Origin: Pseudorhodoplanes sinuspersici
GTDB taxonomy: Bacteria; Pseudomonadota; Alphaproteobacteria; Rhizobiales; Xanthobacteraceae
NCBI RefSeq assembly: GCF_002119765.1
Contig: NZ_CP021112.1
Coordinates: 1,730,501 to 1,794,500 of the forward strand
Direction: 5' to 3'
DNA length: 64,000 nucleotides
The notes under the pieces were generated by a model. It had not been told where the DNA came from. It made no database searches and worked only from the letters and a program-made list of their open reading frames with translations. Below, piece by piece: positions 1-64,000 of this stretch; positions within the stretch are counted from its first letter, which is position 1, and each line of letters begins with the position of its first letter. The position numbers and the translations under genes are program-made.

Positions 1-3000
1 TGGCGCGGTCGCCCGCCGCTTCGTCGGTTTCGCTCGCCGCGCGCACATAGGTGCCGATGCCGCCGAAGAACAGAAGATCGGCATCCGCCTTCAGGATCGC
101 GCTCATCACCTGAATGGGCGTCGCCTTGTCGGCCGTGAGGCCGAGCAACGATTTCATTTCCGGCGACAGCGCAATTTCCTTCAGCGAGCGCGGAAACACG
201 CCGCCGCCCTTGCTGATCAGGCTCTTGTCGTAGTCCTGCCAGCTCGATCGCGGCAGATCGAACAGGCGCTGGCGCTCGGCAAAGCTCCTGACCGGATCGG
301 GGTTCGGGTCGATGAAGATGTCGCGATGATCGAAGGCGGCGACGAGCTTGATCGTATTCTCGCGCAGCATGCCGTTGCCGAACACGTCGCCCGACATGTC
401 GCCGACGCCGACAACCGTGAACGGTGTCGTGCCGATATTGACATCCATCTCGCGGAAGTGGCGCTTCACCGCTTCCCAGGCGCCGCGCGCGGTGATGCCC
501 ATCTTCTTGTGGTCGTAGCCGGCCGATCCGCCGGAGGCGAAAGCATCGTCCAGCCAGAAATCATGCTCGGCGGAAATCGCATTGGCGGTGTCGGAGAAGG
601 TCGCCGTGCCCTTGTCGGCGGCAACGACAAGATAGGGATCGTCGCCATCGTGCCGCACGACGTTGTCCGGCGGAATCACCTTGCCGTCGGCCGAGAGATT
701 GTCGGTGATGTCGATCATGCTGGTGATAAACAGCTTATAGGCGGCCACGCCTTCGGCGGCGATGGCGTCACGCGGTCCGCCGATCGGCAAGTGCTTCGGT
801 ACGAAGCCACCCTTGGCGCCGACCGGCACGATGACCGCGTTCTTCACCTGCTGCGCTTTCACGAGGCCGAGCACTTCGGTGCGGAAATCCTGCGGCCGAT
901 CGGACCAGCGGATACCGCCGCGCGCAACCTTGCCGAAGCGCAGATGCACGCCTTCGACACGCGGCGAATAGACAAAGATTTCGTAGAGCGGGCGCGGCGC
1001 CGGCAGCGTCGTCAGCTTGCGGCTGTCATACTTGATCGCGATCTGTGCCTTGGGCCGGCCATCGTCGCCGATCTGATAGAAATTCGTGCGCAGCGCCGAC
1101 TGCACCGCGTTGACGAAGTGGCGCAGGATGCGGTCCTCATCGAGGCTCGGCACATCATTCAGCGCGGTTTCGATCGCAGCGGCAATCTCAGCTTCGCGCA
1201 TGTTGCGGCCTTCGGCGCTGAGGCGCGGATCGAAACGGGCATGGAAGAGATCGACGATATTCGCCGCAATCGCCGGATGTGCGCGCAAGGTCGCCCACAT
1301 GTAATCCTGGGAGAAGGGCATGCGCACCTGGCGCAGGAAACGCGAGATCGCGCGGACCAACGCGATATCGCGCCACGCGAGACCCGCTTTCAGCACCAGC
1401 GCGTTATAGCCGTCATTTTCCGCGCCGCCGCGCATGACAACGAGGAAGCAGCTTTCCAGTGCGCCTTCCACCTTTTTGAGGTCGATCGCCTGGCCGTCGG
1501 CACTTTCCAGCGTCATGTCGTGCAGCCAGACATGCTTTCCGGTCGGGCGGATTTCATAAGTGCGTTCGTCGACGACCTTGAAGCCCATATTCTCAAGGAC
1601 CGGAACGCGGCTGGAGAGCGGGATCGCGCCGTCAAAGCTCCACACTTTCAGCCCGATGCAGTGGCCGTCGGCGCCGTGCGGCGCATAGAAATCCATGCTG
1701 AGCGGGCGCTCCGCCGACAGCCCTTCCATCGTGCGGATATCGGCAACAGCAATGGCCGGCGAATAGCGATCGCGATAGCTCGGGCGGAAGGCGTCGCGAT
1801 AGCGCTCGAGCAATTGACGCGCCTGTTGCGGTTCGCGGTTTTGCAGCAGTTGCTGAGAGAGGTCGTCGGTCCAGGTCCGGATCAGAGCGGTAATGCCGGT
1901 CTCAAGCGTGATCCGGTCGGGGTCGTCCATCGGCTCGGCCGAACGCGCGACAATGAAATGCGCGCGCACCAGCGGGCCTTCCGGCAAGAACAGGCTGAGG
2001 CCGCTGACATGGCCCTTGTATTCTCTCGCCAGCAGGTCGCCGACGGATGTGATGACATCGGTCGATGAACGATCGCGGGGCAGATAAACGAGGACCGACA
2101 TGAAGCGATCGAATCGGTCGCGCCGCGGCAGCACGCGCACGCGCGGCCGCTCCTCAAGCTGCAGGATCAGCATCGAGAACTGGAACAGCAAGTCGTCGTC
2201 GATGCGGAACAGGTCGTCGCGCGGATAAGTCTCGAGCGTATTCACCAGCGCCTTGCCGGAATGGCTCGACGAGGAGAAGCGCGCACGCTTCATCAATGCA
2301 TCCACCTTGCGGCGCAGATAGGGGATCGACCGTGTCGAGCGCGTATAGGCGGTGGAGGTGAACAGGCCGACGATGCGGATTTCGCCCGTTACCACGCCAT
2401 TGGCGTCGAAGCGCTTGACGCTGACGCAATCCATGAACACGCGGCGATGCACGCGCGAACGCAGGCTCGCCTTGGTGATCATCAACGCATTCGGCTCGCC
2501 GTAGTAGGTCTGCAGGCCATGCAGGATGACGTCTTCACCGGCGCGACCTTTCAGTTCGTTGCGGTCCGGACGACGCAACACGCCGAGACCGGAATCCGGC
2601 ACCATGGCCGGTTCGCGGTTCGGTCCGCTGAGGCGATAGTCGCGCATGCCGAGGAAGGTGAAATTCTCGGCCACCAGCCATTCCAGAAAATCCACCGCTT
2701 CGGAGACCTCACCCGCCGGCAGGGGCGGCGGGTTGGTTTTCATATCGGCGATCAGGTCACCGACGCGGCCGAGCATCGGCCGCCAGTCGCGCACGGCGGC
2801 CGTGACATCGGCCAGGACTTTCTCGAAGCCCTCGATCAGCGACGCCCGCGCTGCTTCATCGTCGATCCGGTCGACATGGATATGCATGAAACTTTCGCGG
2901 AGCACTGTTTCGGTGGTCGGGTCTTCCGCGGCCACCTGTTCGAGATGGCCGTTCTGATCGCGGGCCACCGCGAGGATCGGATGCACGACCAGCCGCACGG

Positions 3001-3361
3001 TCATGTTGCGGGCGGTCAGCTCCGCCATGATCGAATCGAGCAGGAACGGCATGTCGTCGTTGAGCAGCTCGATCACCGAAATCGCGCGGGTCTTGTCGGC
3101 ATCCGGCGTCACGTCCGGGGCATAGATGCGGATCTTCGGGACGCCCGGCTTGCGTACCGCCATGAATTCGTAGGCCTGGGTGGCCAGAGCCGCGAGTTCC
3201 GCCGGGTTGTAAACGGCGATATCCTCGACGGAGGCGCGGGAAAACAGCCGCGCCACAAATCCCTCTGGCACCGCAGTGCCCTTGAGAAACTGCCCGGCCT
3301 TGTCGATCAATTGCCGGAGGCCCTTGTCTTCGGCGCTGACGGCAACGTGCTGGATATTCAT
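1..3361 (-). CDS. NAD-specific glutamate dehydrogenase, large type (partial, C-terminus outside window)
   Basis: Oxidatively deaminates glutamate to 2-oxoglutarate with NAD in the cytoplasm, linking amino-acid breakdown to the TCA cycle. Read on the minus strand from ATG at 3361, the frame stays open to the window edge (about 1120 residues of a family usually near 1600). The N-terminus (MNIQHVAVSAEDKG) leads into the long regulatory region. The catalytic core follows: VPVGAKGGFVPK near residue 840, GVGDMSGDVFGNGML near 985 and AAFDHRDIFIDPNP near 1005, all signatures of the 180-kDa GDH class. It is divergent from the next gene across about 190 bases. The large plus-strand frames opposite it are shadows. 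Identification is firm; only the missing end is uncertain. Confidence 0.97.
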   Translation of the reverse strand, partial: MNIQHVAVSAEDKGLRQLIDKAGQFLKGTAVPEGFVARLFSRASVEDIAVYNPAELAALATQAYEFMAVRKPGVPKIRIYAPDVTPDADKTRAISVIELLNDDMPFLLDSIMAELTARNMTVRLVVHPILAVARDQNGHLEQVAAEDPTTETVLRESFMHIHVDRIDDEAARASLIEGFEKVLADVTAAVRDWRPMLGRVGDLIADMKTNPPPLPAGEVSEAVDFLEWLVAENFTFLGMRDYRLSGPNREPAMVPDSGLGVLRRPDRNELKGRAGEDVILHGLQTYYGEPNALMITKASLRSRVHRRVFMDCVSVKRFDANGVVTGEIRIVGLFTSTAYTRSTRSIPYLRRKVDALMKRARFSSSSHSGKALVNTLETYPRDDLFRIDDDLLFQFSMLILQLEERPRVRVLPRRDRFDRFMSVLVYLPRDRSSTDVITSVGDLLAREYKGHVSGLSLFLPEGPLVRAHFIVARSAEPMDDPDRITLETGITALIRTWTDDLSQQLLQNREPQQARQLLERYRDAFRPSYRDRYSPAIAVADIRTMEGLSAERPLSMDFYAPHGADGHCIGLKVWSFDGAIPLSSRVPVLENMGFKVVDERTYEIRPTGKHVWLHDMTLESADGQAIDLKKVEGALESCFLVVMRGGAENDGYNALVLKAGLAWRDIALVRAISRFLRQVRMPFSQDYMWATLRAHPAIAANIVDLFHARFDPRLSAEGRNMREAEIAAAIETALNDVPSLDEDRILRHFVNAVQSALRTNFYQIGDDGRPKAQIAIKYDSRKLTTLPAPRPLYEIFVYSPRVEGVHLRFGKVARGGIRWSDRPQDFRTEVLGLVKAQQVKNAVIVPVGAKGGFVPKHLPIGGPRDAIAAEGVAAYKLFITSMIDITDNLSADGKVIPPDNVVRHDGDDPYLVVAADKGTATFSDTANAISAEHDFWLDDAFASGGSAGYDHKKMGITARGAWEAVKRHFREMDVNIGTTPFTVVGVGDMSGDVFGNGMLRENTIKLVAAFDHRDIFIDPNPDPVRSFAERQRLFDLPRSSWQDYDKSLISKGGGVFPRSLKEIALSPEMKSLLGLTADKATPIQVMSAILKADADLLFFGGIGTYVRAASETDEAAGDRA

Positions 3362-3554
3362 GGCCTGCGACTCATTTCGTTGTGGTGGCGGAGTGTTCCC
3401 TACCGGCGGACAACCGTCGAGGGCTGGTGCGAGGGCTTGGGAAACGGCCCCGCGATGAATAGGTGGGGAGTTTGCAGCGCAATATGCAATGTGCGTTTTC
3501 GCCCCCGGGATCCGGCGATACGCTTGAGTTCGATCGAAGATAAGGGAGCATCGC

Positions 3555-4316
3555 GTGGCAAGACCACAGAACAAAACGGGCCAATCGATGGTGAAGCCTG
3601 AGCCGGTCCAAAGCCCGCGGAGCAAAGCACCGCGATATGACAAATCCAAGACGAAGACGTCGGCGATCATCGCATCCAAAACGATCGCATCCAAGGCGAA
3701 GTATGCGAATGGTTCACAGGCGGCGACCCGTATTCCGCCCGCAGCCGAAAACGATGATGTCATGGTTATCGCGCTGTCGCTGCCGAAGCCATCGCTGAAC
3801 GAATCGATGTCGGCCTATTTCAAGAAATGCGAGGAGAAACTCGGCTTCGTGCCGAATGTGCTGAAGGCCTATGCCTTCGACATGGGCAAGCTCGAAGCTT
3901 TTGTTGCGATGTATAACGACCTGATGCTGGCGCCATCGGGCCTGAGCAAGCTCGAACGAGAGATGATCGCCGTCGCGGTGTCGTCGCACAACAAATGCTA
4001 TTATTGCCTGGTCGCGCATGGTGCCGCTGTGCGGCAGATGGCGGACGATCCGGTGCTCGGCGAATTGATGGCGATGAACTATCGCGCCGCGCGCTTGTCG
4101 AAGCGGCAGCGCGCGATGCTCGATTTCGCGGTCAAGCTGACAGCCGAGCCTTGGGCGATCGAGGATCACGACCGCGAGGCCTTGCGCCGCGCCGGCTTTT
4201 CCGATCGTGATATCTGGGATATTTCCGCCGTTGCCGGCTTCTTCAATATGTCGAACCGGGTGGCCTCTGCGACCGATATGCGGCCGAACAGCGCTTATCA
4301 CGCGCAAGCGCGATGA
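3555..4316 (+). CDS. AhpD-like / peroxidase-related carboxymuconolactone decarboxylase family protein
   Basis: Residues about 85-250 match the AhpD-like peroxidase-related fold: EEKLGFVPNVLKAY, the helix with a C-x-x-C-x3-H motif (CYYCLVAH), then the AEPWAI..D helix and the closing NRVASATDMRPN segment. Members use the CxxC pair for thiol-dependent peroxide reduction, probably in the cytoplasm. A GTG start at 3555 is supported by AAGGGAG 6 bases upstream. It gives 253 residues, with a Lys/Ser/Ala-rich N-terminal extension of about 60 residues that typical family members (about 190 aa) lack. A later start (ATG 3762) would give the usual length, so the tail may be real or untranslated. The substrate cannot be told from sequence. 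Confidence 0.85.
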   Translation: MARPQNKTGQSMVKPEPVQSPRSKAPRYDKSKTKTSAIIASKTIASKAKYANGSQAATRIPPAAENDDVMVIALSLPKPSLNESMSAYFKKCEEKLGFVPNVLKAYAFDMGKLEAFVAMYNDLMLAPSGLSKLEREMIAVAVSSHNKCYYCLVAHGAAVRQMADDPVLGELMAMNYRAARLSKRQRAMLDFAVKLTAEPWAIEDHDREALRRAGFSDRDIWDISAVAGFFNMSNRVASATDMRPNSAYHAQAR

Positions 4317-4340
4317 CTGGCACGTCTGGCATTTAGAGAC

Positions 4341-6089
4341 ATGATGCGAAAATTCCTGACTGCCGCGGCCATTGCGATGGCCGCTCTCTCTCCCGTCTTT
4401 GCTCCCGCTTTTGCGCAGGACGTGGTTCTGACGCCATCGCGGCCGCTGTTCGATATCCCGGCCGTGCAGCCGGTGACCGCCCGCAACGGCATGGTGGTGG
4501 CGCAGGAGGCGCTCGCCGCGCGCATCGGCGCCGATATTCTCAAAGCCGGCGGCAATGCCGTGGACGCCGCGGTCGCGACCGGCTTTGCCATGGCGGTGAC
4601 TTATCCGCGCGCCGGCAATATCGGCGGCGGCGGTTTCATGGTCATTCATCTGCAAAAGAACAGGCAGGATATCGCGATCGATTATCGCGAGATGGCGCCG
4701 GCGGCGATCACACGGACGAGCTTTCTCAACGAGCAGGGCGACGCAGATCCGCAGAAATCCGTCGCCAATGGTCTCGCGGTCGGCGTGCCGGGAACGGTCG
4801 CCGGGCTGGCGCTGGCGCATCGCAAATACGGCTCGGGCAAATTCACGCTGGCTCAGTTGATCGCACCGGCGGTGGCGCTGGCCCGCGATGGCTTCATCGT
4901 CGATGGCGATCTGGCCGATACGTTCCATACCGCGCGGCCGCTGTTCGCGCGCTGGCCGTCATCGGCGAAGGTGTTTCTGAAACCCGACGGCCAAACCTAT
5001 GGCAAGGGCGACAGGCTGATCCAGACCGATCTCGCCCATACGCTGGAAGCGATCGGCAAAAACGGGCCGCGCGCCTTTTATGAAGGGCCGATCGCCGAGA
5101 AGATCGCCGCTGCCGTGCGCGGTGCTGGCGGCGTGATGACCGCGGACGACCTCAAGGCCTATCGCGCGGTGGAACGCGCGCCGGCACGCGGGCGCTATCG
5201 CGGCTATGACATCGTTTCGATGCCGCCGCCGTCCTCGGGCGGACTGCATCTGATCCAGATCCTCAACATTCTCGAAGGCTATGACCTGAAAAAGTCCGGC
5301 GCGGCGACGCCGGAAACCGCGCATCATCTGGCCGAGGCGATGAAGCGCGCCTATGCCGATCGCGCGGTCTATCTCGGCGATCCGGATTTCGTGAAAGTGC
5401 CGGCGCGGGCGCTGATGTCGAAACGCTACGCCACGAGCCTGCGCACCGGCATCGGCGAACAGGCGACGCCCTCGACCGCGATCCGCAACGGCAATCCGGT
5501 GCGGGCGGAAAGCCTGAACACGACGCATTTCTCGGTGGTCGACAGGTTCGGCAACGCCGTGTCGAACACCTACACACTGAATCTCAGCTACGGCAACGGC
5601 CTTGTCGCCGAAGGCACTGGCGTTTTGCTCAACAACGAGATGGACGATTTCGCCGCCAAGCCGAACTCGCCGAACACCTATGGCCTGGTCGGTGCCGATG
5701 CCAATGCGCCGGCGCCGCGCAAGCGGCCGCTGTCATCGATGACGCCGACGATCGTCCTGAAGAAGGGCAAGGTGTTCCTTGTTACCGGTTCGCCAGGCGG
5801 CAGCCGCATCATCACCACGGTGCTGCAGATCATGTCCAATGTGATCGATCATGGCATGGATATCGCGCAGGCGACGTCAGCGCCGCGCCTGCATCATCAA
5901 TGGCTGCCGGATCAGGTGTCGGCCGAGCGCGGTTATCCGGACGCGACCTTGCGGGCGCTGGAAGCGCGCGGCCACAAGGTGATGCTGCGCGCACCGGGCA
6001 CGGCCTCGAATTCGATCATGGTGACGCCGAAGGGATTGGTCGGCGCCGCCGACACCCGCACGCGCGGTGCGCTGGCTGCGGGGTATTGA
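4341..6089 (+). CDS. ggt: Gamma-glutamyltranspeptidase precursor
   Basis: Periplasmic Ntn-hydrolase that cleaves gamma-glutamyl bonds of glutathione and transfers the glutamyl group. The 582-residue length is normal. A signal peptide (MMRKFLTAAAIAMAAL..., cleavage after AFA-Q near residue 25) precedes the large-subunit region with GGNAVDAAVATGFA and GNIGGGGFMV. The autoprocessing site is NTTHFSVVD, where the Thr near residue 394 becomes the small-subunit N-terminal nucleophile. Downstream, GTGVLLNNEMDDF, the RKRPLSSMTPTI loop and GSPGGSRIITTV are the substrate-binding motifs of the family. It lies 24 bases after the AhpD-like gene and could share its message. A palindromic repeat follows the stop. 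All key residues are present. Confidence 0.96.
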   Translation: MMRKFLTAAAIAMAALSPVFAPAFAQDVVLTPSRPLFDIPAVQPVTARNGMVVAQEALAARIGADILKAGGNAVDAAVATGFAMAVTYPRAGNIGGGGFMVIHLQKNRQDIAIDYREMAPAAITRTSFLNEQGDADPQKSVANGLAVGVPGTVAGLALAHRKYGSGKFTLAQLIAPAVALARDGFIVDGDLADTFHTARPLFARWPSSAKVFLKPDGQTYGKGDRLIQTDLAHTLEAIGKNGPRAFYEGPIAEKIAAAVRGAGGVMTADDLKAYRAVERAPARGRYRGYDIVSMPPPSSGGLHLIQILNILEGYDLKKSGAATPETAHHLAEAMKRAYADRAVYLGDPDFVKVPARALMSKRYATSLRTGIGEQATPSTAIRNGNPVRAESLNTTHFSVVDRFGNAVSNTYTLNLSYGNGLVAEGTGVLLNNEMDDFAAKPNSPNTYGLVGADANAPAPRKRPLSSMTPTIVLKKGKVFLVTGSPGGSRIITTVLQIMSNVIDHGMDIAQATSAPRLHHQWLPDQVSAERGYPDATLRALEARGHKVMLRAPGTASNSIMVTPKGLVGAADTRTRGALAAGY

Positions 6090-6105
6090 CAACAAGTGTC
6101 GCCGC

Positions 6106-6214
6106 TCTCCGCTCATTCCCGCACCCGGATCTGCGCTTTGCGCAGCCCGAGTGTAAACTCCAGCGGGAATCCAGACTTAAAACCTGGGTCCCCGCCTTCG
6201 CGGGGACGAGCGGA
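6106..6214. repeat. Dispersed palindromic repeat, type D (copy 1)
   Basis: The unit pairs an 'attcccgc...gcgggaat' arm with a 'gggtccccgc..cgcgggga' hairpin. The same unit recurs near 12215, 40326, 48053, 53446 and 61869. Here the first hairpin carries a longer insert. It sits between the ggt stop and the tail of the convergent TPM gene, where it may act as a two-way transcription stop. Confidence 0.8.
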
Positions 6215-6246
6215 CATAATTCAGCTCGCGCTTAAAAAGAACCTTC

Positions 6247-6861
6247 TCAAATCTCGATCACCTTGTCCGGCAATTCGTTGCGGTTCAGCGCGCCGGGCGG
6301 GAAATGCTGCGACAGCACTGCGCTGCATTTTTCGATCGCGGCAATGAAACCATCAGCCGACCGGCCGTTGCCGATGCCTGCGATCAACGCGGCAACGGCC
6401 TCGTCCCAGACGTCCGGCGTCACCTTCGCATGGATGCCGGCATCGGCGATGATCTCGGCATAATGCTCCGCTTCCGATGCGAAGATCAGAACGCCGGTGC
6501 GCTGCTCGGTCTTCTGCATGCCTTGTGCAACGAATTGCCGGAGCGCTTCGGCATGCGCCTGTTCATGCAGCTTGCGGCGGGGCACGATGCGAAACCGGAT
6601 CGGCGGCCATGACAGTAGCAAAGCCGCGACGATGAACACGATCAGCTGGATGAGATAGATCAGCTTGGCCGGCATCGTCGTCAGGAACAGCAGCGGCAAC
6701 GGCGTCAGCAGCGCCAGCCCGGCCGCCCATGCGATCGGCACCAGCCGGTAATCCTCCGATCGCCTGGCGATCACGCAGAAGATTTCGCCCGATGTGCGTT
6801 GCTCCGCTGCCTTGATCGTATCGGAGATGCGCTTCTTGTCGGCTTCGGACACCAGCATCAC
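6247..6861 (-). CDS. TPM-domain membrane protein (TLP18.3/Psb32/MOLO-1 type)
   Basis: A 204-residue protein with the N-terminal half of a TPM fold (KRISDTIKAAEQRTSGEIFCVIARRS), two adjacent hydrophobic segments near residues 44-62 and 66-84, then the second half with QFVAQGMQKTEQRTGVLIFAS and a C-terminal helix (IGNGRSADGFIAAIEKC). The membrane segments lie inside the TPM fold, as in the shorter partner of YgcG-like pairs. Its ATG overlaps the stop of the upstream TPM gene by four bases (ATGA), so the two are translationally coupled. Function is not established for the family; a role in envelope protein quality control is inference. Confidence 0.85.
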   Translation of the reverse strand: MMLVSEADKKRISDTIKAAEQRTSGEIFCVIARRSEDYRLVPIAWAAGLALLTPLPLLFLTTMPAKLIYLIQLIVFIVAALLLSWPPIRFRIVPRRKLHEQAHAEALRQFVAQGMQKTEQRTGVLIFASEAEHYAEIIADAGIHAKVTPDVWDEAVAALIAGIGNGRSADGFIAAIEKCSAVLSQHFPPGALNRNELPDKVIEI

Positions 6862-7685
6862 CAGCTCCCCGACGATCCGCCGCCGCCGAACGATCCGCCG
6901 CCGCCGGAAAAACCACCGCCACCGCCCCAGCCGCCGCCACCGAAATCGCCACCGCCCCAGCCAGACCCGAGAATGATCGGGCCGGCACCGGCCCAGTTGC
7001 TGGTGCGGCGCACGCCACCAGCCGGAATGCCCCGGCCACCGCGGCGCATATTCGACAGCGCGTTCAGCACGGTCATGATCATCATGAACACGAAGAAGCC
7101 GATGAAGATCATGTCGATCGGATCGATCTGCTGCTGCTGCGCGGCGTTGGCCTGCGCAGCGCGCTGCTTATATTCGTCCGCATCGCCCATCAGCACTTGC
7201 GAGATGTCTTGCGCGCCGCGGGTGATGCCGCCCTGGAAATCGCCGGCACGAAAGCGCGGCAGGATCGAATTGCGAATGATGAAGTTCGAGATCAGATCGG
7301 TGAGCGTGCCTTCAAGTCCGTAGCCGACTTCGATGCGCACCTTGCGCTCGTTCGGCGCGACGATCAGCAGCACGCCATTGTCCTTGCCCTTCTGGCCGAT
7401 CTGCCAGTGACGTCCGAGCTGATAGCCGTAATCCTCGATGCTCGTGCCCTGCAGCGATTTCAGCGTGACGACGACAAGCTGGTCGGTCGACTTGGCTTCG
7501 AGATCGGCGGAAAGCTTTTCCAGCGTGGCGCGCGTGTTGGCATCGAGAATGCCGGCGTCGTCGACAACACGGCCCGTCAGCGCCGGAAAGGTGAGCGACG
7601 ATTGCGCCAGCGCCGCCGTCGTGATGACGGCGAACGCCAGCGCCAGGAAGAGGGCGCGAAATTTCGTCGCCTGCGGCAATGTCAT
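6858..7685 (-). CDS. YgcG-like TPM-domain protein with glycine-rich tail
   Basis: The 275-residue protein has a signal sequence (residues 1-27), a periplasmic TPM domain (LTGRVVDDAGILDANTRATLEKL ... VGYGLEGTLTDLISN), a transmembrane segment near residues 190-212 and a C-terminal tail almost wholly of Gly, Ser and Trp. This is the layout of E. coli YgcG-type proteins. It is the middle gene of lemA-TPM-TPM: 13 bases after lemA and overlapping the next gene by four bases. The tail is GC-extreme and low in complexity, which is normal for this family. Confidence 0.9.
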   Translation of the reverse strand: MTLPQATKFRALFLALAFAVITTAALAQSSLTFPALTGRVVDDAGILDANTRATLEKLSADLEAKSTDQLVVVTLKSLQGTSIEDYGYQLGRHWQIGQKGKDNGVLLIVAPNERKVRIEVGYGLEGTLTDLISNFIIRNSILPRFRAGDFQGGITRGAQDISQVLMGDADEYKQRAAQANAAQQQQIDPIDMIFIGFFVFMMIMTVLNALSNMRRGGRGIPAGGVRRTSNWAGAGPIILGSGWGGGDFGGGGWGGGGGFSGGGGSFGGGGSSGSW

Positions 7686-7698
7686 CGCCTGCGATCTG

Positions 7699-8325
7699 TC
7701 AGAACTTCACCGATGGCGGGCGGTCGGCGTCGGGGGCGGTGGCCGAGAAGGTCTGCATCGGCTTGTAGCTGCGGTAGACGGTCGAGGCCCAGATCGAGCC
7801 CGGCAGCGTGCGCAGTTCGGTGTTATAGACGCGCACCGCCTCGATATAATCGCGCCGCGCGACGGCGATGCGGTTTTCCGTTCCCTCGAGCTGCGATTGC
7901 AGCGCCAGGAAGTTCTGGTTCGACTTCAGATCGGGATAATTCTCCGAGACCGCCAGCAGGCGGCCGAGCGCGCCGGACAACTGCGACTGCGCGGCTTCGA
8001 ATTTCTTGAACGCCTCGGGATCGGTGACGGTACTGGCGTCCACCTTGATCTGCGTCGCCTGGGCGCGTGCCTGGATCACCCCTTCCAGCACGTCCTTCTC
8101 CTGCTTGGCATAGCCCTTCACGGTTTCGACCAGGTTCGGGATCAGGTCGGCGCGGCGCTGATACTGATTTTGCACATCCGACCATTTCGCCTTGGCCTGT
8201 TCGTCGAAGGTCGGAATGTTGTTGATGCCGCAGCCCGACACCATGAGCGCCAGCAGCAGAACAAAAAGCGGCGACAGCCGGCGAAGGGATGGAAGAGTAA
8301 AAAAAGTCCGAGTGGGGGACGTCAT
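7699..8325 (-). CDS. lemA: LemA family lipoprotein
   Basis: A 208-residue membrane-anchored protein of the LemA fold. The N-terminus has a basic stretch, a hydrophobic core (LSPLFVLLLALMV) and a lipobox ending VSGC, so it is probably lipidated. The diagnostic LemA core follows: W..VQNQYQRRADLIPNLVETVKGYAKQE, AQSQLSGALGRLLAVSENYPDLK and ENRIAVARRDYIEAVRVYN. The ATG at 8325 is preferred over one 30 bases upstream because CCGGAGG stands at the right distance before it. It heads the operon with two TPM-domain genes, an arrangement seen in many proteobacteria. The cellular role of LemA is unknown. Confidence 0.93.
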   Translation of the reverse strand: MTSPTRTFFTLPSLRRLSPLFVLLLALMVSGCGINNIPTFDEQAKAKWSDVQNQYQRRADLIPNLVETVKGYAKQEKDVLEGVIQARAQATQIKVDASTVTDPEAFKKFEAAQSQLSGALGRLLAVSENYPDLKSNQNFLALQSQLEGTENRIAVARRDYIEAVRVYNTELRTLPGSIWASTVYRSYKPMQTFSATAPDADRPPSVKF

Positions 8326-8470
8326 AGGGCGGGGCCTCCGGAGACGACAAAGCATCGCAACATGTGTGCGGTCAGACGCTTAATTTCGCGCTGAAATCGT
8401 CGCCTGCGGGCAGGAACCGGCGGATATGGTAACGGAAGTTCCGCGCGTGAGGGGACACGGCGATTAAAAT

Positions 8471-8545
<75 letters not shown>

Positions 8546-8676
8546 ATCCGTAAGCGTCCGGCGGAAGGCCGCCGGGCGCTTCCTATGCCAAATGCCCCCC
8601 GCCATTGCAACTGGCGCGACGGGCCGATGACGAAAATAAAGCGTCCGCGGTGGCAAATAAGGTTGATTATGGGACC

Positions 8677-8839
8677 AGTGCCGCGATTTTGGAGTTCCTG
8701 CACCATTTGCAGCAAGCTCCTGTCAGGAACTCCAAAATCAAAAGAGGCACTAGAATCATAGACTTGCTAGTGCACCTTTGTTGCCGAAGTTCGTGTATGA
8801 GATCGCCGCAGATACAGCACGAGCTTTGGAAACGGTGCA
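8677..8839. repeat. Two-hairpin element, type A (copy A1)
   Basis: The first hairpin has 16-bp perfect inner arms (8685-8700 with 8724-8739) and outer arms AGTGCC/GGCACT. The second has outer arms TGCACC (8771-8776) and GGTGCA (8834-8839) and an inner stem kept by G-T wobbles. Between them is the core CTAGAATCATAGACTTGCTAG in which both ends read CTAG. It is an inverted copy of the element at 28887-29048 and lies 65 bases upstream of the YbaK-family start. Confidence 0.85.
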
Positions 8840-8904
8840 TCAGTCGCCATTACCCGCTCGGGTCCGCCGGTTCCGTTCACCCTTTGCCCGCCATCCTGCC
8901 CGCC

Positions 8905-9411
8905 ATGCCAGCCACTCCCGACACGCTTTTCGCCTATCTCGACCGGCTGGGAATCCGCCATTCCTCGGTCTCGCACCCGCCGCTGTTCACGGTGGACGAA
9001 TCGCAGTCCCTGCGTGGGCAGATCGCCGGCGGCCACAACAAGAATCTGTTCCTGAAGGACCGGTTCGGGGCGCTGTATCTGGTGGTGCTGCTGGAAGATG
9101 CCCGCATCAACCTAAAAACGCTGCCGGAGATCATCGGCTCCGGCCGGATCTCGTTCGGCTCGGCCGATCTTTTGCGCGAGGTGCTGGGCGTCGAGCCCGG
9201 CTCGGTGACGCCCTTTGCCCTGATCAACGACACGGACCGCAGGGTGACCCCGGTCCTCGATGCCACGATGATGCAGCACGACATTCTCAACTATCACCCG
9301 CTGGTCAACACCATGACCACTTCGATCGCCCGCGATGATCTGCTCCGGTTCATCCAGTCGACCGGACATACCCCGCTGATCCGGCCGGTGTCGGACCGGC
9401 CGGCCGACTGA
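8905..9411 (+). CDS. YbaK/ProX-type aminoacyl-tRNA deacylase (prolyl-tRNA editing family)
   Basis: A single-domain trans-editing protein of 168 residues that, by family, hydrolyses mischarged aminoacyl-tRNA (Ala- or Cys-tRNA-Pro) in the cytoplasm. The conserved pattern is present: H..VFTVDES with the basic patch GGHNKNLFLKDR, VVLLEDARINLK, ISFGSADLL.EVLGVEPGSVTPFALIND and the NYHPLVNTMTTSIA tail. The start is taken at ATG 8905, which gives the usual family length. The frame is open further upstream, but that part consists of the type A repeat. PrdX/ProXp-ala is the closest subgroup; which mischarged tRNA it edits is not decided by sequence alone. Confidence 0.9.
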   Translation: MPATPDTLFAYLDRLGIRHSSVSHPPLFTVDESQSLRGQIAGGHNKNLFLKDRFGALYLVVLLEDARINLKTLPEIIGSGRISFGSADLLREVLGVEPGSVTPFALINDTDRRVTPVLDATMMQHDILNYHPLVNTMTTSIARDDLLRFIQSTGHTPLIRPVSDRPAD

Positions 9412-9507
9412 CCTTGCCGATTGCATTTGCCATCGTGGTGGCCATTTAATGGGCTGGAATTCTGAAGAGCTTGGACCGGGCTGTTTGGCCCGCAGGGATT
9501 ACTGACA

Positions 9508-10431
9508 ATGCTTGAGAATATCGGCGAGGCGCCGACCGTTGCGCCCGGCGCAGACCTGATCGTGGACACGACCACGCAAACCTTCGTCAAGGACGTGATC
9601 GAGGAATCAAAACGCCGGCCGGTGCTTGTGGATTTCTGGGCGCCCTGGTGCGGACCCTGCAAGCAACTGACGCCAACGCTGGAGAAAGTGATCACGGCTG
9701 CCAAGGGCAAGGCCAAGCTCGCCAAGATGAATATCGACGAGCATCCGGCGATCTTCCAGCAGCTCGCACAGCAGATGGGCATTCAATCGATCCCGGCGGT
9801 GATCGCGTTCGCGAACGGGCAGCCGATCGATGGCTTCCTCGGCGCGTTGCCGGACAAGCAGGTGACCGAATTCGTCGAACGTCTGATCAAGGATCGCGTC
9901 GGCGACGAAGGCAAAGACATTCTGGTGGCTGCGGATGCAGCGCTGGCCTCGAAGGACTACACCGCAGCCGCCGATGCCTATGCGCAGGTGCTGGCGCAGG
10001 ACAATGCCAATGTGCAGGCGCTGGCCGGCCTCGCGCGCTGTTATGTCGGCACCGGCAATATCGAACAGGCGCAGAAAACGCTGGCGATGGTGCCGGACGG
10101 CAAGCAGAACGACACCGCCGTGGCCGCAGCGCGCGCGGAAATCGAGCTTGCCACGCAAACAAAGGATCTCGGCTCCATTGCCGATCTTGAAGCCAAGGTT
10201 GCGGCCAACCCGAAGGACTATCAGGCGCGCTTCGATCTGGCGCTGGCGCAGAATGCCAAGGGCGATCGTGAAGCCGCGCTCGACAGCCTGCTCGAGATCG
10301 TCAAGCGCGATCGCAAATGGAACGATGACGGAGCGCGCAAGCAGCTCGTGCAATTGTTCGATGCCTGGGGCCCGACGGACGAAGCGACCGTAACGGGACG
10401 GCGAAAATTATCGTCGGTGTTGTTCGCGTGA
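9508..10431 (+). CDS. ybbN: Thioredoxin-TPR co-chaperone (YbbN/CnoX family)
   Basis: The N-terminal thioredoxin fold (residues about 20-125) carries an intact WCGPC motif with Cys48 and Cys51 and the cis-Pro loop IQSIPAV. The remaining residues form TPR-like helices (DYTAAADAYAQVLAQDNANVQALAGLARCYV and ADLEAKVAANPKDYQARFDLA). This is the YbbN layout of 307 residues. E. coli CnoX has lost one active-site cysteine, but this copy keeps both and may be redox-active as well as a holdase. It is cytoplasmic. It precedes the LON-domain gene by 38 bases on the same strand, as in many Rhizobiales. Confidence 0.92.
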   Translation: MLENIGEAPTVAPGADLIVDTTTQTFVKDVIEESKRRPVLVDFWAPWCGPCKQLTPTLEKVITAAKGKAKLAKMNIDEHPAIFQQLAQQMGIQSIPAVIAFANGQPIDGFLGALPDKQVTEFVERLIKDRVGDEGKDILVAADAALASKDYTAAADAYAQVLAQDNANVQALAGLARCYVGTGNIEQAQKTLAMVPDGKQNDTAVAAARAEIELATQTKDLGSIADLEAKVAANPKDYQARFDLALAQNAKGDREAALDSLLEIVKRDRKWNDDGARKQLVQLFDAWGPTDEATVTGRRKLSSVLFA

Positions 10432-10469
10432 TCGCGAACGCAAAGTGAAATGAGGGGCGGAGTGCGGCG

Positions 10470-11144
10470 ATGCCCATGAACGTGACGTATGAGGGACCGA
10501 TCGATTTGCCGGAGGTGATTCCGGTCTTTCCGTTGCCAGGCGCCTTGCTGCTGCCGCGCGGCCAGATGCCGCTCAATATTTTCGAGCCGCGCTATCTTGA
10601 GATGATCGATGACGCGCTGGCATCGCGCCACCGTTTGATCGGCATGATTCAGCCGGACAGCGCACATCCCGGTCCGGAGGACAGGCCCAACCTGTTCAAG
10701 ATCGGTTGCGTCGGCCGCATCACGCAGATCGCCGAGAGCGGCGATGGCCGCTACCTCATGCAACTCACCGGTGTGGCGCGCTTTCGCGTCGAGGAAGAGT
10801 TGACGGTGCAGACCGCGTACCGGCAATGCCGCGTGACGTATGCGCCGTTCGCCGACGATTTCATCGCACGCAAGGGCGAAGAAGAGGTCGACCGCAAGCA
10901 ATTGTTGCGTGCCTTGTCGGAATTCTTGCAGGCCAACAACCTGAAAGCCGATTGGGACGGCATCGAGAATGCGCCCAACGAAGCGCTGGTCAATGCGCTG
11001 GCGATGATGTCGCCTTATGGTACCGCGGAGAAGCAGGCGCTGCTGGAAGCGCCCGATCTCAAAACGCGCGCGGAAATTCTTGTGGCTGTCACGGAAATCG
11101 AGTTAGCCAAAAGCAAGAGCGACGGTGAAACGCCGTTGCAGTAA
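10470..11144 (+). CDS. LON substrate-binding-domain protein
   Basis: A stand-alone N-terminal Lon domain of 224 residues: the opening VIPVFPLPGALLLPRGQMPLNIFEPRY is the family signature, followed by GCVGRITQIAESGDGRYLMQLTGVARFRV. There is no AAA or protease domain, so it is not Lon itself. The ATG at 10470 has GGAG seven bases upstream. It follows ybbN closely and probably shares its transcript. Its role is unknown; substrate or peptide recognition is the usual inference. Confidence 0.92.
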   Translation: MPMNVTYEGPIDLPEVIPVFPLPGALLLPRGQMPLNIFEPRYLEMIDDALASRHRLIGMIQPDSAHPGPEDRPNLFKIGCVGRITQIAESGDGRYLMQLTGVARFRVEEELTVQTAYRQCRVTYAPFADDFIARKGEEEVDRKQLLRALSEFLQANNLKADWDGIENAPNEALVNALAMMSPYGTAEKQALLEAPDLKTRAEILVAVTEIELAKSKSDGETPLQ

Positions 11145-11187
11145 TGGCTTTCAAATAAGTGTATATCGCAGCTCAATATGTTACGTC

Positions 11188-11290
11188 ATGCGCGGGCTTG
11201 ACCCGCGCATCCATTGCTTTCGAATGATGGATGGTGGGGGCATAAGGCGCGAAGACGCCGTCTTAAACGGCTTATGCCCGGCCATGACAG
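11188..11290. repeat. Dispersed palindromic repeat, type H (copy 1)
   Basis: The opening 'gtcatgcgcgggcttgaccc' and the closing 'cttatgcccggccatgac' are imperfectly complementary, forming one long hairpin. A related half-unit lies at about 58456. It fills the space between the LON-domain gene and the Trm112-like gene. Confidence 0.65.
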
Positions 11291-11303
11291 CGGAGAAACT
11301 ATC

Positions 11304-11498
11304 ATGCCCGACAGTCACCGAAGCGGCGAGAGCGTCGATCCGAAGCTTCTCGAAATTCTGGTCTGTCCGCTCACCAAGGCGACGCTGGAATACGATCGTG
11401 TCAAGCAGGAACTGATTTCGCGCAGCGCCAAGCTCGCTTATCCCATCCGCGACGGCATACCGATCATGCTGCCGGAAGAGGCGCGCAAGCTGGATTGA
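11304..11498 (+). CDS. Trm112-like / UPF0434 family protein
   Basis: A 64-residue protein with the typical core [20 protein letters not shown], then [18 protein letters not shown]. Only one of the usual zinc-binding cysteines (the Cys of LVCPLT) is present, as in the bacterial UPF0434 (YcaR-like) branch. The ATG at 11304 has a GGAG eight bases upstream; an earlier in-frame start at 11214 would run through the repeat and is rejected. A role as a small partner of methyltransferases is known for eukaryotic Trm112 and only inferred here. Confidence 0.9.
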
Positions 11499-11512
11499 AA
11501 CGATAAAGACTC

Positions 11513-11537
11513 TCTCCCCCTTACAGGGGGAGGTAAG
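11513..11537. repeat. Short palindrome, type G (half unit)
   Basis: The stretch 'ctcccccttacagggggag' is a compact hairpin. It matches the arms of the longer type G elements near 50070 and 59803 and lies between the Trm112-like gene and the GST gene. Confidence 0.6.
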
Positions 11538-11571
11538 ACCACCAGCAGATTCTGTTAGTCAGGAAATTTTC

Positions 11572-12195
11572 ATGCTGAAAATCTGGGGACGCAACACATC
11601 GTCGAATGTGCAGAAAGCGATGTGGGCGGTTGGCGAACTGAACCTCGAACACGAGCGATTCGATGTCGGTGGCAACTACGGCAAGAACAGGGAGCCGGCC
11701 TATCTGTTGATGAACCCCAACGGTCTGGTGCCGACCTTGCAGGAAGGCGATTTCATCCTGTGGGAATCGAATGCGATCGTGCGCTATCTCGCCCGGCAAT
11801 ATGGGGCCGGCACGCTTGAGCCGTTCGAGCCGAAAGAGATCGGCCGCGCCAATCAATGGATGGACTGGCAATTGTCGGTCGTGGCGCCGGCGATCCACGC
11901 CGCTTTCTGGGGGCTGATTCGTACGCCGGAAGACAAGCGCGACATGGCCGCGATCGCAGCGTCGCAGAACAAGACCACCGACGCGATGAAGATTCTCGAC
12001 GCGCAGCTCGGCCGCACAGAATATGTCGCGGGCGATAAATTCTCGATGGGTGATATCCCGGTCGGCGTGATGGCCTATCGGTTTCGGCAGCTTTGTCCGG
12101 ACCGGCCTGAACTGAAAAATCTTGAACGCTGGTTCGCGAGCATCGAGCAGCGCCAGGCATTCAAAGATCACGTCGGTGCAATTCCGCTGAGCTGA
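11572..12195 (+). CDS. Glutathione S-transferase family protein
   Basis: A 207-residue cytosolic GST. The thioredoxin-like N-domain begins MLKIWGRNTSSNVQKAMW, where the Ser of SSNVQK is in the catalytic position of Ser/Cys-type GSTs. NPNGLVPTLQEGDFILWESNAIVRYLA is the glutathione gamma-glutamyl binding segment. The all-helical C-domain contains the N-capping box (FSMGDIPVGVM). The gene is convergent with the ubiquinone hydroxylase gene, separated by a type D repeat. The electrophilic substrate cannot be predicted. Confidence 0.93.
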   Translation: MLKIWGRNTSSNVQKAMWAVGELNLEHERFDVGGNYGKNREPAYLLMNPNGLVPTLQEGDFILWESNAIVRYLARQYGAGTLEPFEPKEIGRANQWMDWQLSVVAPAIHAAFWGLIRTPEDKRDMAAIAASQNKTTDAMKILDAQLGRTEYVAGDKFSMGDIPVGVMAYRFRQLCPDRPELKNLERWFASIEQRQAFKDHVGAIPLS

Positions 12196-12214
12196 CGTTT
12201 AGGAACAAGCTGTT

Positions 12215-12291
12215 TCTCCGCGCGTCCCCGCGAAGGCGGGGACCCAGCGTTTAAAGATTCTGGATCCCCGCTTGCGCGGGGATGAACGGAG
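12215..12291. repeat. Type D palindromic repeat (copy 2) between convergent genes
   Basis: Two perfect hairpins, gtccccgcgaaggcggggac and atccccgcttgcgcggggat, sit between two converging genes. They could stop transcription from both sides, though no T-run is seen. Confidence 0.8.
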
Positions 12292-12312
12292 TATGTGGCT
12301 GCTTGTAGCAGC

Positions 12313-13536
12313 CTACAACACCTCACCCTTCAACAGCTTGGGCACATCGCCGGTGATGCCGGCGGCTTCGCGGATGAAGAAGCTTTTCAGGTTCGGCAGC
12401 CGGTCGACGACGCCGAGGCCCATGTCGCGCACAAGCCGCAGCGCATCGGAATTGTTGGAGAACAGCCGGTTGAGGCCGTCAGTCGCGACGCCCATCGCCA
12501 TGGTGTCGAACCGCCGCCAGCGCTGGTAGCGCTCCAGCACCGAAACAGCGCCGACATCGATGCCGAGCCGCGCGCCATCGATGATCGCTTCAGCCAGCGC
12601 CGCGACATCGCGCAAGCCCATATTCAATCCCTGTCCGGCAATCGGATGAATCACATGCGCGGCATCGCCGATCAGTGCGATGCGATCGGCGATGAAGCTG
12701 CGGGCGACGAACAGGCCGAGCGGATAGGCTTTGCGCGGCGCGATGACTTCGATCTCGCCGAGATGCAGGCCAAAGCGCTTTTCCAGTTCGTCATGAAAGT
12801 CCGCGTCCGATAATGCGACGATGCGGTTGGCTTCGTCCGATGCTTCCGTCCAGACGATCGACGAGCGCTTGCCAGTCAACGGCAGGATCGCGAACGGACC
12901 GGCGGGCAGGAAATGTTCTTCAGCGCGGCCGTGATGATCGCGTTCATGCGCGACGGTGGTGACGATGCCGGATTGGCCGTAATTCCATCCGTAATTGGCG
13001 ATGCCCGCCTGGTCGCGGATCTGCGAGCGCGCGCCATCGGCCGCGACCAGCAATCGCGCGGCGATGGACGTGCCGTCCGACAGATGCGCCGTCACCCGCG
13101 CTGGCCCATGCTCAAAACGCGACACCGCGACCGGCCGCAGATCGACACCTTCCGCTCTGGCCTTGTCGAGCAGAGCCGCAACCATGGGTCCGTTCTCGAT
13201 CATATGCGCGAAAGGCTCGCCGGGCGCGATCTCACCGCCGAAGGTGAGAAAGCTCGGCCGCATGGCGTGATCGAGTTTCGAATCCGTCACCACCATGTCG
13301 AGCATCGGCTGCGCGTTGTCTGCGATTGCCGACCAGACACCGAGGGTCTCGAACAGATGCCGTGCCGCAGCGGCAATCGCCGAGGCGCGCAAATCGCCGG
13401 AGGCGCGGTTCATCGCCGGGTCGGCCACCGCGACGGACAATGCGCCACCCGAACCCTGTTTCAGCGCGATAGCCAGCGACAGGCCGGCAAACCCGCCGCC
13501 GGCGATGAGGATGTCGGTCTTGGTCGTATCGGTCAT
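12313..13536 (-). CDS. UbiH/UbiF/COQ6-family ubiquinone-biosynthesis FAD monooxygenase
   Basis: A 407-residue class A flavin monooxygenase that hydroxylates the ring of a ubiquinone precursor at the inner membrane. Visible motifs are the Rossmann FAD site DILIAGGGFAGLSLAIAL, the middle DG motif LLVAADGARSQIRDQAGI and the second FAD motif RIALIGDAAHVIHPIAGQGLNMGLRDV. Spacing and length fit the UbiH/VisC/COQ6 family. In alphaproteobacteria one such enzyme (UbiL) can hydroxylate more than one position, so the regiospecificity is left open. It diverges from tesB across about 80 bases. Confidence 0.93.
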   Translation of the reverse strand: MTDTTKTDILIAGGGFAGLSLAIALKQGSGGALSVAVADPAMNRASGDLRASAIAAAARHLFETLGVWSAIADNAQPMLDMVVTDSKLDHAMRPSFLTFGGEIAPGEPFAHMIENGPMVAALLDKARAEGVDLRPVAVSRFEHGPARVTAHLSDGTSIAARLLVAADGARSQIRDQAGIANYGWNYGQSGIVTTVAHERDHHGRAEEHFLPAGPFAILPLTGKRSSIVWTEASDEANRIVALSDADFHDELEKRFGLHLGEIEVIAPRKAYPLGLFVARSFIADRIALIGDAAHVIHPIAGQGLNMGLRDVAALAEAIIDGARLGIDVGAVSVLERYQRWRRFDTMAMGVATDGLNRLFSNNSDALRLVRDMGLGVVDRLPNLKSFFIREAAGITGDVPKLLKGEVL

Positions 13537-13616
13537 TGCTGCCCGGCTTTGTACGCGCTTGACTTGAACCCGGACTTTGGGCGCTTTCTCCTTACGTCAA
13601 GAGAAGGCGCTTTTTC

Positions 13617-14480
13617 ATGTCCGAAGCCGTGTCCGCCCTGCTGAAGGTTCTCGACCTCGAAACGCTGGAGGTCAACCTGTTCCGCGGTCGCTCCCCGCAG
13701 ACCGGCTGGCAACGGGTGTTCGGCGGCCAGGTCATCGGCCAGGCATTGGTGGCGGCGACCCGCACGGTGGACGGCATCGCGGTGCATTCGATGCACGCCT
13801 ATTTCGTCCTGCCCGGTGATCCGAAAGTGCCGATCGTTTACGAAGTCGAGCGCACGCGCGACGGCAAGAGCTTCACCACCCGCAGTGTGAAGGCGATTCA
13901 GCACGGCCGTCCGATCTTCATCATGATGGTGTCCTTCCACAACGATGAGGAAGGACTTGAGAATCAAATGCCGATGCCGGATGTGCCGGCGCCGGAGACG
14001 CTGCCGACCGAAGAGGAGGTGCGGCGCGATATCCTGCCGCTGCTGCCAGAGCCGGTGCGCCGCTATTACGAGCGCGAGAGGCCGTTCGAATTGCGCCCGG
14101 TGGAATACGCCCATTACATCGGCAAGAAGCCGGCCGGCGATCGTTTCAATGTCTGGTTCAGGACCACGGCAAAGTTGCCCGACGATCCGGCGATCCACCA
14201 ATGCGCGCTGGCCTATGCATCGGACTTCACGCTGCTCGACAGTTCGCTGGTGCCGCTGGGGCGCACCTTGTTCGACAAGGAGCTGATGGGCGCGAGCCTC
14301 GACCATGCGTTGTGGCTGCACCGGCCGTTCCGTGCCGATGAATGGCTGCTGTATTCGCAGGATTCGCCGAACCTGCATGGTTCGCGCGGGTTATCCCGCG
14401 GCTTGATCTTCCGGCAGGACGGAACGCTCGTCGCGTCGGTCGCGCAGGAAGGGCTGGTGCGGGTGAAGCGGGAGGCGTGA
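13617..14480 (+). CDS. tesB: Acyl-CoA thioesterase II
   Basis: A double-hotdog thioesterase of 287 residues that hydrolyses medium- and long-chain acyl-CoA. The N-terminal hotdog shows NLFRGRSPQTGWQRVFGGQVIGQAL and VHSMHAYFVLPGDP. The C-terminal hotdog shows ASDFTLLDSSLVP, SLDHALWLHRPFRADEWLLY and the final QDGTLVASVAQEGLVR, which carry the Asp, Ser/Thr and Gln used for catalysis. The length equals E. coli TesB. The next gene downstream is the first PII gene, after 146 bases. Confidence 0.96.
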   Translation: MSEAVSALLKVLDLETLEVNLFRGRSPQTGWQRVFGGQVIGQALVAATRTVDGIAVHSMHAYFVLPGDPKVPIVYEVERTRDGKSFTTRSVKAIQHGRPIFIMMVSFHNDEEGLENQMPMPDVPAPETLPTEEEVRRDILPLLPEPVRRYYERERPFELRPVEYAHYIGKKPAGDRFNVWFRTTAKLPDDPAIHQCALAYASDFTLLDSSLVPLGRTLFDKELMGASLDHALWLHRPFRADEWLLYSQDSPNLHGSRGLSRGLIFRQDGTLVASVAQEGLVRVKREA

Positions 14481-14530
14481 TGTCGCTGCGCTCCATACGC
14501 GCATCCGGTTGTGACGATTCATCCGTTTAA

Positions 14531-15694
<1,164 letters not shown>

Positions 15695-15730
15695 ACCCGA
15701 CCCGAACGTATTCGGACAGGAGCAAAAATT

Positions 15731-17176
15731 ATGTCGTTCAAGTTTCCGTACCGGGCCGGAATGACCGCCGCCCTCGCCGCAGCGGCGACGCTCGCGGCCA
15801 CCGCGGCCATCGCCGAGCCGACCGTCAACAAAGGCGACAACGCCTGGGTGATGACGTCCGCCATTCTTGTGCTGCTGATGACGATTCCCGGCCTCGCACT
15901 GTTCTATGGCGGTCTCGTCCGTTCCAAGAACATGCTGTCGGTGCTGATGCACGTGTTCTACACGGTCTGTATCTGCGCCATCCTCTGGGTGATCTATGGT
16001 TACAGCCTCGCTTTCACCGGAGGCTCTGCCTATGTCGGCGGCTTCTCGAAGGCCTTCCTCGCCGGCGTGACGCCCGACACCATGGCCGGCACCTTCTCGG
16101 TCAACGCCAGTGTTTCGGAATATGCCTATCTGGCGTTCCAGCTCACCTTCGCCTGCATCACCCCGGCCCTGATCGTCGGCGCCTTTGCCGAACGCATGAA
16201 ATTCGCGGCCGTCGCGCTGTTCATTCCGCTCTGGGCAACCTTCATCTACTACCCGATGGCCCACATGGTTTGGTACTGGGCCGGCCCGGACGCGATCGAT
16301 GCGGCTGCCAAGGCCCTGGCTGCTGCGGCCGATGCAGAAAAGCCGAAGCTGCAAGAGGCGCTTGACGCCGTTCTGGCTGACGCCGGTCTGCTCTTCTCGT
16401 GGGGCGCACTCGACTTTGCCGGCGGCACGGTGGTGCATATCAATGCCGGTATCGCGGGTCTTGTCGGCGCCATCATGGTCGGCAAGCGCACCGGTTACGG
16501 CAAAGACCTGATGCCGCCTCACTCGCTGACCATGACCATGATCGGCGCGTCGCTGCTGTGGGTCGGCTGGTTCGGCTTCAATGCCGGCTCCAACCTCGAA
16601 GCCACCGGCGTCGCCTCACTCGCGGTCGTCAACACGTTCGTTGCAACAGCGGGCGCCGCATTGTCCTGGATGTTCGCCGAATGGATGATCAAGGGTAAGG
16701 CTTCACTGCTCGGTATCGTCACCGGCGCTATTGCCGGTCTCGTGGCTGTCACGCCGGCAGCCGGTTTTGCCGGTCCGATCGGCTCGATCGTTCTCGGCCT
16801 CGTGGCCGGCGTCGTCTGCCTGTTCTTCTGCTCGGCCGTGAAGCACATGTTCGATTACGACGACTCGCTCGACGTGTTCGGCGTTCATGCCATCGGCGGC
16901 ATTGTCGGCGCTCTCGGCACCGGCATCCTGGTCGCCCCAGCGCTCGGCGGGACCGGCGTGTTCGACTACGTGACCGGCAGCGTCGCCGATTACGACTTCG
17001 CCACACAGATGTGGGCGCAAATCAAGGCCGTGCTGTTCACGATCGTCTGGTCGGGCGTCGGCTCGGCGATCCTGTACTTCATCGTCAACATCATCGTCGG
17101 CCTGCGCGCTTCGGTCGAGAAGGAGCGTGAAGGCCTCGATCTCACCGAGCAGGGTGAGCGCGCCTACAACATGTAA
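15731..17176 (+). CDS. amtB: Ammonium transporter AmtB
   Basis: An inner-membrane ammonium channel of 481 residues, with a cleavable N-terminal signal (AALAAAATLAATAAIAEP) and eleven hydrophobic segments. The paired pore histidines are visible in GGTVVHINAG (near residue 236) and DVFGVHAIGG (near 385). The periplasmic gate residues lie in FYGGLVRSKN and AERMKF. The cytoplasmic C-terminus (RASVEKEREGLDLTEQGERAYNM) is the GlnK-responsive tail. The start has a good AGGAG. It is co-transcribed with glnK and ends at a strong terminator. Confidence 0.98.
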   Translation: MSFKFPYRAGMTAALAAAATLAATAAIAEPTVNKGDNAWVMTSAILVLLMTIPGLALFYGGLVRSKNMLSVLMHVFYTVCICAILWVIYGYSLAFTGGSAYVGGFSKAFLAGVTPDTMAGTFSVNASVSEYAYLAFQLTFACITPALIVGAFAERMKFAAVALFIPLWATFIYYPMAHMVWYWAGPDAIDAAAKALAAAADAEKPKLQEALDAVLADAGLLFSWGALDFAGGTVVHINAGIAGLVGAIMVGKRTGYGKDLMPPHSLTMTMIGASLLWVGWFGFNAGSNLEATGVASLAVVNTFVATAGAALSWMFAEWMIKGKASLLGIVTGAIAGLVAVTPAAGFAGPIGSIVLGLVAGVVCLFFCSAVKHMFDYDDSLDVFGVHAIGGIVGALGTGILVAPALGGTGVFDYVTGSVADYDFATQMWAQIKAVLFTIVWSGVGSAILYFIVNIIVGLRASVEKEREGLDLTEQGERAYNM

Positions 17177-17227
17177 TCCAGAGTCGCGCGGCGGGGCGTA
17201 TACCCGGCACCGCCCCTTCGCCGGATG

Positions 17228-17267
17228 GAGGCCTCGGTCGCAAGACCGGGGCCTCTTTCGTTGTTTC
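17228..17267 (+). terminator. Intrinsic terminator after amtB
   Basis: A 12-bp stem (GAGGCCTCGGTC with GACCGGGGCCTC, one G-T pair) closes a GCAA tetraloop and is followed by TTTCGTTGTTTC. It lies 51 bases after the amtB stop and also at the tail of the converging hydrolase gene. Confidence 0.82.
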
Positions 17268-18129
17268 ACGATGAAGCGCTTCGCTCCAGAAACTCCATGA
17301 CGCGCGCCGTCTGATCGTGGAGGAAGTGATAGCCTTCGTCGATGAAGCAGATCTCCGCGTGCGGAGCGTTGCGTTGCAGACGTTCCCTTGTATCGCGTGA
17401 ATCCAGCAGAACATCCCGCCCGCCAATGATCGTCAGGATCGGCATGTCGAGCTGACCGAGCTGAGGATCGGTCAATCGTGGAATGCTGACCACGCGCGGC
17501 TTGACGACCCGCCCCACGGTGTCCATGAGCGCGACGAGCGGCTGCACCGCTTCTGGCAGCGTCTTTGGCTTTGGACCGAACACCAATTCCCATATCCGGC
17601 GCCGGCCCCAGGAGCCGAGCAGCAGGAGCGGCAGCACCTTCAGGAGGAGATTCTTCTGCCGGCCAATGCCGGCAGGACAGATCAGCGCCAGCGCGCGAAC
17701 GGCTTTCGGCCTTCTGCTGGCATAATCGAGCGCCAGCCATCCGCCCAGCGATGTTCCAACAATGGCGGCGCGCGATAGTCCGAGCCCTTCGAAAACATCG
17801 TCGAGCCACAAGGCGTGGTCATTTCCGGCGAGCGCGGGGCGGACACGCGCGCTGAAGCCGGGCTCCCCGATCATATCGACTGCAAACAGCCTGAACTTCG
17901 TCGACCATAACGCCACGTCGAGCATCCATGCCGACGAGTTGGCCAGCGAGCCATGCAGCAGCACGACGGGCGGTGCGCTCTCCGGTCCACAGGCGAGGAC
18001 GAATGTCGAGCCGTAACGCGTCGGCACATGCCGTTCGGTTTTTGGAACAGGCCACGTGTCCAGGACCCGTCTGTATTGTGCCTCGACAGTCGTGGCTGCG
18101 TTGGCACTGCGATAGACGACGTCATTCAC
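17266..18129 (-). CDS. Alpha/beta-fold hydrolase
   Basis: A 287-residue serine hydrolase. VVLLHGSLANSSAW provides the oxyanion segment, VGTSLGGWLALDYA the nucleophile elbow with Ser, IIGGRDVLLD the acid and EGYHFLHDQ the catalytic His. A GTG start at 18129 overlaps the upstream regulator's TGA by four bases, so the two are translationally coupled. The substrate is unknown. Resemblance to esterases and C-C hydrolases is general only. It converges on amtB. Confidence 0.87.
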   Translation of the reverse strand: MNDVVYRSANAATTVEAQYRRVLDTWPVPKTERHVPTRYGSTFVLACGPESAPPVVLLHGSLANSSAWMLDVALWSTKFRLFAVDMIGEPGFSARVRPALAGNDHALWLDDVFEGLGLSRAAIVGTSLGGWLALDYASRRPKAVRALALICPAGIGRQKNLLLKVLPLLLLGSWGRRRIWELVFGPKPKTLPEAVQPLVALMDTVGRVVKPRVVSIPRLTDPQLGQLDMPILTIIGGRDVLLDSRDTRERLQRNAPHAEICFIDEGYHFLHDQTARVMEFLERSASS

Positions 18130-18548
18130 GATCGCGCTCGCAGTTGCAACTGCAGCATCTCCAGCAGCTTGCTCACGTCGGACGGGCTGCCGATCATCAC
18201 CACCTTCATGCTCCTGGCCGGCGGATCGAACGCTGTCTGGAGATGCAGTGGCGGCGTCCCGCCATCGCCGGCCATTGCAGCAGCATGGAGGAATGTCGCC
18301 GTTCGTTCCGCCGCCTCTGCGGAGACATCGGGGATGTCGACAATGCACGTCGTCCGCACGCCGGCCGTCGCTTCGGATTTGCCGCTCGCGACGCCGGCGA
18401 AGGCGTCCAGATTGGTGCGGGCGATCCGATAGGATTTTCCGACCCGCGTTGCCGGCAGTCTTCCCTCGTGGATATAGCGAAGGATGGTCTTGGGGTGCAG
18501 GTTCAGCGCGTCGGCCGCCTGCTCGACCGTGACGAGGACATCTGACAT
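18126..18548 (-). CDS. Excisionase/MerR-type helix-turn-helix protein with C-terminal domain
   Basis: The first 55 residues form a winged HTH of the excisionase family (VTVEQAADALNLHPKTILRYIHEGRLPATRVGKSYRI). The remaining 85 residues contain a ferredoxin-like or dimerisation segment (RTTCIVDIPDVSAEAAERTATFLHAA ... SMKVVMIGSPSDVSKLLEML) that may bind an effector. It is coupled to the hydrolase gene and is likely its regulator. The AT-rich upstream region (18549-18600) includes an imperfect palindrome at 18560-18581 with ends CCATA and TATGG that could be its operator. Confidence 0.82.
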   Translation of the reverse strand: MSDVLVTVEQAADALNLHPKTILRYIHEGRLPATRVGKSYRIARTNLDAFAGVASGKSEATAGVRTTCIVDIPDVSAEAAERTATFLHAAAMAGDGGTPPLHLQTAFDPPARSMKVVMIGSPSDVSKLLEMLQLQLRARS

Positions 18549-18748
18549 TGCCTAATATTCCATATTATTACATAATTATGGCAACATAAGTAGTAATGAG
18601 TAACAATAGGGATGTGCATTGCGAAAGTAACGGGTGCCCGGGCTGCGCGTAAGCGCAATGGACCACAGGACCCCGATGGTTAATCGCACCTTAACCTGCG
18701 GCGCTTAGGCTTTGGCCGATTGACCAATCTGGCCGAAATGTGCGCGTG

Positions 18749-19981
18749 ATGTTCATGAATGCTTCCGAACGCGAGTCGCCGCTGTCGTCCGCGCGGAAAG
18801 CCGAGACGCGCTCGCCGCCAGCACGCTCACCCTTCGTCCGCCTGAACGAATTGCTGGCGCCGCATCAGCCCGGCAAGCCGGTCATCAATTGCGCCGTCGG
18901 TGAGCCGCAGCATCCCGTACCGGCTTTTGTCGCCCCGATCCTCGCGCAGCATATTGCCGAATTCGGCCGCTATCCGGCCAACAAGGGCACCGATGGCTTT
19001 CGTCAATCGGTTGTGAACTGGCTGTCGCGCCGCTTCACGCTTTCGCGTTCACTCGATCCTGAATCCGAAGTGCTGGTGCTAAACGGCACGCGCGAGGGCC
19101 TGTTCCTCGCCGCTCTTTGCGCAAGCCATAACGCAACACCGCGCGGCGGGCGTCCGGCGATTCTCGTTCCCAATCCCTGCTACGGCGCTTACAGCGCCGG
19201 TGCGACCGCGGCACATTGCGATACCGTTTATCTGCCGACGACGGCACAGAGCGGATTTCTTCCCGATATCGATTCGCTGGATGAATCGCTGCTGGCGCGC
19301 ACCGTTGCTTTCTACATCGCTTCGCCAGCCAATCCGCAAGGCGCGGTCGCAAGCAAGGATTACCTTCGCCAGCTGCTTACGCTCGCGCGCAAGCATAACT
19401 TCATGATTTTTTCCGACGAGTGTTATTCGGAAATCTATTTCGGTCAAAAACCGGCGGGCATGCTGGAAATAGCCGGACCCGATTATAGCAATGTCGTCGT
19501 CTTCAATTCGCTGTCGAAACGCTCGAACCTGCCGGGCCTGCGAGTCGGCTTCGTGGCCGGCGACCGCGCTTTCATCACGCGCTTTCTCGAATATCGCAAT
19601 AACTCCGCGCCGCAGGTGCCGATGCCGGCGCAGGCCGTTGCCGCCGCAGCACTCGACGACGAGGCGCATGTGATCGAGAATCGAAACGCCTATGCGCAGA
19701 AATTCGATCTCGCCGATCAGATCATCGGCGACCGCTACGGCTATCGGCGTCCCGCCGGCGGCTTCTTCCTCTGGCTCGATGTATCGGCGCAGGGCGGCAG
19801 CGTGATCGCGGCTGAACGTTTGTGGCGCGAGGCCGGCTTGCGCATTCTGCCGGGTGAATATGCTGCGCAGACGGACGCCGATGGCAGCAATCCGGGCCGC
19901 GATTATATCCGCGTCGCCATGGTGCATGACAACGCAATCACCGCCGAGGCGCTGCATCGCCTCGTCAACGTGCTCGGGTGA
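18749..19981 (+). CDS. PLP-dependent class I/II aminotransferase (DapC-like)
   Basis: A fold-type I aminotransferase of about 410 residues. Motifs include NCAVGEPQHPVP, the substrate region RYPANKGTDGFR, the cofactor-stacking VLNGTREGLFLAA, SPANPQGAVASKDYL, FSDECYSEIYF and the PLP-lysine site FNSLSKRSNLPGLRVGF, then RVAMVHDN at the C-terminus. The closest subgroup by pattern is the succinyldiaminopimelate aminotransferase DapC of lysine/peptidoglycan synthesis, but related transaminases share these motifs. GTG 18740, ATG 18749 and ATG 18755 are all possible starts; no clear ribosome site decides. It precedes ftsK by nine bases. Confidence 0.88.
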   Translation: MFMNASERESPLSSARKAETRSPPARSPFVRLNELLAPHQPGKPVINCAVGEPQHPVPAFVAPILAQHIAEFGRYPANKGTDGFRQSVVNWLSRRFTLSRSLDPESEVLVLNGTREGLFLAALCASHNATPRGGRPAILVPNPCYGAYSAGATAAHCDTVYLPTTAQSGFLPDIDSLDESLLARTVAFYIASPANPQGAVASKDYLRQLLTLARKHNFMIFSDECYSEIYFGQKPAGMLEIAGPDYSNVVVFNSLSKRSNLPGLRVGFVAGDRAFITRFLEYRNNSAPQVPMPAQAVAAAALDDEAHVIENRNAYAQKFDLADQIIGDRYGYRRPAGGFFLWLDVSAQGGSVIAAERLWREAGLRILPGEYAAQTDADGSNPGRDYIRVAMVHDNAITAEALHRLVNVLG

Positions 19982-19990
19982 GGGGGAAGC

Positions 19991-22438
19991 ATGCCTGCCT
20001 TCATCGACCGCAGCCTCGAAAGCCTCGATTTCCTCTCCGACGATTTCCGCGGCGCGATCCGCCGCCGGATCGGCGAGCTGATCGGCCTGGCGCTGATCTT
20101 GTTGTCGCTGATGCTGACGCTGGCGCTCGCCACCTGGTCGGTGCAGGACCCGAGCTTCAGTCACGCTACCGATGCGCCGGTGCGCAATCTGCTCGGACGT
20201 CCAGGCGCGAGCTTTGCCGATCTGTCGGTTCAGCTTTTCGGTCTCGCGTCCATCGTGCTGGTGCTGCCTGTCGCCATCTGGGGTTGGCGGATGCTGACGC
20301 ATCGCCCGGTCACCCGTAAATGGACGCGATCGGCGTTCTGGTTCGGCGGACTTCTGCTCGCGGCAGCCTTTGCGGGGTGTCTGCCGCGCAGCGTCGGCTG
20401 GCCGCTGCCGGCCGGCATGGGTGGCGTCATGGGTGACGCCATGCTGAAGCTGCCGACGTTGATTCTGGGCACCCCGCTGCCGGGGATGAGTCGGTTGCTT
20501 CTCGCCACGATCAGCGGCTTTGCCGCCTTGGCGATGCTCGCGATTGCGGCCGGCCTCGGCCTGCAGCCGCCGGGCGATCTGGCGGAAGACCTGCATCGCG
20601 AAGCCGAAGAGCTGGAGGAGGAAGACGAGCGCACGTCGATCTCCATCGGCTGGCTGGTGCATACGCTGCTCAGCGCCAAGGCGCGGCTGATGCTGTTCCT
20701 GCGCAAACAGCTGGCCGGCGATGACATGGATGACCTGCCGGTGCGGGCAAAAGGCAAATCGCGCGCCGAACCGCGGATGCGCCCTGCCGAGCCCGAAGAG
20801 AATGACCTCGATGAGGATGACGAGTCGGCTTACGAGGATAAGGAGGAGGAGGAAGAAGAAGAGGAGCCGGCACCCGCGCCGCGCAAATCGCGCGTGCAGG
20901 TGCAGCAGCCCAAAACCAAGAAGGGTGGCTTCGTTCTTCCCGCGCTGAATCTTCTGGCCGCGCCGAAGGCCAGCGATCGCGCAACGTTGAGCACCGAAGA
21001 AATCGAAGAGCGCGCCGAAGCACTGGAAAGCGTGCTGGAAGATTTCGGCGTCAAAGGCGAAATCATTAACGCGCGTCCGGGGCCGGTGGTGACGCTGTAC
21101 GAACTTGAGCCGGCGCCCGGCATCAAGTCGTCGCGCGTGATCGGTTTGGCCGACGACATTGCGCGTTCGATGAGCGCGATCTCCGCGCGCGTTGCGGTGG
21201 TGCCGGGGCGCAATGCCATCGGCATCGAACTGCCGAACGAAATCCGCGAGAAGGTTTATTTCCGCGAGATGCTGGCAGCCGGCGAATACAACAACACGCA
21301 GGCGAAGCTGCCGCTCTGCCTCGGCAAGACCATCGGCGGCGAACCGGTGGTGGTCGATCTCGCCCGCATGCCGCACTTGCTGATCGCGGGCACCACCGGC
21401 TCCGGTAAATCGGTCGCCATCAATACGATGCTGCTGTCGCTGCTTTACAAGCTGCGGCCGGATCAATGCCGCCTGATCATGATCGATCCGAAGATGCTGG
21501 AATTGTCGGTCTATGACGGCATTCCGCATCTGCTCACGCCGGTGGTCACCGATCCGAAGAAAGCCGTCGTCGCGCTGAAATGGGCCGTGCGCGAGATGGA
21601 AGAGCGCTACAAGAAAATGTCGAAGCTCGGTGTGCGCAACATCGACGGTTACAACACGCGGCTTGTCGAAGCCAAGGCCAAGGGCGAGGCGCTCTCGCGC
21701 ACGGTCCATACAGGCTATGACAAGGAATCGGGCGAAGCGATCTACGAGAAGGAAGAGCTCGAATTCGAAGAGCTTCCTTATGTCGTGGTGATCGTCGACG
21801 AAATGGCCGACCTGATGATGGTCGCCGGCAAGGACATCGAAGGCGCGATTCAGCGTCTGGCGCAGATGGCACGTGCGGCCGGCATTCATGTCGTGCTGGC
21901 GACGCAGCGTCCGTCGGTCGATGTCATCACCGGCACGATCAAGGCGAACTTCCCGACCCGCATCTCCTTCCAGGTCACGTCGAAGATCGACAGCCGCACC
22001 ATTCTGGGCGAGCAGGGCGCCGAGCAACTGCTCGGTCAGGGCGACATGCTTTACATGGCCGGCGGCGGCCGCATCAGCCGCGTGCACGGGCCGTTCGTCG
22101 CCGACGATGAAGTGGAAAAGGTCGTCCGTCACCTCAAGTCGCAGGGCGTGCCGCAATATCTCGAAGAGGTCACGCGTGACGACAGCGAGGACGAAGACGG
22201 CGCGGTGTTCGACGCGACAGGCATGGGCGCCGAGAAGGACCTTTATCAGCAGGCGGTCGATATCGTGCTGCGCGATCGCAAGGCATCGACCAGCTACATC
22301 CAGCGGCGGCTGCAGATCGGTTACAATCGTGCCGCCACGCTGATGGAGCGGATGGAACAGGAAGGTGTGGTCGGCCAGGCCAATCATGCCGGCAAACGCG
22401 AAATCCTGATCGAGGAGGGTGCTAGCCGGTTCGGCTGA
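19991..22438 (+). CDS. ftsK: DNA translocase FtsK
   Basis: An 815-residue septal DNA pump that clears and aligns chromosome ends during division. It has an N-terminal membrane domain with four hydrophobic segments (residues about 30-190), an acidic low-complexity linker (residues about 270-300, a long Glu run), then the alpha/beta ATPase: [12 protein letters not shown] (Walker A, near residue 467), [12 protein letters not shown] (Walker B, near 599) and [23 protein letters not shown] winged-helix gamma domain ([22 protein letters not shown]) follows at the C-terminus and reads the KOPS sites. The linker is short, as is common in alphaproteobacteria. Confidence 0.98.
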
Positions 22439-22441
22439 CAC

Positions 22442-22553
22442 GAGCATGATGCCGAAAAGTGCGAAGCGGTTTTCGGACAACATCGTGCTCTAACTTATTA
22501 GAATCGATCACGTTTTATGATTTTGGATCGAATGATCCAAAATCATCGTGATC
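22442..22553. repeat. Two-hairpin element, type B (copy B1)
   Basis: Hairpin 1 pairs GAGCATGATG (22442-22451) with CATCGTGCTC (22481-22490) plus an inner CCGAAAA/TTTTCGG. Hairpin 2 pairs ATGATTTTGGATC with GATCCAAAATCAT, framed by gatcacg/cgtgatc. Copies in the other orientation lie at 29555 and 37706. It is just after ftsK and 112 bases ahead of lolA. Confidence 0.88.
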
Positions 22554-22665
22554 AAGCTGCTAAATTCTGGCTTCGCGTAGCCGGTTCACCCCGGATTCGC
22601 CTCATGGAGCCGCCAAAACGCCACAGGGGTGGGTTAGCCGAAAGCCTTCCCAGACGGAGTTGAGT

Positions 22666-23442
22666 ATGACGCGGACGCTGCCGAAACTGTGCGCTGTGGT
22701 GACGACCTGCCTTGTGGCGGGGCTTATCGCTATTCCGGCGGCGTTGGCGCAGTCCGTCCCGCTGCCGAAGCCCGCGCCCTTTGCAAAATCCAGCAAAATG
22801 AAGATGGCGCAGGCGCGCCCGGTGCCGCCCGGCGCCGTGGGTGAACCGGCTTTGCCGTCGCGTCCGAATGGGATGGCCGGCACCGCAGCTGCAGGTGGAT
22901 TCGACGCCGGCCAGCGCGCGCTCGCCGACAAGATCAGCGCCTATCTCTCTGGCATGCGGCAGGCGACCGGCCGATTCGTCCAGGTCGGGCCGGATGGCCG
23001 CAAGACCCAGGGCGATCTCTATCTGATGAAGCCGGGCAAGCTCCGCTTCGAATATGAAGACCCGAGCCCGACCCAGTTGATCGCCGATGGTACGTCGGTG
23101 GTGGTGCGCGACCGCCGCTTGGCGACGCAGGATCTCTATCCGCTCGGGCAGACGCCGTTGCGCTTCCTGCTCGCCGACAAGATCGATCTTCTGCGCGACA
23201 CCAATGTCGTCGGCATCTATTCCGACGATATCTTCTCGACCATGGTGATCGAGGAAAAGCAGGCGCTCGGCGGCAAGCACAAACTGATGCTGATGTTCGA
23301 CGCCAAGGATCTCACCCTGAAGCAATGGACGGTGACCGATCCGCAAGGCTTCGACACCACGGTCGCGGTTTACAATCTCGATCAGAGCAAGAAGCCGGAT
23401 CCCAGCCTGTTCAAGATCAATTACGAGCGGATGCTGCAGTAG
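22666..23442 (+). CDS. lolA: Outer-membrane lipoprotein carrier LolA
   Basis: A periplasmic chaperone of 258 residues that ferries lipoproteins to the outer membrane. A signal peptide (TLPKLCAVVTTCLVAGLIAIPAALA) is followed by a Pro/Ala-rich stretch and the LolA fold: ISAYLSGMRQATGRFVQVGPDGRKTQGDLYLMKPGKLRFEY, then DRRLATQDLYPLGQTPLRFLL and LKQWTVTDPQGFDTTVAVYNLD. The start at ATG 22666 has ACGGAG at the proper distance; the in-frame TTG at 22660 is too close. Location after ftsK is common in Rhizobiales. The linker of about 55 residues before the fold is longer than in E. coli. Confidence 0.94.
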   Translation: MTRTLPKLCAVVTTCLVAGLIAIPAALAQSVPLPKPAPFAKSSKMKMAQARPVPPGAVGEPALPSRPNGMAGTAAAGGFDAGQRALADKISAYLSGMRQATGRFVQVGPDGRKTQGDLYLMKPGKLRFEYEDPSPTQLIADGTSVVVRDRRLATQDLYPLGQTPLRFLLADKIDLLRDTNVVGIYSDDIFSTMVIEEKQALGGKHKLMLMFDAKDLTLKQWTVTDPQGFDTTVAVYNLDQSKKPDPSLFKINYERMLQ

Positions 23443-23449
23443 TTGCAGC

Positions 23450-23630
23450 CGTCATTCCGGGGCGCGAACGAAGTTCGCGAGCCTGGAATCCAGAGCTATA
23501 AGCTTCTGCAAATCCCTTTTATTCTGGATTCCGGACAGCCGCGCATCCAAGTCGGCTATAGCCGACTTGGATCATGAATTCATACCGATCTCGGGTTTAC
23601 CCGAGATCGGCGCGCGCCTTCCGGAATGAC
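23450..23630. repeat. Dispersed repeat, type E (copy 1), reaching into ndh
   Basis: The unit starts 'gtcattccggggcgcga' and ends 'cgccttccggaatgac', its inverse, with internal hairpins (gtcggctatagccgac and cgatctcgggtttacccgagatcg). A related unit is at 49486. Its last 50 bases encode the C-terminus of the NADH dehydrogenase on the minus strand. Confidence 0.82.
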
Positions 23631-24899
23631 GACTGAATTGTTATCCCCCGTCGAAATCAGCCGCGCGCCACGCCGGAAGGTGAGATAACTCCACAGCCAT
23701 GTCACCGCGACCACGAAACGGTTGCGCAGCCCGATCAGAAAATAGATGTGGGCAATGCCCCAGAACAGCCAGCCGATGAAGCCGGTCAGTTCGAACCGGC
23801 CGATCTTCACCACGGCGGCCCTGCGTCCGACTGTCGCCAGATCGCCGGCATGGCTGTAGACGAATGGCTTGTTGTCTGTCTCTCCCGCAACGCGCGCAGC
23901 AATGAGGCGACCGATATAACGGCCCATCTGCTTGGCCGCCGGTGCGATGCCCGGCACCGGTTTGCCGTCCTGGTCCTTCACCGAGGCGAGATCGCCGGCG
24001 ACGAAAACATTTTGCAGGCCGGGCACCGACAGATCGGGCGCGACCATGATGCGCCCGGCGCGATCGTGTTCGGCATGAATCCATTGCGCCGCCGGCGAGG
24101 CCACGACGCCCGCCGCCCAGACGATGGTCGAGGCGTCGATGCGCGTATCACCAAGCGACACACCATCGGCATCGCAATCGGTCACTTTCGTATTGACGAG
24201 CACCTCGACGCCCATCTTCTCAAGCGCGCGCTGCGCATAATTCGAGAGGTTTTCCGGCAAGGCCGGCAGGATGCGCGGGCCCGCTTCGATCAGCACGATG
24301 CGCGACATGCGCGGATCGATCTCGCGAAAATCCGACTTCAACGTTTCTTTCGCGACTTCCGCCATCGATCCGGCCATCTCGACGCCGGTCGGCCCGCCGC
24401 CGACGATGACGAAAGTCAGCAGCTTGCGGCGGAGCGCTTCGTCGTCCGCGATTTCCGCACGCTCGAAGGCCAGCAGAAACCGCGCGCGAATGTGCCGCGC
24501 GTCTTCGAGCTGCTTCAAGCCGGGCGCGACACTCTCCCATTCGTCGTGGCCGAAATAGGCATGGGTCACGCCGCTGGCGAGCACGAGATAATCATATGGC
24601 AGATCGAGTTCGTCGGTATGGACAATGCGCGCTTGCGTATCGACGCCGGTCACCTTGGCCATGATGACGCGCAGGTTCGGCTGGCGGTTGAGAATGGAGC
24701 GGATCGGCCAGGCGATGTCGGCCGGGGAGAGCGCCGCGGTCGCGACCTGATAGAGCAGCGGCTGGAAGCAATGGTGATTCTGTCGGTCGACCAGGATGAT
24801 GTCGACCGGTGCCAGCGTTTCGGCATACTTGGCCAGCGCGCGGGCCGCCTCGATGCCGGCGAAGCCGCCGCCGACAATGACCACGCGGGGTGAAGTCAT
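23580..24899 (-). CDS. ndh: Type II NADH dehydrogenase (NAD(P)/FAD-dependent oxidoreductase)
   Basis: A 439-residue single-subunit membrane-associated enzyme that passes electrons from NADH to quinone without pumping protons. Two dinucleotide folds are visible: RVVIVGGGFAGIEAARAL for FAD and FVIVGGGPTGVEMAGSMAE for NADH. LLYQVATAALSPADIAWP, the quinone-site region NVFVAGDLASV..PGIAPAAKQMGRYI, and the amphipathic C-terminus with GWLFWGIAHIYFLIGLRNR are also typical. The last 18 residues (after ISTGDN) are encoded by an intergenic repeat that has extended the reading frame, so the native end may be shorter in relatives. Confidence 0.95.
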   Translation of the reverse strand: MTSPRVVIVGGGFAGIEAARALAKYAETLAPVDIILVDRQNHHCFQPLLYQVATAALSPADIAWPIRSILNRQPNLRVIMAKVTGVDTQARIVHTDELDLPYDYLVLASGVTHAYFGHDEWESVAPGLKQLEDARHIRARFLLAFERAEIADDEALRRKLLTFVIVGGGPTGVEMAGSMAEVAKETLKSDFREIDPRMSRIVLIEAGPRILPALPENLSNYAQRALEKMGVEVLVNTKVTDCDADGVSLGDTRIDASTIVWAAGVVASPAAQWIHAEHDRAGRIMVAPDLSVPGLQNVFVAGDLASVKDQDGKPVPGIAPAAKQMGRYIGRLIAARVAGETDNKPFVYSHAGDLATVGRRAAVVKIGRFELTGFIGWLFWGIAHIYFLIGLRNRFVVAVTWLWSYLTFRRGARLISTGDNNSVVIPEGARRSRVNPRSV

Positions 24900-25020
24900 G
24901 GCCGCTCCGTTTCACGCATCGCGACAAAGGTCGTTCAACCTGTCGCCCCAGCGTCATATGACGTTGAAGACGCCAAACGGCAATGTCAATTCAACGGAGA
25001 GTTGTTGCGTAGCCGGCGTG

Positions 25021-25677
25021 TCAGTCCGGCATCCTCAGCACGGCATATTGCGCATAGTCGCGATAGGGCCGGTGGATGGTCAGGATCGCACCGGTCCGCC
25101 GGGCGCAGGCCGTCAGCCAGCGCTCGAGCCCGTCGCGCGGGGTGACGTGAAACGCCTTCAGCCAGTGCCGCAACGCGGTACGGAAGAACGACGGCAACCG
25201 CGACTGTCCGCCGAAATCGACGATATGCAATTCGCCGCCCGGTGCCAGCAGCGCGACGGCGCGGTCGATGGCGCCGTTCCAGTCCGGGATCATCGAGACG
25301 CTGTAGGAGATGAAGATGCGATCGAAGCTCTTGCGGCCGAACAGACGGTCGGGATCGAACGCCGTGGCGTCACCATGCGCGACGCGCACGCGATTTGAGA
25401 GGCCGGCGCGGCCGAGCGAGTCGATCGCGCGAGTCAGCATCACGGTCGAGACATCGACGCCGTAGAACCGCGCCGCCGGATAGCGTCTCGCGGCAATCGT
25501 CAGGTTGCGCCCCGTTCCGCAGCCGATCTCGAGAATCGCGTCGCCGGAACTCGGGCGCAAACCAGTGATCAACTGATCGCGGCCGAGCAGATAATATTTC
25601 CGCGTCAGGTCGTAGATATGATGCTGACGCCGGTAGATCCGGTCCATCAACTGAGTGTTGATGGTGGCTTCGCTCAT
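25021..25677 (-). CDS. btaB: BtaB: SAM-dependent N-methyltransferase of betaine lipid synthesis
   Basis: A 218-residue class I methyltransferase. DAILEIGCGTGRNLTIAAR is the SAM motif I, YGVDVSTVMLTRAI motif II and GGELHIVDFGGQSRLP motif III. It overlaps btaA by four bases (25674-25677), and this pairing identifies it as BtaB, which adds three methyl groups to diacylglyceryl-homoserine to give the betaine lipid DGTS. DGTS replaces phosphatidylcholine and other phospholipids when phosphate is scarce. The frame is open upstream of 25677, but that part lies inside btaA, so ATG 25677 is taken. Without its neighbour only a generic methyltransferase could be claimed. Confidence 0.92.
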   Translation of the reverse strand: MSEATINTQLMDRIYRRQHHIYDLTRKYYLLGRDQLITGLRPSSGDAILEIGCGTGRNLTIAARRYPAARFYGVDVSTVMLTRAIDSLGRAGLSNRVRVAHGDATAFDPDRLFGRKSFDRIFISYSVSMIPDWNGAIDRAVALLAPGGELHIVDFGGQSRLPSFFRTALRHWLKAFHVTPRDGLERWLTACARRTGAILTIHRPYRDYAQYAVLRMPD

Positions 25678-26921
25678 GACGCATCCCGCAGCGTGTAGAG
25701 ATGAAAACCGCCATAGATTGCCGAGCGATCGCGCCGCGTGAAATCGCGCGATGCATGCGCCTCGTAAGTCCAGCGATCGAGAACGGCGTCCTCGACGCGG
25801 CCCGGCAACAGGCTCGGCTCGGCAGCGGTGCGGAAAATCACGCGCGCGCCCGGTCGCGCGGTGCGGGTGATCTCGCGCCACAGCGCATTGAGCTGCGTGT
25901 CGGTCATCCAGTCCTGCGCATCGAGCAGGACGAAGCGATCGGCCGATTCCATCGGCAGGCTGTGCAGATATTCGGTGAAGGACCGGTTCAGCACCTGCGC
26001 GCGGTCGGCGCGGTCGCGAATCGTTTCGAAATGTTCGGCGCGCAGATAAGGCGGTAGCGGGCCACGTCCGTCTTTTGCATAGGAGCGACCGAGCGCCTGC
26101 CAGGCGAAATAGTTGTCATCGAGGCTGAAATCGCAGGTCAGCTTCTCCATGCGCTGGCGCAGGATCGATGACATGCCGCCGGTGCCGGCGAGCGCCAGCG
26201 CCTCATATTGCGCGGGCGGAATGCCGAGGCCGTACAATGAGAATTGCCGCGAGGTGAACCAGCGCACGAAACGCTTGTCGAATAACGGCGCCAGCACCTT
26301 GTCGAAATAAACGCGCTGCTCTTCCAGCGTCTGTGCGCGCAGCATGTCGCGCGGATCGACGCCGTAAAGCTTTGCGATCGCGTGGCCGAAGCCGATGAAA
26401 CGTCCGAGCAGACCATAGCGATAGAGATTGCGGCTGAAGACGGAGATGCGCGGATCGCCGAGGCCGAATTTCTGTCGCGTCTCCCAATAAGCGCGAGTGT
26501 CCGGATCGAGAAAGCGGGCGATATGCTGCTGGTAGAGATGGATGTTGTCGTCGCGGTCGGCGGCGCCGAAGAACCCGTAATAGGCCTCGTAATCGGGCAG
26601 GCGGCGAATGCCTTCGAGCTTCAGCCGGTTGAGCGCGATATGGGCGCGGCTGAGATCGAGTGCGGTGATCTTTTCGGGGCCCGCGACCAGGTAGGACAGG
26701 ACATTGCAGCCGCCGGACGCGATGGTGACAACATGGTTGCCGGGCTGGATCGCCAGCGCCTCAAGGTCGATTTCCGGGTCTTCCCAGATCTGCGGATAGA
26801 CCATGCCCTTGAACAGCCGGGCAAAGGCGGCTTCGAGCAAGCCCTCGCGGGACAGCAGCGTATTGCGGCGCACCGCCTGTTTCAGACGCTCGTCGGCCGT
26901 TGCCATCGCGCTGGTGGCCAA
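25674..26921 (-). CDS. btaA: BtaA: SAM:diacylglycerol 3-amino-3-carboxypropyltransferase (DUF3419)
   Basis: Transfers the aminocarboxypropyl group of SAM to diacylglycerol, the first step of DGTS synthesis at the inner membrane. The 415 residues match the DUF3419/BtaA family: FKGMVYPQIWEDPEIDLEAL, the nucleotide-binding VVTIASGGCNVLSYL, ITALDLSRAHIALNRLKLEGI, and FSLYGLGIPPAQYEAL. The TTG at 26921 is preferred as start because AGGAG stands six bases upstream, while the first ATG is 15 bases further in. It is first in the btaAB operon and has a PHO box 48 bases upstream. Confidence 0.94.
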   Translation of the reverse strand: MATSAMATADERLKQAVRRNTLLSREGLLEAAFARLFKGMVYPQIWEDPEIDLEALAIQPGNHVVTIASGGCNVLSYLVAGPEKITALDLSRAHIALNRLKLEGIRRLPDYEAYYGFFGAADRDDNIHLYQQHIARFLDPDTRAYWETRQKFGLGDPRISVFSRNLYRYGLLGRFIGFGHAIAKLYGVDPRDMLRAQTLEEQRVYFDKVLAPLFDKRFVRWFTSRQFSLYGLGIPPAQYEALALAGTGGMSSILRQRMEKLTCDFSLDDNYFAWQALGRSYAKDGRGPLPPYLRAEHFETIRDRADRAQVLNRSFTEYLHSLPMESADRFVLLDAQDWMTDTQLNALWREITRTARPGARVIFRTAAEPSLLPGRVEDAVLDRWTYEAHASRDFTRRDRSAIYGGFHLYTLRDAS

Positions 26922-26968
26922 TGCAATCTCCTGATATCGAATCGGATGCGCGATCTAGCGTCTAGCCA

Positions 26969-26986
26969 GTGATAGTTTGATGACAG
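26969..26986 (-). promoter_or_regulatory. PHO box (PhoB binding site) upstream of btaA
   Basis: On the minus strand the sequence is CTGTCATCAAACTATCAC: a perfect CTGTCAT half-site, four bases, then a second half matching five of seven positions. This is the direct-repeat form of the PhoB site known upstream of btaA in phosphate-regulated Rhizobiales. It also lies 22 bases before the divergent MliC-like gene. Confidence 0.78.
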
Positions 26987-27008
26987 AGGCGCATGGAAGG
27001 GTACGCCC

Positions 27009-27353
27009 ATGATTCAGAATGGAATCGATATCTCGGCATCTTCAACGTCACGTCATTGTCACATCGGCGCTTGCCTTGCTGCCACCGCGGTGCTGATGAC
27101 CGCCAGTCTTCCGGCGCAGGCGCAGACTTTCGTTCGCTATCTCTGCGCGGATGGCACGCCGGTCGTTGCCGCTTTTTATCCGCAAGACAGAACTGCCCGC
27201 ATCCAGGTCGACGGCAAGGCGCTGGCGTTGCCGCAGCGGCTGTCGGCAGACGGCGGGCGCTATGCCAAAGGCGGCGTGTCGTTCTGGATCAAGGGCCAGC
27301 AGGCGACCTTGAAGCGGCCGAAGACCAAGCCGACGATCTGCAAGGTGCAGTGA
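27009..27353 (+). CDS. MliC-family lysozyme inhibitor-like secreted protein
   Basis: A 114-residue exported protein. The signal peptide ends at PAQA-Q near residue 38. The mature part has the MliC eight-strand pattern: FVRYLCADGTPVVAAFYP, RIQVDGKALALPQRLSADGGRYAKGG, VSFWIKGQQATLKRP and a C-terminal TICKV. The two Cys can form the family's disulfide. MliC proteins bind C-type lysozyme in its active-site cleft. No lipobox is present, so it is likely soluble in the periplasm (PliC-like). It is divergent from btaA and shares its PHO-box region. Confidence 0.83.
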   Translation: MIQNGIDISASSTSRHCHIGACLAATAVLMTASLPAQAQTFVRYLCADGTPVVAAFYPQDRTARIQVDGKALALPQRLSADGGRYAKGGVSFWIKGQQATLKRPKTKPTICKVQ

Positions 27354-27429
27354 CGCCATCAGTTTAGAATTGCGATAATGAGCGGCCGGACAGCGCGCGA
27401 ATCATCGCCGTTGCGGGAACAAAAAACAA

Positions 27430-28272
27430 TTGCAATGGGCTTTCAGGCCGACTATCGACTGCTGGTCGAAAGTCATTTTAGAAGTTCTGTTTGGAATAGT
27501 TCGTTTTTTGAAAAAAATCATTGTGCATGCCGGCTTTCACAAGACCGGTACGACCTCAATCCAATCATTTTTGAATCGGAACCGCCACGTATTGCGTGCG
27601 GCCGATATCGATTTTTACTCAGGTCGATATATCAGCAATAATCATGTCGAGCTTCATGCCGCGTCAATGCGCGACGAGCGAATGTCGAGTTGGAAGAAGG
27701 CGTCGGGTTTTCGGTCTTCCGCGATGTTCCCTGTCATCGCAGCGCAGATCAAAGAGGCAATCGACGCATCGCCATGCAAGACAATTCTGTTCTCGGCGGA
27801 GGGCATTTCTTACCTTCGTTTCGAAGATGAGATCAGGCGGCTTCACGATCTTCTCGGCCGACGACAGACGTCCATTATCATTTATCAGAGAGAACGGTCA
27901 GCATGGCTTGAGTCATTCAAGGCTCAACTGTCAACGCACATCCCGTTCTCAACGGACAAAGACGCATTCAACTATGTCGAGCCTGACACGTGGCTTCTCG
28001 ATTTTGAGACGCGTATCGGAGCTTTTCAAAAAGCATTTGGCGCCGAAAACGTAACCGTTGTCGATTACGATGGAGAGGTTACCTTGCAAGGCTCGGTCAT
28101 TCCTTCATTCCTCTCAGCAATTGGCGCTAGGAAGGTCTTCCACGCTGCCGATTGGGAGGGAGTCTGGGAGAACAAGAGGCAACAATCCAGAATTTCGATT
28201 GCGACCGCGGTATCTCCGCGCCTAGATCATGCTGTCGATAATAGTCGCCGGCGATGGCAAGAAAATCCATGA
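27430..28272 (+). CDS. Sulfotransferase-like protein with a PAPS-type P-loop
   Basis: The segment IVHAGFHKTGTTSIQSFLNRN is the 5'-phosphosulfate-binding loop of bacterial sulfotransferase-fold proteins. IIIYQRERSAWLESF resembles the 3'-phosphate-binding strand and helix. These point to sulfate transfer to a carbohydrate or lipid, but no acceptor can be named. The start is uncertain: the frame opens with TTG at 27430, while TTG 27508 begins just before the conserved strand and there is no convincing ribosome site. Base composition is clearly more AT-rich than the neighbours and codon choice is relaxed, suggesting transfer. The C-terminus is short and may be truncated. Confidence 0.7.
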   Translation: MQWAFRPTIDCWSKVILEVLFGIVRFLKKIIVHAGFHKTGTTSIQSFLNRNRHVLRAADIDFYSGRYISNNHVELHAASMRDERMSSWKKASGFRSSAMFPVIAAQIKEAIDASPCKTILFSAEGISYLRFEDEIRRLHDLLGRRQTSIIIYQRERSAWLESFKAQLSTHIPFSTDKDAFNYVEPDTWLLDFETRIGAFQKAFGAENVTVVDYDGEVTLQGSVIPSFLSAIGARKVFHAADWEGVWENKRQQSRISIATAVSPRLDHAVDNSRRRWQENP

Positions 28273-28338
28273 TCTGCAAACGCAAAACGCCCGCGTGGTG
28301 CGCACGCGGGCGTCGAGCAAAGATCGCACCTTGGCCGC

Positions 28339-28854
28339 TTACGCCGACAGCCGCCCTTCCGGCGTGTATTTATCGACTGCGGCCGGCAATTCGCGCGACA
28401 GCCGGTTCAGCAATTCGTCCTGACTGAGACCGGTCGCCCGCGACAGTGTCTGCAGGACTTCGGGACCGATCGCGGTTTTGAGATCGGTCGGTGCGATATC
28501 CTTGTTCGGACCTTTGCCAACCCATGAATCGGCGGTGTCTTTGTGACCCGCGTTGTTCATCCGGTCCATCAATTCGCCGAGACCGCCGGTGAGAAGGCCG
28601 CCGGCGCTGGCGCCGCCAAGGATGTCGCGCAAGCCGCCAAGCTGGCCCTGTCCGGCAGTCTGGCCCGTGACCTGTCCTTGCGGTGCCTGACCCTGCGCGA
28701 CCTGCCCTTGCGGTGTCTTGCCGCCGGCGGGCGCCGCACCGCCGCCAGAGAAATCTTTCAAAATCTCAGCGATCTTGTCTCTGTTCTGATAGCCGGCAAT
28801 GGCGATCAGACCCAGCAGCGCCGTCATCGAAGGAAATCCGCTGCGCTCGCTCAT
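28339..28854 (-). CDS. YidB family protein (DUF937)
   Basis: A 171-residue protein. The N-terminal helix (SMTALLGLIAIAGYQNRDKIAEIL) is followed by a Gly/Gln-rich low-complexity stretch with GQ-rich repeats (residues about 45-80). The conserved YidB/DUF937 domain comes next: WVGKGPNKDIAPTDLKTAIGPEVLQTLSRATGLSQDELLNRLSRELP. ATG 28854 has GGAGAG in front. The function of YidB is unknown. Paired-hairpin elements begin 33 bases upstream of it. Confidence 0.9.
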   Translation of the reverse strand: MSERSGFPSMTALLGLIAIAGYQNRDKIAEILKDFSGGGAAPAGGKTPQGQVAQGQAPQGQVTGQTAGQGQLGGLRDILGGASAGGLLTGGLGELMDRMNNAGHKDTADSWVGKGPNKDIAPTDLKTAIGPEVLQTLSRATGLSQDELLNRLSRELPAAVDKYTPEGRLSA

Positions 28855-28886
28855 GTTGCTCTCCGTTGATTGATGCGACTGTCTTG

Positions 28887-29048
28887 TGCACCGTTTCCGA
28901 AGTTCGTGCTGTATCCGCGGCGATCTCATACACGAACTTCGGAAACAAAGGTGCACTAGCAAGTCTACGATTCCAGTGCCGCTTTTGATTTTGAAGTTCC
29001 TGACAGAAGCTTGATGCAAATGGTCAGGAACTTCAAAATCGCGGCACT
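28887..29048. repeat. Two-hairpin element, type A (copy A2)
   Basis: The left hairpin has 16-bp perfect arms (28893-28908 with 28931-28946) inside TGCACC/GGTGCA, with an AAA bulge next to the core. The core is CTAGCAAGTCTACGATTCCAG. The right hairpin has 17-bp perfect arms (28987-29003 with 29024-29040) inside AGTGCC/GGCACT. It is the inverted counterpart of copy A1. Confidence 0.9.
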
Positions 29049-29214
29049 CGTGTCGTGGTTCAGAAATTCGCGTCACAAACTGCCGCGAGTCCTTCAAGCG
29101 AATGTTCTGAACCAAACGACACTAGAATGTTGAATTTGCTAGTGTCCTTCGAATCCGAAGTTCGCTCTCGAGGGTGCTGCAAAAATCAGGCGAACTTCGG
29201 ATTCGGGACACTAG
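29049..29214. repeat. Two-hairpin element, type A (copy A3), abutting A2
   Basis: The left hairpin pairs GTGTCG with CGACAC around a 15-16 bp stem with one bulge. The core is CTAGAATGTTGAATTTGCTAG. The right hairpin pairs CTAGTGTCC (29139-29147) with GGACACTAG (29206-29214) around a 16-bp perfect stem (29150-29165 with 29190-29205). Stem sequences differ from those of A1 and A2 while the layout is identical. Together with A2 it fills the 372-base gap between the YidB and YeaQ-type genes. Confidence 0.9.
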
Positions 29215-29226
29215 TCAGCTCGCAAT

Positions 29227-29487
29227 TCAAACAGTGCTTCTGCGGCTTGCGATCATTCCCCAGATAAAGAGAACGATGATCGCGCCGACGACAGCGCCGA
29301 TCAAGCCTGCGCCCTCTCCTGCGTGATACCAGCCGACAGCCTGACCAAGGAATGTGGCGACAAACGCGCCCACGATGCCGAGGATCGTTGTCAGGATGAA
29401 GCCCGACGGCTCGTTGCTCCCCGGCATAATGAATTTTGCGATAACGCCGGCAATAAACCCGATGATGATGGTCCAGATAATGCCCAT
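29227..29487 (-). CDS. GlsB/YeaQ/YmgE-type small stress membrane protein
   Basis: An 86-residue integral membrane protein with three hydrophobic helices. The family motif is clear: IIGFIAGVIAKFIMPG, PSGFILTTILGIVGAFVATFLG and GLIGAVVGAIIVLFIWG. The 'transglycosylase-associated' label is historical; members are small stress- or stationary-phase-induced inner-membrane proteins of unknown activity. ATG 29487 gives the usual length. The gene is flanked on both sides by paired-hairpin elements. Confidence 0.93.
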   Translation of the reverse strand: MGIIWTIIIGFIAGVIAKFIMPGSNEPSGFILTTILGIVGAFVATFLGQAVGWYHAGEGAGLIGAVVGAIIVLFIWGMIASRRSTV

Positions 29488-29554
29488 GGCTAGCTTCCTC
29501 GTGCTCGCTAACGCGTCATGATGACGTGCGTATGCACGCCACTGCATTCGATCG

Positions 29555-29661
29555 CGATGATTTTGGATCGGATCGATCCAAAATCATAAACGTGATCGAT
29601 TCTAAGACGTTAGAGCATGATGTCGTCCGAAAACCGCTACGCACTTTTCGGCATCATGCTC
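29555..29661. repeat. Two-hairpin element, type B (copy B2)
   Basis: Hairpin 1 pairs ATGATTTTGGATCG (29557-29570) with CGATCCAAAATCAT (29574-29587). Hairpin 2 pairs GAGCATGATG (29613-29622) with CATCATGCTC (29652-29661), with CCGAAAA/TTTTCGG inside. Its last base is the first base of type A copy A4. Confidence 0.9.
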
Positions 29662-29828
29662 TAGTGGTCCGATTCTAACATTCGCATCCCTTCTCGGCAG
29701 GCTCTTTTTGCGAATGTTAGAATCAAAGGACCACTAGCAAGTATTGGATTCTAGTGAAGCTTTGGATTTGACATTCGCTTGACGAGCCCGCGGCTAGGTG
29801 GGAGCGAATGTCAAATCCGCTCCACCAG
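29661..29828. repeat. Two-hairpin element, type A (copy A4), abutting B2
   Basis: Hairpin 1 pairs CTAGTGGTCC (29661-29670) with GGACCACTAG (29728-29737) around a 16-bp perfect stem, with an AAA bulge on the core side. The core, read on the minus strand, is CTAGAATCCAATACTTGCTAG. Hairpin 2 has a 15-bp perfect inner stem (29764-29778 with 29804-29818) and a decayed outer stem. With B2 it occupies most of the 398-base gap before the EamA gene. Confidence 0.9.
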
Positions 29829-29885
29829 CCGACTATTCAAGAACTTGAGGCCTCACTGGTTCCATTCAGGCTCAAGGTTGCGGTC

Positions 29886-30785
29886 TCAAGGCTTCAGCGC
29901 AAACCGGAAGCCGACGCCGACAATGGCGAGGCCAGCGAGCTGTGCGATCGTCGGGACTTCGCCGAGAATCAGGAATCCGATCAGCACGGTGAGGGCAGGG
30001 ACCAGAGCCGGAAAGGTCGAGGCGCGGCCGGCGCCGAGCGCCGTCACCGCCCGGCCGAACAGGTAGAGCGCCAGCAATCCAGAGAAGATGCCCTGGACGG
30101 CGATTTGAATGAGGTTTTCCGTCAGCCCGACGGAGATCATCTGGTCGAACCCGAACAGAACCGCGTGCAGCGGTGCGTAGATCAACAGCGACAAAGTGCC
30201 GACGATTCGCGCGGCCATGATGCCGCTGGTGCGCCATTTGCGCAGGCAGGTGGTAAAAACCGCCCACATCAGGCCGGCGGTCGCGAACAGCAGATCGCCG
30301 GTCCATGCATTGCCGCCGATCGTGGTGACAGCTTCTCCTGCCAGCACCGCCAGCCCGAGAATGATGCCGATCACGCCGATGATGCGCGATCCGCTCAGCT
30401 GCTCGCCGAGGACCAGATAAGCGAGTAACAATCCGCCCAGGGCGGCGCTCGCTGGATGAATGACCGCGCCGTGGCCAAGCGGGGCGAAAAAGAAACCGCT
30501 ATAGCTGGCGATGGCCTGCAACGGCCCGGCCAGCACGAGAATCACCAGCCCGCGCCACCAGCCCACGCCGCCGAGATCGGCAAAGCCGACGCGCGCCATC
30601 ATCGGCAGCAGCAACAGGCCCGACCAGACGAATCGGTGGAAGGCGAGATCGGTGGGCGCCAAGCCTATGGCGATGCCGTGCTTGGCGACGACCAAGCCCA
30701 GCGCCCAGCATGTCGCTGCGGCAATGCCGCACAGGGTGCCAACGGTCGTTGCCGATAACCCGGCGTGGGAGCTGCTGTCTTGCAC
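29886..30785 (-). CDS. EamA-family (DMT) membrane transporter
   Basis: An inner-membrane protein of 299 residues with ten hydrophobic segments arranged as two EamA repeats (LCGIAAATCWALGLVVAKHG opens the first; WTGDLLFATAGLMWAVFTTCLRKW opens the second). Such DMT transporters export amino acids, metabolites or drugs; no substrate can be assigned. The start is GTG at 30785. Two-hairpin elements lie beyond its 3' end. Confidence 0.9.
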   Translation of the reverse strand: MQDSSSHAGLSATTVGTLCGIAAATCWALGLVVAKHGIAIGLAPTDLAFHRFVWSGLLLLPMMARVGFADLGGVGWWRGLVILVLAGPLQAIASYSGFFFAPLGHGAVIHPASAALGGLLLAYLVLGEQLSGSRIIGVIGIILGLAVLAGEAVTTIGGNAWTGDLLFATAGLMWAVFTTCLRKWRTSGIMAARIVGTLSLLIYAPLHAVLFGFDQMISVGLTENLIQIAVQGIFSGLLALYLFGRAVTALGAGRASTFPALVPALTVLIGFLILGEVPTIAQLAGLAIVGVGFRFALKP

Positions 30786-31023
30786 GTATCAAGGACCAAG
30801 GAGTGGGAGGCCCCCGATACAGACTGACATGGTCTTTGACCATCCATAGCCGTCAGGCAGCTGCCATGTTCTCGGATCGGGCTTGGCCGCGGATGGCCGG
30901 TCTCAAACCCGTCCGATCTCAAGGGTTTGACGGATCGGGGCGGGCTCTCTAACGTCTGCATCGTCGTGGGGGGCCCTGCGGCGCAAGACCCAATCAAGCG
31001 GCATCGCAGGCTTCCTTATCTCA

Positions 31024-31980
31024 ATGAAGACCATCAGTGCATTTCTGCTATCGGCGCTGATCGCAGCGGCTGCGATCGCGGGTGCGGTTGTTTTCCTGTC
31101 CAAGATGTGTGCGAGTGACGTGCCGGCCGGTCCGGCGCGCGCGACACCGCGTCTGCCGATCCATTTCCAGAATTCCGGTTCTGAGGCGCAGAATTCTGGG
31201 GCAATTGTTGAACACGCGGTGCTGACGCGCGATGGCCTCGACGCGCTGCTCCGGAATGCGCAGGCCAAGGCGCCGGCTGCGGCAGAGAGCACCTGGTTGC
31301 GGCGCTTCATCTGCGACACCCGGATCACCGACGCGATCCTCGCAGCCATCGCACTGTTTCTGCTGCTGGTCGGCCTGTTTCATGTGCTCTGGATGCGAGC
31401 GGCAATTCGCGCCTCCGAGCGCACCGCCAATCTCGTCAATGAAGGGCTGATCTCGTCGCAGCGCGCTTACGTATTCTTGCGCGAATTGCAGGTCGCGATG
31501 ACCAAGAATCCACTCAACGATGAAATCCAGACCTGTGCCATTCAGCCGATCTGGGAGAATGCCGGCACGACACCGACGCGGCACGGCCGCGCCCACGTGA
31601 ACTGGAAATATTTCGAGCGCTCGGTGCCGCCGGAATTCGACTTCGCCGATTTTGATGAGGTCGGTAACCGCATCACGTCGTATGACGACTACAAGCCGTT
31701 GATCATTGGCCCGCGCGCAACCGCTTTGTCACCGGTCATCACCATCGAGCCGGCAATTCTGCGTCAGGTACGCGACCTCCAGGGCAAGCTGCTGATCTGG
31801 GGCTGGGCCGAATATGACGAGGTGTTCGAGGACGCCCACCGCCACCGCACCGAATTCGCCTATCTCGTCGTGGTATCCGGCTCGCCGGCGAGCCATGTGG
31901 GATTCAGCCAGTACAGGCTCCATAACGGCGTGGACGGCGACTGCATGAAGCAGCCAACTGAGTCGGCCCGGCCGGTCTGA
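31024..31980 (+). CDS. Conserved hypothetical protein with two membrane segments
   Basis: 318 residues, not recognised as a named family. It has an N-terminal hydrophobic segment (ISAFLLSALIAAAAIAGAVVFL), a periplasmic stretch of about 75 residues, a second strong transmembrane helix (ILAAIALFLLLVGLFHVLWM) and a soluble domain. Within the latter, QRAYVFLRELQVAM and IQPIWENAGTTPTRHGRAHVNWKYF resemble the 'two-TM then beta-rich domain' proteins common in Bradyrhizobium, where this part is thought to sense or bind something outside. It stands alone between an exporter gene and aas. Confidence 0.75.
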   Translation: MKTISAFLLSALIAAAAIAGAVVFLSKMCASDVPAGPARATPRLPIHFQNSGSEAQNSGAIVEHAVLTRDGLDALLRNAQAKAPAAAESTWLRRFICDTRITDAILAAIALFLLLVGLFHVLWMRAAIRASERTANLVNEGLISSQRAYVFLRELQVAMTKNPLNDEIQTCAIQPIWENAGTTPTRHGRAHVNWKYFERSVPPEFDFADFDEVGNRITSYDDYKPLIIGPRATALSPVITIEPAILRQVRDLQGKLLIWGWAEYDEVFEDAHRHRTEFAYLVVVSGSPASHVGFSQYRLHNGVDGDCMKQPTESARPV

Positions 31981-32079
31981 GCGCTGTTTTTGCAGATTTT
32001 TCAAGGCGATCGCCCGTACCGGTGGTTGTTGAAATCTGCTAGAACGGCGCCGGTTTTGGGAAAATGGTGACTGACGCGC

Positions 32080-35000
32080 ATGGCCGACAAGTCCAGTCCG
32101 TTGATGCTGTCCTGGCGCTTTGCGCCGTTGTTCTGGTGCCAGTTCTTCTCGGCATTCAACGACAACTTCCTCAAGAACTCGATCGTCTTCCTGATTCTGT
32201 TCCGCATTCACGCGGGCGCCGGTGCCGTTGACGGATCGCAGGGCGAAGCGCTGATCACGCTGGCCGGCGCGATTTTCATCGCGCCGTACTTTTTCCTCTC
32301 TGCGCTGGGTGGAGAAATCGCTGACCGCTTCGACAAGGCGGTGATCGCGCAACGGCTGAAATTCGTCGAGATCGCCATCGCTGCGATCGCGGTCGGTGGC
32401 TTCCTCATCCATTCTCTGGTCGTTCTGTATGTTGCCCTGTTCGGGTTCGGTGTGATTGGTGCGCTGTTCGGCCCGATCAAATACGGCATTCTGCCCGATC
32501 ATCTCGAGCGCCGTGAATTGCCGGCCGGCAATGCTCTGGTTGAAGGCGCAACCTTCATCGCCATCCTGCTCGGCACCATCGTCGCCGGCATCGCCGCTCA
32601 CGGCGGCGGCAGCCCGATCGGCTTCTCCGCGCTGGTCATGTTCTTTGCGTTGCTGTGCTGGCTCGCAGCCCTGTTCATCCCGCGTACCGGTGAAGCCGCG
32701 CCCAATCTCATCATCAACAAGAACATTGCCTCTTCGACCTGGTCGCTGATCCAGCATCTGCGCAGCGATCACCGGCTGTGGTGGGGAGCACTGGTCACAA
32801 GCTGGTTCTGGCTGTCCGGTATCGTGGTGCTGTCGCTGTTGCCGCCGGCGGTCAAATCGCTGCTCGGCGGCAACGAGGAAACGGTCACCGCCTATCTTGC
32901 GGTTTTCTCGGTCGCGGTGGCGATCGGCTCCGGTCTTGCGGCGTGGCTGGCCAGCGGCCGCATCATTCTGCTGCCGACCCTGCTCGGCGCATTGCTGCTC
33001 GGCTTCTTCGCCGTCTTCATGGGCTATTCGCTGTATGGCGTGACGCCGGCGACGCAGTTTGCCGGGCCGCTGGAAATCCTCACGTCGCCGCGCGGAATCA
33101 AGGTGGCGATTTCGTTGATGGGCCTCGCCATCGGCGGCGGCCTGTTCATCGTGCCGGCCTTTGCCGCCGTGCAGGCCTGGTCGGCTGCCGATCGCCGCGC
33201 CCGCGTGATTGCCGCGGTCAACGTGCTCAATGCCTTGTTCATGACCGTCGCGACATTGTTCGTCGCGGTGCTGCAGAGCAATGGTGTAACAACGCCACAA
33301 CTCCTCATCGGCCTCGGCGTGGCCAATTTCCTGGTTGCCATTGCCATCGGCATCACCATGCCGACCCGGCCGTTCAACGACGCCCTGTCGATCCTTTACC
33401 GCACCTTCTTCCGCGCCGAAGTGCACGGCCTCGACAACCTGCAGAAGGTGACGAGCCCGAATGTCATCCTGGCGCTCAACCATGTGAGCTTCCTCGACGC
33501 CGGCATCGCGCTGTCGCTGCTCGGTCGCAATCCGCTGTTCGCGATCGACACGTCGATCGCGCAGAAATGGTGGGTGCGCCCGTTCGCGCGCATGACGCGG
33601 GCGCTGCCGATCGATCCGCTGAAGCCGATGGCGACGCGCACCTTGATCCAGGCGGTGCAGGCCGGCGACACGCTGATCATTTTCCCGGAAGGCCGTCTGA
33701 CGGTCACCGGCTCGTTGATGAAGGTCTATGACGGCGCCGGTCTGATTGCCGACAAGTCCGACGCGACCATCGTGCCGATCCGCATCGAGGGGCTTGAGCG
33801 TTCGTATTTCACGCGTCTGCATGGCGACCAGATCCGCAAGCAATTATTCCCGAAGGTCCGGGTCACGGTGCTGGAGCCGACCAAGCTCAATCTCGATCCG
33901 GCCCTGCGCGGCAAGGCGCGGCGGCGCGCGGCGGGCGCTGCGCTCTACGACATCATGTCGGACATGATCTACAAGACCACGCCGACCGACCGCACCATCC
34001 ATCAGGCGGTGGTCGATGCCGCAAAAGAACACGGCATGAAGACGGTGGCGACCGAGGACATGGTCACCGGTTCGCTGACTTACAAGCGCCTCTTGCTCGG
34101 CGCGCGCATTCTCGGCAAGAAGCTGATGCCGCTGGCCGAGGTCGGCAAGCCGCTCGGCGTCATGCTGCCGAATGCCAATGGCGCCGTCGTCACGATCTTC
34201 GGGTTGATGTCAGCGGGCCGTGTGCCGGCGATGATCAATTTCACCGCCGGCGCCAGCAACATTCTCGGCGGCTGCCGCGCGGCCGGCATCGATACAATTG
34301 TCACGTCCCGTGCCTTCATCGAGCGCGGCAAGCTGGAGCCGTTGCTCGAGAAGCTCTCGGCCGAGGTGAAGATCGTCTATCTGGAGGATGTCCGCGCAAC
34401 GCTTGGCCTGTTCGACAAGCTCGACGGCATGCTGAACTACAAGAAGTCGCTGGTGCAGCGAAAGCCGAATGACTGGGCCGCGATCCTGTTCACATCGGGA
34501 TCGGAAGGCGTGCCGAAGGGCGTCGTGCTGTCCCATCGCAACATCCTGACAAACGCGGCGCAGGCGCGGGCCCGCATCGACTTCAACCGCACCGACAAGG
34601 TGTTCAACATCCTGCCGGTCTTCCATTCATTCGGGCTGACCGTCGGTGTGATCCTGCCGATCGTCTCGGGCGTGCCGATCTTCCTGTATCCGTCGCCGCT
34701 GCATTATCGCACGGTGCCGGAACTGGTTTACGTCACCAACGCGACCATCATGTTCGCCACCGATACGTTCCTGAACGGTTATGCGCGGGCCGCTAACCCG
34801 TACGACTTCCGCTCGATCCGCTACATGCTGGCGGGCGCCGAGCCGGTGCGCGAATCCACCCGGCAGCTCTATCTGGAGAAATTCGGCATTCGCATTCTCG
34901 AAGGCTATGGCGTGACCGAAACCGCGCCGGCGCTCGCGCTGAACACGCCGATGTTCAACAAGTTCGGCACCGTCGGCCGGCTGTTTCCGGGCATGGAAGC

Positions 35001-35532
35001 CAAGCTGGAAAAGGTGGAGGGCGTCGACGAGGGCGGCCGGCTGTTCGTCAAAGGGCCGAACGTCATGCTCGGCTATCTGCGGGTCGAGCATCCCGGTGTG
35101 CTGGAACGGCCACCGGAAGGCTGGCACGATACCGGCGATATCGTCACCATCGATGCGCAGGGCTTCATCAAGATCATGGGCCGCGCCAAGCGGTTCGCCA
35201 AGGTCGGCGGCGAGATGGTGTCGTTCGCGGCGGTGGAAGCACTGGCTGGCGAACTGTGGCCCGACGCCGTGTCGGCGGTGGTGTCCGTCCCCGATGCGCG
35301 CAAGGGCGAACGGCTGTTGCTCTATACGAACAAGGAAAAAGCGACACGCTCCGATTTCATCGCCTTCGCGCGTGAGCACCACGCGTCAGAGCTGATGATT
35401 CCGGCGGAAGTGATCTACAGGGAAAAACTGCCGATGCTGGGATCGGGCAAGGTCGATCTTCTGACACTGGCGAAGATGGCAAAGGAAGAACGCGCGCAAG
35501 CGGCGCAGCCGCGGCCGGTGGTGCCGGCTTAA
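32080..35532 (+). CDS. aas: Acyl-[ACP]--phospholipid O-acyltransferase (LplT-PlsC-acyl ligase fusion)
   Basis: A 1150-residue fusion for lysophospholipid repair. Residues 1-420 form an MFS flippase-like domain (MLSWRFAPLFWCQFFSAFND..., 12 hydrophobic segments) equivalent to LplT. Residues about 430-640 are a PlsC acyltransferase with the H-x4-D box in NHVSFLDAG (near 468) and PEGRLTVTGSLMK. Residues about 650-1140 are an AMP-forming acyl ligase with ILFTSGSEGVPKGV (near 805), GYGVTETAPA (near 943) and WHDTGDIV. Together they flip, activate and reacylate 2-acyl-glycerophospholipid at the inner membrane. This fused form is normal in alphaproteobacteria. Confidence 0.95.
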   Translation: MADKSSPLMLSWRFAPLFWCQFFSAFNDNFLKNSIVFLILFRIHAGAGAVDGSQGEALITLAGAIFIAPYFFLSALGGEIADRFDKAVIAQRLKFVEIAIAAIAVGGFLIHSLVVLYVALFGFGVIGALFGPIKYGILPDHLERRELPAGNALVEGATFIAILLGTIVAGIAAHGGGSPIGFSALVMFFALLCWLAALFIPRTGEAAPNLIINKNIASSTWSLIQHLRSDHRLWWGALVTSWFWLSGIVVLSLLPPAVKSLLGGNEETVTAYLAVFSVAVAIGSGLAAWLASGRIILLPTLLGALLLGFFAVFMGYSLYGVTPATQFAGPLEILTSPRGIKVAISLMGLAIGGGLFIVPAFAAVQAWSAADRRARVIAAVNVLNALFMTVATLFVAVLQSNGVTTPQLLIGLGVANFLVAIAIGITMPTRPFNDALSILYRTFFRAEVHGLDNLQKVTSPNVILALNHVSFLDAGIALSLLGRNPLFAIDTSIAQKWWVRPFARMTRALPIDPLKPMATRTLIQAVQAGDTLIIFPEGRLTVTGSLMKVYDGAGLIADKSDATIVPIRIEGLERSYFTRLHGDQIRKQLFPKVRVTVLEPTKLNLDPALRGKARRRAAGAALYDIMSDMIYKTTPTDRTIHQAVVDAAKEHGMKTVATEDMVTGSLTYKRLLLGARILGKKLMPLAEVGKPLGVMLPNANGAVVTIFGLMSAGRVPAMINFTAGASNILGGCRAAGIDTIVTSRAFIERGKLEPLLEKLSAEVKIVYLEDVRATLGLFDKLDGMLNYKKSLVQRKPNDWAAILFTSGSEGVPKGVVLSHRNILTNAAQARARIDFNRTDKVFNILPVFHSFGLTVGVILPIVSGVPIFLYPSPLHYRTVPELVYVTNATIMFATDTFLNGYARAANPYDFRSIRYMLAGAEPVRESTRQLYLEKFGIRILEGYGVTETAPALALNTPMFNKFGTVGRLFPGMEAKLEKVEGVDEGGRLFVKGPNVMLGYLRVEHPGVLERPPEGWHDTGDIVTIDAQGFIKIMGRAKRFAKVGGEMVSFAAVEALAGELWPDAVSAVVSVPDARKGERLLLYTNKEKATRSDFIAFAREHHASELMIPAEVIYREKLPMLGSGKVDLLTLAKMAKEERAQAAQPRPVVPA

Positions 35533-35634
35533 GATATGGTCCATACCGGTCTGCGGATAGGGCATCCTGCTTTGTGGTTGGCACGCGCGTTCGTGTGAGT
35601 TTCCGATGTCATGCGCCGCGCCGATTACGGCCTG

Positions 35635-36237
35635 TCAATCCTTTGCGCCGATCTCCGCCTTCAAGTCATGGAAGGCATCTCGAATATGGCTGGCCAAGGG
35701 GCGCTTGCCATTCTGCTCGGACCACGCACCAACGGCGACGCGCATGGCCCCGATTGACGCCATGGTGACAAGACGCAGCCGCGCGCGCCGGCTTTTTGCC
35801 GGCCAGATCTCGCACAATGTCTCGAAGATGGCTTGTTCGAATTGCAAATCTTTGCGTCGCTTGACGCGCAGCGTCATGCTTTCGTGCATAAAGCGTACGA
35901 TTGCCAGAAGCTTGGATGTCTCGATGCGACCGAACACCTTCGTCAGTGCATCCTGTACAGTGCCGAGCGGTGTGGACGCGGTGCTTTCTCTCACGGCCGT
36001 TTTCAGGGCTTCGGCAAAGACACCGACATAAGCAAGGATGATGTCCTCCTTGCTCTCGAAATAATAGAAGAACGTGCGCCGGGAAATTCCGGCCTCGGCT
36101 GCGATCTCATCAAGCGTCGTCGCGTCATAGCCCTTGGCCATGAACAGGCCGAGTCCAACCTCGGAGATGCGTTGAAGCGTCTCGCGGCGCTTCCGCTCGC
36201 GCAAACCCTCTTTTCTTGAATCCGCGACCACCTGCAT
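35635..36237 (-). CDS. TetR-family transcriptional repressor
   Basis: A 200-residue regulator. The HTH is near residues 20-60 (ISEVGLGLFMAKGYDATTLDEIAAEAGISRRTFFYYFESKEDI). The helical C-terminal ligand and dimer domain follows. ATG 36237 gives the normal length; the frame is open for 62 codons upstream but runs through the operator region. It is divergent from a DUF3313 lipoprotein gene, and two palindromes lie between them, so autoregulation and control of the lipoprotein gene are likely. The ligand is unknown. Confidence 0.93.
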   Translation of the reverse strand: MQVVADSRKEGLRERKRRETLQRISEVGLGLFMAKGYDATTLDEIAAEAGISRRTFFYYFESKEDIILAYVGVFAEALKTAVRESTASTPLGTVQDALTKVFGRIETSKLLAIVRFMHESMTLRVKRRKDLQFEQAIFETLCEIWPAKSRRARLRLVTMASIGAMRVAVGAWSEQNGKRPLASHIRDAFHDLKAEIGAKD

Positions 36238-36274
36238 TGGGCTTCTTTGCCATGATTCCGGATAGAGTGCAAAA

Positions 36275-36290
36275 TTACACCAGAGTGTAA
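36275..36290. promoter_or_regulatory. Operator-like palindrome 1 (tetR-lipoprotein intergenic)
   Basis: TTACACCAGAGTGTAA is a perfect 6-4-6 palindrome 38 bases upstream of the tetR start. It shares its half-site (TACAC) with palindrome 2, 46 bases away, as expected for a TetR operator pair. Confidence 0.75.
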
Positions 36291-36319
36291 ATTTAGCCTT
36301 GTACGCGCCACAATCATAT

Positions 36320-36334
36320 CTACACTCGGTGTAA
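36320..36334. promoter_or_regulatory. Operator-like palindrome 2 (tetR-lipoprotein intergenic)
   Basis: TACACTCGGTGTA is a perfect 5-3-5 palindrome 23 bases upstream of the lipoprotein ATG, overlapping the likely promoter of that gene. Confidence 0.7.
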
Positions 36335-36355
36335 TATTTTGGGGGGCGGAATACT

Positions 36356-37243
36356 ATGTCGTTTGATCGTCGCGGCCGGCAGGTGCAACGTTTTGCGCGC
36401 CGAACCGGCAAGTCCGGGTTCAAGTCGTGTGTCTCTTTGGCGGCAGCTTCGCTGCTCTCCGCTTGCGCAACCGCCCCGCTGGAGCAGGCGGGAAGTCTTC
36501 GATCTTACGAGAACCTCAAGCCGTCAGACGGGGTGGTGACGCGATCCCTTCTGAACTTGAACAAGGACGACGTTCTGGCGGCCAAGACCGTCAAGATCAT
36601 TCCGACCTCGTTTTCAGCCGCTGCGGCGAGCGTGCCGTTCACGGCCACGCAACGCAGACTGGTCACCAATGCGGTCGATCGCTCGCTGTGTGCCGGCCTC
36701 AGTCACCGCTTCGAGGTGGTGGACAGTTCACAACCCGCGGACCTGACCGTGCAGGCCGTCATCACGCATGTCACGCCGACGGATAAAGCCGCTGTCGGGC
36801 TGTCCAAGGGCGCCTCGATCGCCAAGACGATCTTCCTCCCGGGTGTGCCAGTGCCGATCCCGCGCGTGCCGGTCGGACTCGGCAGTCTGTCGCTTGAAGC
36901 AGAGGCGCGCAATCACAGCGGCGACCAAAAAGCTGCGATGGTCTGGGGCCGTGGCGCGAGCGCGCTGTTCGGAGGCTCAGGGCGAATGTCGGAGGAAGGC
37001 GATGCCTATACGCTGGCCGCTGCGTTTGGCGAGGACTTCAGCAAGATGCTGGTGACTGGCTCCACACCGTTTGGCGGTTCGCCAACCCTTCCGCCGGCTG
37101 AAAGCCTCGGCCCGCTGTTTGGAGGAAAGCACAAGTATCCGGCGTGCGAAGCGTTCGGGCGCTTTCCCGGTCTGGCCGGTGTGCTGGGCGATCAGATGGC
37201 GCTGCCGCCCGAATGGACCGACAAGGGGCCTGTCACGCCGTGA
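36356..37243 (+). CDS. DUF3313-type lipoprotein
   Basis: A 295-residue exported lipoprotein. The N-terminus is long and basic (about 22 residues) before a hydrophobic core, and the lipobox LLSAC places the lipidated Cys near residue 39. The DUF3313 pattern follows: GSLRSYENLKPSDGVVTRSLL, AAKTVKIIPTSFS, DRSLCAGLSHRFEVVDSSQPADLTVQAVITHVTPTD. A region rich in Gly and Pro then leads to the C-terminus. The start ATG 36356 has a purine-rich GGGGGGCGGA in front. The function is unknown. Its divergent TetR neighbour suggests it is induced by a small molecule or envelope stress. Confidence 0.82.
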   Translation: MSFDRRGRQVQRFARRTGKSGFKSCVSLAAASLLSACATAPLEQAGSLRSYENLKPSDGVVTRSLLNLNKDDVLAAKTVKIIPTSFSAAAASVPFTATQRRLVTNAVDRSLCAGLSHRFEVVDSSQPADLTVQAVITHVTPTDKAAVGLSKGASIAKTIFLPGVPVPIPRVPVGLGSLSLEAEARNHSGDQKAAMVWGRGASALFGGSGRMSEEGDAYTLAAAFGEDFSKMLVTGSTPFGGSPTLPPAESLGPLFGGKHKYPACEAFGRFPGLAGVLGDQMALPPEWTDKGPVTP

Positions 37244-37436
37244 TCAGGCGACCTTTGGTTGTTCGAGAATGATCTCGCCACTCCGTTGAACTGTGATTGC
37301 ATACCGGCCGAAAGAGAGCCTGCAGGCGCTGCTCAAGCACGGATCCCCGTGCAAACGCGCCGGCGGGTCTTTCGTCCGGGCAAGGCACCCCGCCGTTTGG
37401 TTCAAATTATTCGATAAATCAAATGCTTGGTAGGTT

Positions 37437-37512
<76 letters not shown>

Positions 37513-37832
37513 GCCTTGGGACGTCGCCGTATCGTGTACGGGACGTGACAAAATGGGCGAGTGCGGCCATTTAGGCCGCGCATTTCGGCAAGTCAAGGAT
37601 GCCCGCAAGATGCTTTCGAGGTGCTCTGTTGCCGATGTGGCGTCCTTGAGCGTCCACCACCGCTTGTCGGGGATCGGCGGAACCGATACATCTTCAAAGA
37701 TCAGCATGATTTTGGATCGAATCGATCCAAAATCATAAACGTGATCGATTCTACGAGCATGATGTCATCCGAAAACCGCTTCGTACTTTTCGGCATCATG
37801 CTCGCTCCCGCTCTGAGAAAAGAAAACGTGCA
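37513..37832. other. Spacer between tRNA-Ala and yggT
   Basis: 320 bases without a convincing gene. A minus-strand frame from 37707 (MLIFEDVSVPPIPDKRWW...) reads like protein for about 40 residues but then runs through the tRNA gene, so it is at best a remnant. The type B element at 37706-37803 occupies the rest. Confidence 0.5.
37706..37803. repeat. Two-hairpin element, type B (copy B3)
   Basis: Hairpin 1 pairs ATGATTTTGGATCGA with its complement at 37722-37736. Hairpin 2 pairs GAGCATGATG (37755-37764) with CATCATGCTC (37794-37803) with inner CCGAAAA/TTTTCGG. It has the same orientation as copy B2 and lies 29 bases before yggT. Confidence 0.9.
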
Positions 37833-38123
37833 ATGCGCTCGATTCTCGACGTCATCCTTCTCGTCCTCCAACTCTATGTCTGGTTGCTGATCGCCTCAGC
37901 GATCCTATCGTGGCTGATCGCCTTCAACGTGGTGAATACCCGCAATCAGGTCGTCGCCACGATCGCCGATTTTCTCTGGCGCATTACCGAACCGGTCCTG
38001 AAACCGGTTCGTTCATTTATGCCCAACCTCGGCGGTATCGACATTTCGCCGGTGATCGTGATCCTGATCATCTTCTTCCTGCAGAGCGTCATCACCCGCT
38101 ACATCTATCCCAACGTGTTCTGA
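37833..38123 (+). CDS. YggT family membrane protein
   Basis: A 96-residue inner-membrane protein with two hydrophobic regions flanking the conserved loop. ILSWLIAFNVVNTRNQVVATIADFLWRITEPVLKPVRSFMPNLGGIDISPVIVILIIFFLQ contains the signature R-x4-P..P..gg.D.SPi. Members are linked to cell division or osmotic adaptation, but the biochemical role is unknown. It is followed by the YggU-type gene, as in many genomes, 27 bases downstream. Confidence 0.94.
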   Translation: MRSILDVILLVLQLYVWLLIASAILSWLIAFNVVNTRNQVVATIADFLWRITEPVLKPVRSFMPNLGGIDISPVIVILIIFFLQSVITRYIYPNVF

Positions 38124-38150
38124 CGTGCGGTTGGGCCACGGCCCTGACGC

Positions 38151-38474
38151 ATGAACGCGACCGGCCAACGTCCCTGGACCGTCACGCCGTCAGGGCTTGT
38201 CGTCACGATACGCCTGACCCCAAAGGGTGGGCGGGATGCGGTGGACGGCATCGCGACACTCAGTGATGGGCGCGTGGTGCTGAAGATGCGCGTGCGGGCT
38301 GCGCCCACCGATGGCGAAGCGAATGCCGCGCTGATGGCCTTTCTGGCCAAGACGCTTGACGTCGCGCGCCGCGCGATGACATTGGCCGCCGGGGAAACCG
38401 CGCGCATCAAGCGCATTGAAATCGATGGCGATGGCGCTGCCTTGGCGGCTCGTCTGGAACAGCTCGTGCGGTGA
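38151..38474 (+). CDS. DUF167 (YggU) family protein
   Basis: A 107-residue protein of the YggU fold: VVTIRLTPKGGRDAVDGIATLSDGRVVLKMRVRAAPTDGEANAALMAFLAKTLDVARRAMTLAAGETARIKRIEIDGD matches the family from end to end. It is cytoplasmic and its function is unknown. It is linked with yggT upstream and folD downstream (after 270 bases with a type C repeat), a conserved order in Rhizobiales. Confidence 0.93.
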   Translation: MNATGQRPWTVTPSGLVVTIRLTPKGGRDAVDGIATLSDGRVVLKMRVRAAPTDGEANAALMAFLAKTLDVARRAMTLAAGETARIKRIEIDGDGAALAARLEQLVR

Positions 38475-38593
38475 TGCTGACATCCCGATCACCCGAGCGG
38501 CATTCTCTATCATCGGAACGTCAGAACCAAAACCGCACGAGCTCAAAAGTTGCTCGTGTTCTTTTGTTTCCGACGCTCGTATGAGAGATTGAG

Positions 38594-38703
38594 GCTAAGA
38601 GCCTTTCCGGCTTTGATGGAATCAAAGCCGGGCCTCCAGCTTATTGTTTTGACGCGTTTTCTTCACGCGAGCCGGTATCCACTTCGCTTGAAAACGCTTT
38701 AAG
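38594..38703. repeat. Dispersed repeat, type C (copy 1)
   Basis: The unit has a hairpin CCGGCTTTGATGGAATCAAAGCCGG, then 'ttgttttgacgcgttttcttcacgcgagccggtatccacttcgcttgaaaacgctttaa'. The 'gcgttttc' and 'gaaaacgc' segments can pair. The same unit recurs inverted at 44854 and partly at 41299 and 14970. Confidence 0.82.
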
Positions 38704-38744
38704 GGTGCGAGCGTCGGACACAGGACACGAGTGACGGACGGGAC

Positions 38745-39629
38745 ATGACCGCAAAGATCATTGACGGAAAGGCGATCGCGCAGGAGCTGCGCGGCAATAT
38801 CGCGAAAGCGGCGGCCGAGCTGGCCAAGGATCACGGCATCGTACCGGGGCTTGCCGTGGTGCTGGTCGGCGCCGATCCGGCGAGCGAAGTCTATGTCCGC
38901 TCGAAATCGAAAGCCGTTACCGATGCCGGCATGAAATCCTTCGATCACAAGCTGCCGGCCGACACATCGCAGGACGATTTGCTCGCGTTGATCAAGCAGC
39001 TCAACGAAGACAAGAATGTGCACGGCATTCTGGTGCAATTGCCGCTGCCGTCGCAGATCGATTCGACGCTGGTGTTGAATTCGATCGATCCGAACAAGGA
39101 TGTCGACGGCTTCCATCCCGTCAATGCCGGACGTCTCGCCACCGGCCAGCGCGCGCTGGTGCCATGCACGCCGTTCGGTTGCGTGATTCTTGCGAAGAAA
39201 ATGCATTCGTCGCTGTCGGGCATGAATGCGGTGGTGATCGGCCGCTCCAACATCGTCGGCAAGCCGCTGGCGCAATTGCTGCTCGCGGAAAATTGCACGG
39301 TCACCGTCGCGCATTCGAAGACGAAGGATTTGCCGGGCGTGTGCCGCGAAGCCGATCTTCTTTTCGCTGCGGTCGGACGGCCGGAAATGGTCAAGGGCGA
39401 CTGGATCAAGCCGGGTGCGACCGTGATCGATGTCGGCATCAATCGCGTGCCGGGCGAGGCTGGCAAAACGAAGCTGGTCGGCGACGTGGATTACAAGGAG
39501 GCGCTGGCGGTGGCTGGCGCGGTGACGCCAGTTCCCGGTGGCGTCGGGCCGATGACCATCGCCTGCGTGATCCTCAATACGCTGCGCGCCGCCTGCGCAT
39601 CGGCAGGCTTGCCGGAACCGAAGGTCTGA
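38745..39629 (+). CDS. folD: Bifunctional methylenetetrahydrofolate dehydrogenase / methenyltetrahydrofolate cyclohydrolase
   Basis: A 294-residue cytosolic enzyme that interconverts 5,10-methylene- and 10-formyl-tetrahydrofolate with [27 protein letters not shown] holds the catalytic Lys of the YVxxKxKA motif, and [35 protein letters not shown] is the second signature. The Rossmann segment is [18 protein letters not shown], and [20 protein letters not shown] closes the protein. Length and motifs are complete. Confidence 0.98.
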
Positions 39630-39680
39630 TTGAACCTTTCCGGCCGGACGGCGACTAACGTGTCCGGAAAGGGAAGATCA

Positions 39681-40262
39681 GTGAAGCACCTGTTGTTCGC
39701 GGCCGCTCTCGGCCTCATCTCGCAAGCATCGATCACGCCGGCGTTGAGCCAGCAGGTTTTCAGCGTCTACACGTCGTTCGACGCCGACAAGACCTGCAAG
39801 CACAAGCGCGGCCGCGAGGTCGAGGATTACGGCTCGTGGAGCTGTCCGGGCCATGGCGGGCTCAACGTCTATCTCAGCGCCGGCGACCAGCGCATGCAGG
39901 TGAGCTTCGGCCGCAACGAGCGTGCGGCTTCGCGTGAAGTTGCCGCGTCCGAGACCTTTCCGGGCTTCAACAGCGTCTATCAAGGGACAGTGGAATGGCG
40001 CATGGAAAAGCTGCCGGATGGCAAGACGCGGCCATTCGCAACCATCCTGCGCTGGAACACGCGCACCGAGGCCGACGCTGAACGTGATGATGGCAAATCG
40101 ACCGGGCGCACGCTGGTTGTGACGCGCCTCAATCCCGGCGGCGTGTGTCATGTCGGCTATGTCGATGCGCGGAAGCCAGATGCGAATGACGCTGCACGCA
40201 AGCTTGCGGATGAGAAGGCGCGCAGCTTCAAATGCGGCGTGGATGCGCCGGTCACACACTGA
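39681..40262 (+). CDS. Conserved hypothetical periplasmic protein
   Basis: 193 residues, not recognised as a named family. The GTG at 39681 is chosen because GGGAAG precedes it. It gives a signal peptide (VKHLLFAAALGLISQASITPALS-QQ). The mature part has a C-K-H-K-R ... CPGHGGLNVYLSAGD segment and three Cys. The pattern 'DADKTCK...WSCPGHGGLNVYLSAGDQRMQVSFG' occurs in uncharacterised exported proteins of Bradyrhizobium-like genomes as far as I recall. It sits downstream of folD but is probably functionally unrelated. Confidence 0.75.
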   Translation: MKHLLFAAALGLISQASITPALSQQVFSVYTSFDADKTCKHKRGREVEDYGSWSCPGHGGLNVYLSAGDQRMQVSFGRNERAASREVAASETFPGFNSVYQGTVEWRMEKLPDGKTRPFATILRWNTRTEADAERDDGKSTGRTLVVTRLNPGGVCHVGYVDARKPDANDAARKLADEKARSFKCGVDAPVTH

Positions 40263-40325
40263 AGCACCAAGCACCGGCCTTTCACCGCGCTTGTAGATGC
40301 ATTGAGGATTGGTGAAGTCTAATTT

Positions 40326-40400
40326 CTCCGCTCATTCCCGCGAAGGCGGGAATCCAGCTTTCTGACTCTGGGTCCCCGCTTTCGCGGGGGCGAGCGGAGA
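40326..40400. repeat. Type D palindromic repeat (copy 3) between convergent genes
   Basis: attcccgcgaaggcgggaat and ggtccccgctttcgcggggg form two adjacent hairpins between the ends of the hypothetical gene and the GNAT gene. Confidence 0.8.
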
Positions 40401-40414
40401 GAGTGATGCGCGCG

Positions 40415-40924
40415 TTACGACTGCCAGGCGAAGGCGACTTTATCCAGCACCTTGGTGCCGAAGCGCTCCGATGAGCGCGCGACGGCGCGGCCGCCAAGAG
40501 CGCGATAGAATTCAACCGCCGGATCGTTATCCGACAGCGCCCAGATCACGAGGCTCTTCAAGCCGCTTTGCGCAAGGTCGCGACGCGCGGCCGTGAACAG
40601 ACGCCGGCCGAAGCCCAGGCCCTGAAATTCCGGCTTCAGATAAAGCTCGTAGATCTCGCCATCGTAATAGAGGCTGCGCGCGCGGTTGCGGCCGTAATTC
40701 GCATAGCCGGCGACCGTATCGCCGAATTGCATCAGCGCGATGCGGCTGCCTTTACGAATTGCCGAATGCCACCAGTCAGGGCCGCGGCGGCTGATCAGCT
40801 TGTCGAGTTCGGTGCCGGGAATGATTCCCTGATAGGCGGTGCGCCACGCTTCATCATGGGCCTGCGCGACATCTTCCGCGTCGGCCAGCTTTGCACGTCG
40901 AATCTCGATAAGGACCGTACTCAT
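40415..40924 (-). CDS. GNAT-family N-acetyltransferase
   Basis: A 169-residue single-domain acetyltransferase. The fold is visible from IRRAKLADAEDVAQAHDEAWRTAYQG at the N-terminus to motif A, IYELYLKPEFQGLGFGRRLFTAARRDLAQSG, where QGLGFG binds the CoA pyrophosphate. DNDPAVEFYRALGGRAVARSS is motif B. The N-terminal pattern resembles acetyltransferases acting on small amines, but the substrate is not known. ATG 40924 is chosen because the upstream extension of the frame falls in non-coding, hairpin-rich DNA. Confidence 0.92.
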   Translation of the reverse strand: MSTVLIEIRRAKLADAEDVAQAHDEAWRTAYQGIIPGTELDKLISRRGPDWWHSAIRKGSRIALMQFGDTVAGYANYGRNRARSLYYDGEIYELYLKPEFQGLGFGRRLFTAARRDLAQSGLKSLVIWALSDNDPAVEFYRALGGRAVARSSERFGTKVLDKVAFAWQS

Positions 40925-41002
40925 GGCAGCATATGAGCAAGCGGCGAGTCGGCCTTCAAGCCCTGTGTTTAACGTTCGGTAAACGGTGTGGATTTTTTGC
41001 AC

Positions 41003-41102
41003 CGGTATGTTCCCGGGATTGGAAACGTCCCGAACAGGGCCGTCGGTGAGAGCGTCCGACTGAGACCGGCTGGAAAAATCGCCTTTCCGGCCCGTTTTTA
41101 TT
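41003..41102 (+). ncRNA. Candidate small RNA with three hairpins
   Basis: Hairpin 1: GTTC-CC-GGGA / TCCCGAAC (loop TTGGAAACG). Hairpin 2: GTCGG / CCGAC around TGAGAGCGT. Hairpin 3 is a 9-bp stem followed by CGTTTTTATT. The compact order and the terminal T-run resemble trans-acting sRNAs. No promoter with good -35/-10 boxes was found and the family is not recognised, so this is inference. Confidence 0.38.
41068..41102 (+). terminator. Intrinsic terminator of the candidate sRNA
   Basis: GGCTGGAAA pairs with TTTCCGGCC (one G-T pair) around a seven-base loop and is followed directly by CGTTTTTATT. Both flanking genes are on the other strand, so this plus-strand terminator implies an unannotated plus-strand transcript. 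Confidence 0.7.
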
Positions 41103-41298
41103 AGGTTTTTTCTTCTCTCGCCGCGCGTGAGCCAAAGGTTCTTCAGCGCGCGAGCCACGCCTTGTCCCATCTCAGGACAACGGGGGTTCCGCAGCGGTGC
41201 AATTTTTGGGCGCGGTCGCTGGCCCGATGGGCCTGGAGTCACCGATCACGAAACATTGCAAACCACTGAAAAGGCGGTGAGGCGGGCTGAAGCTGCGC

Positions 41299-41386
41299 CG
41301 CTTAGAGCCCTTCCGGCTTTGATGGGATCAAAGCCGGGGCTCCCGCTTATGGCTTTGATGCGCTTTTTGAAAAGCTTGCACTGGGT
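41299..41386. repeat. Dispersed repeat, type C (copy 2, partial)
   Basis: It starts 'gcttagagcccttccggctttgatgggatcaaagccggggctccc' like the unit at 38594 and then loses the second half after 'ttttgaaaagc'. Confidence 0.75.
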
Positions 41387-41431
41387 TGCATCGCGTTTCC
41401 TCCGTCCCGCGGGAGCGGGCGCCCGGCAAGC

Positions 41432-42331
41432 TCACCCCTCCGACCACGTCGTCATCAGCATATCCAGAAAACGTTGCGCAGCCGGCGATAATTGCCGCTC
41501 GCGACGACGTACGACGCCAATGGTGCGCGACACTTGCGGATTCTCGATCGGCTTGGTCACGATAATCGGATGCTCGCCTTGAGGCGTCGCGAGCTGTGGC
41601 AACACCGAAATGCCGAGGCCGGCTTCCACCAGTCCGAGCGACGTCGATAGATGGGTCACTTCGTAGAACCAGCGCAGACTCACGCGTGATCGCACGAGCG
41701 CGGCTTCGAGCAAGGTGCGGTTGCCGCTGGCGCGGCTGACCGTCACAAGATGGTAGGGCTCAATGTCCGCCCATGCGACGATGTCACGCGCAGCGAGCGG
41801 ATGATCGCGTCGGCAGGCCAGCACGAACGGATCTTCGATCAACGCGTCGAACGTCAATTCGGGATCGGCCGAGCCGAGCAGATTGATTCCGAATTCGGCT
41901 TCGCCGCGTGCGACGCTTTGCAGGCCATCATTGGCCGACAGATCGAGAATGCTGAAACGCACATTCGGATATTGTTCGTTGAAGCGGGCAATGACTCGCG
42001 GAAGAAAATAGAACGCCGCCGTCGGCAGACAGGCGATGGTCACTTGCCCGGTCTGCCGCTGACCCAACTCGCGCATTGCGAACAGCGACGAATCGAACTC
42101 GTCGAGCATGCGACGGACGAGCGGTAATAATTCACGGCCAACCGCGGTCAGCGCCACGCGGCGCGTTGTGCGTTCAAGCAGCGCGGCGCCTATCGAACCT
42201 TCCAGCTTCTGGATGCGCCGGCTCAAGGCCGGTTGCGACATGTTCAGCGCCGCTGCGGCGCGGTGGAAGCTCTCCAGCTCGACCACCGTCAGAAAGGCGC
42301 GCAGATCGAGCGATTCGTAATTGATGCTCAT
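41432..42331 (-). CDS. LysR-family transcriptional regulator
   Basis: 299 residues. The N-terminal winged HTH is LRAFLTVVELESFHRAAAALNMSQPALSRRIQKLEGSIGAALLERTTRRVALTAVG. The periplasmic-binding-like effector domain follows from VTIACLPTAAFYFLPRVIARFNEQYPNVRFSILD. It is divergent from a Bug-type binding protein gene and an esterase gene, which it probably controls in response to an organic acid or ester. It resembles regulators of the CbbR/CynR subgroup only in general. Confidence 0.94.
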   Translation of the reverse strand: MSINYESLDLRAFLTVVELESFHRAAAALNMSQPALSRRIQKLEGSIGAALLERTTRRVALTAVGRELLPLVRRMLDEFDSSLFAMRELGQRQTGQVTIACLPTAAFYFLPRVIARFNEQYPNVRFSILDLSANDGLQSVARGEAEFGINLLGSADPELTFDALIEDPFVLACRRDHPLAARDIVAWADIEPYHLVTVSRASGNRTLLEAALVRSRVSLRWFYEVTHLSTSLGLVEAGLGISVLPQLATPQGEHPIIVTKPIENPQVSRTIGVVRRRERQLSPAAQRFLDMLMTTWSEG

Positions 42332-42726
42332 ATTGCATTAATAGCACAGATATTTGCATTTCACATGCGTAATCACCCCTGCCACTTTGCCGCCGATTTT
42401 TGAAGAGGACGGCAAGAGGACAGGCGGTTTTGGCGCCCCGCGCACTTCGCATAACAGCGCCCCCGCGCATCTCCTGTGTGGACGGTATGAGGGGCGATCA
42501 CACGCTGGGACGGTCGCCGTCATTGTGCGCAATCCGTGCCGGTGTCGCTGATCACGATGAGGACACCCGAGCGGGCGGATCGAGATCCATCTGTCATTGG
42601 CGCCAGGTGGTTCGGTTCAGCGCGCCAGCGTGATCCATACGGCGCGCCGCATGTTCGAAGGTCACGTCATTATTCCGACCGATGCGCTTTCGCATCCAAC
42701 TCAGAACGAAACAGGGAGACCCACCC
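42332..42726. other. 395-base divergent regulatory region, lysR / Bug gene
   Basis: There is no gene here. Next to the lysR start is an AT-rich block with TGCAT and ATGCG half-sites about five bases apart (near 42354-42369) that suits a LysR-type T-N11-A dyad. The remainder is GC-rich without recognisable sites. An AGGGAG ribosome site precedes the Bug gene ATG. Confidence 0.45.
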
Positions 42727-43704
42727 ATGATCACACGACGACTATTCTGCAAGAGCCTTCTCGCGGCCCCCGCCATCGTCACTTCGCCTAGCGTCTTCGC
42801 GCAATCATTTCCGAATCGTCCGCTGCGGCTGATCGTTCCCTATGCCGCAGGCGGCGGCACGGATGCGATTGCGCGACTGGTCGCGCAGGCCATGGGTGAG
42901 AAACTGGGTCAGAGCATTGTCGTCGAGAATATCGCCACCGCCGGTGGCAATATCGCAACCCAGACTGCAGCCAGTGCGGCGCCGGATGGCTATACGATTC
43001 TGATGGCCAATCAGGGTCCAATGGCGGTCAACCCGCATATGTTCAAAAGCCTGAAGGTCGACACACTGACGGCCTTTGCGCCGATCACATTGATCGCGGC
43101 GACCCCGCTCGTGGCCGTGGTGCCGCAGCAATCCAAATTCAAGACGATCAAGCAGCTCGTGGAGTTTGCGCAGGCCAATCCGGGTAAGCTTGCCTATGGC
43201 TCGGCCGGCAATGGTTCGGCCAGTCACCTTGCGACGCTCTTGCTCAATGTGATTGCGAAGATCGACACCGTGCACGTGCCCTATCGCGGTGCCGGACCCG
43301 CGATCAGTGATCTTCTCGGCGGCCAAACACAATTCATGATCACCACAATTCCATCGGTGAGCGGCCTGGTCGAAACCTCGCAGATGCGGGCGCTTGCGGT
43401 GACCAGCAAGCAGCGCGTGCCGACCATGACCGAGGTGCCGAGCATCGCTGAAAGCGGCTGGCCGGACTATGAAGCGAGTGCCTGGTACGGCTTCGTGGTG
43501 CCGAAGGGAACGCCGCAGGAGCTCGTCGATATGCTGCAGAAGGCGACGGTCGAAGCGATCAATGATGCAACCGTTCGCTCGCGTTTAGCCAATGAAGGCG
43601 CCACGCCCGTCGGAAATTCGCCGCAGGAATTCGGCGCTTTCATCAAGGCGGAGCACGCGCGCTGGGCCGATATCGTGAAGACGGCAAATATGGCGCTGAA
43701 CTAA
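42727..43704 (+). CDS. Bug-family tripartite tricarboxylate transporter (TctC-type) binding protein
   Basis: A 325-residue periplasmic solute-binding protein. The twin-basic signal (MITRRLFCKSLLAAPAIVTSPSVFA-Q) precedes the Bug fold: RPLRLIVPYAAGGGTDAIARLVAQAMGEKLGQSIVVEN, GYTILMANQGPMAVNP, QLVEFAQANPGKLAYGSAGNGSASHLATLLL and the aspartate-free loop typical for carboxylate binding. No tctA/tctB membrane genes are nearby. It is followed after 47 bases by an esterase gene, which suggests uptake or sensing of an ester-derived acid. Confidence 0.93.
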   Translation: MITRRLFCKSLLAAPAIVTSPSVFAQSFPNRPLRLIVPYAAGGGTDAIARLVAQAMGEKLGQSIVVENIATAGGNIATQTAASAAPDGYTILMANQGPMAVNPHMFKSLKVDTLTAFAPITLIAATPLVAVVPQQSKFKTIKQLVEFAQANPGKLAYGSAGNGSASHLATLLLNVIAKIDTVHVPYRGAGPAISDLLGGQTQFMITTIPSVSGLVETSQMRALAVTSKQRVPTMTEVPSIAESGWPDYEASAWYGFVVPKGTPQELVDMLQKATVEAINDATVRSRLANEGATPVGNSPQEFGAFIKAEHARWADIVKTANMALN

Positions 43705-43751
43705 GCCGATAATTTCGACTGGCACAAAAATCACAAAACGAGGAGGAAACA

Positions 43752-44801
43752 GTGAAGCTTGCAATAAGGTACGCTTTGGCTGCGCTTATGGTGGCGCCGT
43801 TTTTCGCTCTGTGCGCTCCGGCGCATGCCGAGGACGCGCCGATCAATCTGAAAACGATGGGATCATTTCACGTCGGTGGCCGGCTGGTCGAGATCAGCGG
43901 CAAGCCGGTGAAGGAGATGTTGTTCTCGCCCGGTGGCGTGCCGGTCAAGGTTGATCCGAATGGCACGTACCAAGTCGAGCAGATGTACGTGCAGTATTTT
44001 ATTCCAGCGAACGAGCGCGGTCGTGTGCCACTCCTGATGTGGCATGGCGGCGGTTACACCGGCGTCACCTACGAGAGCACGCCGGATGGCCGTGAAGGCT
44101 GGCTCAATTATTTTCTGCGCAAGGGCTGGGCGGTCTACAATTCCGATGCCGTAGAACGCGGCCGTTCGGGCTGGGCGCAGTATCCCGACATCTTCAAAAC
44201 CGAGCCGGTTTTTCTCACCACCGCCAATCCATTCGAGCGTTTCCGCATTGGTGCCGGTGAGGGTTCCTTCTCGCAGGATCCCGCCAAGCGCCGTTACCTT
44301 CCAGGCAATCAGTTTCCTGCGGAAGGTTACGACAACATGATGAAGCAGATCGTGCCGCGTTGGACGTCGACCGATGAAGCGATCTTCGCGGCATATCTGG
44401 CGGAGGTCGATAAGGTTTGTCCGTGCGTGATCCTGTTCCACAGCCAGGCGGGGCCGTTCGCATTCAAAGCGGCGCAGGCGAAGCCTGACAAAGTCAAGGC
44501 ATTGGTTGCGGTCGAGCCCGCGCAGGTGGGCGATCCCGACAAGGTGGCGGCGTTGAAGGGAATTCCGACGCTGATGGTCTATGGTGATTTCATCGCGCAG
44601 GATAAACGCTGGCCGACGATCCGCAAAAATGGTTCGGCATTTGCTGAAAAGATTCGCGTGGCCGGCGGCAGCGTCGATGTCGTGGATCTGCCTGCCATCG
44701 GGATCAAGGGCAATTCGCATTTTCCGATGATGGACAGGAACAATCGCGAGGTCGCCGATCTGATTCAGAAATGGCTCAGCGATAAAGGATTGTACAAGTA
44801 G
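43752..44801 (+). CDS. Secreted alpha/beta hydrolase (esterase)
   Basis: 349 residues with a signal peptide (VKLAIRYALAALMVAPFFALCAPAHA-ED). The GTG start has an excellent AGGAGG. The hydrolase fold shows LLMWHGGGYTGVTYES (oxyanion region), a characteristic long segment with RFRIG..EGSFSQDPAKRRYLPGNQFP, the nucleophile elbow LFHSQAGPFAFKAA, an acid in MVYGDFIA and a His in GNSHFPMMD. It resembles the esterases often found beside Bug proteins and LysR regulators in aromatic or dicarboxylate degradation islands. The substrate is unknown; a periplasmic ester is inferred. Confidence 0.87.
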   Translation: MKLAIRYALAALMVAPFFALCAPAHAEDAPINLKTMGSFHVGGRLVEISGKPVKEMLFSPGGVPVKVDPNGTYQVEQMYVQYFIPANERGRVPLLMWHGGGYTGVTYESTPDGREGWLNYFLRKGWAVYNSDAVERGRSGWAQYPDIFKTEPVFLTTANPFERFRIGAGEGSFSQDPAKRRYLPGNQFPAEGYDNMMKQIVPRWTSTDEAIFAAYLAEVDKVCPCVILFHSQAGPFAFKAAQAKPDKVKALVAVEPAQVGDPDKVAALKGIPTLMVYGDFIAQDKRWPTIRKNGSAFAEKIRVAGGSVDVVDLPAIGIKGNSHFPMMDRNNREVADLIQKWLSDKGLYK

Positions 44802-44819
44802 TCTCGCGTTGATCTGAAA

Positions 44820-44852
44820 TGCATCGCGGGCCGGTTGAAGCCGGCCTGCGAT
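44820..44852 (+). terminator. Hairpin after the esterase gene
   Basis: CATCGCGGGCCGG and CCGGCCTGCGATG form a long stem with one mismatch 20 bases after the stop. There is no clear T-run, so termination may need Rho or be merely structural. Confidence 0.45.
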
Positions 44853-44853
44853 G

Positions 44854-44961
44854 TTAAAGCATTTTCGAGCGAGGTGGGTATCGGTTCGTGTGAAGAAAAT
44901 GCGTCAAAACAAAAAGCTAAAGCCCTGGCTTTGATTTCATCAAAGCCGGAAAGGCTTCTAG
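44854..44961. repeat. Dispersed repeat, type C (copy 3, inverted)
   Basis: The inverted full unit: 'aaagcattttcgagcgaggtgggtatcggttcgtgtgaagaaaatgcgtcaaaac' and the hairpin 'ggctttgatttcatcaaagcc'. It matches the unit at 38594 over its whole length. Confidence 0.82.
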
Positions 44962-44982
44962 CGTGTGCTCGGTCGACGGGAT

Positions 44983-45966
44983 TTAATCGATCCGGATATT
45001 GAGATCGGCGATTAGCGGTCCCCATTTCTTGCGCTCGTCGGCGATGAAATCCGCAAAGCTCTTGCGGTCGGACAGGACCGGCTCGGCGATCAGCGCGGCA
45101 AGGCGCTCTTTCACGGCCGGCTCCTGCACCGCCGCTCGCACGGCTTCTTCGATTGTGCCGGCGATAGCGTCCGGCGTGCCCGCGCGCACGACAATGCCGA
45201 ACCAGGACACAGTGTCATAGCCCGGCACCGTCTGCGCCACCGGCGGCAGGTCGGGCAATTGCGAGAAGGGTTTGCTGGTGGTGATGGCTAGCGCCTTCAC
45301 CGTGCCGCCGCGCACCTGGCCGATGATCGAGGTGGCATTGTCGAACATGAGATCGACCTGGCCGGCGAGCAGATCGTTCACCGCCGGCGCGCTGCCGCGA
45401 TAGGGAATGTGCTTGATGTCGACACCAGCCATACGCTTGAACAATTCCGCCGACAGATGGACGGTCGTGCCGTTGCCGGACGAGGCATAGTTGAGCTTGC
45501 CGGGATTGGCCTTGGCATAGGCGATCAGTTCCTGCACCGAATTGACCGGCAGATCCTTGCGCACAACAAGAATGTTCGGGACATTCGCCACCTGCGCGAT
45601 CGGCATCAGATCCTTCTCGGGATCATAGGCGAGCTTGGCGTAGAGATATTGATTGATCGCGATTTGCGGCGCCACGACGAGGATCTGCGAACCGTCGGCG
45701 GGGCCTTTGGCAACGCGGTCCATACCGATATTGGCGCCGCCGCCCGAGACATTCTCAACGACCACGGACGTATTCCATTTCGCCTGCATGCGATCGGCGA
45801 TGATCCGGCCGATCACGTCGGTTGCGCCGCCTGCGGCAAAGGGAACGACGGCCTTGATCGCACGGCCGCCGGGATAGGCGGCTTGCGCTGATGCGGAGCG
45901 GGCGAACGGCGCGAGGGCGGTTGCGGCAAGTCCGGCTGAAACCGCGCGGCGCGAGATGTTTTTCAT
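44983..45966 (-). CDS. Bug-family binding protein (second copy)
   Basis: 327 residues, with a twin-arginine-like signal (MKNISRRAVSAGLAATALAPFARSASA-QA) and the Bug fold: RAIKAVVPFAAGGATDVIGRIIADRMQAKWNTSVVVENVSGGGANIG, VRKDLPVNSVQELIAYAKANPGKLNYASSGNGTTVHLSAELF and HIPYRGSAPAVNDLLAGQVDLMFD. ATG 45966 has AGGGGAAA in front. It stands alone between the esterase cluster and typA, again without membrane partners. The ligand is unknown, likely a carboxylate. Confidence 0.93.
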   Translation of the reverse strand: MKNISRRAVSAGLAATALAPFARSASAQAAYPGGRAIKAVVPFAAGGATDVIGRIIADRMQAKWNTSVVVENVSGGGANIGMDRVAKGPADGSQILVVAPQIAINQYLYAKLAYDPEKDLMPIAQVANVPNILVVRKDLPVNSVQELIAYAKANPGKLNYASSGNGTTVHLSAELFKRMAGVDIKHIPYRGSAPAVNDLLAGQVDLMFDNATSIIGQVRGGTVKALAITTSKPFSQLPDLPPVAQTVPGYDTVSWFGIVVRAGTPDAIAGTIEEAVRAAVQEPAVKERLAALIAEPVLSDRKSFADFIADERKKWGPLIADLNIRID

Positions 45967-46060
45967 TTTTGCTTTCCCCTCTCGTGGATTTGCATCGTCG
46001 GTCAAAAAAGCTGCAGGCCGCGCCTTGCACGGCGCAGCCTGCATGTCTTGGTGAGGTGGC

Positions 46061-47887
<1,827 letters not shown>

Positions 47888-47896
47888 ATGCTGGGT

Positions 47897-47939
47897 CCAA
47901 AAACAAAAACGCGGACCCATTCTGTTTATGGGGGTCCGC
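47897..47939 (-). terminator. Terminator/antiterminator pair in the typA leader
   Basis: On the minus strand GCGGACCC and GGGTCCGC pair into a hairpin (47911-47939) that is followed by GTTTTTGTTTTTGG, a T-rich intrinsic terminator 10 bases before the start codon. The GGGTCC arm can instead pair with GGACCC at 47893-47898, just after the T-run, which would break the terminator. Confidence 0.6.
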
Positions 47940-47953
47940 TGCTATTGCGGCGC

Positions 47954-47981
47954 AATATAGTCAGGACGCGCCCCGACGCAA
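47954..47981 (-). promoter_or_regulatory. Candidate typA promoter
   Basis: On the minus strand TATATT (47954-47959) is a good -10 box, with TTGCGT 16 bases upstream as a weak -35. Initiation would fall about 47945, directly before the leader hairpin. Confidence 0.45.
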
Positions 47982-48052
47982 CCAAAGGCTTAAGTGATGC
48001 GCATTTGGGCTTAACTAGGATTTTAATCTGTAGGGTTCCAGCCTCGCCTTTT

Positions 48053-48086
48053 CCGCTTGTCCCCGCGAAGGCGGGGACCCAGAGTA
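48053..48086. repeat. Type D repeat (half unit, copy 4)
   Basis: Only the 'cttgtccccgcgaaggcggggacccaga' hairpin is present; the partner hairpin of full units is missing. Confidence 0.7.
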
Positions 48087-48241
48087 TTTTGGGAGGGAGC
48101 GGTGCCTGGGCTCCGGATTCTCCGGGATTGATAACAAACGCGCATAAATCGATAAAAATTTCGCCGCTTGTTCCCATAAATATTCTCGCTCAGCATCCAT
48201 GCACCGCCCGGTTTCCGGCGCCTGACGCGAGGGTCTGCTGC

Positions 48242-49468
48242 ATGCAACGACGCCCTTCCTCGGATATCGATCTTTTCGACACCCCTGTTATCGAAAATTC
48301 CTATCCCGCCTTTCGGGCGTTGCGAGACATCGGTCCGGCCGTCTGGCTCACCAAACACAATGTCTGGTGCATCACCCGCTACAACGAAGTGAAGCAGGTG
48401 CTGGGTGACTACCGCACCTTCACCACATCGAAAGGCGTGGCGATCGATCCGGCGGTGAACGAGGCCACCTCGGGGCCGGGCCGCGCCAATTCGCTGACCA
48501 GCGATCCGCCGTTGCACGACGAAATCCGCCGGATCACCAGCAAGCCGCTGCTGCCGCGCGGGCTGAAGGAAATTCAGGCAACGATCGAGGACACCGCGCG
48601 CAAGCTGGTCGACGACATCTGCACCAAGCGCCATGTCGACGGCATGGCGGATGTCGCGCATGTGCTGCCGCTGACGATTGTGTCGGATCTCGTTGGCCTT
48701 CCCGAAGAGGGAAAGCAATCCATGATCCGATGGGCTGCGGCGACGTTCAACGCCATGGGGCCCATGAATGAACTCGGGCAAAACGCGTTGCCGCAAATCC
48801 GCGAGTTGCATCAGTTCTGCATCAACGACGCGGTTCCGGGCCGTCTGAAGCCCGACGGATGGGCCGACAGGATTTATCAGGCGGCGGCGCGCGGCGAGAT
48901 AAAGGTCGAGCAATGTCCGGGCATGATGCGCGAATATATCGGGCCAAGTCTCGATACGACGATCTTCGCCACCGGCCATCTTCTCAAATTGCTGGGCGAG
49001 CATCCCGATCAGTGGCAATTGCTGAAGGCCGATCGCGCGCTTATTCCGAATGCCATCAACGAGGCGCTGCGTTTCGAGGCGCCGATTCGTTTGTTCAGCC
49101 GCTATGTGCGCACCGCATCGACTTTCGGGGACGTCACCATTCCGGAAGGCGACCGGCTGCTGGTGCTCTACGCGTCAGCCAATCGAGACGAGCGCAAATG
49201 GGATAACCCGGACCAATTCGACATCACGCGCAAGGCTAACGATCATCTGTCATTCGGCTACGGCATTCATACCTGCACGGGAATGCATCTGGCGAAGATG
49301 GAGATTACCGCCTTGTTGTCGGAATTGCTCAATCGCGTCGATCGGTTCGAGGTCGGCCAGCCAACGCTATCCTACAACAACACATTGAGAGGCTACGATT
49401 CGCTGCCGATGACGGTCTATCCGGCGGAAACGGCGCAGGCGGAGCACGCGGCTCTGGTTGCGGGGTAG
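48242..49468 (+). CDS. Cytochrome P450 (CYP199-like)
   Basis: A 408-residue soluble class I P450. The I-helix acid/alcohol pair is in GPSLDTTIFATGHLL (near residue 237), the ExxR salt bridge is in NEALRFEAPIRLFSR (near 273), and the heme ligand Cys is in FGYGIHTCTGMHLAKME (near 345). Segments such as FNAMGPMNEL and NTLRGYDSLPM resemble Rhodopseudomonas CYP199 enzymes that demethylate aromatic acids. That substrate class is an inference. No ferredoxin or reductase gene is adjacent, so redox partners must come from elsewhere. ATG 48242 is preferred over earlier in-frame starts lying in typA and repeat DNA. Confidence 0.93.
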   Translation: MQRRPSSDIDLFDTPVIENSYPAFRALRDIGPAVWLTKHNVWCITRYNEVKQVLGDYRTFTTSKGVAIDPAVNEATSGPGRANSLTSDPPLHDEIRRITSKPLLPRGLKEIQATIEDTARKLVDDICTKRHVDGMADVAHVLPLTIVSDLVGLPEEGKQSMIRWAAATFNAMGPMNELGQNALPQIRELHQFCINDAVPGRLKPDGWADRIYQAAARGEIKVEQCPGMMREYIGPSLDTTIFATGHLLKLLGEHPDQWQLLKADRALIPNAINEALRFEAPIRLFSRYVRTASTFGDVTIPEGDRLLVLYASANRDERKWDNPDQFDITRKANDHLSFGYGIHTCTGMHLAKMEITALLSELLNRVDRFEVGQPTLSYNNTLRGYDSLPMTVYPAETAQAEHAALVAG

Positions 49469-49485
49469 GCTGTTTAATTAGCCGC

Positions 49486-49630
49486 TGTCATTCCGGGGCG
49501 CTGCGCAGCAGCGAGCCCGGAATCCAGTCCTTTCTTCCGTCAGTGCGATTCCTGGATTCCGGGTTCGCAGCACGCAGCCAAGTTTACGCTGGCTGCGTAA
49601 ACTTGCCAGCGAGGCTGCGCCCCGGAATGC
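49486..49630. repeat. Dispersed repeat, type E (copy 2)
   Basis: Ends 'gtcattccggggcgctgcgc' and 'gcgaggctgcgccccggaatg' are inverted, with an internal hairpin agtttacg/cgtaaact. Related to the unit at 23450. Confidence 0.8.
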
Positions 49631-49646
49631 CATCACAAATCCCGGC

Positions 49647-49676
49647 TTGACATTCCCGCGAAAATAGGAATATAGT
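49647..49676 (+). promoter_or_regulatory. Sigma-70-like promoter of the hairpin-rich segment
   Basis: TTGACA (49647-49652), an 18-base spacer and TATAGT (49671-49676) form one of the best housekeeping promoter matches seen in the window. It points into gene-free DNA. Confidence 0.6.
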
Positions 49677-49682
49677 CTCTTA

Positions 49683-49990
49683 TCCCGTCCCGTTGAAGGG
49701 GCGTCTGATCAAGCGTCACAAGACGCGGGGCGGGGAGCGGTGGTCTTGGCGCAGGCGGACGTAACCTGCGGCAAGGCCGGTTCAAGCCTTCGCTCCGTCG
49801 GGCTGGCCGCCCGGCAAGGAATACGGTGGAGGATTGTCCACCGGGGACGAAGGAGCAGACCGTCACACACCGCGCGCGGGACGCCGACGTTTTCGGCGGT
49901 TCGTGGTGCTACCCAATCTCATGCGCTTTCCATTTTGCGCATGGGGCCGCGGGCAGGCTGAGAGCCCGGCGTTCCGCGCGCCCTTCTCTT
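49683..49990 (+). ncRNA. Putative structured transcript (multi-hairpin element)
   Basis: Downstream of the promoter are five perfect local stems: GCGTCT/AGACGC (49701/49721), CGCAGG/CCTGCG (49750/49765), AAGGC/GCCTT (49773/49786), CGGTGGA/TCCACCG (49824/49837) and CGCCGA/TCGGCG (49882/49893). No long reading frame exists. Signature motifs of RNase P RNA, tmRNA and SRP RNA are absent. From memory, similar sequence is dispersed in Bradyrhizobium-like genomes, so it may be a repeat family rather than a single-copy RNA. The 3' boundary is arbitrary. Confidence 0.4.
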
Positions 49991-50069
49991 GAGGGGCATG
50001 AAGCGGCGATTGGAATACGGGCGCGCCCGCGCCGGCGAAAGAACAGGGCCGATTTCGCGCGTCTTGTTC

Positions 50070-50206
50070 TACCCCCCTCCTTGTGGGGAGGGTCGCCGAG
50101 CATAGCGAGGCGGGGTGGGGGTAATTGCTGTTATTCACCGCTGCTACCCCCCCAACGCCTCCGCTTTCAGCGTCGGCATTCGACCCTCCCCACAAGGGGG
50201 AGGGTA
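50070..50206. repeat. Dispersed repeat, type G (full unit)
   Basis: The arms 'acccccctccttgtggggagggtcg' and 'cgaccctccccacaagggggagggt' are inverted copies about 110 bases apart, each itself palindromic. It lies at the 3' end of the TAXI gene. Confidence 0.78.
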
Positions 50207-50213
50207 AGGGCGG

Positions 50214-51746
50214 CTAAACAACTGGAGCCAGAGCGTGGGCCTTCAAGGAGATCGCATCCAACGCATCCAGCGCGGCCTGCCGCTCCGCAATCGCGTGGCG
50301 GACCTGTTCGGCGGCCAGTTTGAGGGCGTCGGCGCGGTTCTGTCCGAGTTTCCCAGCGCCCAACTGGCGGATGGCGCGGGCCATGATGTCGTCGATCTCG
50401 GTGCGGAGGATGTCGAGTTCCAGCGTGTCATCGGCGGTGCGGGCCCGTCCGATCATCGCGATCAGCGCCTCCAGGTCATTGCGATTGCTGGCAGAAGCGC
50501 TGGTGCGGGCAAAGCTCGTCAGCCAGGCGGCGCCCGAGCCGACGAACGACATCAGCATCAGGCCCCAATAGAGCGTGTCGCTGTAACGGTCGAAGAAGGT
50601 CTTCTGCTCGCCTTCGAGATAAGCAAGAGCGCCTGGATGCACGGCGAGGCTCGCGGCTTTGTCGGTGTCCGGAGCCTCGATCTTGGTGAAGGTCGGAATG
50701 TCGCTGCCCAGCGCCTGTTTGGCCGCGAACAGCCAGCGGGTGAAATCGCCGGCGACCTTCTCGTCCATGGTGCGGTTGGCGACGATGTAATGGGCAAAGC
50801 CGATGGTCTCGACCGCTTCCGCCGGTCGCGAGCCGCCGAAGACGCCGGCTGGAATCTCTGTCGATTCGTAAACCGGCTTCTGCTGCTTGATCGCTTCCGA
50901 CGAACCGACTTCGAGAAAGGTCGGCGGCTCCTTGCCATGCGAGATCGCGGCGACGGCCTCCGCCGTGGTCTTGCTGCCGACCGAACCGACGGCCAGCAGC
51001 GCATCGAATTTCGCAGCTCGCAGTTGCGTCGTCAGGTCTTCCGGCGAGAACTGGATCACCTGCACCGTCTCGGGCGGGATTCCCGATTGTGTGAGAATGG
51101 TGTGCAGCATGGCGACATTGGCCGGGGCGTGTCCAATGATGCCGATGGTCCTGCCGCTCAGCTCCTCGATCTTGGTGATGGCTTCAGGCTTTTTGGTTGC
51201 CGTTTCCGCGTCGCCGGCATCCGTCTTTGCAGCTGTCTTCGCTTTTGGCCGCACCTTGGTGCTGCGCGCATTTTTCGCTGCGACGGTTGGAGCGGACGGT
51301 GTTTCTTGCGGCGATGGCACCATCAGCACCGCAATGTCGTGACGCTGGATGGCGATGACCTGTCCGTTTTTCGGCATCGCCAGATCGCGGCGGACGACGG
51401 CGAGATCGACAGCATTGCGGTCCAGCGCCTCGGCGCTTTCAGCCGGACCATTCTCGCGCACGATCTTCAGCCGGACGCTGGCCTGCTCGCGCGCCAGATG
51501 CTGCGCCAGTCCCTGCATCATACGGGCGTCTTCGCCATCGCCGGGCCCGACAGCGATTTTCAGCGTCGCCGGCCGCGACTGGATGTAAGCGACGACGGCT
51601 CCGGCGCCTGTGGCGGCAAGGAGAAGGCCGATCACGATGAGTGCCGTGTGCTGAAACATCCGCCGCATACGGTCCCGAAAGGTCAACCGGGGCGGCGATT
51701 CGTCGGCCGGCGGCAAAAACTTCACATGGCGATAGTGAACGTTCAT
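50214..51746 (-). CDS. TAXI-family TRAP-type solute-binding protein with membrane anchor
   Basis: A 510-residue protein. An N-terminal basic region and one transmembrane helix (HTALIVIGLLLAATGAGAVVAYI) anchor a TAXI-type binding domain (LKIAVGPGDGEDARMMQGLAQHLAREQASVRLKIV ... ALDRNAVDLAVVRRD ... LHTILTQSGIPPETVQVIQFS). An Ala/Lys-rich insert lies near residues 145-185. A second transmembrane helix (YWGLMLMSFVGSGAAWLTSF) leads to a C-terminal helical segment. No TRAP permease is adjacent. This membrane-bound two-TM form is common in Rhizobiales and may sense rather than import. ATG 51746 is chosen over TTG 51773. Confidence 0.87.
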   Translation of the reverse strand: MNVHYRHVKFLPPADESPPRLTFRDRMRRMFQHTALIVIGLLLAATGAGAVVAYIQSRPATLKIAVGPGDGEDARMMQGLAQHLAREQASVRLKIVRENGPAESAEALDRNAVDLAVVRRDLAMPKNGQVIAIQRHDIAVLMVPSPQETPSAPTVAAKNARSTKVRPKAKTAAKTDAGDAETATKKPEAITKIEELSGRTIGIIGHAPANVAMLHTILTQSGIPPETVQVIQFSPEDLTTQLRAAKFDALLAVGSVGSKTTAEAVAAISHGKEPPTFLEVGSSEAIKQQKPVYESTEIPAGVFGGSRPAEAVETIGFAHYIVANRTMDEKVAGDFTRWLFAAKQALGSDIPTFTKIEAPDTDKAASLAVHPGALAYLEGEQKTFFDRYSDTLYWGLMLMSFVGSGAAWLTSFARTSASASNRNDLEALIAMIGRARTADDTLELDILRTEIDDIMARAIRQLGAGKLGQNRADALKLAAEQVRHAIAERQAALDALDAISLKAHALAPVV

Positions 51747-51878
51747 GACCGCTGTTCTGGGCGCGAGGCCCAAGGTGATCGCCTCGCACGGCTATGTCTG
51801 GAAAAACCCCTCGAAAGCTCCCTTCCGGGTCAATTATGGTTTTATGATGCTTTTCTGAACGAATTGTCAGAATTCCCT

Positions 51879-53012
51879 TCAGGTCTGGGCCGGCCGGCCC
51901 CAGGGCCCGCCTTTCGAGCCCAGCTGGAAGCCCTCGGGCATGGCCTGGCTTACCATCATCAGCTCGCCGATGGTTTCGGTGGTGATGAGGCCGACGAGGC
52001 GGCCGTCCGGTTCCACCACGGCGATGGCCGGCGCGGATTTCTCCTGCAGGAGGCGGACCGCTTCATCCAGCGGGCGGCGGCGGTCGACGATGGGGATCGC
52101 TGTGCTCATGGCCTGGCTGACGCGGGCGTCCGGCCCCAGCTCCTTCAGCGCGCGGATGATGTCTGCGCGGCCAAGGAGGCCGACCGGCTTCTGCGCGTCG
52201 TCGATGACGGGAAATTCGCTCTGGCTCGTCTGCAGCAACACCTGAACGGCCTCGTCGATATGCGCGTCCGGGGTGAGGGTTGCGATCTTGGTCATGGTGG
52301 CGCTAAGCACCGGTACGCCGCGCGATACCGATCGCAACGCCACCATATGGGCTTCGGAGGCCGCGGCGAGATAGACGAAGATCGCAATGAAGATCAGGAT
52401 CGGATTATAGAACAGCCCGACAAAGCCGAGCAGGAACGCGAAGCCTTGTCCGATCGATGCGGCAATTTCGGTGGCGCGCACAAAGCCGAGCCGCGCACTC
52501 AAGGCAGCCCGCAACACCCGTCCGCCATCCATTGGAAAGGCGGGAATGAGATTGAACAGCGCCAGAAACAGGTTCACCGCGGCAAGACGATCGACCATCG
52601 GAATTCTGGCGTTATCGACGGCTGCGACGGCCGCATTCGATGTGAGATCAGCACCGGCAAACAGCAGCAGAAAACCGGCAATGACGATATTCACCAGCGG
52701 GCCGGCAATCGCGATCAGGAATTCTTCGGAGGGCTTTTCCGGAATGCGCTCCAGCCGCGCCACGCCGCCGATCGGCAGCAGCACGACATCCGGCGTTTGA
52801 ACGCCGAAAGCGCGTGCGGTGAAGATGTGTCCGAACTCGTGCAGCAGCACGCAGAGAAAAACCAGGACGATGAAAACAAGGCTGGTCCAGGCCACGCCGG
52901 CCCCACCGGAGACGTAGCTCGCGCCGAAGATCCAGACGAGAAACAGCAGGAAGGTGATGTGGATGCGGACGGCGGTGCCCGCGACCGATCCGATATTCAG
53001 CGACCAGCCCAT
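51879..53012 (-). CDS. Site-2 protease family (M50) with CBS pair
   Basis: A 377-residue intramembrane metalloprotease. VLLHEFGHIFTARAFG provides the HExxH zinc site in a transmembrane helix near residue 58, and FNLIPAFPMDGGRVLRA provides the second zinc ligand (the DG motif) near residue 158. Two CBS domains (residues about 235-360) contain FPVIDDAQKPVGLLGRADIIRAL and IAVVEPDGRLVGLITTETIGELM, which usually bind adenine nucleotides and gate activity. Six hydrophobic segments are seen. ATG 53012 gives an N-terminus starting GWSLNIGSVAGTAVRIHI as in relatives. The substrate is unknown. Confidence 0.93.
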   Translation of the reverse strand: MGWSLNIGSVAGTAVRIHITFLLFLVWIFGASYVSGGAGVAWTSLVFIVLVFLCVLLHEFGHIFTARAFGVQTPDVVLLPIGGVARLERIPEKPSEEFLIAIAGPLVNIVIAGFLLLFAGADLTSNAAVAAVDNARIPMVDRLAAVNLFLALFNLIPAFPMDGGRVLRAALSARLGFVRATEIAASIGQGFAFLLGFVGLFYNPILIFIAIFVYLAAASEAHMVALRSVSRGVPVLSATMTKIATLTPDAHIDEAVQVLLQTSQSEFPVIDDAQKPVGLLGRADIIRALKELGPDARVSQAMSTAIPIVDRRRPLDEAVRLLQEKSAPAIAVVEPDGRLVGLITTETIGELMMVSQAMPEGFQLGSKGGPWGRPAQT

Positions 53013-53149
53013 AAATCCCTCACGATGCAACTCTCTCGGTTTCGAACCGTTCAGGAAACAAGCTAATGTCTCGGCCGGTGAAATTCGAGAGCGGTGCGAC
53101 ACTGATCTGTCGAAGGGTGAGGGCTTAAAGGCACCGAGAAAGAGGCAAG

Positions 53150-53443
53150 ATGGCTGTGAAACTGACCGGCGAGACGCGCAAGACGGCGCTGGCCTCCATT
53201 CCCGGCTGGACCGAGTTGATGGAGCGCGACGCGATCTTTCGTAAATTCGTCTTCAAGGATTTCAACGAAGCTTTCGGCTTCATGACGCGCGCTGCGCTGA
53301 TCGCCGAAAAGCGCGACCATCATCCCGAATGGCTGAATGTCTACAAGACCGTGGAGGTGACTTTGTCCACCCACGATGCCGGCGGGCTGACCGAGAAGGA
53401 CATCGCGCTGGCGCAGGCGATGGACAAGCTGGCGGGAGCCTAG
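53150..53443 (+). CDS. phhB: 4a-hydroxytetrahydrobiopterin dehydratase (PCD/DCoH)
   Basis: A 97-residue cytosolic enzyme that dehydrates the carbinolamine form of pterin cofactor for its recycling. Motifs are [28 protein letters not shown] and the catalytic HHPEW with [30 protein letters not shown]. In bacteria it supports phenylalanine hydroxylase or molybdopterin metabolism; no partner gene is nearby. It diverges from the site-2 protease gene. Confidence 0.96.
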
Positions 53444-53445
53444 CC

Positions 53446-53510
53446 CCGCTCATTCCCGCGCAAGCGGGAATCCAGAATCTGGGTCCCCGCTTTCGCGAGG
53501 ACGAACGGAT
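53446..53510. repeat. Type D palindromic repeat (copy 5) between convergent genes
   Basis: attcccgcgcaagcgggaat and ggtccccgctttcgcgagga form two hairpins between the phhB stop and the end of the EthD-like gene. Confidence 0.8.
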
Positions 53511-53528
53511 CTAAGGGAAGACGTGACC

Positions 53529-53831
53529 TCAATTTTCCTGTGCGAAATGGAAAATCGTCGCGCCTTTCGGTGAGTAGTTCGGTACGTCCGCCGCAACCGT
53601 CTTGCCGATGTCCGATTGCATCGCCTGGCCCATCGCTTCCGGGCTGTCGAACCAGGCCTGGAAAATGCAGAAGGGCACATTGTCGGCGGGGCCGATCGCA
53701 GCCGGATAGGCGTAGGAGCAGGATTTCAGACCGGGCAGTTGCCGCGCCAGCGGAAAGTGGGTTTTCGCATAGTATGACTTGAAATGCTCAGGATCGTCGG
53801 GACGCTGATAGACGACAGTCAGGCAGTGCAT
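53529..53831 (-). CDS. EthD-family small protein
   Basis: A 100-residue dimeric alpha+beta-barrel protein of the EthD type: HCLTVVYQRPDDPEHFKSYYAKTHFPLARQLPGLKSCSYA and QAWFDSPEAMGQAMQSDIGKTVAADVPNYS. ATG 53831 has AAAGGAAA in front. EthD was first seen beside a P450 for ethyl tert-butyl ether oxidation and acts as an accessory or decycling enzyme in other pathways. Here it is the second gene after a StyA-like monooxygenase (26 bases), so the two probably act on the same compound. Confidence 0.9.
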   Translation of the reverse strand: MHCLTVVYQRPDDPEHFKSYYAKTHFPLARQLPGLKSCSYAYPAAIGPADNVPFCIFQAWFDSPEAMGQAMQSDIGKTVAADVPNYSPKGATIFHFAQEN

Positions 53832-53857
53832 TGCGGCGTTTCCTTTGGACGTGTTCT

Positions 53858-55117
53858 TCAGGCAGCCGCAATATGGGATGCGGCCTTCGCCGAGGATACA
53901 CGATTCAGCCAGGCGTGAATGCGCTCCGGCGTCGCGATGCGATCCCACTGGTTTTCGGGATAGTTGAAGTTCTCGGTGAATTCATCGGCCAACGCCTTGT
54001 TCTGCGCCATCGCAACGATCAGCGCGCCCATGGCTTGCGACGGTGGTGCCAGCATCCGGTTGGTCCAGCGCGCCGCAGCAAGAACGCGGTCCTGGCGCCG
54101 CAGATCGACGGTCTCGCAGAAGCGGACATCCAGCGCGTGTGCCTTGACGATTTCTTCGCCGAGCACGAAGGCTGCATAGGATGCCATGTTAGCGCCTTGG
54201 CCCATCATCGGGTCGACGACCGAATGCACGTCGCCAAGCGCGATGGCGCATTTGCCGCTGTCGAACACGACGGTGGTGTTGCGCACCGTCGGAACGATGC
54301 CGCCCTGCAGATAATCCTGCGGCTGTGCGAGATCGAATTGCGATCGATCGATCCGGTCATAGGTCGTCGGATGATGTTTTTCGAGCTTGCTCAACAATGT
54401 TCGGAGAAAATGCTGGCGGTCCTTCTCATAGTTGAGCGTCGCCAGTTCCTCGAGATCGCCGCCCGGCACATTCTCCATCAGCAAAGCATTGGCCATCCCG
54501 TCGAAGGTCAGCGTCGGGATGACGATCATCTCGCCATGGCCGGGTGAGACCGACAGTGTGACATTCATGGGCTCAGGCTGTCTGATGCCTTTATACAGGC
54601 CAACGAACAATCGGCGTTGCGGCTGCGCGTACGGTGAATGCTCGGGCCTGTATGTGAACAATTCGCCGAGCGCGCCTTTGCCGGTCGATACGACCAGAAG
54701 GTCAAACCGGTTCACCAGAGGCGCGATGTCATCCTGTTCGATGCGGCGATATTCGATTTTGCCGCCGCGCCGCATGAAGTCCTCCATCAGCGTCGGCAGA
54801 TAGATGCGGTAATCGACCGCGCGACTTGGGCGCGTGAAGTCGCCGCGGAAACGCAATGGTTCCGGAAAATTGAAGTAATGGTCATGATAGGCATAGAACA
54901 ACTTCGGATCAGACCAATGGTCGATGCCGAGCGCCGTCTCCCGTGCGATCGTCACGTGATGATGCGCGACGGTGTTGAGCAGACGTGAGTCGCGATATTC
55001 ATCCGGCGCGCGATCGGTGATGATGGTCGCGTCAACGCCGTGCTGCTGCAGATACAAGGCAAGGTGCAAACCGCCGACACCCGCTCCGACGATTCCAATT
55101 GACCGCTTCACGTCCAC
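53858..55117 (-). CDS. StyA-like FAD-dependent monooxygenase
   Basis: 419 residues. SIGIVGAGVGGLHLALYLQQHGVDATIITDR is the FAD-binding fold, RLLNTVAHHHVTIARETALGIDHW and CAIALGDVHSVVDPMMGQGANMASYAAFVLG the styrene-monooxygenase-type signature, with a GD motif for FAD ribityl binding. Styrene monooxygenase StyA needs reduced FAD from a separate reductase (StyB), which is not in this neighbourhood. With the EthD gene downstream and a divergent LysR regulator it makes a small oxidation cluster. The substrate is not known; styrene itself is only one option. Confidence 0.87.
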   Translation of the reverse strand: MDVKRSIGIVGAGVGGLHLALYLQQHGVDATIITDRAPDEYRDSRLLNTVAHHHVTIARETALGIDHWSDPKLFYAYHDHYFNFPEPLRFRGDFTRPSRAVDYRIYLPTLMEDFMRRGGKIEYRRIEQDDIAPLVNRFDLLVVSTGKGALGELFTYRPEHSPYAQPQRRLFVGLYKGIRQPEPMNVTLSVSPGHGEMIVIPTLTFDGMANALLMENVPGGDLEELATLNYEKDRQHFLRTLLSKLEKHHPTTYDRIDRSQFDLAQPQDYLQGGIVPTVRNTTVVFDSGKCAIALGDVHSVVDPMMGQGANMASYAAFVLGEEIVKAHALDVRFCETVDLRRQDRVLAAARWTNRMLAPPSQAMGALIVAMAQNKALADEFTENFNYPENQWDRIATPERIHAWLNRVSSAKAASHIAAA

Positions 55118-55198
55118 CCTCCCTAAAATTTCGTTTTGTTGGCCTCGAGCTTATTCAGGAGCCAGGCTGGCGTATACGGAATGAACAGAATAAGATTT

Positions 55199-55213
55199 AT
55201 TCCGAGTGGGAAT
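55199..55213 (+). promoter_or_regulatory. LysR-type operator in the styA-like / lysR intergenic region
   Basis: ATTCCGAGTGGGAAT is a perfect 5-5-5 dyad that contains T-N11-A, the LysR-box form. It ends six bases before the lysR ATG at 55220, over its ribosome site, which suits negative autoregulation. A further GGAAT at 55178-55182 with ATTCC at 55199 forms a wider dyad. Confidence 0.6.
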
Positions 55214-55219
55214 TGATCG

Positions 55220-56113
55220 ATGGACCGGATCGATTGTCTCAGAGCGTTCGTCAGGGCGATGGAAGGCGGCAGCTTTTCTGCTGCAGCCAAAGAACTCGGC
55301 CTCGGCCAGCCAGCGATCAGCAAGCGCATCGCGTTGCTGGAGAAAGAATTCGGCTCGCAACTCTTCATGCGCACAACGCGCAAGCTGACGCCGACGCGAG
55401 AAGCGCATCGCGTCTATGATCTGGCGCGACAGGTGTTAAGTGCGTTCGAAACTGCGCGGGCGAGCATCAAGGATGCGCCCGCCAAACCCTCCGGAATATT
55501 GCGCATCAGCCTGCCATCGTCGTTCGGACGCCACTATATGATGCCGCTCGTCAGGGAATACGTGTCGGCGTTTCCCGACGTGAAGATCGATCTGCGCTTC
55601 AGCGAACGTACGATCAATCTCGTGGAAGAAGGCGTCGAGCTGGCGCTGCGCATTGGGCAACTCGAATCAGGTTCACTGATGGCGCGGCGCATTGGAACTG
55701 TTCGCCGGTATCTCGTCGCGACACCGGCCTATTTCCGCAAACGATCGCGGCCTCGCACGCCTGACGACCTGAAACAGCACGAATGCATCGTCTATTCGCG
55801 GCTCGCCAATGCCGGTCAATGGACATTCGAATCCGAGGATGGACGGCATGTCATTGCGGTGTCCGGCTCGGTGATTGTCGACGATGCCGATGCCATGCGC
55901 GAGGCGGTGCTGGAACATCTCGGCATTGCCGTCGTGCCGGCCTGGAGTGCGACGCACTCCCTGGAACGCCGCGAGATGGAGGTCGTGCTGCCGGATTTTG
56001 CAGTCGCGGCGCTGCCGCTGCATGCCGTCTATCCGGAGACGCACTGGATGTCGCTGCGGGCGCGCAGCTTCCTCGATTTCGTGGTCGCGCGGGCGGACCG
56101 GTTCCATGCTTAA
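55220..56113 (+). CDS. LysR-family regulator
   Basis: 297 residues. The HTH is LRAFVRAMEGGSFSAAAKELGLGQPAISKRIALLEKEFGSQLFMRTTRKLTPTREA. The effector domain shows LRISLPSSFGRHYMMPLVREYVSAFPDVKIDLRFSERTINLVEEGVELALRIG, which is the AaeR/DmlR-like subgroup. It is divergent from the StyA-like gene with about 100 bases between, including a LysR-type dyad. It is the likely regulator of the StyA-like/EthD pair. Confidence 0.94.
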   Translation: MDRIDCLRAFVRAMEGGSFSAAAKELGLGQPAISKRIALLEKEFGSQLFMRTTRKLTPTREAHRVYDLARQVLSAFETARASIKDAPAKPSGILRISLPSSFGRHYMMPLVREYVSAFPDVKIDLRFSERTINLVEEGVELALRIGQLESGSLMARRIGTVRRYLVATPAYFRKRSRPRTPDDLKQHECIVYSRLANAGQWTFESEDGRHVIAVSGSVIVDDADAMREAVLEHLGIAVVPAWSATHSLERREMEVVLPDFAVAALPLHAVYPETHWMSLRARSFLDFVVARADRFHA

Positions 56114-56186
56114 CGGCGGCGGGCATTGACTTGCGCCGGCCTCGGCCAGGGGCCATTTATGGGGCCGATAGGATTGGGAGGTGCTG

Positions 56187-56573
56187 ATGGCCCGTTCCAA
56201 AGCAAAAGCTGCAACCATGGACGAAACCGTGTTCGAAACGGCTGCGGCGGATGCTGCCGCCAACGAGCAGACGGTGCGCAAGGGCTTTTGGCCCAAGGTT
56301 GCGCGCGTCGCCGGCAAGCTGCCTTTCTCCGAGGACCTTCTGGCCGCCTATTACTGCGCCTTTGACCGGCAGACGCCGATGCAGGTGCGGGTGATCCTCT
56401 TGGGTGCGCTGGCCTATTTCGTGTTGCCGATCGACGGCGTGCCGGACATCCTGCCGATCCTCGGCTTCACCGACGATGCCGCCGTTCTCGCCACCGCCAT
56501 GAAGGTGGTGATCGATGCCATTCGCCCCGAGCATCGTGAGGCTGCGCGGCGGAAGCTTGAGACTGCGGAATAA
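56187..56573 (+). CDS. YkvA family protein (DUF1232)
   Basis: 128 residues. A polar N-terminus precedes the conserved DUF1232 core: FSEDLLAAYYCAFDRQTPMQVRVILLGALAYFVLPIDGVPDILPILGFTDDAAVLATAMKVV. The signature 'LPIDG.PD.lP..G..DD' is complete, around a hydrophobic segment. ATG 56187 follows GGGAGG at five bases; GTG 56181 overlaps that site. It is probably membrane-associated; function unknown. Confidence 0.93.
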   Translation: MARSKAKAATMDETVFETAAADAAANEQTVRKGFWPKVARVAGKLPFSEDLLAAYYCAFDRQTPMQVRVILLGALAYFVLPIDGVPDILPILGFTDDAAVLATAMKVVIDAIRPEHREAARRKLETAE

Positions 56574-56589
56574 CATCACCTCGTCCGCC

Positions 56590-56700
56590 TCATCCTGAGG
56601 AGGGCGCGGAGCGCCCGTCTCGAAGGAGCGGCGGCCCCTATCTCGGCCACCCTATGCTTCGAGGCGCATCGCTTTGCGATGCTCCTCAGCATGAGGATGG
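56590..56700. repeat. Dispersed palindromic repeat, type F
   Basis: 'cctcatcctgaggagggcgc...' and '...gatgctcctcagcatgagg' form a long imperfect hairpin with nested 'cgcggagcgcc' and 'gcatcgctttgcgatgc' stems. It lies between converging genes. Confidence 0.72.
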
Positions 56701-56720
56701 GGAGAAAACACCAGCGTGTC

Positions 56721-57695
56721 CTAGATTCTCAATATCGCCTTGCCCATGATTTTGCGCGCGGCAATGTCCTTCAACGCCTGCGCGGTCTCACTGAGCGGAT
56801 AAACCGCATGCACATGGGCCGACAATTTGCCGTCGGCACACCAGCGCACGATCTCATCCATATTGGCGGCCTGCTTTTCCGGTTCACGCTCGGTGAAGTT
56901 TCCCCAGCTCACGCCGACAATGTCGCAGCCTTTCAGGAGCGGAAGGTTGAGCGGCATTCTCGGAATCTCGCCGGCGGCAAAGCCGACGACGAGATAGCGT
57001 CCCCTCCAGGCGATCGACCGCAAGGCCGGTTCGGCATAATCGCCGCCGACCGGATCGTAGATCACGTCGATGCCGTGCTGGCCACCGATGCGTTTGAGTT
57101 CGGCGCGCAGATCGTCGCGGCCGTAATTCACGGTCTCATCGGCGCCGTGCTTCCTCGCGAATTCGCATTTCTCATCCGACGATGCGCAGGCGATGACGCG
57201 AGCGCCCATCAGCTTGCCGATCTCGATGGCAGCCAGGCCGACGCCACCGGCAGCACCGAGAACCGCCAGCGTTTCTCCCGACTTCATCATCGCGCGATCC
57301 TTCAGCGCATGGATCGTCGTGCCGTATGTGACGGAAAGTCCTGCGGCGCGTTCGAAATCGAGATTGTCAGGCACGCGCACCAGTCGCGATGCTTTTGCAA
57401 CGACGTATTCGCGCGCCGCGCCATAGGCGGAATAACTCATCACGCGATCGCCAGGCTTAAAGCCTGTTACACCTTGTCCGATGCTGTGCACCGTTCCGGC
57501 AAATTCGGCCGCCGGTGAAAACGGAAAGTCTGGCTTGATCTGATACTTGCCGGCGATGAGCAGCGTGTCGAAGAAGTTCAGCGCGGCCGCGGCGACCTTG
57601 ACGACGACTTCGCCGCCGCCGGCTTGCGGCTCCGGCAATTCGCCGAGTTCGAGTTCGTCGGCGGCGCCGTAGCGGTGGCAGAGAATGGCTTTCAT
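56721..57695 (-). CDS. NADPH:quinone oxidoreductase (zinc-independent MDR family)
   Basis: A 324-residue medium-chain reductase of the quinone reductase (QOR) type without zinc ligands. MKAILCHRYGAADELELGELPEP is typical, with VKVAAAALNFFDTLLIAGKYQIKPDFPFSPAAEFAGTV in the catalytic domain and LAVLGAAGGVGLAAIEIGKLMGARVIACAS as the NADPH-binding Rossmann motif. FVVGFAAGEIPRMPLN follows. The quinone or enone substrate is not predictable. ATG 57695 gives the normal length. Confidence 0.94.
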   Translation of the reverse strand: MKAILCHRYGAADELELGELPEPQAGGGEVVVKVAAAALNFFDTLLIAGKYQIKPDFPFSPAAEFAGTVHSIGQGVTGFKPGDRVMSYSAYGAAREYVVAKASRLVRVPDNLDFERAAGLSVTYGTTIHALKDRAMMKSGETLAVLGAAGGVGLAAIEIGKLMGARVIACASSDEKCEFARKHGADETVNYGRDDLRAELKRIGGQHGIDVIYDPVGGDYAEPALRSIAWRGRYLVVGFAAGEIPRMPLNLPLLKGCDIVGVSWGNFTEREPEKQAANMDEIVRWCADGKLSAHVHAVYPLSETAQALKDIAARKIMGKAILRI

Positions 57696-57884
57696 GTTCG
57701 ATCCGGTCTTGCTTCGATGTCGGTATTGGACTGCGGCGAAACGTCCTCGCCGGAATTGGGAGAAGGTACGCACACGCCATGACATCGCCGATTTTCACTT
57801 ATTATTGCAAAAGCCCAATTGTGATAACGTCTTGGGGACGATTCCGAATCGTCCAGTCCCGACTCTTTTTTCAAGGTGCGCGCG

Positions 57885-58430
57885 ATGACTGTCTTCCGAG
57901 GATTCCCTCTTTATCTCGGCCTCTCCAGTGTGATCGCGCTGGCGGGCCTTACCGGCGGGGCGGCAGTCGCGCAATCACCGACGGCGGGAGCGCAGCTTCT
58001 CGGTCAATTCGGTGATTGGGGGGCCTATACTGCCTCGCCCGGCGGCAAGAAAATCTGCTTCGCGCTGGCCAAGCCCAACGCTTCTGAGACCAACCCGCCG
58101 AACCGGCCGCGTGATCCCGCCTGGCTGTTCGTATCGACACGGCCAGCCGAGAAGGTGAAGGAGGAGATTTCCGTTATCTTCGGTTATCCGCTCAAGGCCA
58201 ATGTCGATGCCACGGCTGAAGTCGGCAACACCAACTTCGCCATGTATACGCAAAATGACGGTGCCTGGGTGAAGAATGCCGCCGAAGAAGCGCGGCTGGT
58301 TGAGGCGATGCGCCGGGGTGCCGATATCACGGTGCGGGGCGAATCCAGCCGCGGCACCAAGACCACCGATGTGTTCTCGTTGAAGGGTGTCAGTCAGGCC
58401 CTTGATCGTGCATCGCAGGAGTGCCGCTAG
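57885..58430 (+). CDS. Invasion-associated locus B (IalB)-like exported protein
   Basis: 181 residues. A signal peptide (FRGFPLYLGLSSVIALAGLTGGAAVA-QS) precedes the IalB core: LLGQFGDWGAYTASPGGKKICFALAKPNASE, then PAWLFVSTRPAEKVKEEISVIFGYPLK, NTNFAMYTQNDGAWVKNAAEEARLVEAMRRGADITVRGESSRGTKTTDVFSL. ATG 57885 follows AAGG at eight bases, better than GTG 57876. IalB in Bartonella affects red-cell invasion; in free-living Rhizobiales the family has unknown periplasmic functions, so no pathogenic role is implied. Confidence 0.9.
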   Translation: MTVFRGFPLYLGLSSVIALAGLTGGAAVAQSPTAGAQLLGQFGDWGAYTASPGGKKICFALAKPNASETNPPNRPRDPAWLFVSTRPAEKVKEEISVIFGYPLKANVDATAEVGNTNFAMYTQNDGAWVKNAAEEARLVEAMRRGADITVRGESSRGTKTTDVFSLKGVSQALDRASQECR

Positions 58431-58455
58431 CGCCACCGGCGCCCAGGCTTTTTCT

Positions 58456-58545
58456 TGGTCATTGCCGGGCTTGACCCGGTCTCGTGTCCCGGTTCTGCGG
58501 CGCACCGCTTCCTGCTGCGCCGCGCCCCGGGACAGGATTCGGCAA
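58456..58545. repeat. Dispersed repeat, type H-like (copy 2)
   Basis: 'gtcattgccgggcttgacccggt' with nested 'gtcccgg..ccgggac' resembles the unit at 11188. It lies between the IalB-like gene and rlmN. Confidence 0.6.
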
Positions 58546-58573
58546 ATCTGGCTCGCTCCCCTATATACCGGCC

Positions 58574-59794
58574 ATGACCGCACTCGCCGCCACAGCCCCG
58601 CTCGAAAAGACCCCGCTTGAGGTCTATGTCGCCCCCGACAAGCCCTCGCTGGTCGGTGTGTCGCGCTCCGGCCTGATCGATCTCTTGGCTGGCATCGGCG
58701 TCGGCGAGCGCGAGCGCAAGATGCGCGCGCAGCAGATCTGGCATTGGCTCTATGTGCGCGGCGCGCAGGATTTCTCACCGATGTCGAGCATCGCGAGGGA
58801 TCTGCGGACCGAACTCGAAAAGCATTTCACGCTCGAGCGGCCCGAAGTCGTGACCGAGCAGGTCTCCGCCGACGGCACGCGCAAATGGTTGCTGAAGCTG
58901 GCGAGCGAAAACCCCGGCGAGCGGCCGCATCTGATCGAGTGCGTTTACATCCCGGAAAGCGACCGCGGCACCTTATGCGTGTCGAGCCAGGTCGGCTGCA
59001 CGCTGAATTGCTCCTTCTGCCACACCGGCACCCAGCGGCTGGTGCGCAACCTGACGCCCGGCGAGATCGTCGGCCAGATCATGGTCGCGCGCGACAGGCT
59101 CGGCGATTTCCTCGGCCAGACACGGGCGACAGGTCCGGGGCTGCCGACCGAAGGCGAGCGCTGCGTCTCCAATATCGTCATGATGGGAATGGGCGAGCCA
59201 CTCTATAATTTCGATGCCGTGCGCGATGCGCTGCATGTGACGATGGATGGCGATGGCCTGTCGCTGTCGAAGCGACGCATCACGCTGTCGACTTCGGGTG
59301 TGGTGCCGAATATCGCCCGCACCGGCGCGGAGATCGGCTGCATGCTGGCGATCTCGCTGCATGCCGTGCGCGACGATTTGCGCGACGAACTCGTGCCGCT
59401 GAACCGCAAATATCCGATCAAGGAATTGCTGAACGCGTGCCGGAACTATCCCGGCGTGTCGAATGCGCGCCGCATTACCTTCGAATACGTCATGCTGAAG
59501 GGTGTCAACGATTCGCTCGCCGAGGCGAAGGAACTGGTACGGCTCTTGAAGGGCATTCCGGCCAAGATCAATCTGATCCCGTTCAATCCCTGGCCCGGCA
59601 GCCAATACGAATGCTCCGACTGGGAACAGATCGAGAAGTTTTCCGAAGTGGTGTTCAATGCCGGCTATGCCTCGCCGGTGCGGACCCCGCGCGGCCGCGA
59701 TATCCTGGCGGCCTGCGGGCAACTGAAGAGTGAGACCGAAAAGCTGTCGGCCCGCGAGCGCATGGCCCTGCGCGCCATGGCGATGACGGACTAA
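58574..59794 (+). CDS. rlmN: 23S rRNA (adenine-2503-C2)-methyltransferase RlmN
   Basis: A 406-residue radical-SAM enzyme that methylates A2503 of 23S rRNA and A37 of some tRNAs. The iron-sulfur ligands are in [22 protein letters not shown] (C-x3-C-x2-C near residue 143). [31 protein letters not shown] and [16 protein letters not shown] follow, and the second catalytic cysteine lies in the C-terminal AACGQL. The early in-frame region upstream of ATG 58574 belongs to the repeat. All motifs are intact. Confidence 0.98.
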
Positions 59795-59802
59795 CCCTTG
59801 CT

Positions 59803-59922
59803 TCACCTCCCCCTGAAAGGGGGAGGTCGTTCGCCTGAGTGAAGCGAAGGCGGACGGGTAGGGGGCATCTCGAATTCTGTGTAGACCCCCTCCCCAACAC
59901 TCCCCCTGCAGGGGGAGGGAGT
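59803..59922. repeat. Dispersed repeat, type G (copy 3)
   Basis: Two short palindromes (ctccccctgaaagggggag and actccccctgcagggggag) bracket a spacer with 'gtgaagcgaaggcgg'. The arrangement is as in the unit at 50070. Confidence 0.75.
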
Positions 59923-59972
59923 GGACAGAGTTGTGCGCGTGGCTCTAAAGAGAATCTATCGGGGGCTCCGCC

Positions 59973-60425
59973 ATGTCATTTTTCGCCCGTTTCTTCGTTA
60001 TCCTTTTTGCGCTGATCTTCTCCTTCATCGCCGCCGGAATCGCGCTGGCGATCGGCGTCATGGCGCCGGAATTATTCGCCAACAGCTCCGATCCGATCGA
60101 GAAATTCGTGTTCTTCACCGCCGCGTTTTTCGCGACCAGTTTCGCCGGCGCTTCAGCTTTCGTGCCCGCCGTGATCCTGGTTGCGATTGCCGAGACCTTC
60201 GATCTGCGTTCGATCTTTTATTACGCGATCGGCGGCGGCCTGATCGCGGCGATCGCCTGGTATAGTTCCGACATCTCGCTGCAGCTTGAAAATACGACCG
60301 ACATTTCGCCGGTCGGTTACGGCCTGCAGCTTGTCACTGCAGCCGGGATCATCGGCGGCTTTGTCTATTGGCTGCTCGCCGGACGGAAGGCCGGCGCGTG
60401 GAAAAATCCGTACGCAGCGACTTGA
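59973..60425 (+). CDS. Hypothetical integral membrane protein
   Basis: 150 residues with four hydrophobic segments (FARFFVILFALIFSFIAAGIALAIG, then VFFTAAFFATSFAGASAFVPAVILV, SIFYYAIGGGLIAAIAWY and LQLVTAAGIIGGFVYWLLAG). No family is recognised. Its end overlaps the next gene by 28 bases, so the two are probably translated together. The function is unknown. Confidence 0.82.
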   Translation: MSFFARFFVILFALIFSFIAAGIALAIGVMAPELFANSSDPIEKFVFFTAAFFATSFAGASAFVPAVILVAIAETFDLRSIFYYAIGGGLIAAIAWYSSDISLQLENTTDISPVGYGLQLVTAAGIIGGFVYWLLAGRKAGAWKNPYAAT

Positions 60426-61066
60426 CGCTTTTGCATCGCATTCCGCTCTGGCTCAAGCTTGTCTACACCGCCTTCATGGCAGTGATGATTCCGGTTTATC
60501 TCTACCGGTACGGACCGACGAACTTTCTGTATTTTTGCGATATCGCATTGCTGCTGACGCTCGCCGGAATCTGGCTCGAGAGCCCGCTGCTGATTTCGAT
60601 GGGCGCGGTCGGGATTCTGTTGCCGCAACTGGTCTGGGTGATCGATTTCATCGCCAATGTCGCCGGCCTGCCTGTCACCGGCATGACCGACTATATGTTC
60701 GAAGCGCAGCGCTCGCTGTTCTTGCGCGGGCTGTCGCTCTTCCACGGCTGGCTGCCGTTTCTTCTGTTCTATCTTGTCTGGCGTATCGGCTATGACCGTC
60801 GCGCGCTGCCGGCCTGGACTCTGCTGTCCTTCATCGTGCTGCCGATCTGTTATTTTTTCCTGCCGCCGCCGCAGCCCAAGCCGGGCCTGATGCCGGTCAA
60901 TATAAACTATGTGTGGGGCTTCAGCGATCACGCTCCGCAAGCATGGGTGCCGCCGGATGTCTGGTTCGCCGGGCTGCTGTTCGGATTGCCGATCCTCGTT
61001 TATTGGCCAACGCATCTGCTGCTGCGCCGCTTCATGCTGCAAGCCGCCAGTCGTCAGGCCGATTGA
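60398..61066 (+). CDS. Hypothetical multi-spanning membrane protein
   Basis: 222 residues from GTG 60398 with about seven hydrophobic segments, including LWLKLVYTAFMAVMIPVYLY and FDIANVAGLPVTG-like loops rich in aromatic residues (FLYFCDIALLLTLAGIWLES, FHGWLPFLLFYLVWRIGYDRR). It resembles uncharacterised 'membrane-associated protein' entries of proteobacteria in which an aromatic-rich face binds lipid or quinone; this is impression only. It overlaps the upstream gene by 28 bases and the converging hydrolase gene by 13 bases, an unusually tight layout. Confidence 0.82.
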   Translation: MEKSVRSDLTLLHRIPLWLKLVYTAFMAVMIPVYLYRYGPTNFLYFCDIALLLTLAGIWLESPLLISMGAVGILLPQLVWVIDFIANVAGLPVTGMTDYMFEAQRSLFLRGLSLFHGWLPFLLFYLVWRIGYDRRALPAWTLLSFIVLPICYFFLPPPQPKPGLMPVNINYVWGFSDHAPQAWVPPDVWFAGLLFGLPILVYWPTHLLLRRFMLQAASRQAD

Positions 61067-61857
61067 AAGAAAGCGCGAACGGCGTTGCTCATCGCCTCCG
61101 GTGCCTGCGCCGGCATGATGTGGCCTGAATCGATCATGTCGAAACGCGCGCCTTCGATCTGTCCCGCAATTGCCTTCACCTGATCCGGTGGCCGCAATGC
61201 GTCATGCTCACCCGCGAGCAGGAGGCATGGCGCGCGCAAGGCGGCAATGGCCTCGGCGATATCGGCGTCGGCAAAGGCCATGTTGATATGACCATAGCCC
61301 ACCGGATCGTTCGCAAGAAAGAGTGCCCGATAGGCGGCAAAGCGAGCCGGGTGGCGCTCGCGATAGCGTTCGGGATAGGAGCGTGACAGCGTATCGCCTT
61401 CGACCGCGCGCATGCCTTTGCGTTCAGCCAGCGCCGTCCGGGTTTCAAGATACGTGCGGCGCTCCGCACTCACCGACAGCGCCGGTGCACAGAGCGCGAG
61501 GGCCGCGCTATCTTTTGGATGCTTGTGCGCGAAGGCCAAGGCGATCGCCGCGCCAGCGGCAAGACCCAGAAGATAATGGGGTGGCGCGATCCCAGCATGA
61601 TCCAACACGCGTTCAAGGTCGGCAACGTGATCGGCAAAAGTGAAAGACTGCCGCGGCTTTTCCGACAGTCCCGCACCGCGCTGATCGTAACGCAGGATTT
61701 GGAAGTCGTGCTCTAGATGCGGCACGATCCCGGCAAAGCTGTTGAGGTTGCCGCCGAGTTCATGGATCGCGATCAGGCTTCGCGATCCTGCGCCATCGAG
61801 CGTGTAGCAGATGCTGGGTTCGCTGGCAGTAAAGCGGAGGGGAGAGGCGGAGGTCAT
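61054..61857 (-). CDS. Alpha/beta hydrolase-fold protein lacking the nucleophile Ser
   Basis: A 267-residue protein of the 3-oxoadipate enol-lactonase/esterase type: SLIAIHELGGNLNSFAGIVPHLEHDFQILRYDQRGAGLSEKP, EHDALRPPDQVKAIA with the acid and DSGHIMPAQAPEAMS with the His. The nucleophile elbow reads YLLGLAAGAAIALAFA, so the G-x-S-x-G Ser is replaced by Ala (codons GCC GCT). The protein may be a non-hydrolytic relative (decarboxylase- or binding-type) or inactive. A type D repeat supplies its upstream region. It converges on and overlaps the previous membrane-protein gene. Confidence 0.85.
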   Translation of the reverse strand: MTSASPLRFTASEPSICYTLDGAGSRSLIAIHELGGNLNSFAGIVPHLEHDFQILRYDQRGAGLSEKPRQSFTFADHVADLERVLDHAGIAPPHYLLGLAAGAAIALAFAHKHPKDSAALALCAPALSVSAERRTYLETRTALAERKGMRAVEGDTLSRSYPERYRERHPARFAAYRALFLANDPVGYGHINMAFADADIAEAIAALRAPCLLLAGEHDALRPPDQVKAIAGQIEGARFDMIDSGHIMPAQAPEAMSNAVRAFFQSA

Positions 61858-61868
61858 GCTTTCCAATT

Positions 61869-61936
61869 TCTCCGCTCGTTCCCGCGCAAGCGGGAATCCA
61901 GAGTCTGGGTCCCCGCTTTCGCGGGGACGAGCGGAT
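61869..61936. repeat. Type D palindromic repeat (copy 6)
   Basis: gttcccgcgcaagcgggaat and ggtccccgctttcgcgggga hairpins lie 11 bases upstream of the hydrolase start and just after the Bug gene stop. They could insulate the two same-strand genes. Confidence 0.8.
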
Positions 61937-61960
61937 ATGCGTAATGATTTCCTCGAGACT

Positions 61961-62923
61961 TTAGTTCGGCTTGATATTCGCCGCTTTGGCAACCTTCCCC
62001 CATTTGTCGATCTCGCTCTGGATATAGGCGGCGAATTCCTCCGGCGTATTGCCGACCAGGATCGCGCCCTGACCCGCCAGCTTGTCCTTCACCTCGGCGG
62101 CTTTAAGCGCGTCAACGGTGGCCTTGTGGAGCTTGGCAACCACTGCAGGCGGGGTTGCCGCCGGCACGACCATGCCATACCAGTTCTCGGCTTCGATCTG
62201 CGGCAGGCCGACTTCGCCGGTGGTCGGCACCTCCGGCAGCGACGGTACGCGCTCGCGGCTACCGATCGCAATCGGCTTCACCTTGCCGGACCGCACCTGC
62301 GGCAGCAGCACCGGGATATCGAGAAACACCATCTCCACCTGCTGGCCGATGATGTCATTCACCGCCGGGGCCGCACCCTTGTAGGGCACATGCACGATGT
62401 CGATGCCGGCGGTGATCTTGAACAATTCGCCGGCAAGATGCGGCATGCTGCCCGGGCCGGTCGATGCGAAATTCAGTTTGCCGGGCTTCGACTTCGCCAA
62501 CTCCAGCAGTTCCTTCATTGTTGACGCGGGCACGTTGTTAGCGACCACCAGCAATTCCGGCACTTTGGCGACCAGCGTGACCGGTTTCAGGTCCTTCAGC
62601 GAGTCGTAAGGCACTTTCTGCTGCAGACTTTTGCTGATCGCGAGCGCACCGGCTGAGGTGATGGCGATCGTGTGCCCGTCCGGTTCGGCCTTGGCGACCG
62701 CGTCGGTGCCGATCACGCCACCGGCGCCACCACGATTATCGATGACGATCGGCTGGCCGATCAGCTCCTGCATTTTCGCAGCGACCACGCGGGCGATGAT
62801 GTCATTCGGTCCGCCTGGCGGGAATGGTACGATCAGCTTGATGGGTTTGGTTGGAAAATCCTGGGCATGAGCCAATGACGTGAGTGCAATGAATATTGCG
62901 GCAATGCGCAGGAATGGCGACAT
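61961..62923 (-). CDS. Bug-family binding protein (third copy)
   Basis: A 320-residue periplasmic binding protein. The signal (MSPFLRIAAIFIALTSLAHA-Q) precedes FPTKPIKLIVPFPPGGPNDIIARVVAAKMQELIGQPIVIDNRGGAGGVIGTDAVAKAEPDGHTI and the later LLELAKSKPGKLNFASTGPGSMPHLAGELFKITAGIDIVHVPYKGAAPAVNDIIGQQVEMVFLD. ATG 62923 has a perfect GGAGG; the TTG at 62935 does not. It lies between an LLM flavoprotein gene and a hydrolase gene on the same strand, without TctAB membrane partners. Carboxylate uptake or sensing is inferred. Confidence 0.93.
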   Translation of the reverse strand: MSPFLRIAAIFIALTSLAHAQDFPTKPIKLIVPFPPGGPNDIIARVVAAKMQELIGQPIVIDNRGGAGGVIGTDAVAKAEPDGHTIAITSAGALAISKSLQQKVPYDSLKDLKPVTLVAKVPELLVVANNVPASTMKELLELAKSKPGKLNFASTGPGSMPHLAGELFKITAGIDIVHVPYKGAAPAVNDIIGQQVEMVFLDIPVLLPQVRSGKVKPIAIGSRERVPSLPEVPTTGEVGLPQIEAENWYGMVVPAATPPAVVAKLHKATVDALKAAEVKDKLAGQGAILVGNTPEEFAAYIQSEIDKWGKVAKAANIKPN

Positions 62924-63070
62924 CAAATCCTCCAAAGTGTTCTTGTGATTATGCAGTGGCGTTCACGCCATCATGCCGTGCGCGTGCAGATTTGGCTAGC
63001 ACTGAGAGCAACGCCGGTTATTGCGCCCTCTCCCGCAAGGGGAGCGGGCACAGTTATCAGGAGCGACGAT

Positions 63071-64000
63071 CTAAGCACTCGCCTGTTTCGCTGGCTGCCT
63101 GTCGGCCTTGCCGCGGAAGTAAGGGATCACATCCTTGGCGAACAATTCGGTGCTCTTGATCGTCAGTTCGTGTGGTAGCGTGCCGAATTGCATGGTCGGC
63201 AGGAGATAACCGAAGCCGATCTCTGCTTGGTACTTTTCGAGCTTCTCACGCAATGTCGTCGGGCTGCCGCACAGGAAGATCGCCTTTTCCATCAGGTCGT
63301 CGATGGTCTGCACGCCGCCGGACAATGTGCGCTTGGCAGCCATCACGCCCTGCATCGAGGCGAGAGACAGATAGCCTGGCGGAAGCAGCATCTCCTGCGG
63401 CATGCGCAACAGCTTGTTGAAGAAGAATTCGATATGCGGCTTGGCTTCGCGCCTGGCGATCTCGTCGGTTTCGGCGCAGTAAGTCGGAATCGCCCAGCCG
63501 ACATTCTCCGGTCCCGCTTGCCAGCCGTAGCGGTCGGCGGTCTCACGATACATCGCCATGTAGCGCGCCAACGCCTGCACCGGTGAGAAGGTTTGCAGAT
63601 AGGTGTACTTGCGATCGGGATGCGCGGCCCATTCGATGGTTTCGCGCGAGCCTTGCGAGGGAATCCAGACCGGCGGATGCGGCTGCTGATAAGGCCGCGG
63701 CCATACATTCACATAGTTGAAATGATAGTATTTGCCTTCGAACGCGAATGGTCCCGGTTTCGTCCAGCCCTGGATGATCAGGTCATGCGCTTCATGGAAG
63801 CGGTCGTGCGATTCCGCGGGGTTCGCACCCCAGGCGTGATATTCGGCACCGATGCCGCGCACAAAGCCGGCCACCAGCCGTCCGCCGGTGATGGTATCGA
63901 GCATGGCGAATTCTTCGGCGACGGTGAGCGGATTGTTGAGCAGCGGCAGTGCGCGGCCAAGCACGGCGATCTTGCAATTCTTCGTGCGCCGCGCGAGTGC
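63071..64000 (-). CDS. LLM-class flavin-dependent oxidoreductase (partial, N-terminus outside window)
   Basis: A luciferase-like (bacterial luciferase fold) monooxygenase using reduced flavin. The minus-strand frame runs off the window end. The visible 310 residues contain PLTVAEEFAMLDTITGGRLVAGFVRGIGAEYHAWG, DRFHEAHDLIIQGW and YQQPHPPVWIPSQGSRETIEWAA, and the C-terminus is present. The pattern is that of the oxidoreductases that open aromatic or alkyl substrates with F420 or FMN; alkanesulfonate- or nitrilotriacetate-type enzymes are relatives. The Bug gene lies downstream on the same strand, so the two may form an uptake and degradation unit. Confidence 0.93.
   Translation of the reverse strand, partial: ALARRTKNCKIAVLGRALPLLNNPLTVAEEFAMLDTITGGRLVAGFVRGIGAEYHAWGANPAESHDRFHEAHDLIIQGWTKPGPFAFEGKYYHFNYVNVWPRPYQQPHPPVWIPSQGSRETIEWAAHPDRKYTYLQTFSPVQALARYMAMYRETADRYGWQAGPENVGWAIPTYCAETDEIARREAKPHIEFFFNKLLRMPQEMLLPPGYLSLASMQGVMAAKRTLSGGVQTIDDLMEKAIFLCGSPTTLREKLEKYQAEIGFGYLLPTMQFGTLPHELTIKSTELFAKDVIPYFRGKADRQPAKQASA

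Follow-up and report, generated by a model that had tools for sequence, protein, structure and literature searches.

Two-hairpin, CTAG-bounded repeats in Pseudorhodoplanes sinuspersici as probable non-autonomous IS630-family elements

Elements of the window and their architecture

The window, by which we mean the whole analysed stretch of 64,000 nucleotides, carries four two-hairpin elements (8675–8843, 28883–29050, 29047–29214 and 29661–29828; Table 1). The first lies between a tRNA and the next gene (by our own reading a tRNA with a glycine anticodon and a ybaK-like gene), and the third at a yidB/Transgly_assoc site (Pfam names). A window scan located their cores at 8750–8770 (+), 28956–28976 (-), 29122–29142 (+) and 29734–29754 (-), each between two long hairpins, in keeping with the four elements of one design described in an initial, sequence-only reading. 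A fifth element at 38463–38731 had been overlooked there, its hairpin B being interrupted by ca. 100 bp of other palindromic sequence that breaks the loop (read by eye). Elements 2 and 3 had been listed separately and are both real, but they in fact abut, with the CTCG at 29047–29050 common to both. Searching the 64-kb window with the core only, at three mismatches, has an expectation of 1.63 occurrences, and 8 of 100 shuffles reach four; the core alone is weak evidence in the window, and it is the flanking long hairpins that carry the case. An Rfam scan of the window at gathering scores returned two tRNAs and BjrC68, a Bradyrhizobiaceae sRNA (17178–17263, 41.3 bits), with no match at the elements. 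A separate palindrome (29613–29663, GAGCATGATGTCG...CGGCATCATGCTC) directly adjoins element 4, which seems to have inserted at its end, and this palindrome stretch (query positions 1310–1366) has similar counterparts in many genomes.

Table 1. Parts of the five elements, in window positions
Feature	Position	Strand	Remarks
Element 1 hairpin A	8675–8753		Type 1: TGCCGC / GATTTTGGAGTTCCTG; bulge core-side
Element 1 core	8754–8766	+	13 nt, AATCATAGACTTG, CTAG either side
Element 1 hairpin B	8767–8843		Type 1: TGCACC / GTTTCCGAAGTTCGTG theme; mutated outer end
Element 2 hairpin B	28883–28959		Type 1
Element 2 core	28960–28972	-	AATCGTAGACTTG on minus strand
Element 2 hairpin A	28973–29050		Type 1
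Element 3 hairpin A	29047–29125		Grouped with type 4: TGTCGT
Element 3 core	29126–29138	+	AATGTTGAATTTG
Element 3 hairpin B	29139–29214		Type 4: CTAGTGTCCCGAATCCGAAGTTCGC, inward reading from outer end
Element 4 hairpin B	29661–29737		Type 2: TGGTCC / GATTCTAACATTCGC
Element 4 core	29738–29750	-	AATCCAATACTTG on minus strand
Element 4 hairpin A	29751–29828		Type 2: TGGAGC / GGATTTGACATTCGC
Element 5 hairpin A	38463–38541		Type 5: TGCGGT; boundaries CTCG/CGAG
Element 5 core	38542–38552	+	Shortened, CTCAAAAGTTG; read by eye
Element 5 hairpin B	38553–38731		Type 5: TGTTCT...; read by eye

The element plan, ca. 167 bp in length, runs CTAG, hairpin A, CTAG, core, CTAG, hairpin B, CTAG, and each hairpin of ca. 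72–80 nt consists, outward from the core, of CTAG, TG, an outer arm, a short insertion, an inner stem, the loop, the returning stem and outer arm, CA and CTAG. Every hairpin is bounded on both sides by CTAG or a mutated form of it, giving four such tetranucleotides per element, of which the initial reading had recognised those in the core and overlooked those at the outer hairpin ends. The A3/T3-type bulge that it described does lie on the core side, but a constant size of three does not hold, since the insertion is mostly of 2–4 nt and is absent in a few hairpins. Across 68 distinct dimers the elements measure 162–169 bp (all below 300 bp), are gene-less and consist only of hairpins and core, the latter being 13 nt long in 59 dimers and 12 nt in nine.

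In an alignment of 51 arms, 16 of the 21 consensus pairs include sequences in which both sides have changed with pairing kept, bearing out the earlier impression of variable, fully paired arms unlike simple REP copies. Of the 3366 stem pairs counted over 153 distinct units, taken from several genomes, 3220 are Watson–Crick pairs. These units were detected by their pairing and hence do not constitute independent evidence: a start resembling CTAG and pairing of the outer arm are both required by the detector, with the result that decayed hairpins are missed and pairing is partly present by construction. Hairpin types 1, 2, 4 and 5 are called from the four bases after CTAGTG, and types 6 and 7, from a single-contig genome designated G073, were read by eye. 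According to the four-base calls, hairpins A and B agree in type in 66 of the 68 dimers outside G073, many of these being copies of each other, and both exceptions (L009 and L077) are found in composite arrays, whereas mixed types are common among the G073 stretches that were read. Type-5 elements (L017, L028 and window 38463–38731) have CTCG/CGAG instead of CTAG at several boundaries, and in hairpin B of L017 and in element 5 this change is paired, CTCG...CGAG, across the hairpin. One hairpin of L079 (G010) has a loop that looks inverted and is missing the bulge relative to its counterpart in L080, as if it had flipped through its own stem.

Copies, spread and signs of mobility

Within its own genome, the core pattern with at most two mismatches occurs at 38 places, against 25 for a backwards control, and hairpins lie on both sides at 28 of the 30 core places fetched (all except L025 and L029); the second hairpin of L022 has a poor pairing score, yet was recovered by a covariance model. 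This hairpin model, built from 51 arms of own-genome places, gave 141 match rows in the same genome, corresponding to at least 90 distinct hairpin places with 150 of 2224 candidates scored. Eighty of these form 40 dimers, each in the minus-plus arrangement, and the other ten have no second hairpin at the distance typical of a dimer, some partners being interrupted or decayed. Since there are such partnerless hairpins, and array L092 contains an extra single one, a lone hairpin may also move.

A covariance-model search of this genome and its relatives had been proposed in the sequence-only reading. As 39, 116 or 150 candidates were scored per genome, and 31 in an order-wide draw, all counts are lower bounds. 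Hairpins are present in at least 16 of 41 genomes, the own genome counted, and in at least 65 of 119 genomes of its family, and within a single genus of eight genomes the number of match rows ranges from zero to at least 115, where a palindrome may count on both strands. A limitation to one family, suggested at one stage by their absence from all 16 non-family genomes, was overturned by the order-wide draw of 150 genomes, at least 19 of which have hairpins, 16 of these belonging to ten other families. The dimer spacing itself recurs in at least eight of these 16 (G150, G151, G191, G193, G200, G208, G257 and G263).

Within-genome dimers more than 85% identical, compared together with their flanks of 60 bp, show signs of mobility. 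Among 32 dimers of the own genome, 67 such pairs have a mean identity of 91% in the element and 58% in the flanks, against a baseline of 59% by the same flank measure for random 60-mers of the window. Similar dimers are 98% identical inside and 62% in the flanks in G079, and 98% and 59%, respectively, in G064, and the pattern in G010 and G015 is like that of the own genome. Sites without the element were also sought in relatives: the interval between the tRNA and the next gene has no hairpin unit in nine relatives fetched (in one of which, L280, the right flank is different), and the yidB/Transgly_assoc site has none in two, G007 and G005, the intergenic DNA at these element-free sites being too diverged for the exact target to be read.

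The target can be read from elements that lie within one another. In L080/L081, a single composite found twice, a complete element sits inside the CTAG between the hairpin and core of another element, whose type is found uninterrupted in L083, and further nested elements at the CTAG beside another core occur in L082, L084, L305 and L399. The nested junctions retain CTAG on each side, which fits duplication of TA or of CTAG equally, the length of the duplication being indistinguishable. Tandem pairs with one common tetranucleotide are seen in L291, L294, L369, L379 and window 28883–29214. Base composition predicts 226 CTAG in the window, which has 28, an under-representation of about eight-fold. 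Ten of these belong to the four elements, so that the elements themselves provide a large share of the available targets; the scarcity of CTAG, together with the four brought in by every element, would account for the tandem and nested arrays. The mobile palindrome family put forward in the sequence-only reading is borne out by the unrelated flanks, patchy presence, element-free sites and nested copies. Another insert, with ends CTAGTAC...GTACTAG, occupies a core–hairpin CTAG in L376 (G079:C126, after position 438), suggesting another element family that targets CTAG. Tandem arrays of repeated hairpin pairs of mixed types are found in G073 (L372, L385 and L389), as if amplified by recombination between elements.

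Relation to IS630 and proposed mechanism

L115 (G023) came to light when loci with PF13358 were searched for single arms. It is an IS of 1213 bp that has CTAGTGTCCTGAACCAGAAGTTCGCAA and CTAGTGTCCCGAGTCACAAGTTCGCAA at its ends and an internal 372-aa IS630 transposase matching NF033545 at 273.6 bits (cut-off 100) and also PF13358. Of 561 confirmed loci related to L115, 80 were fetched, a set that descends from an IS itself found through an arm-like end, and 65 of these have CTAG at both ends, with CTAGTG on both sides in 42 and CTAGTC in 16. After the first six positions, the ends of the 65 loci share on average 13.7 of 20 bases with whichever of eight hairpin arms fits best (14.5 for CTAGTG ends and 12.5 for CTAGTC ends), and a 40-element IS selection gives a mean of 13.6. 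The mean for 132 other CTAG sites serving as control is 7.6, although these include some high scorers (16–20) that are probably undetected hairpin arms. The IS ends align with the outer arms without need of the core-side insertion. Each arm resembles a TIR of the IS630 family, so that an element has four TIR-like arms.

Individual hairpin types were compared with a set in which the 80 IS loci were reduced to 32, leaving out near-duplicates, loci without two CTAG ends and CTAGTC-type loci (except L312), and to which eight others were added. The type nearest to IS630 terminal repeats is type 4, represented in the window by hairpin B of element 3: the ends of L115 and L174 fit best with hairpin B of this type (B4), at 16–18 of 20 positions beyond CTAGTG. 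Fits apart from B4 are moderate, and include those of the L338 and L339 ends with type 2 (12–13 of 20), of the L340 ends with A6 (13–14) and B6 (11–13), where IS and hairpins are both in G073, and of the downstream L336 end with types 5 and 7 (12–14). No hairpin type fits the upstream L336 end (best 10 of 20), and the IS630 ends compared include no convincing TIR of type 1, although that type is common in the own genome. Some stem types fit particular IS630 subgroups, the agreement being in part specific to the subgroup. An assignment of hairpin A to the upstream and hairpin B to the downstream IS end seemed attractive for L338, L339 and L336, but in the largest IS group the straight and swapped assignments score alike, and it is therefore not claimed.

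Genome G073 carries both kinds of element. It has at least 150 hairpin matches (all 150 candidates scored) and 57 NF033545 matches, with multi-copy IS630 whose TIRs partly match hairpins of the same genome. In 10 of the 12 stretches read (L385–L396), the ends of IS630-family copies, which fall into three TIR classes, lie at the CTAG of a hairpin or core. Eight of the 12 were picked knowing that a hairpin was nearby; the other four (L389, L391, L392 and L393) comprise two such coincidences, one adjacent case and one stretch with no CTAG-bounded IS. Most of the copies listed for the CTAGTG-class IS have a full-length frame of 381 aa, and the other two classes are in two frames; other IS630 classes of G073 fail to match the arms, CTAGAGC ends reaching at most 6 and CTAGTCGC ends at most 11 of 20 positions. 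TA at both ends, within CTAG, is a feature of the nested elements and of these IS630 copies alike, pointing to insertion at the TA.

A search of the own genome with the L115 transposase gave no match at E<=1e-10, its three PF13358 matches are fragmentary, and no TIR was found around these IS630 fragments. Own-genome copies look orphaned because the best-matching transposase is missing there, and they are probably relics whose transposase was lost. PF13358 has no matches in the assemblies of hairpin-rich G004 and G017, nor NF033545 in those of hairpin-rich G089, G095, G099 and G114, and over 41 genomes PF13358 shows no clear relation to hairpins, occurring in 7 of the 16 that have them and 9 of the 25 that do not. 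We read these IS630-poor genomes as having lost an autonomous partner, an impression helped by incomplete drafts, though the partner may instead be an enzyme of an unrecognised kind.

Members of the IS630/Tc1-mariner family move by cut-and-paste, inserting at TA, which is duplicated. From the title of a 1991 study by Tenzen and Ohtsubo, IS630 reportedly prefers a TA within CTAG. For ISY100, 34 of 39 products are described as normal TA insertions with TA duplicated (PMC2170065, as far as its accessible passages go). Taken together with the arm likeness, the elements are very probably non-autonomous IS630 (Tc1/mariner) MITEs, and their transposition would proceed as follows. An IS630-family transposase acting in trans would bind the two outer arms, excise the element and insert it at the TA of a CTAG, duplication of the TA leaving CTAG at every junction. 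The core-side insertion of 2–4 nt would shift the spacing between cut end and binding motif, keeping the inner arms out of use, and insertion of elements into each other would give rise to tandem and nested arrays. The stem types may represent TIRs adapted to different IS630 transposases, and stems would for that reason vary in matched A/B sets with CTAG fixed; IS630-like ends sitting at CTAG would likewise explain a constant core and ends alongside changing stems.

How the arms remain paired admits of another account, in which the IS630 origin is the same but stems are kept complementary by template-switch correction of quasi-palindromes at replication and not by hairpin selection. It is a possibility of some substance, though one we consider somewhat doubtful. 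It would accommodate paired changes even at the boundaries, where L017B and element 5 have CTCG...CGAG, a change not favoured by selection for CTAG as a target. With such correction alone, however, it is difficult to see why most copies have kept the asymmetric loop and the core-side insertion, which 85 of 93 dimers have in each of their two hairpins. Conservation for RNA folding, in the form of sRNAs, terminators or mRNA-stability hairpins, is very improbable. The strong covariation, with 16 of 21 pairs changed on both sides, would suit it, as would the preference for G-T over A-C among raw mispairs (78 vs 29); counted once per type, position and change, however, the figures become 37 and 24, no longer a clear bias, a shrinkage caused by one fixed position in one type that contributes 21 G-T cells (dimer set). 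No Rfam family matches the elements, and an RNA role does not explain why the distribution is patchy and mobile, why the ends are CTAG or why the arms resemble TIRs, though secondary RNA effects may follow insertion.

Paired inverted hairpins whose tags face each other across the core, a bulge near the tag and arrays do recall tail-to-tail GTAG REP dimers (PMC3733652, in the part of it accessible), and paired REP hairpins with a tetranucleotide tag, moved single-stranded by a Y1 (HUH) RAYT transposase as in REPINs and BIMEs, might be envisaged. The tag here, however, is CTAG at both hairpin ends and not GTAG/CGTC at one, the units are of ca. 72–80 nt and resemble IS630 TIRs, and the TnpA(REP)-like gene to which the initial reading had looked finds no support: at E<=1e-5 the own genome yields no PF01797 (Y1 transposase) hit, and over 41 genomes this family does not track hairpins (3 of 16 with, 4 of 25 without). 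We give this origin hardly any credence. Equally remote is an origin as attC-like folded recombination sites or paired binding sites for a recombinase or nucleoid protein, spread by recombination. Such sites might well combine short conserved motifs with arms that vary yet pair, and form tandem arrays and chimeric units like those of L372 and L389. DDE transposition is nevertheless indicated by the nesting of elements and by IS630 copies occupying those CTAGs too, the arms are akin in sequence to IS630 ends, and the core CTAG, for which paired binding sites had also been considered in the initial reading, fits an IS630 target better.

An extension of the IS630 interpretation, unlikely in our view, holds that the fold-back ends are functional, the IS630/Tc1-mariner DDE transposase acting on single-stranded DNA in which each end folds on itself into a double-stranded TIR. 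Were this true, the two-hairpin design would be single-strand-competent and convergent with attC sites and IS200/IS605, the core-side bulge would tell the cut end from the dummy end, and the single-stranded substrates would be replication forks and incoming conjugative or transformed strands. For the family as such, an IS630 relationship gives this abundant palindrome class of one bacterial order a probable origin and a mechanism that can be tested. The stem types may record joint divergence of TIRs and transposase specificities, and dependence on CTAG offers a simple explanation of mosaic arrays in DNA poor in CTAG. The doubling of the ends as hairpins is retained across the order.

Comparison with known systems

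No description of a two-hairpin, four-TIR family was found in the open-access literature searched (titles, abstract openings and passages, among them passages of the MITE review PMC10969869 and of PMC2680597). Like IS630-family ISs (IS630 of Shigella, ISY100), the elements have related TIRs bounded by CTAG; unlike them, they are non-coding, and every end is accompanied by an inverted copy of itself. Paired inverted hairpins and arrays are shared with GTAG/CGTC REPs, REPINs and BIMEs, which accessible passages report in Bradyrhizobium together with CGTC repeats that likewise lack associated RAYT (Y1) genes (PMC3733652). Different from these are the tag, the longer units, the IS630-like ends and the lack of a Y1 match in the own genome. 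The RIME repeats of Rhizobium (Osteras 1995) are reportedly mosaic intergenic rhizobial repeats, one type having two large palindromes; their length, reported to be ca. 109 bp, compares with 167 bp here. MITEPsy1 of Pseudomonas syringae is similar in being a 100-bp MITE that inserts at CTAG or YTAA, and dissimilar, so far as the accessible part of its description goes, in its possible IS5 origin, 4-nt duplication and single unit (PMC3189936).

A close parallel is RUP of pneumococcus, a 107-bp MITE for which movement by IS630-Spn1 has been proposed (PMC2229807, PMC3049150). As portrayed in the available portions of these two reports, RUP shares with the present family the character of a gene-less intergenic repeat, the IS630-like TIRs, the TA target and a copy number of about a hundred, but consists of a single 107-bp unit with a 9-bp TIR, where two fold-back, TIR-like hairpins here surround a short core over ca. 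167 bp, come in several stem types and have CTAG ends that give nested arrays. The initial reading could place the elements in no named class, a position now largely resolved by the resemblance of their arms to IS630 (Tc1/mariner) TIRs: the family works like RUP, yet is not RUP.
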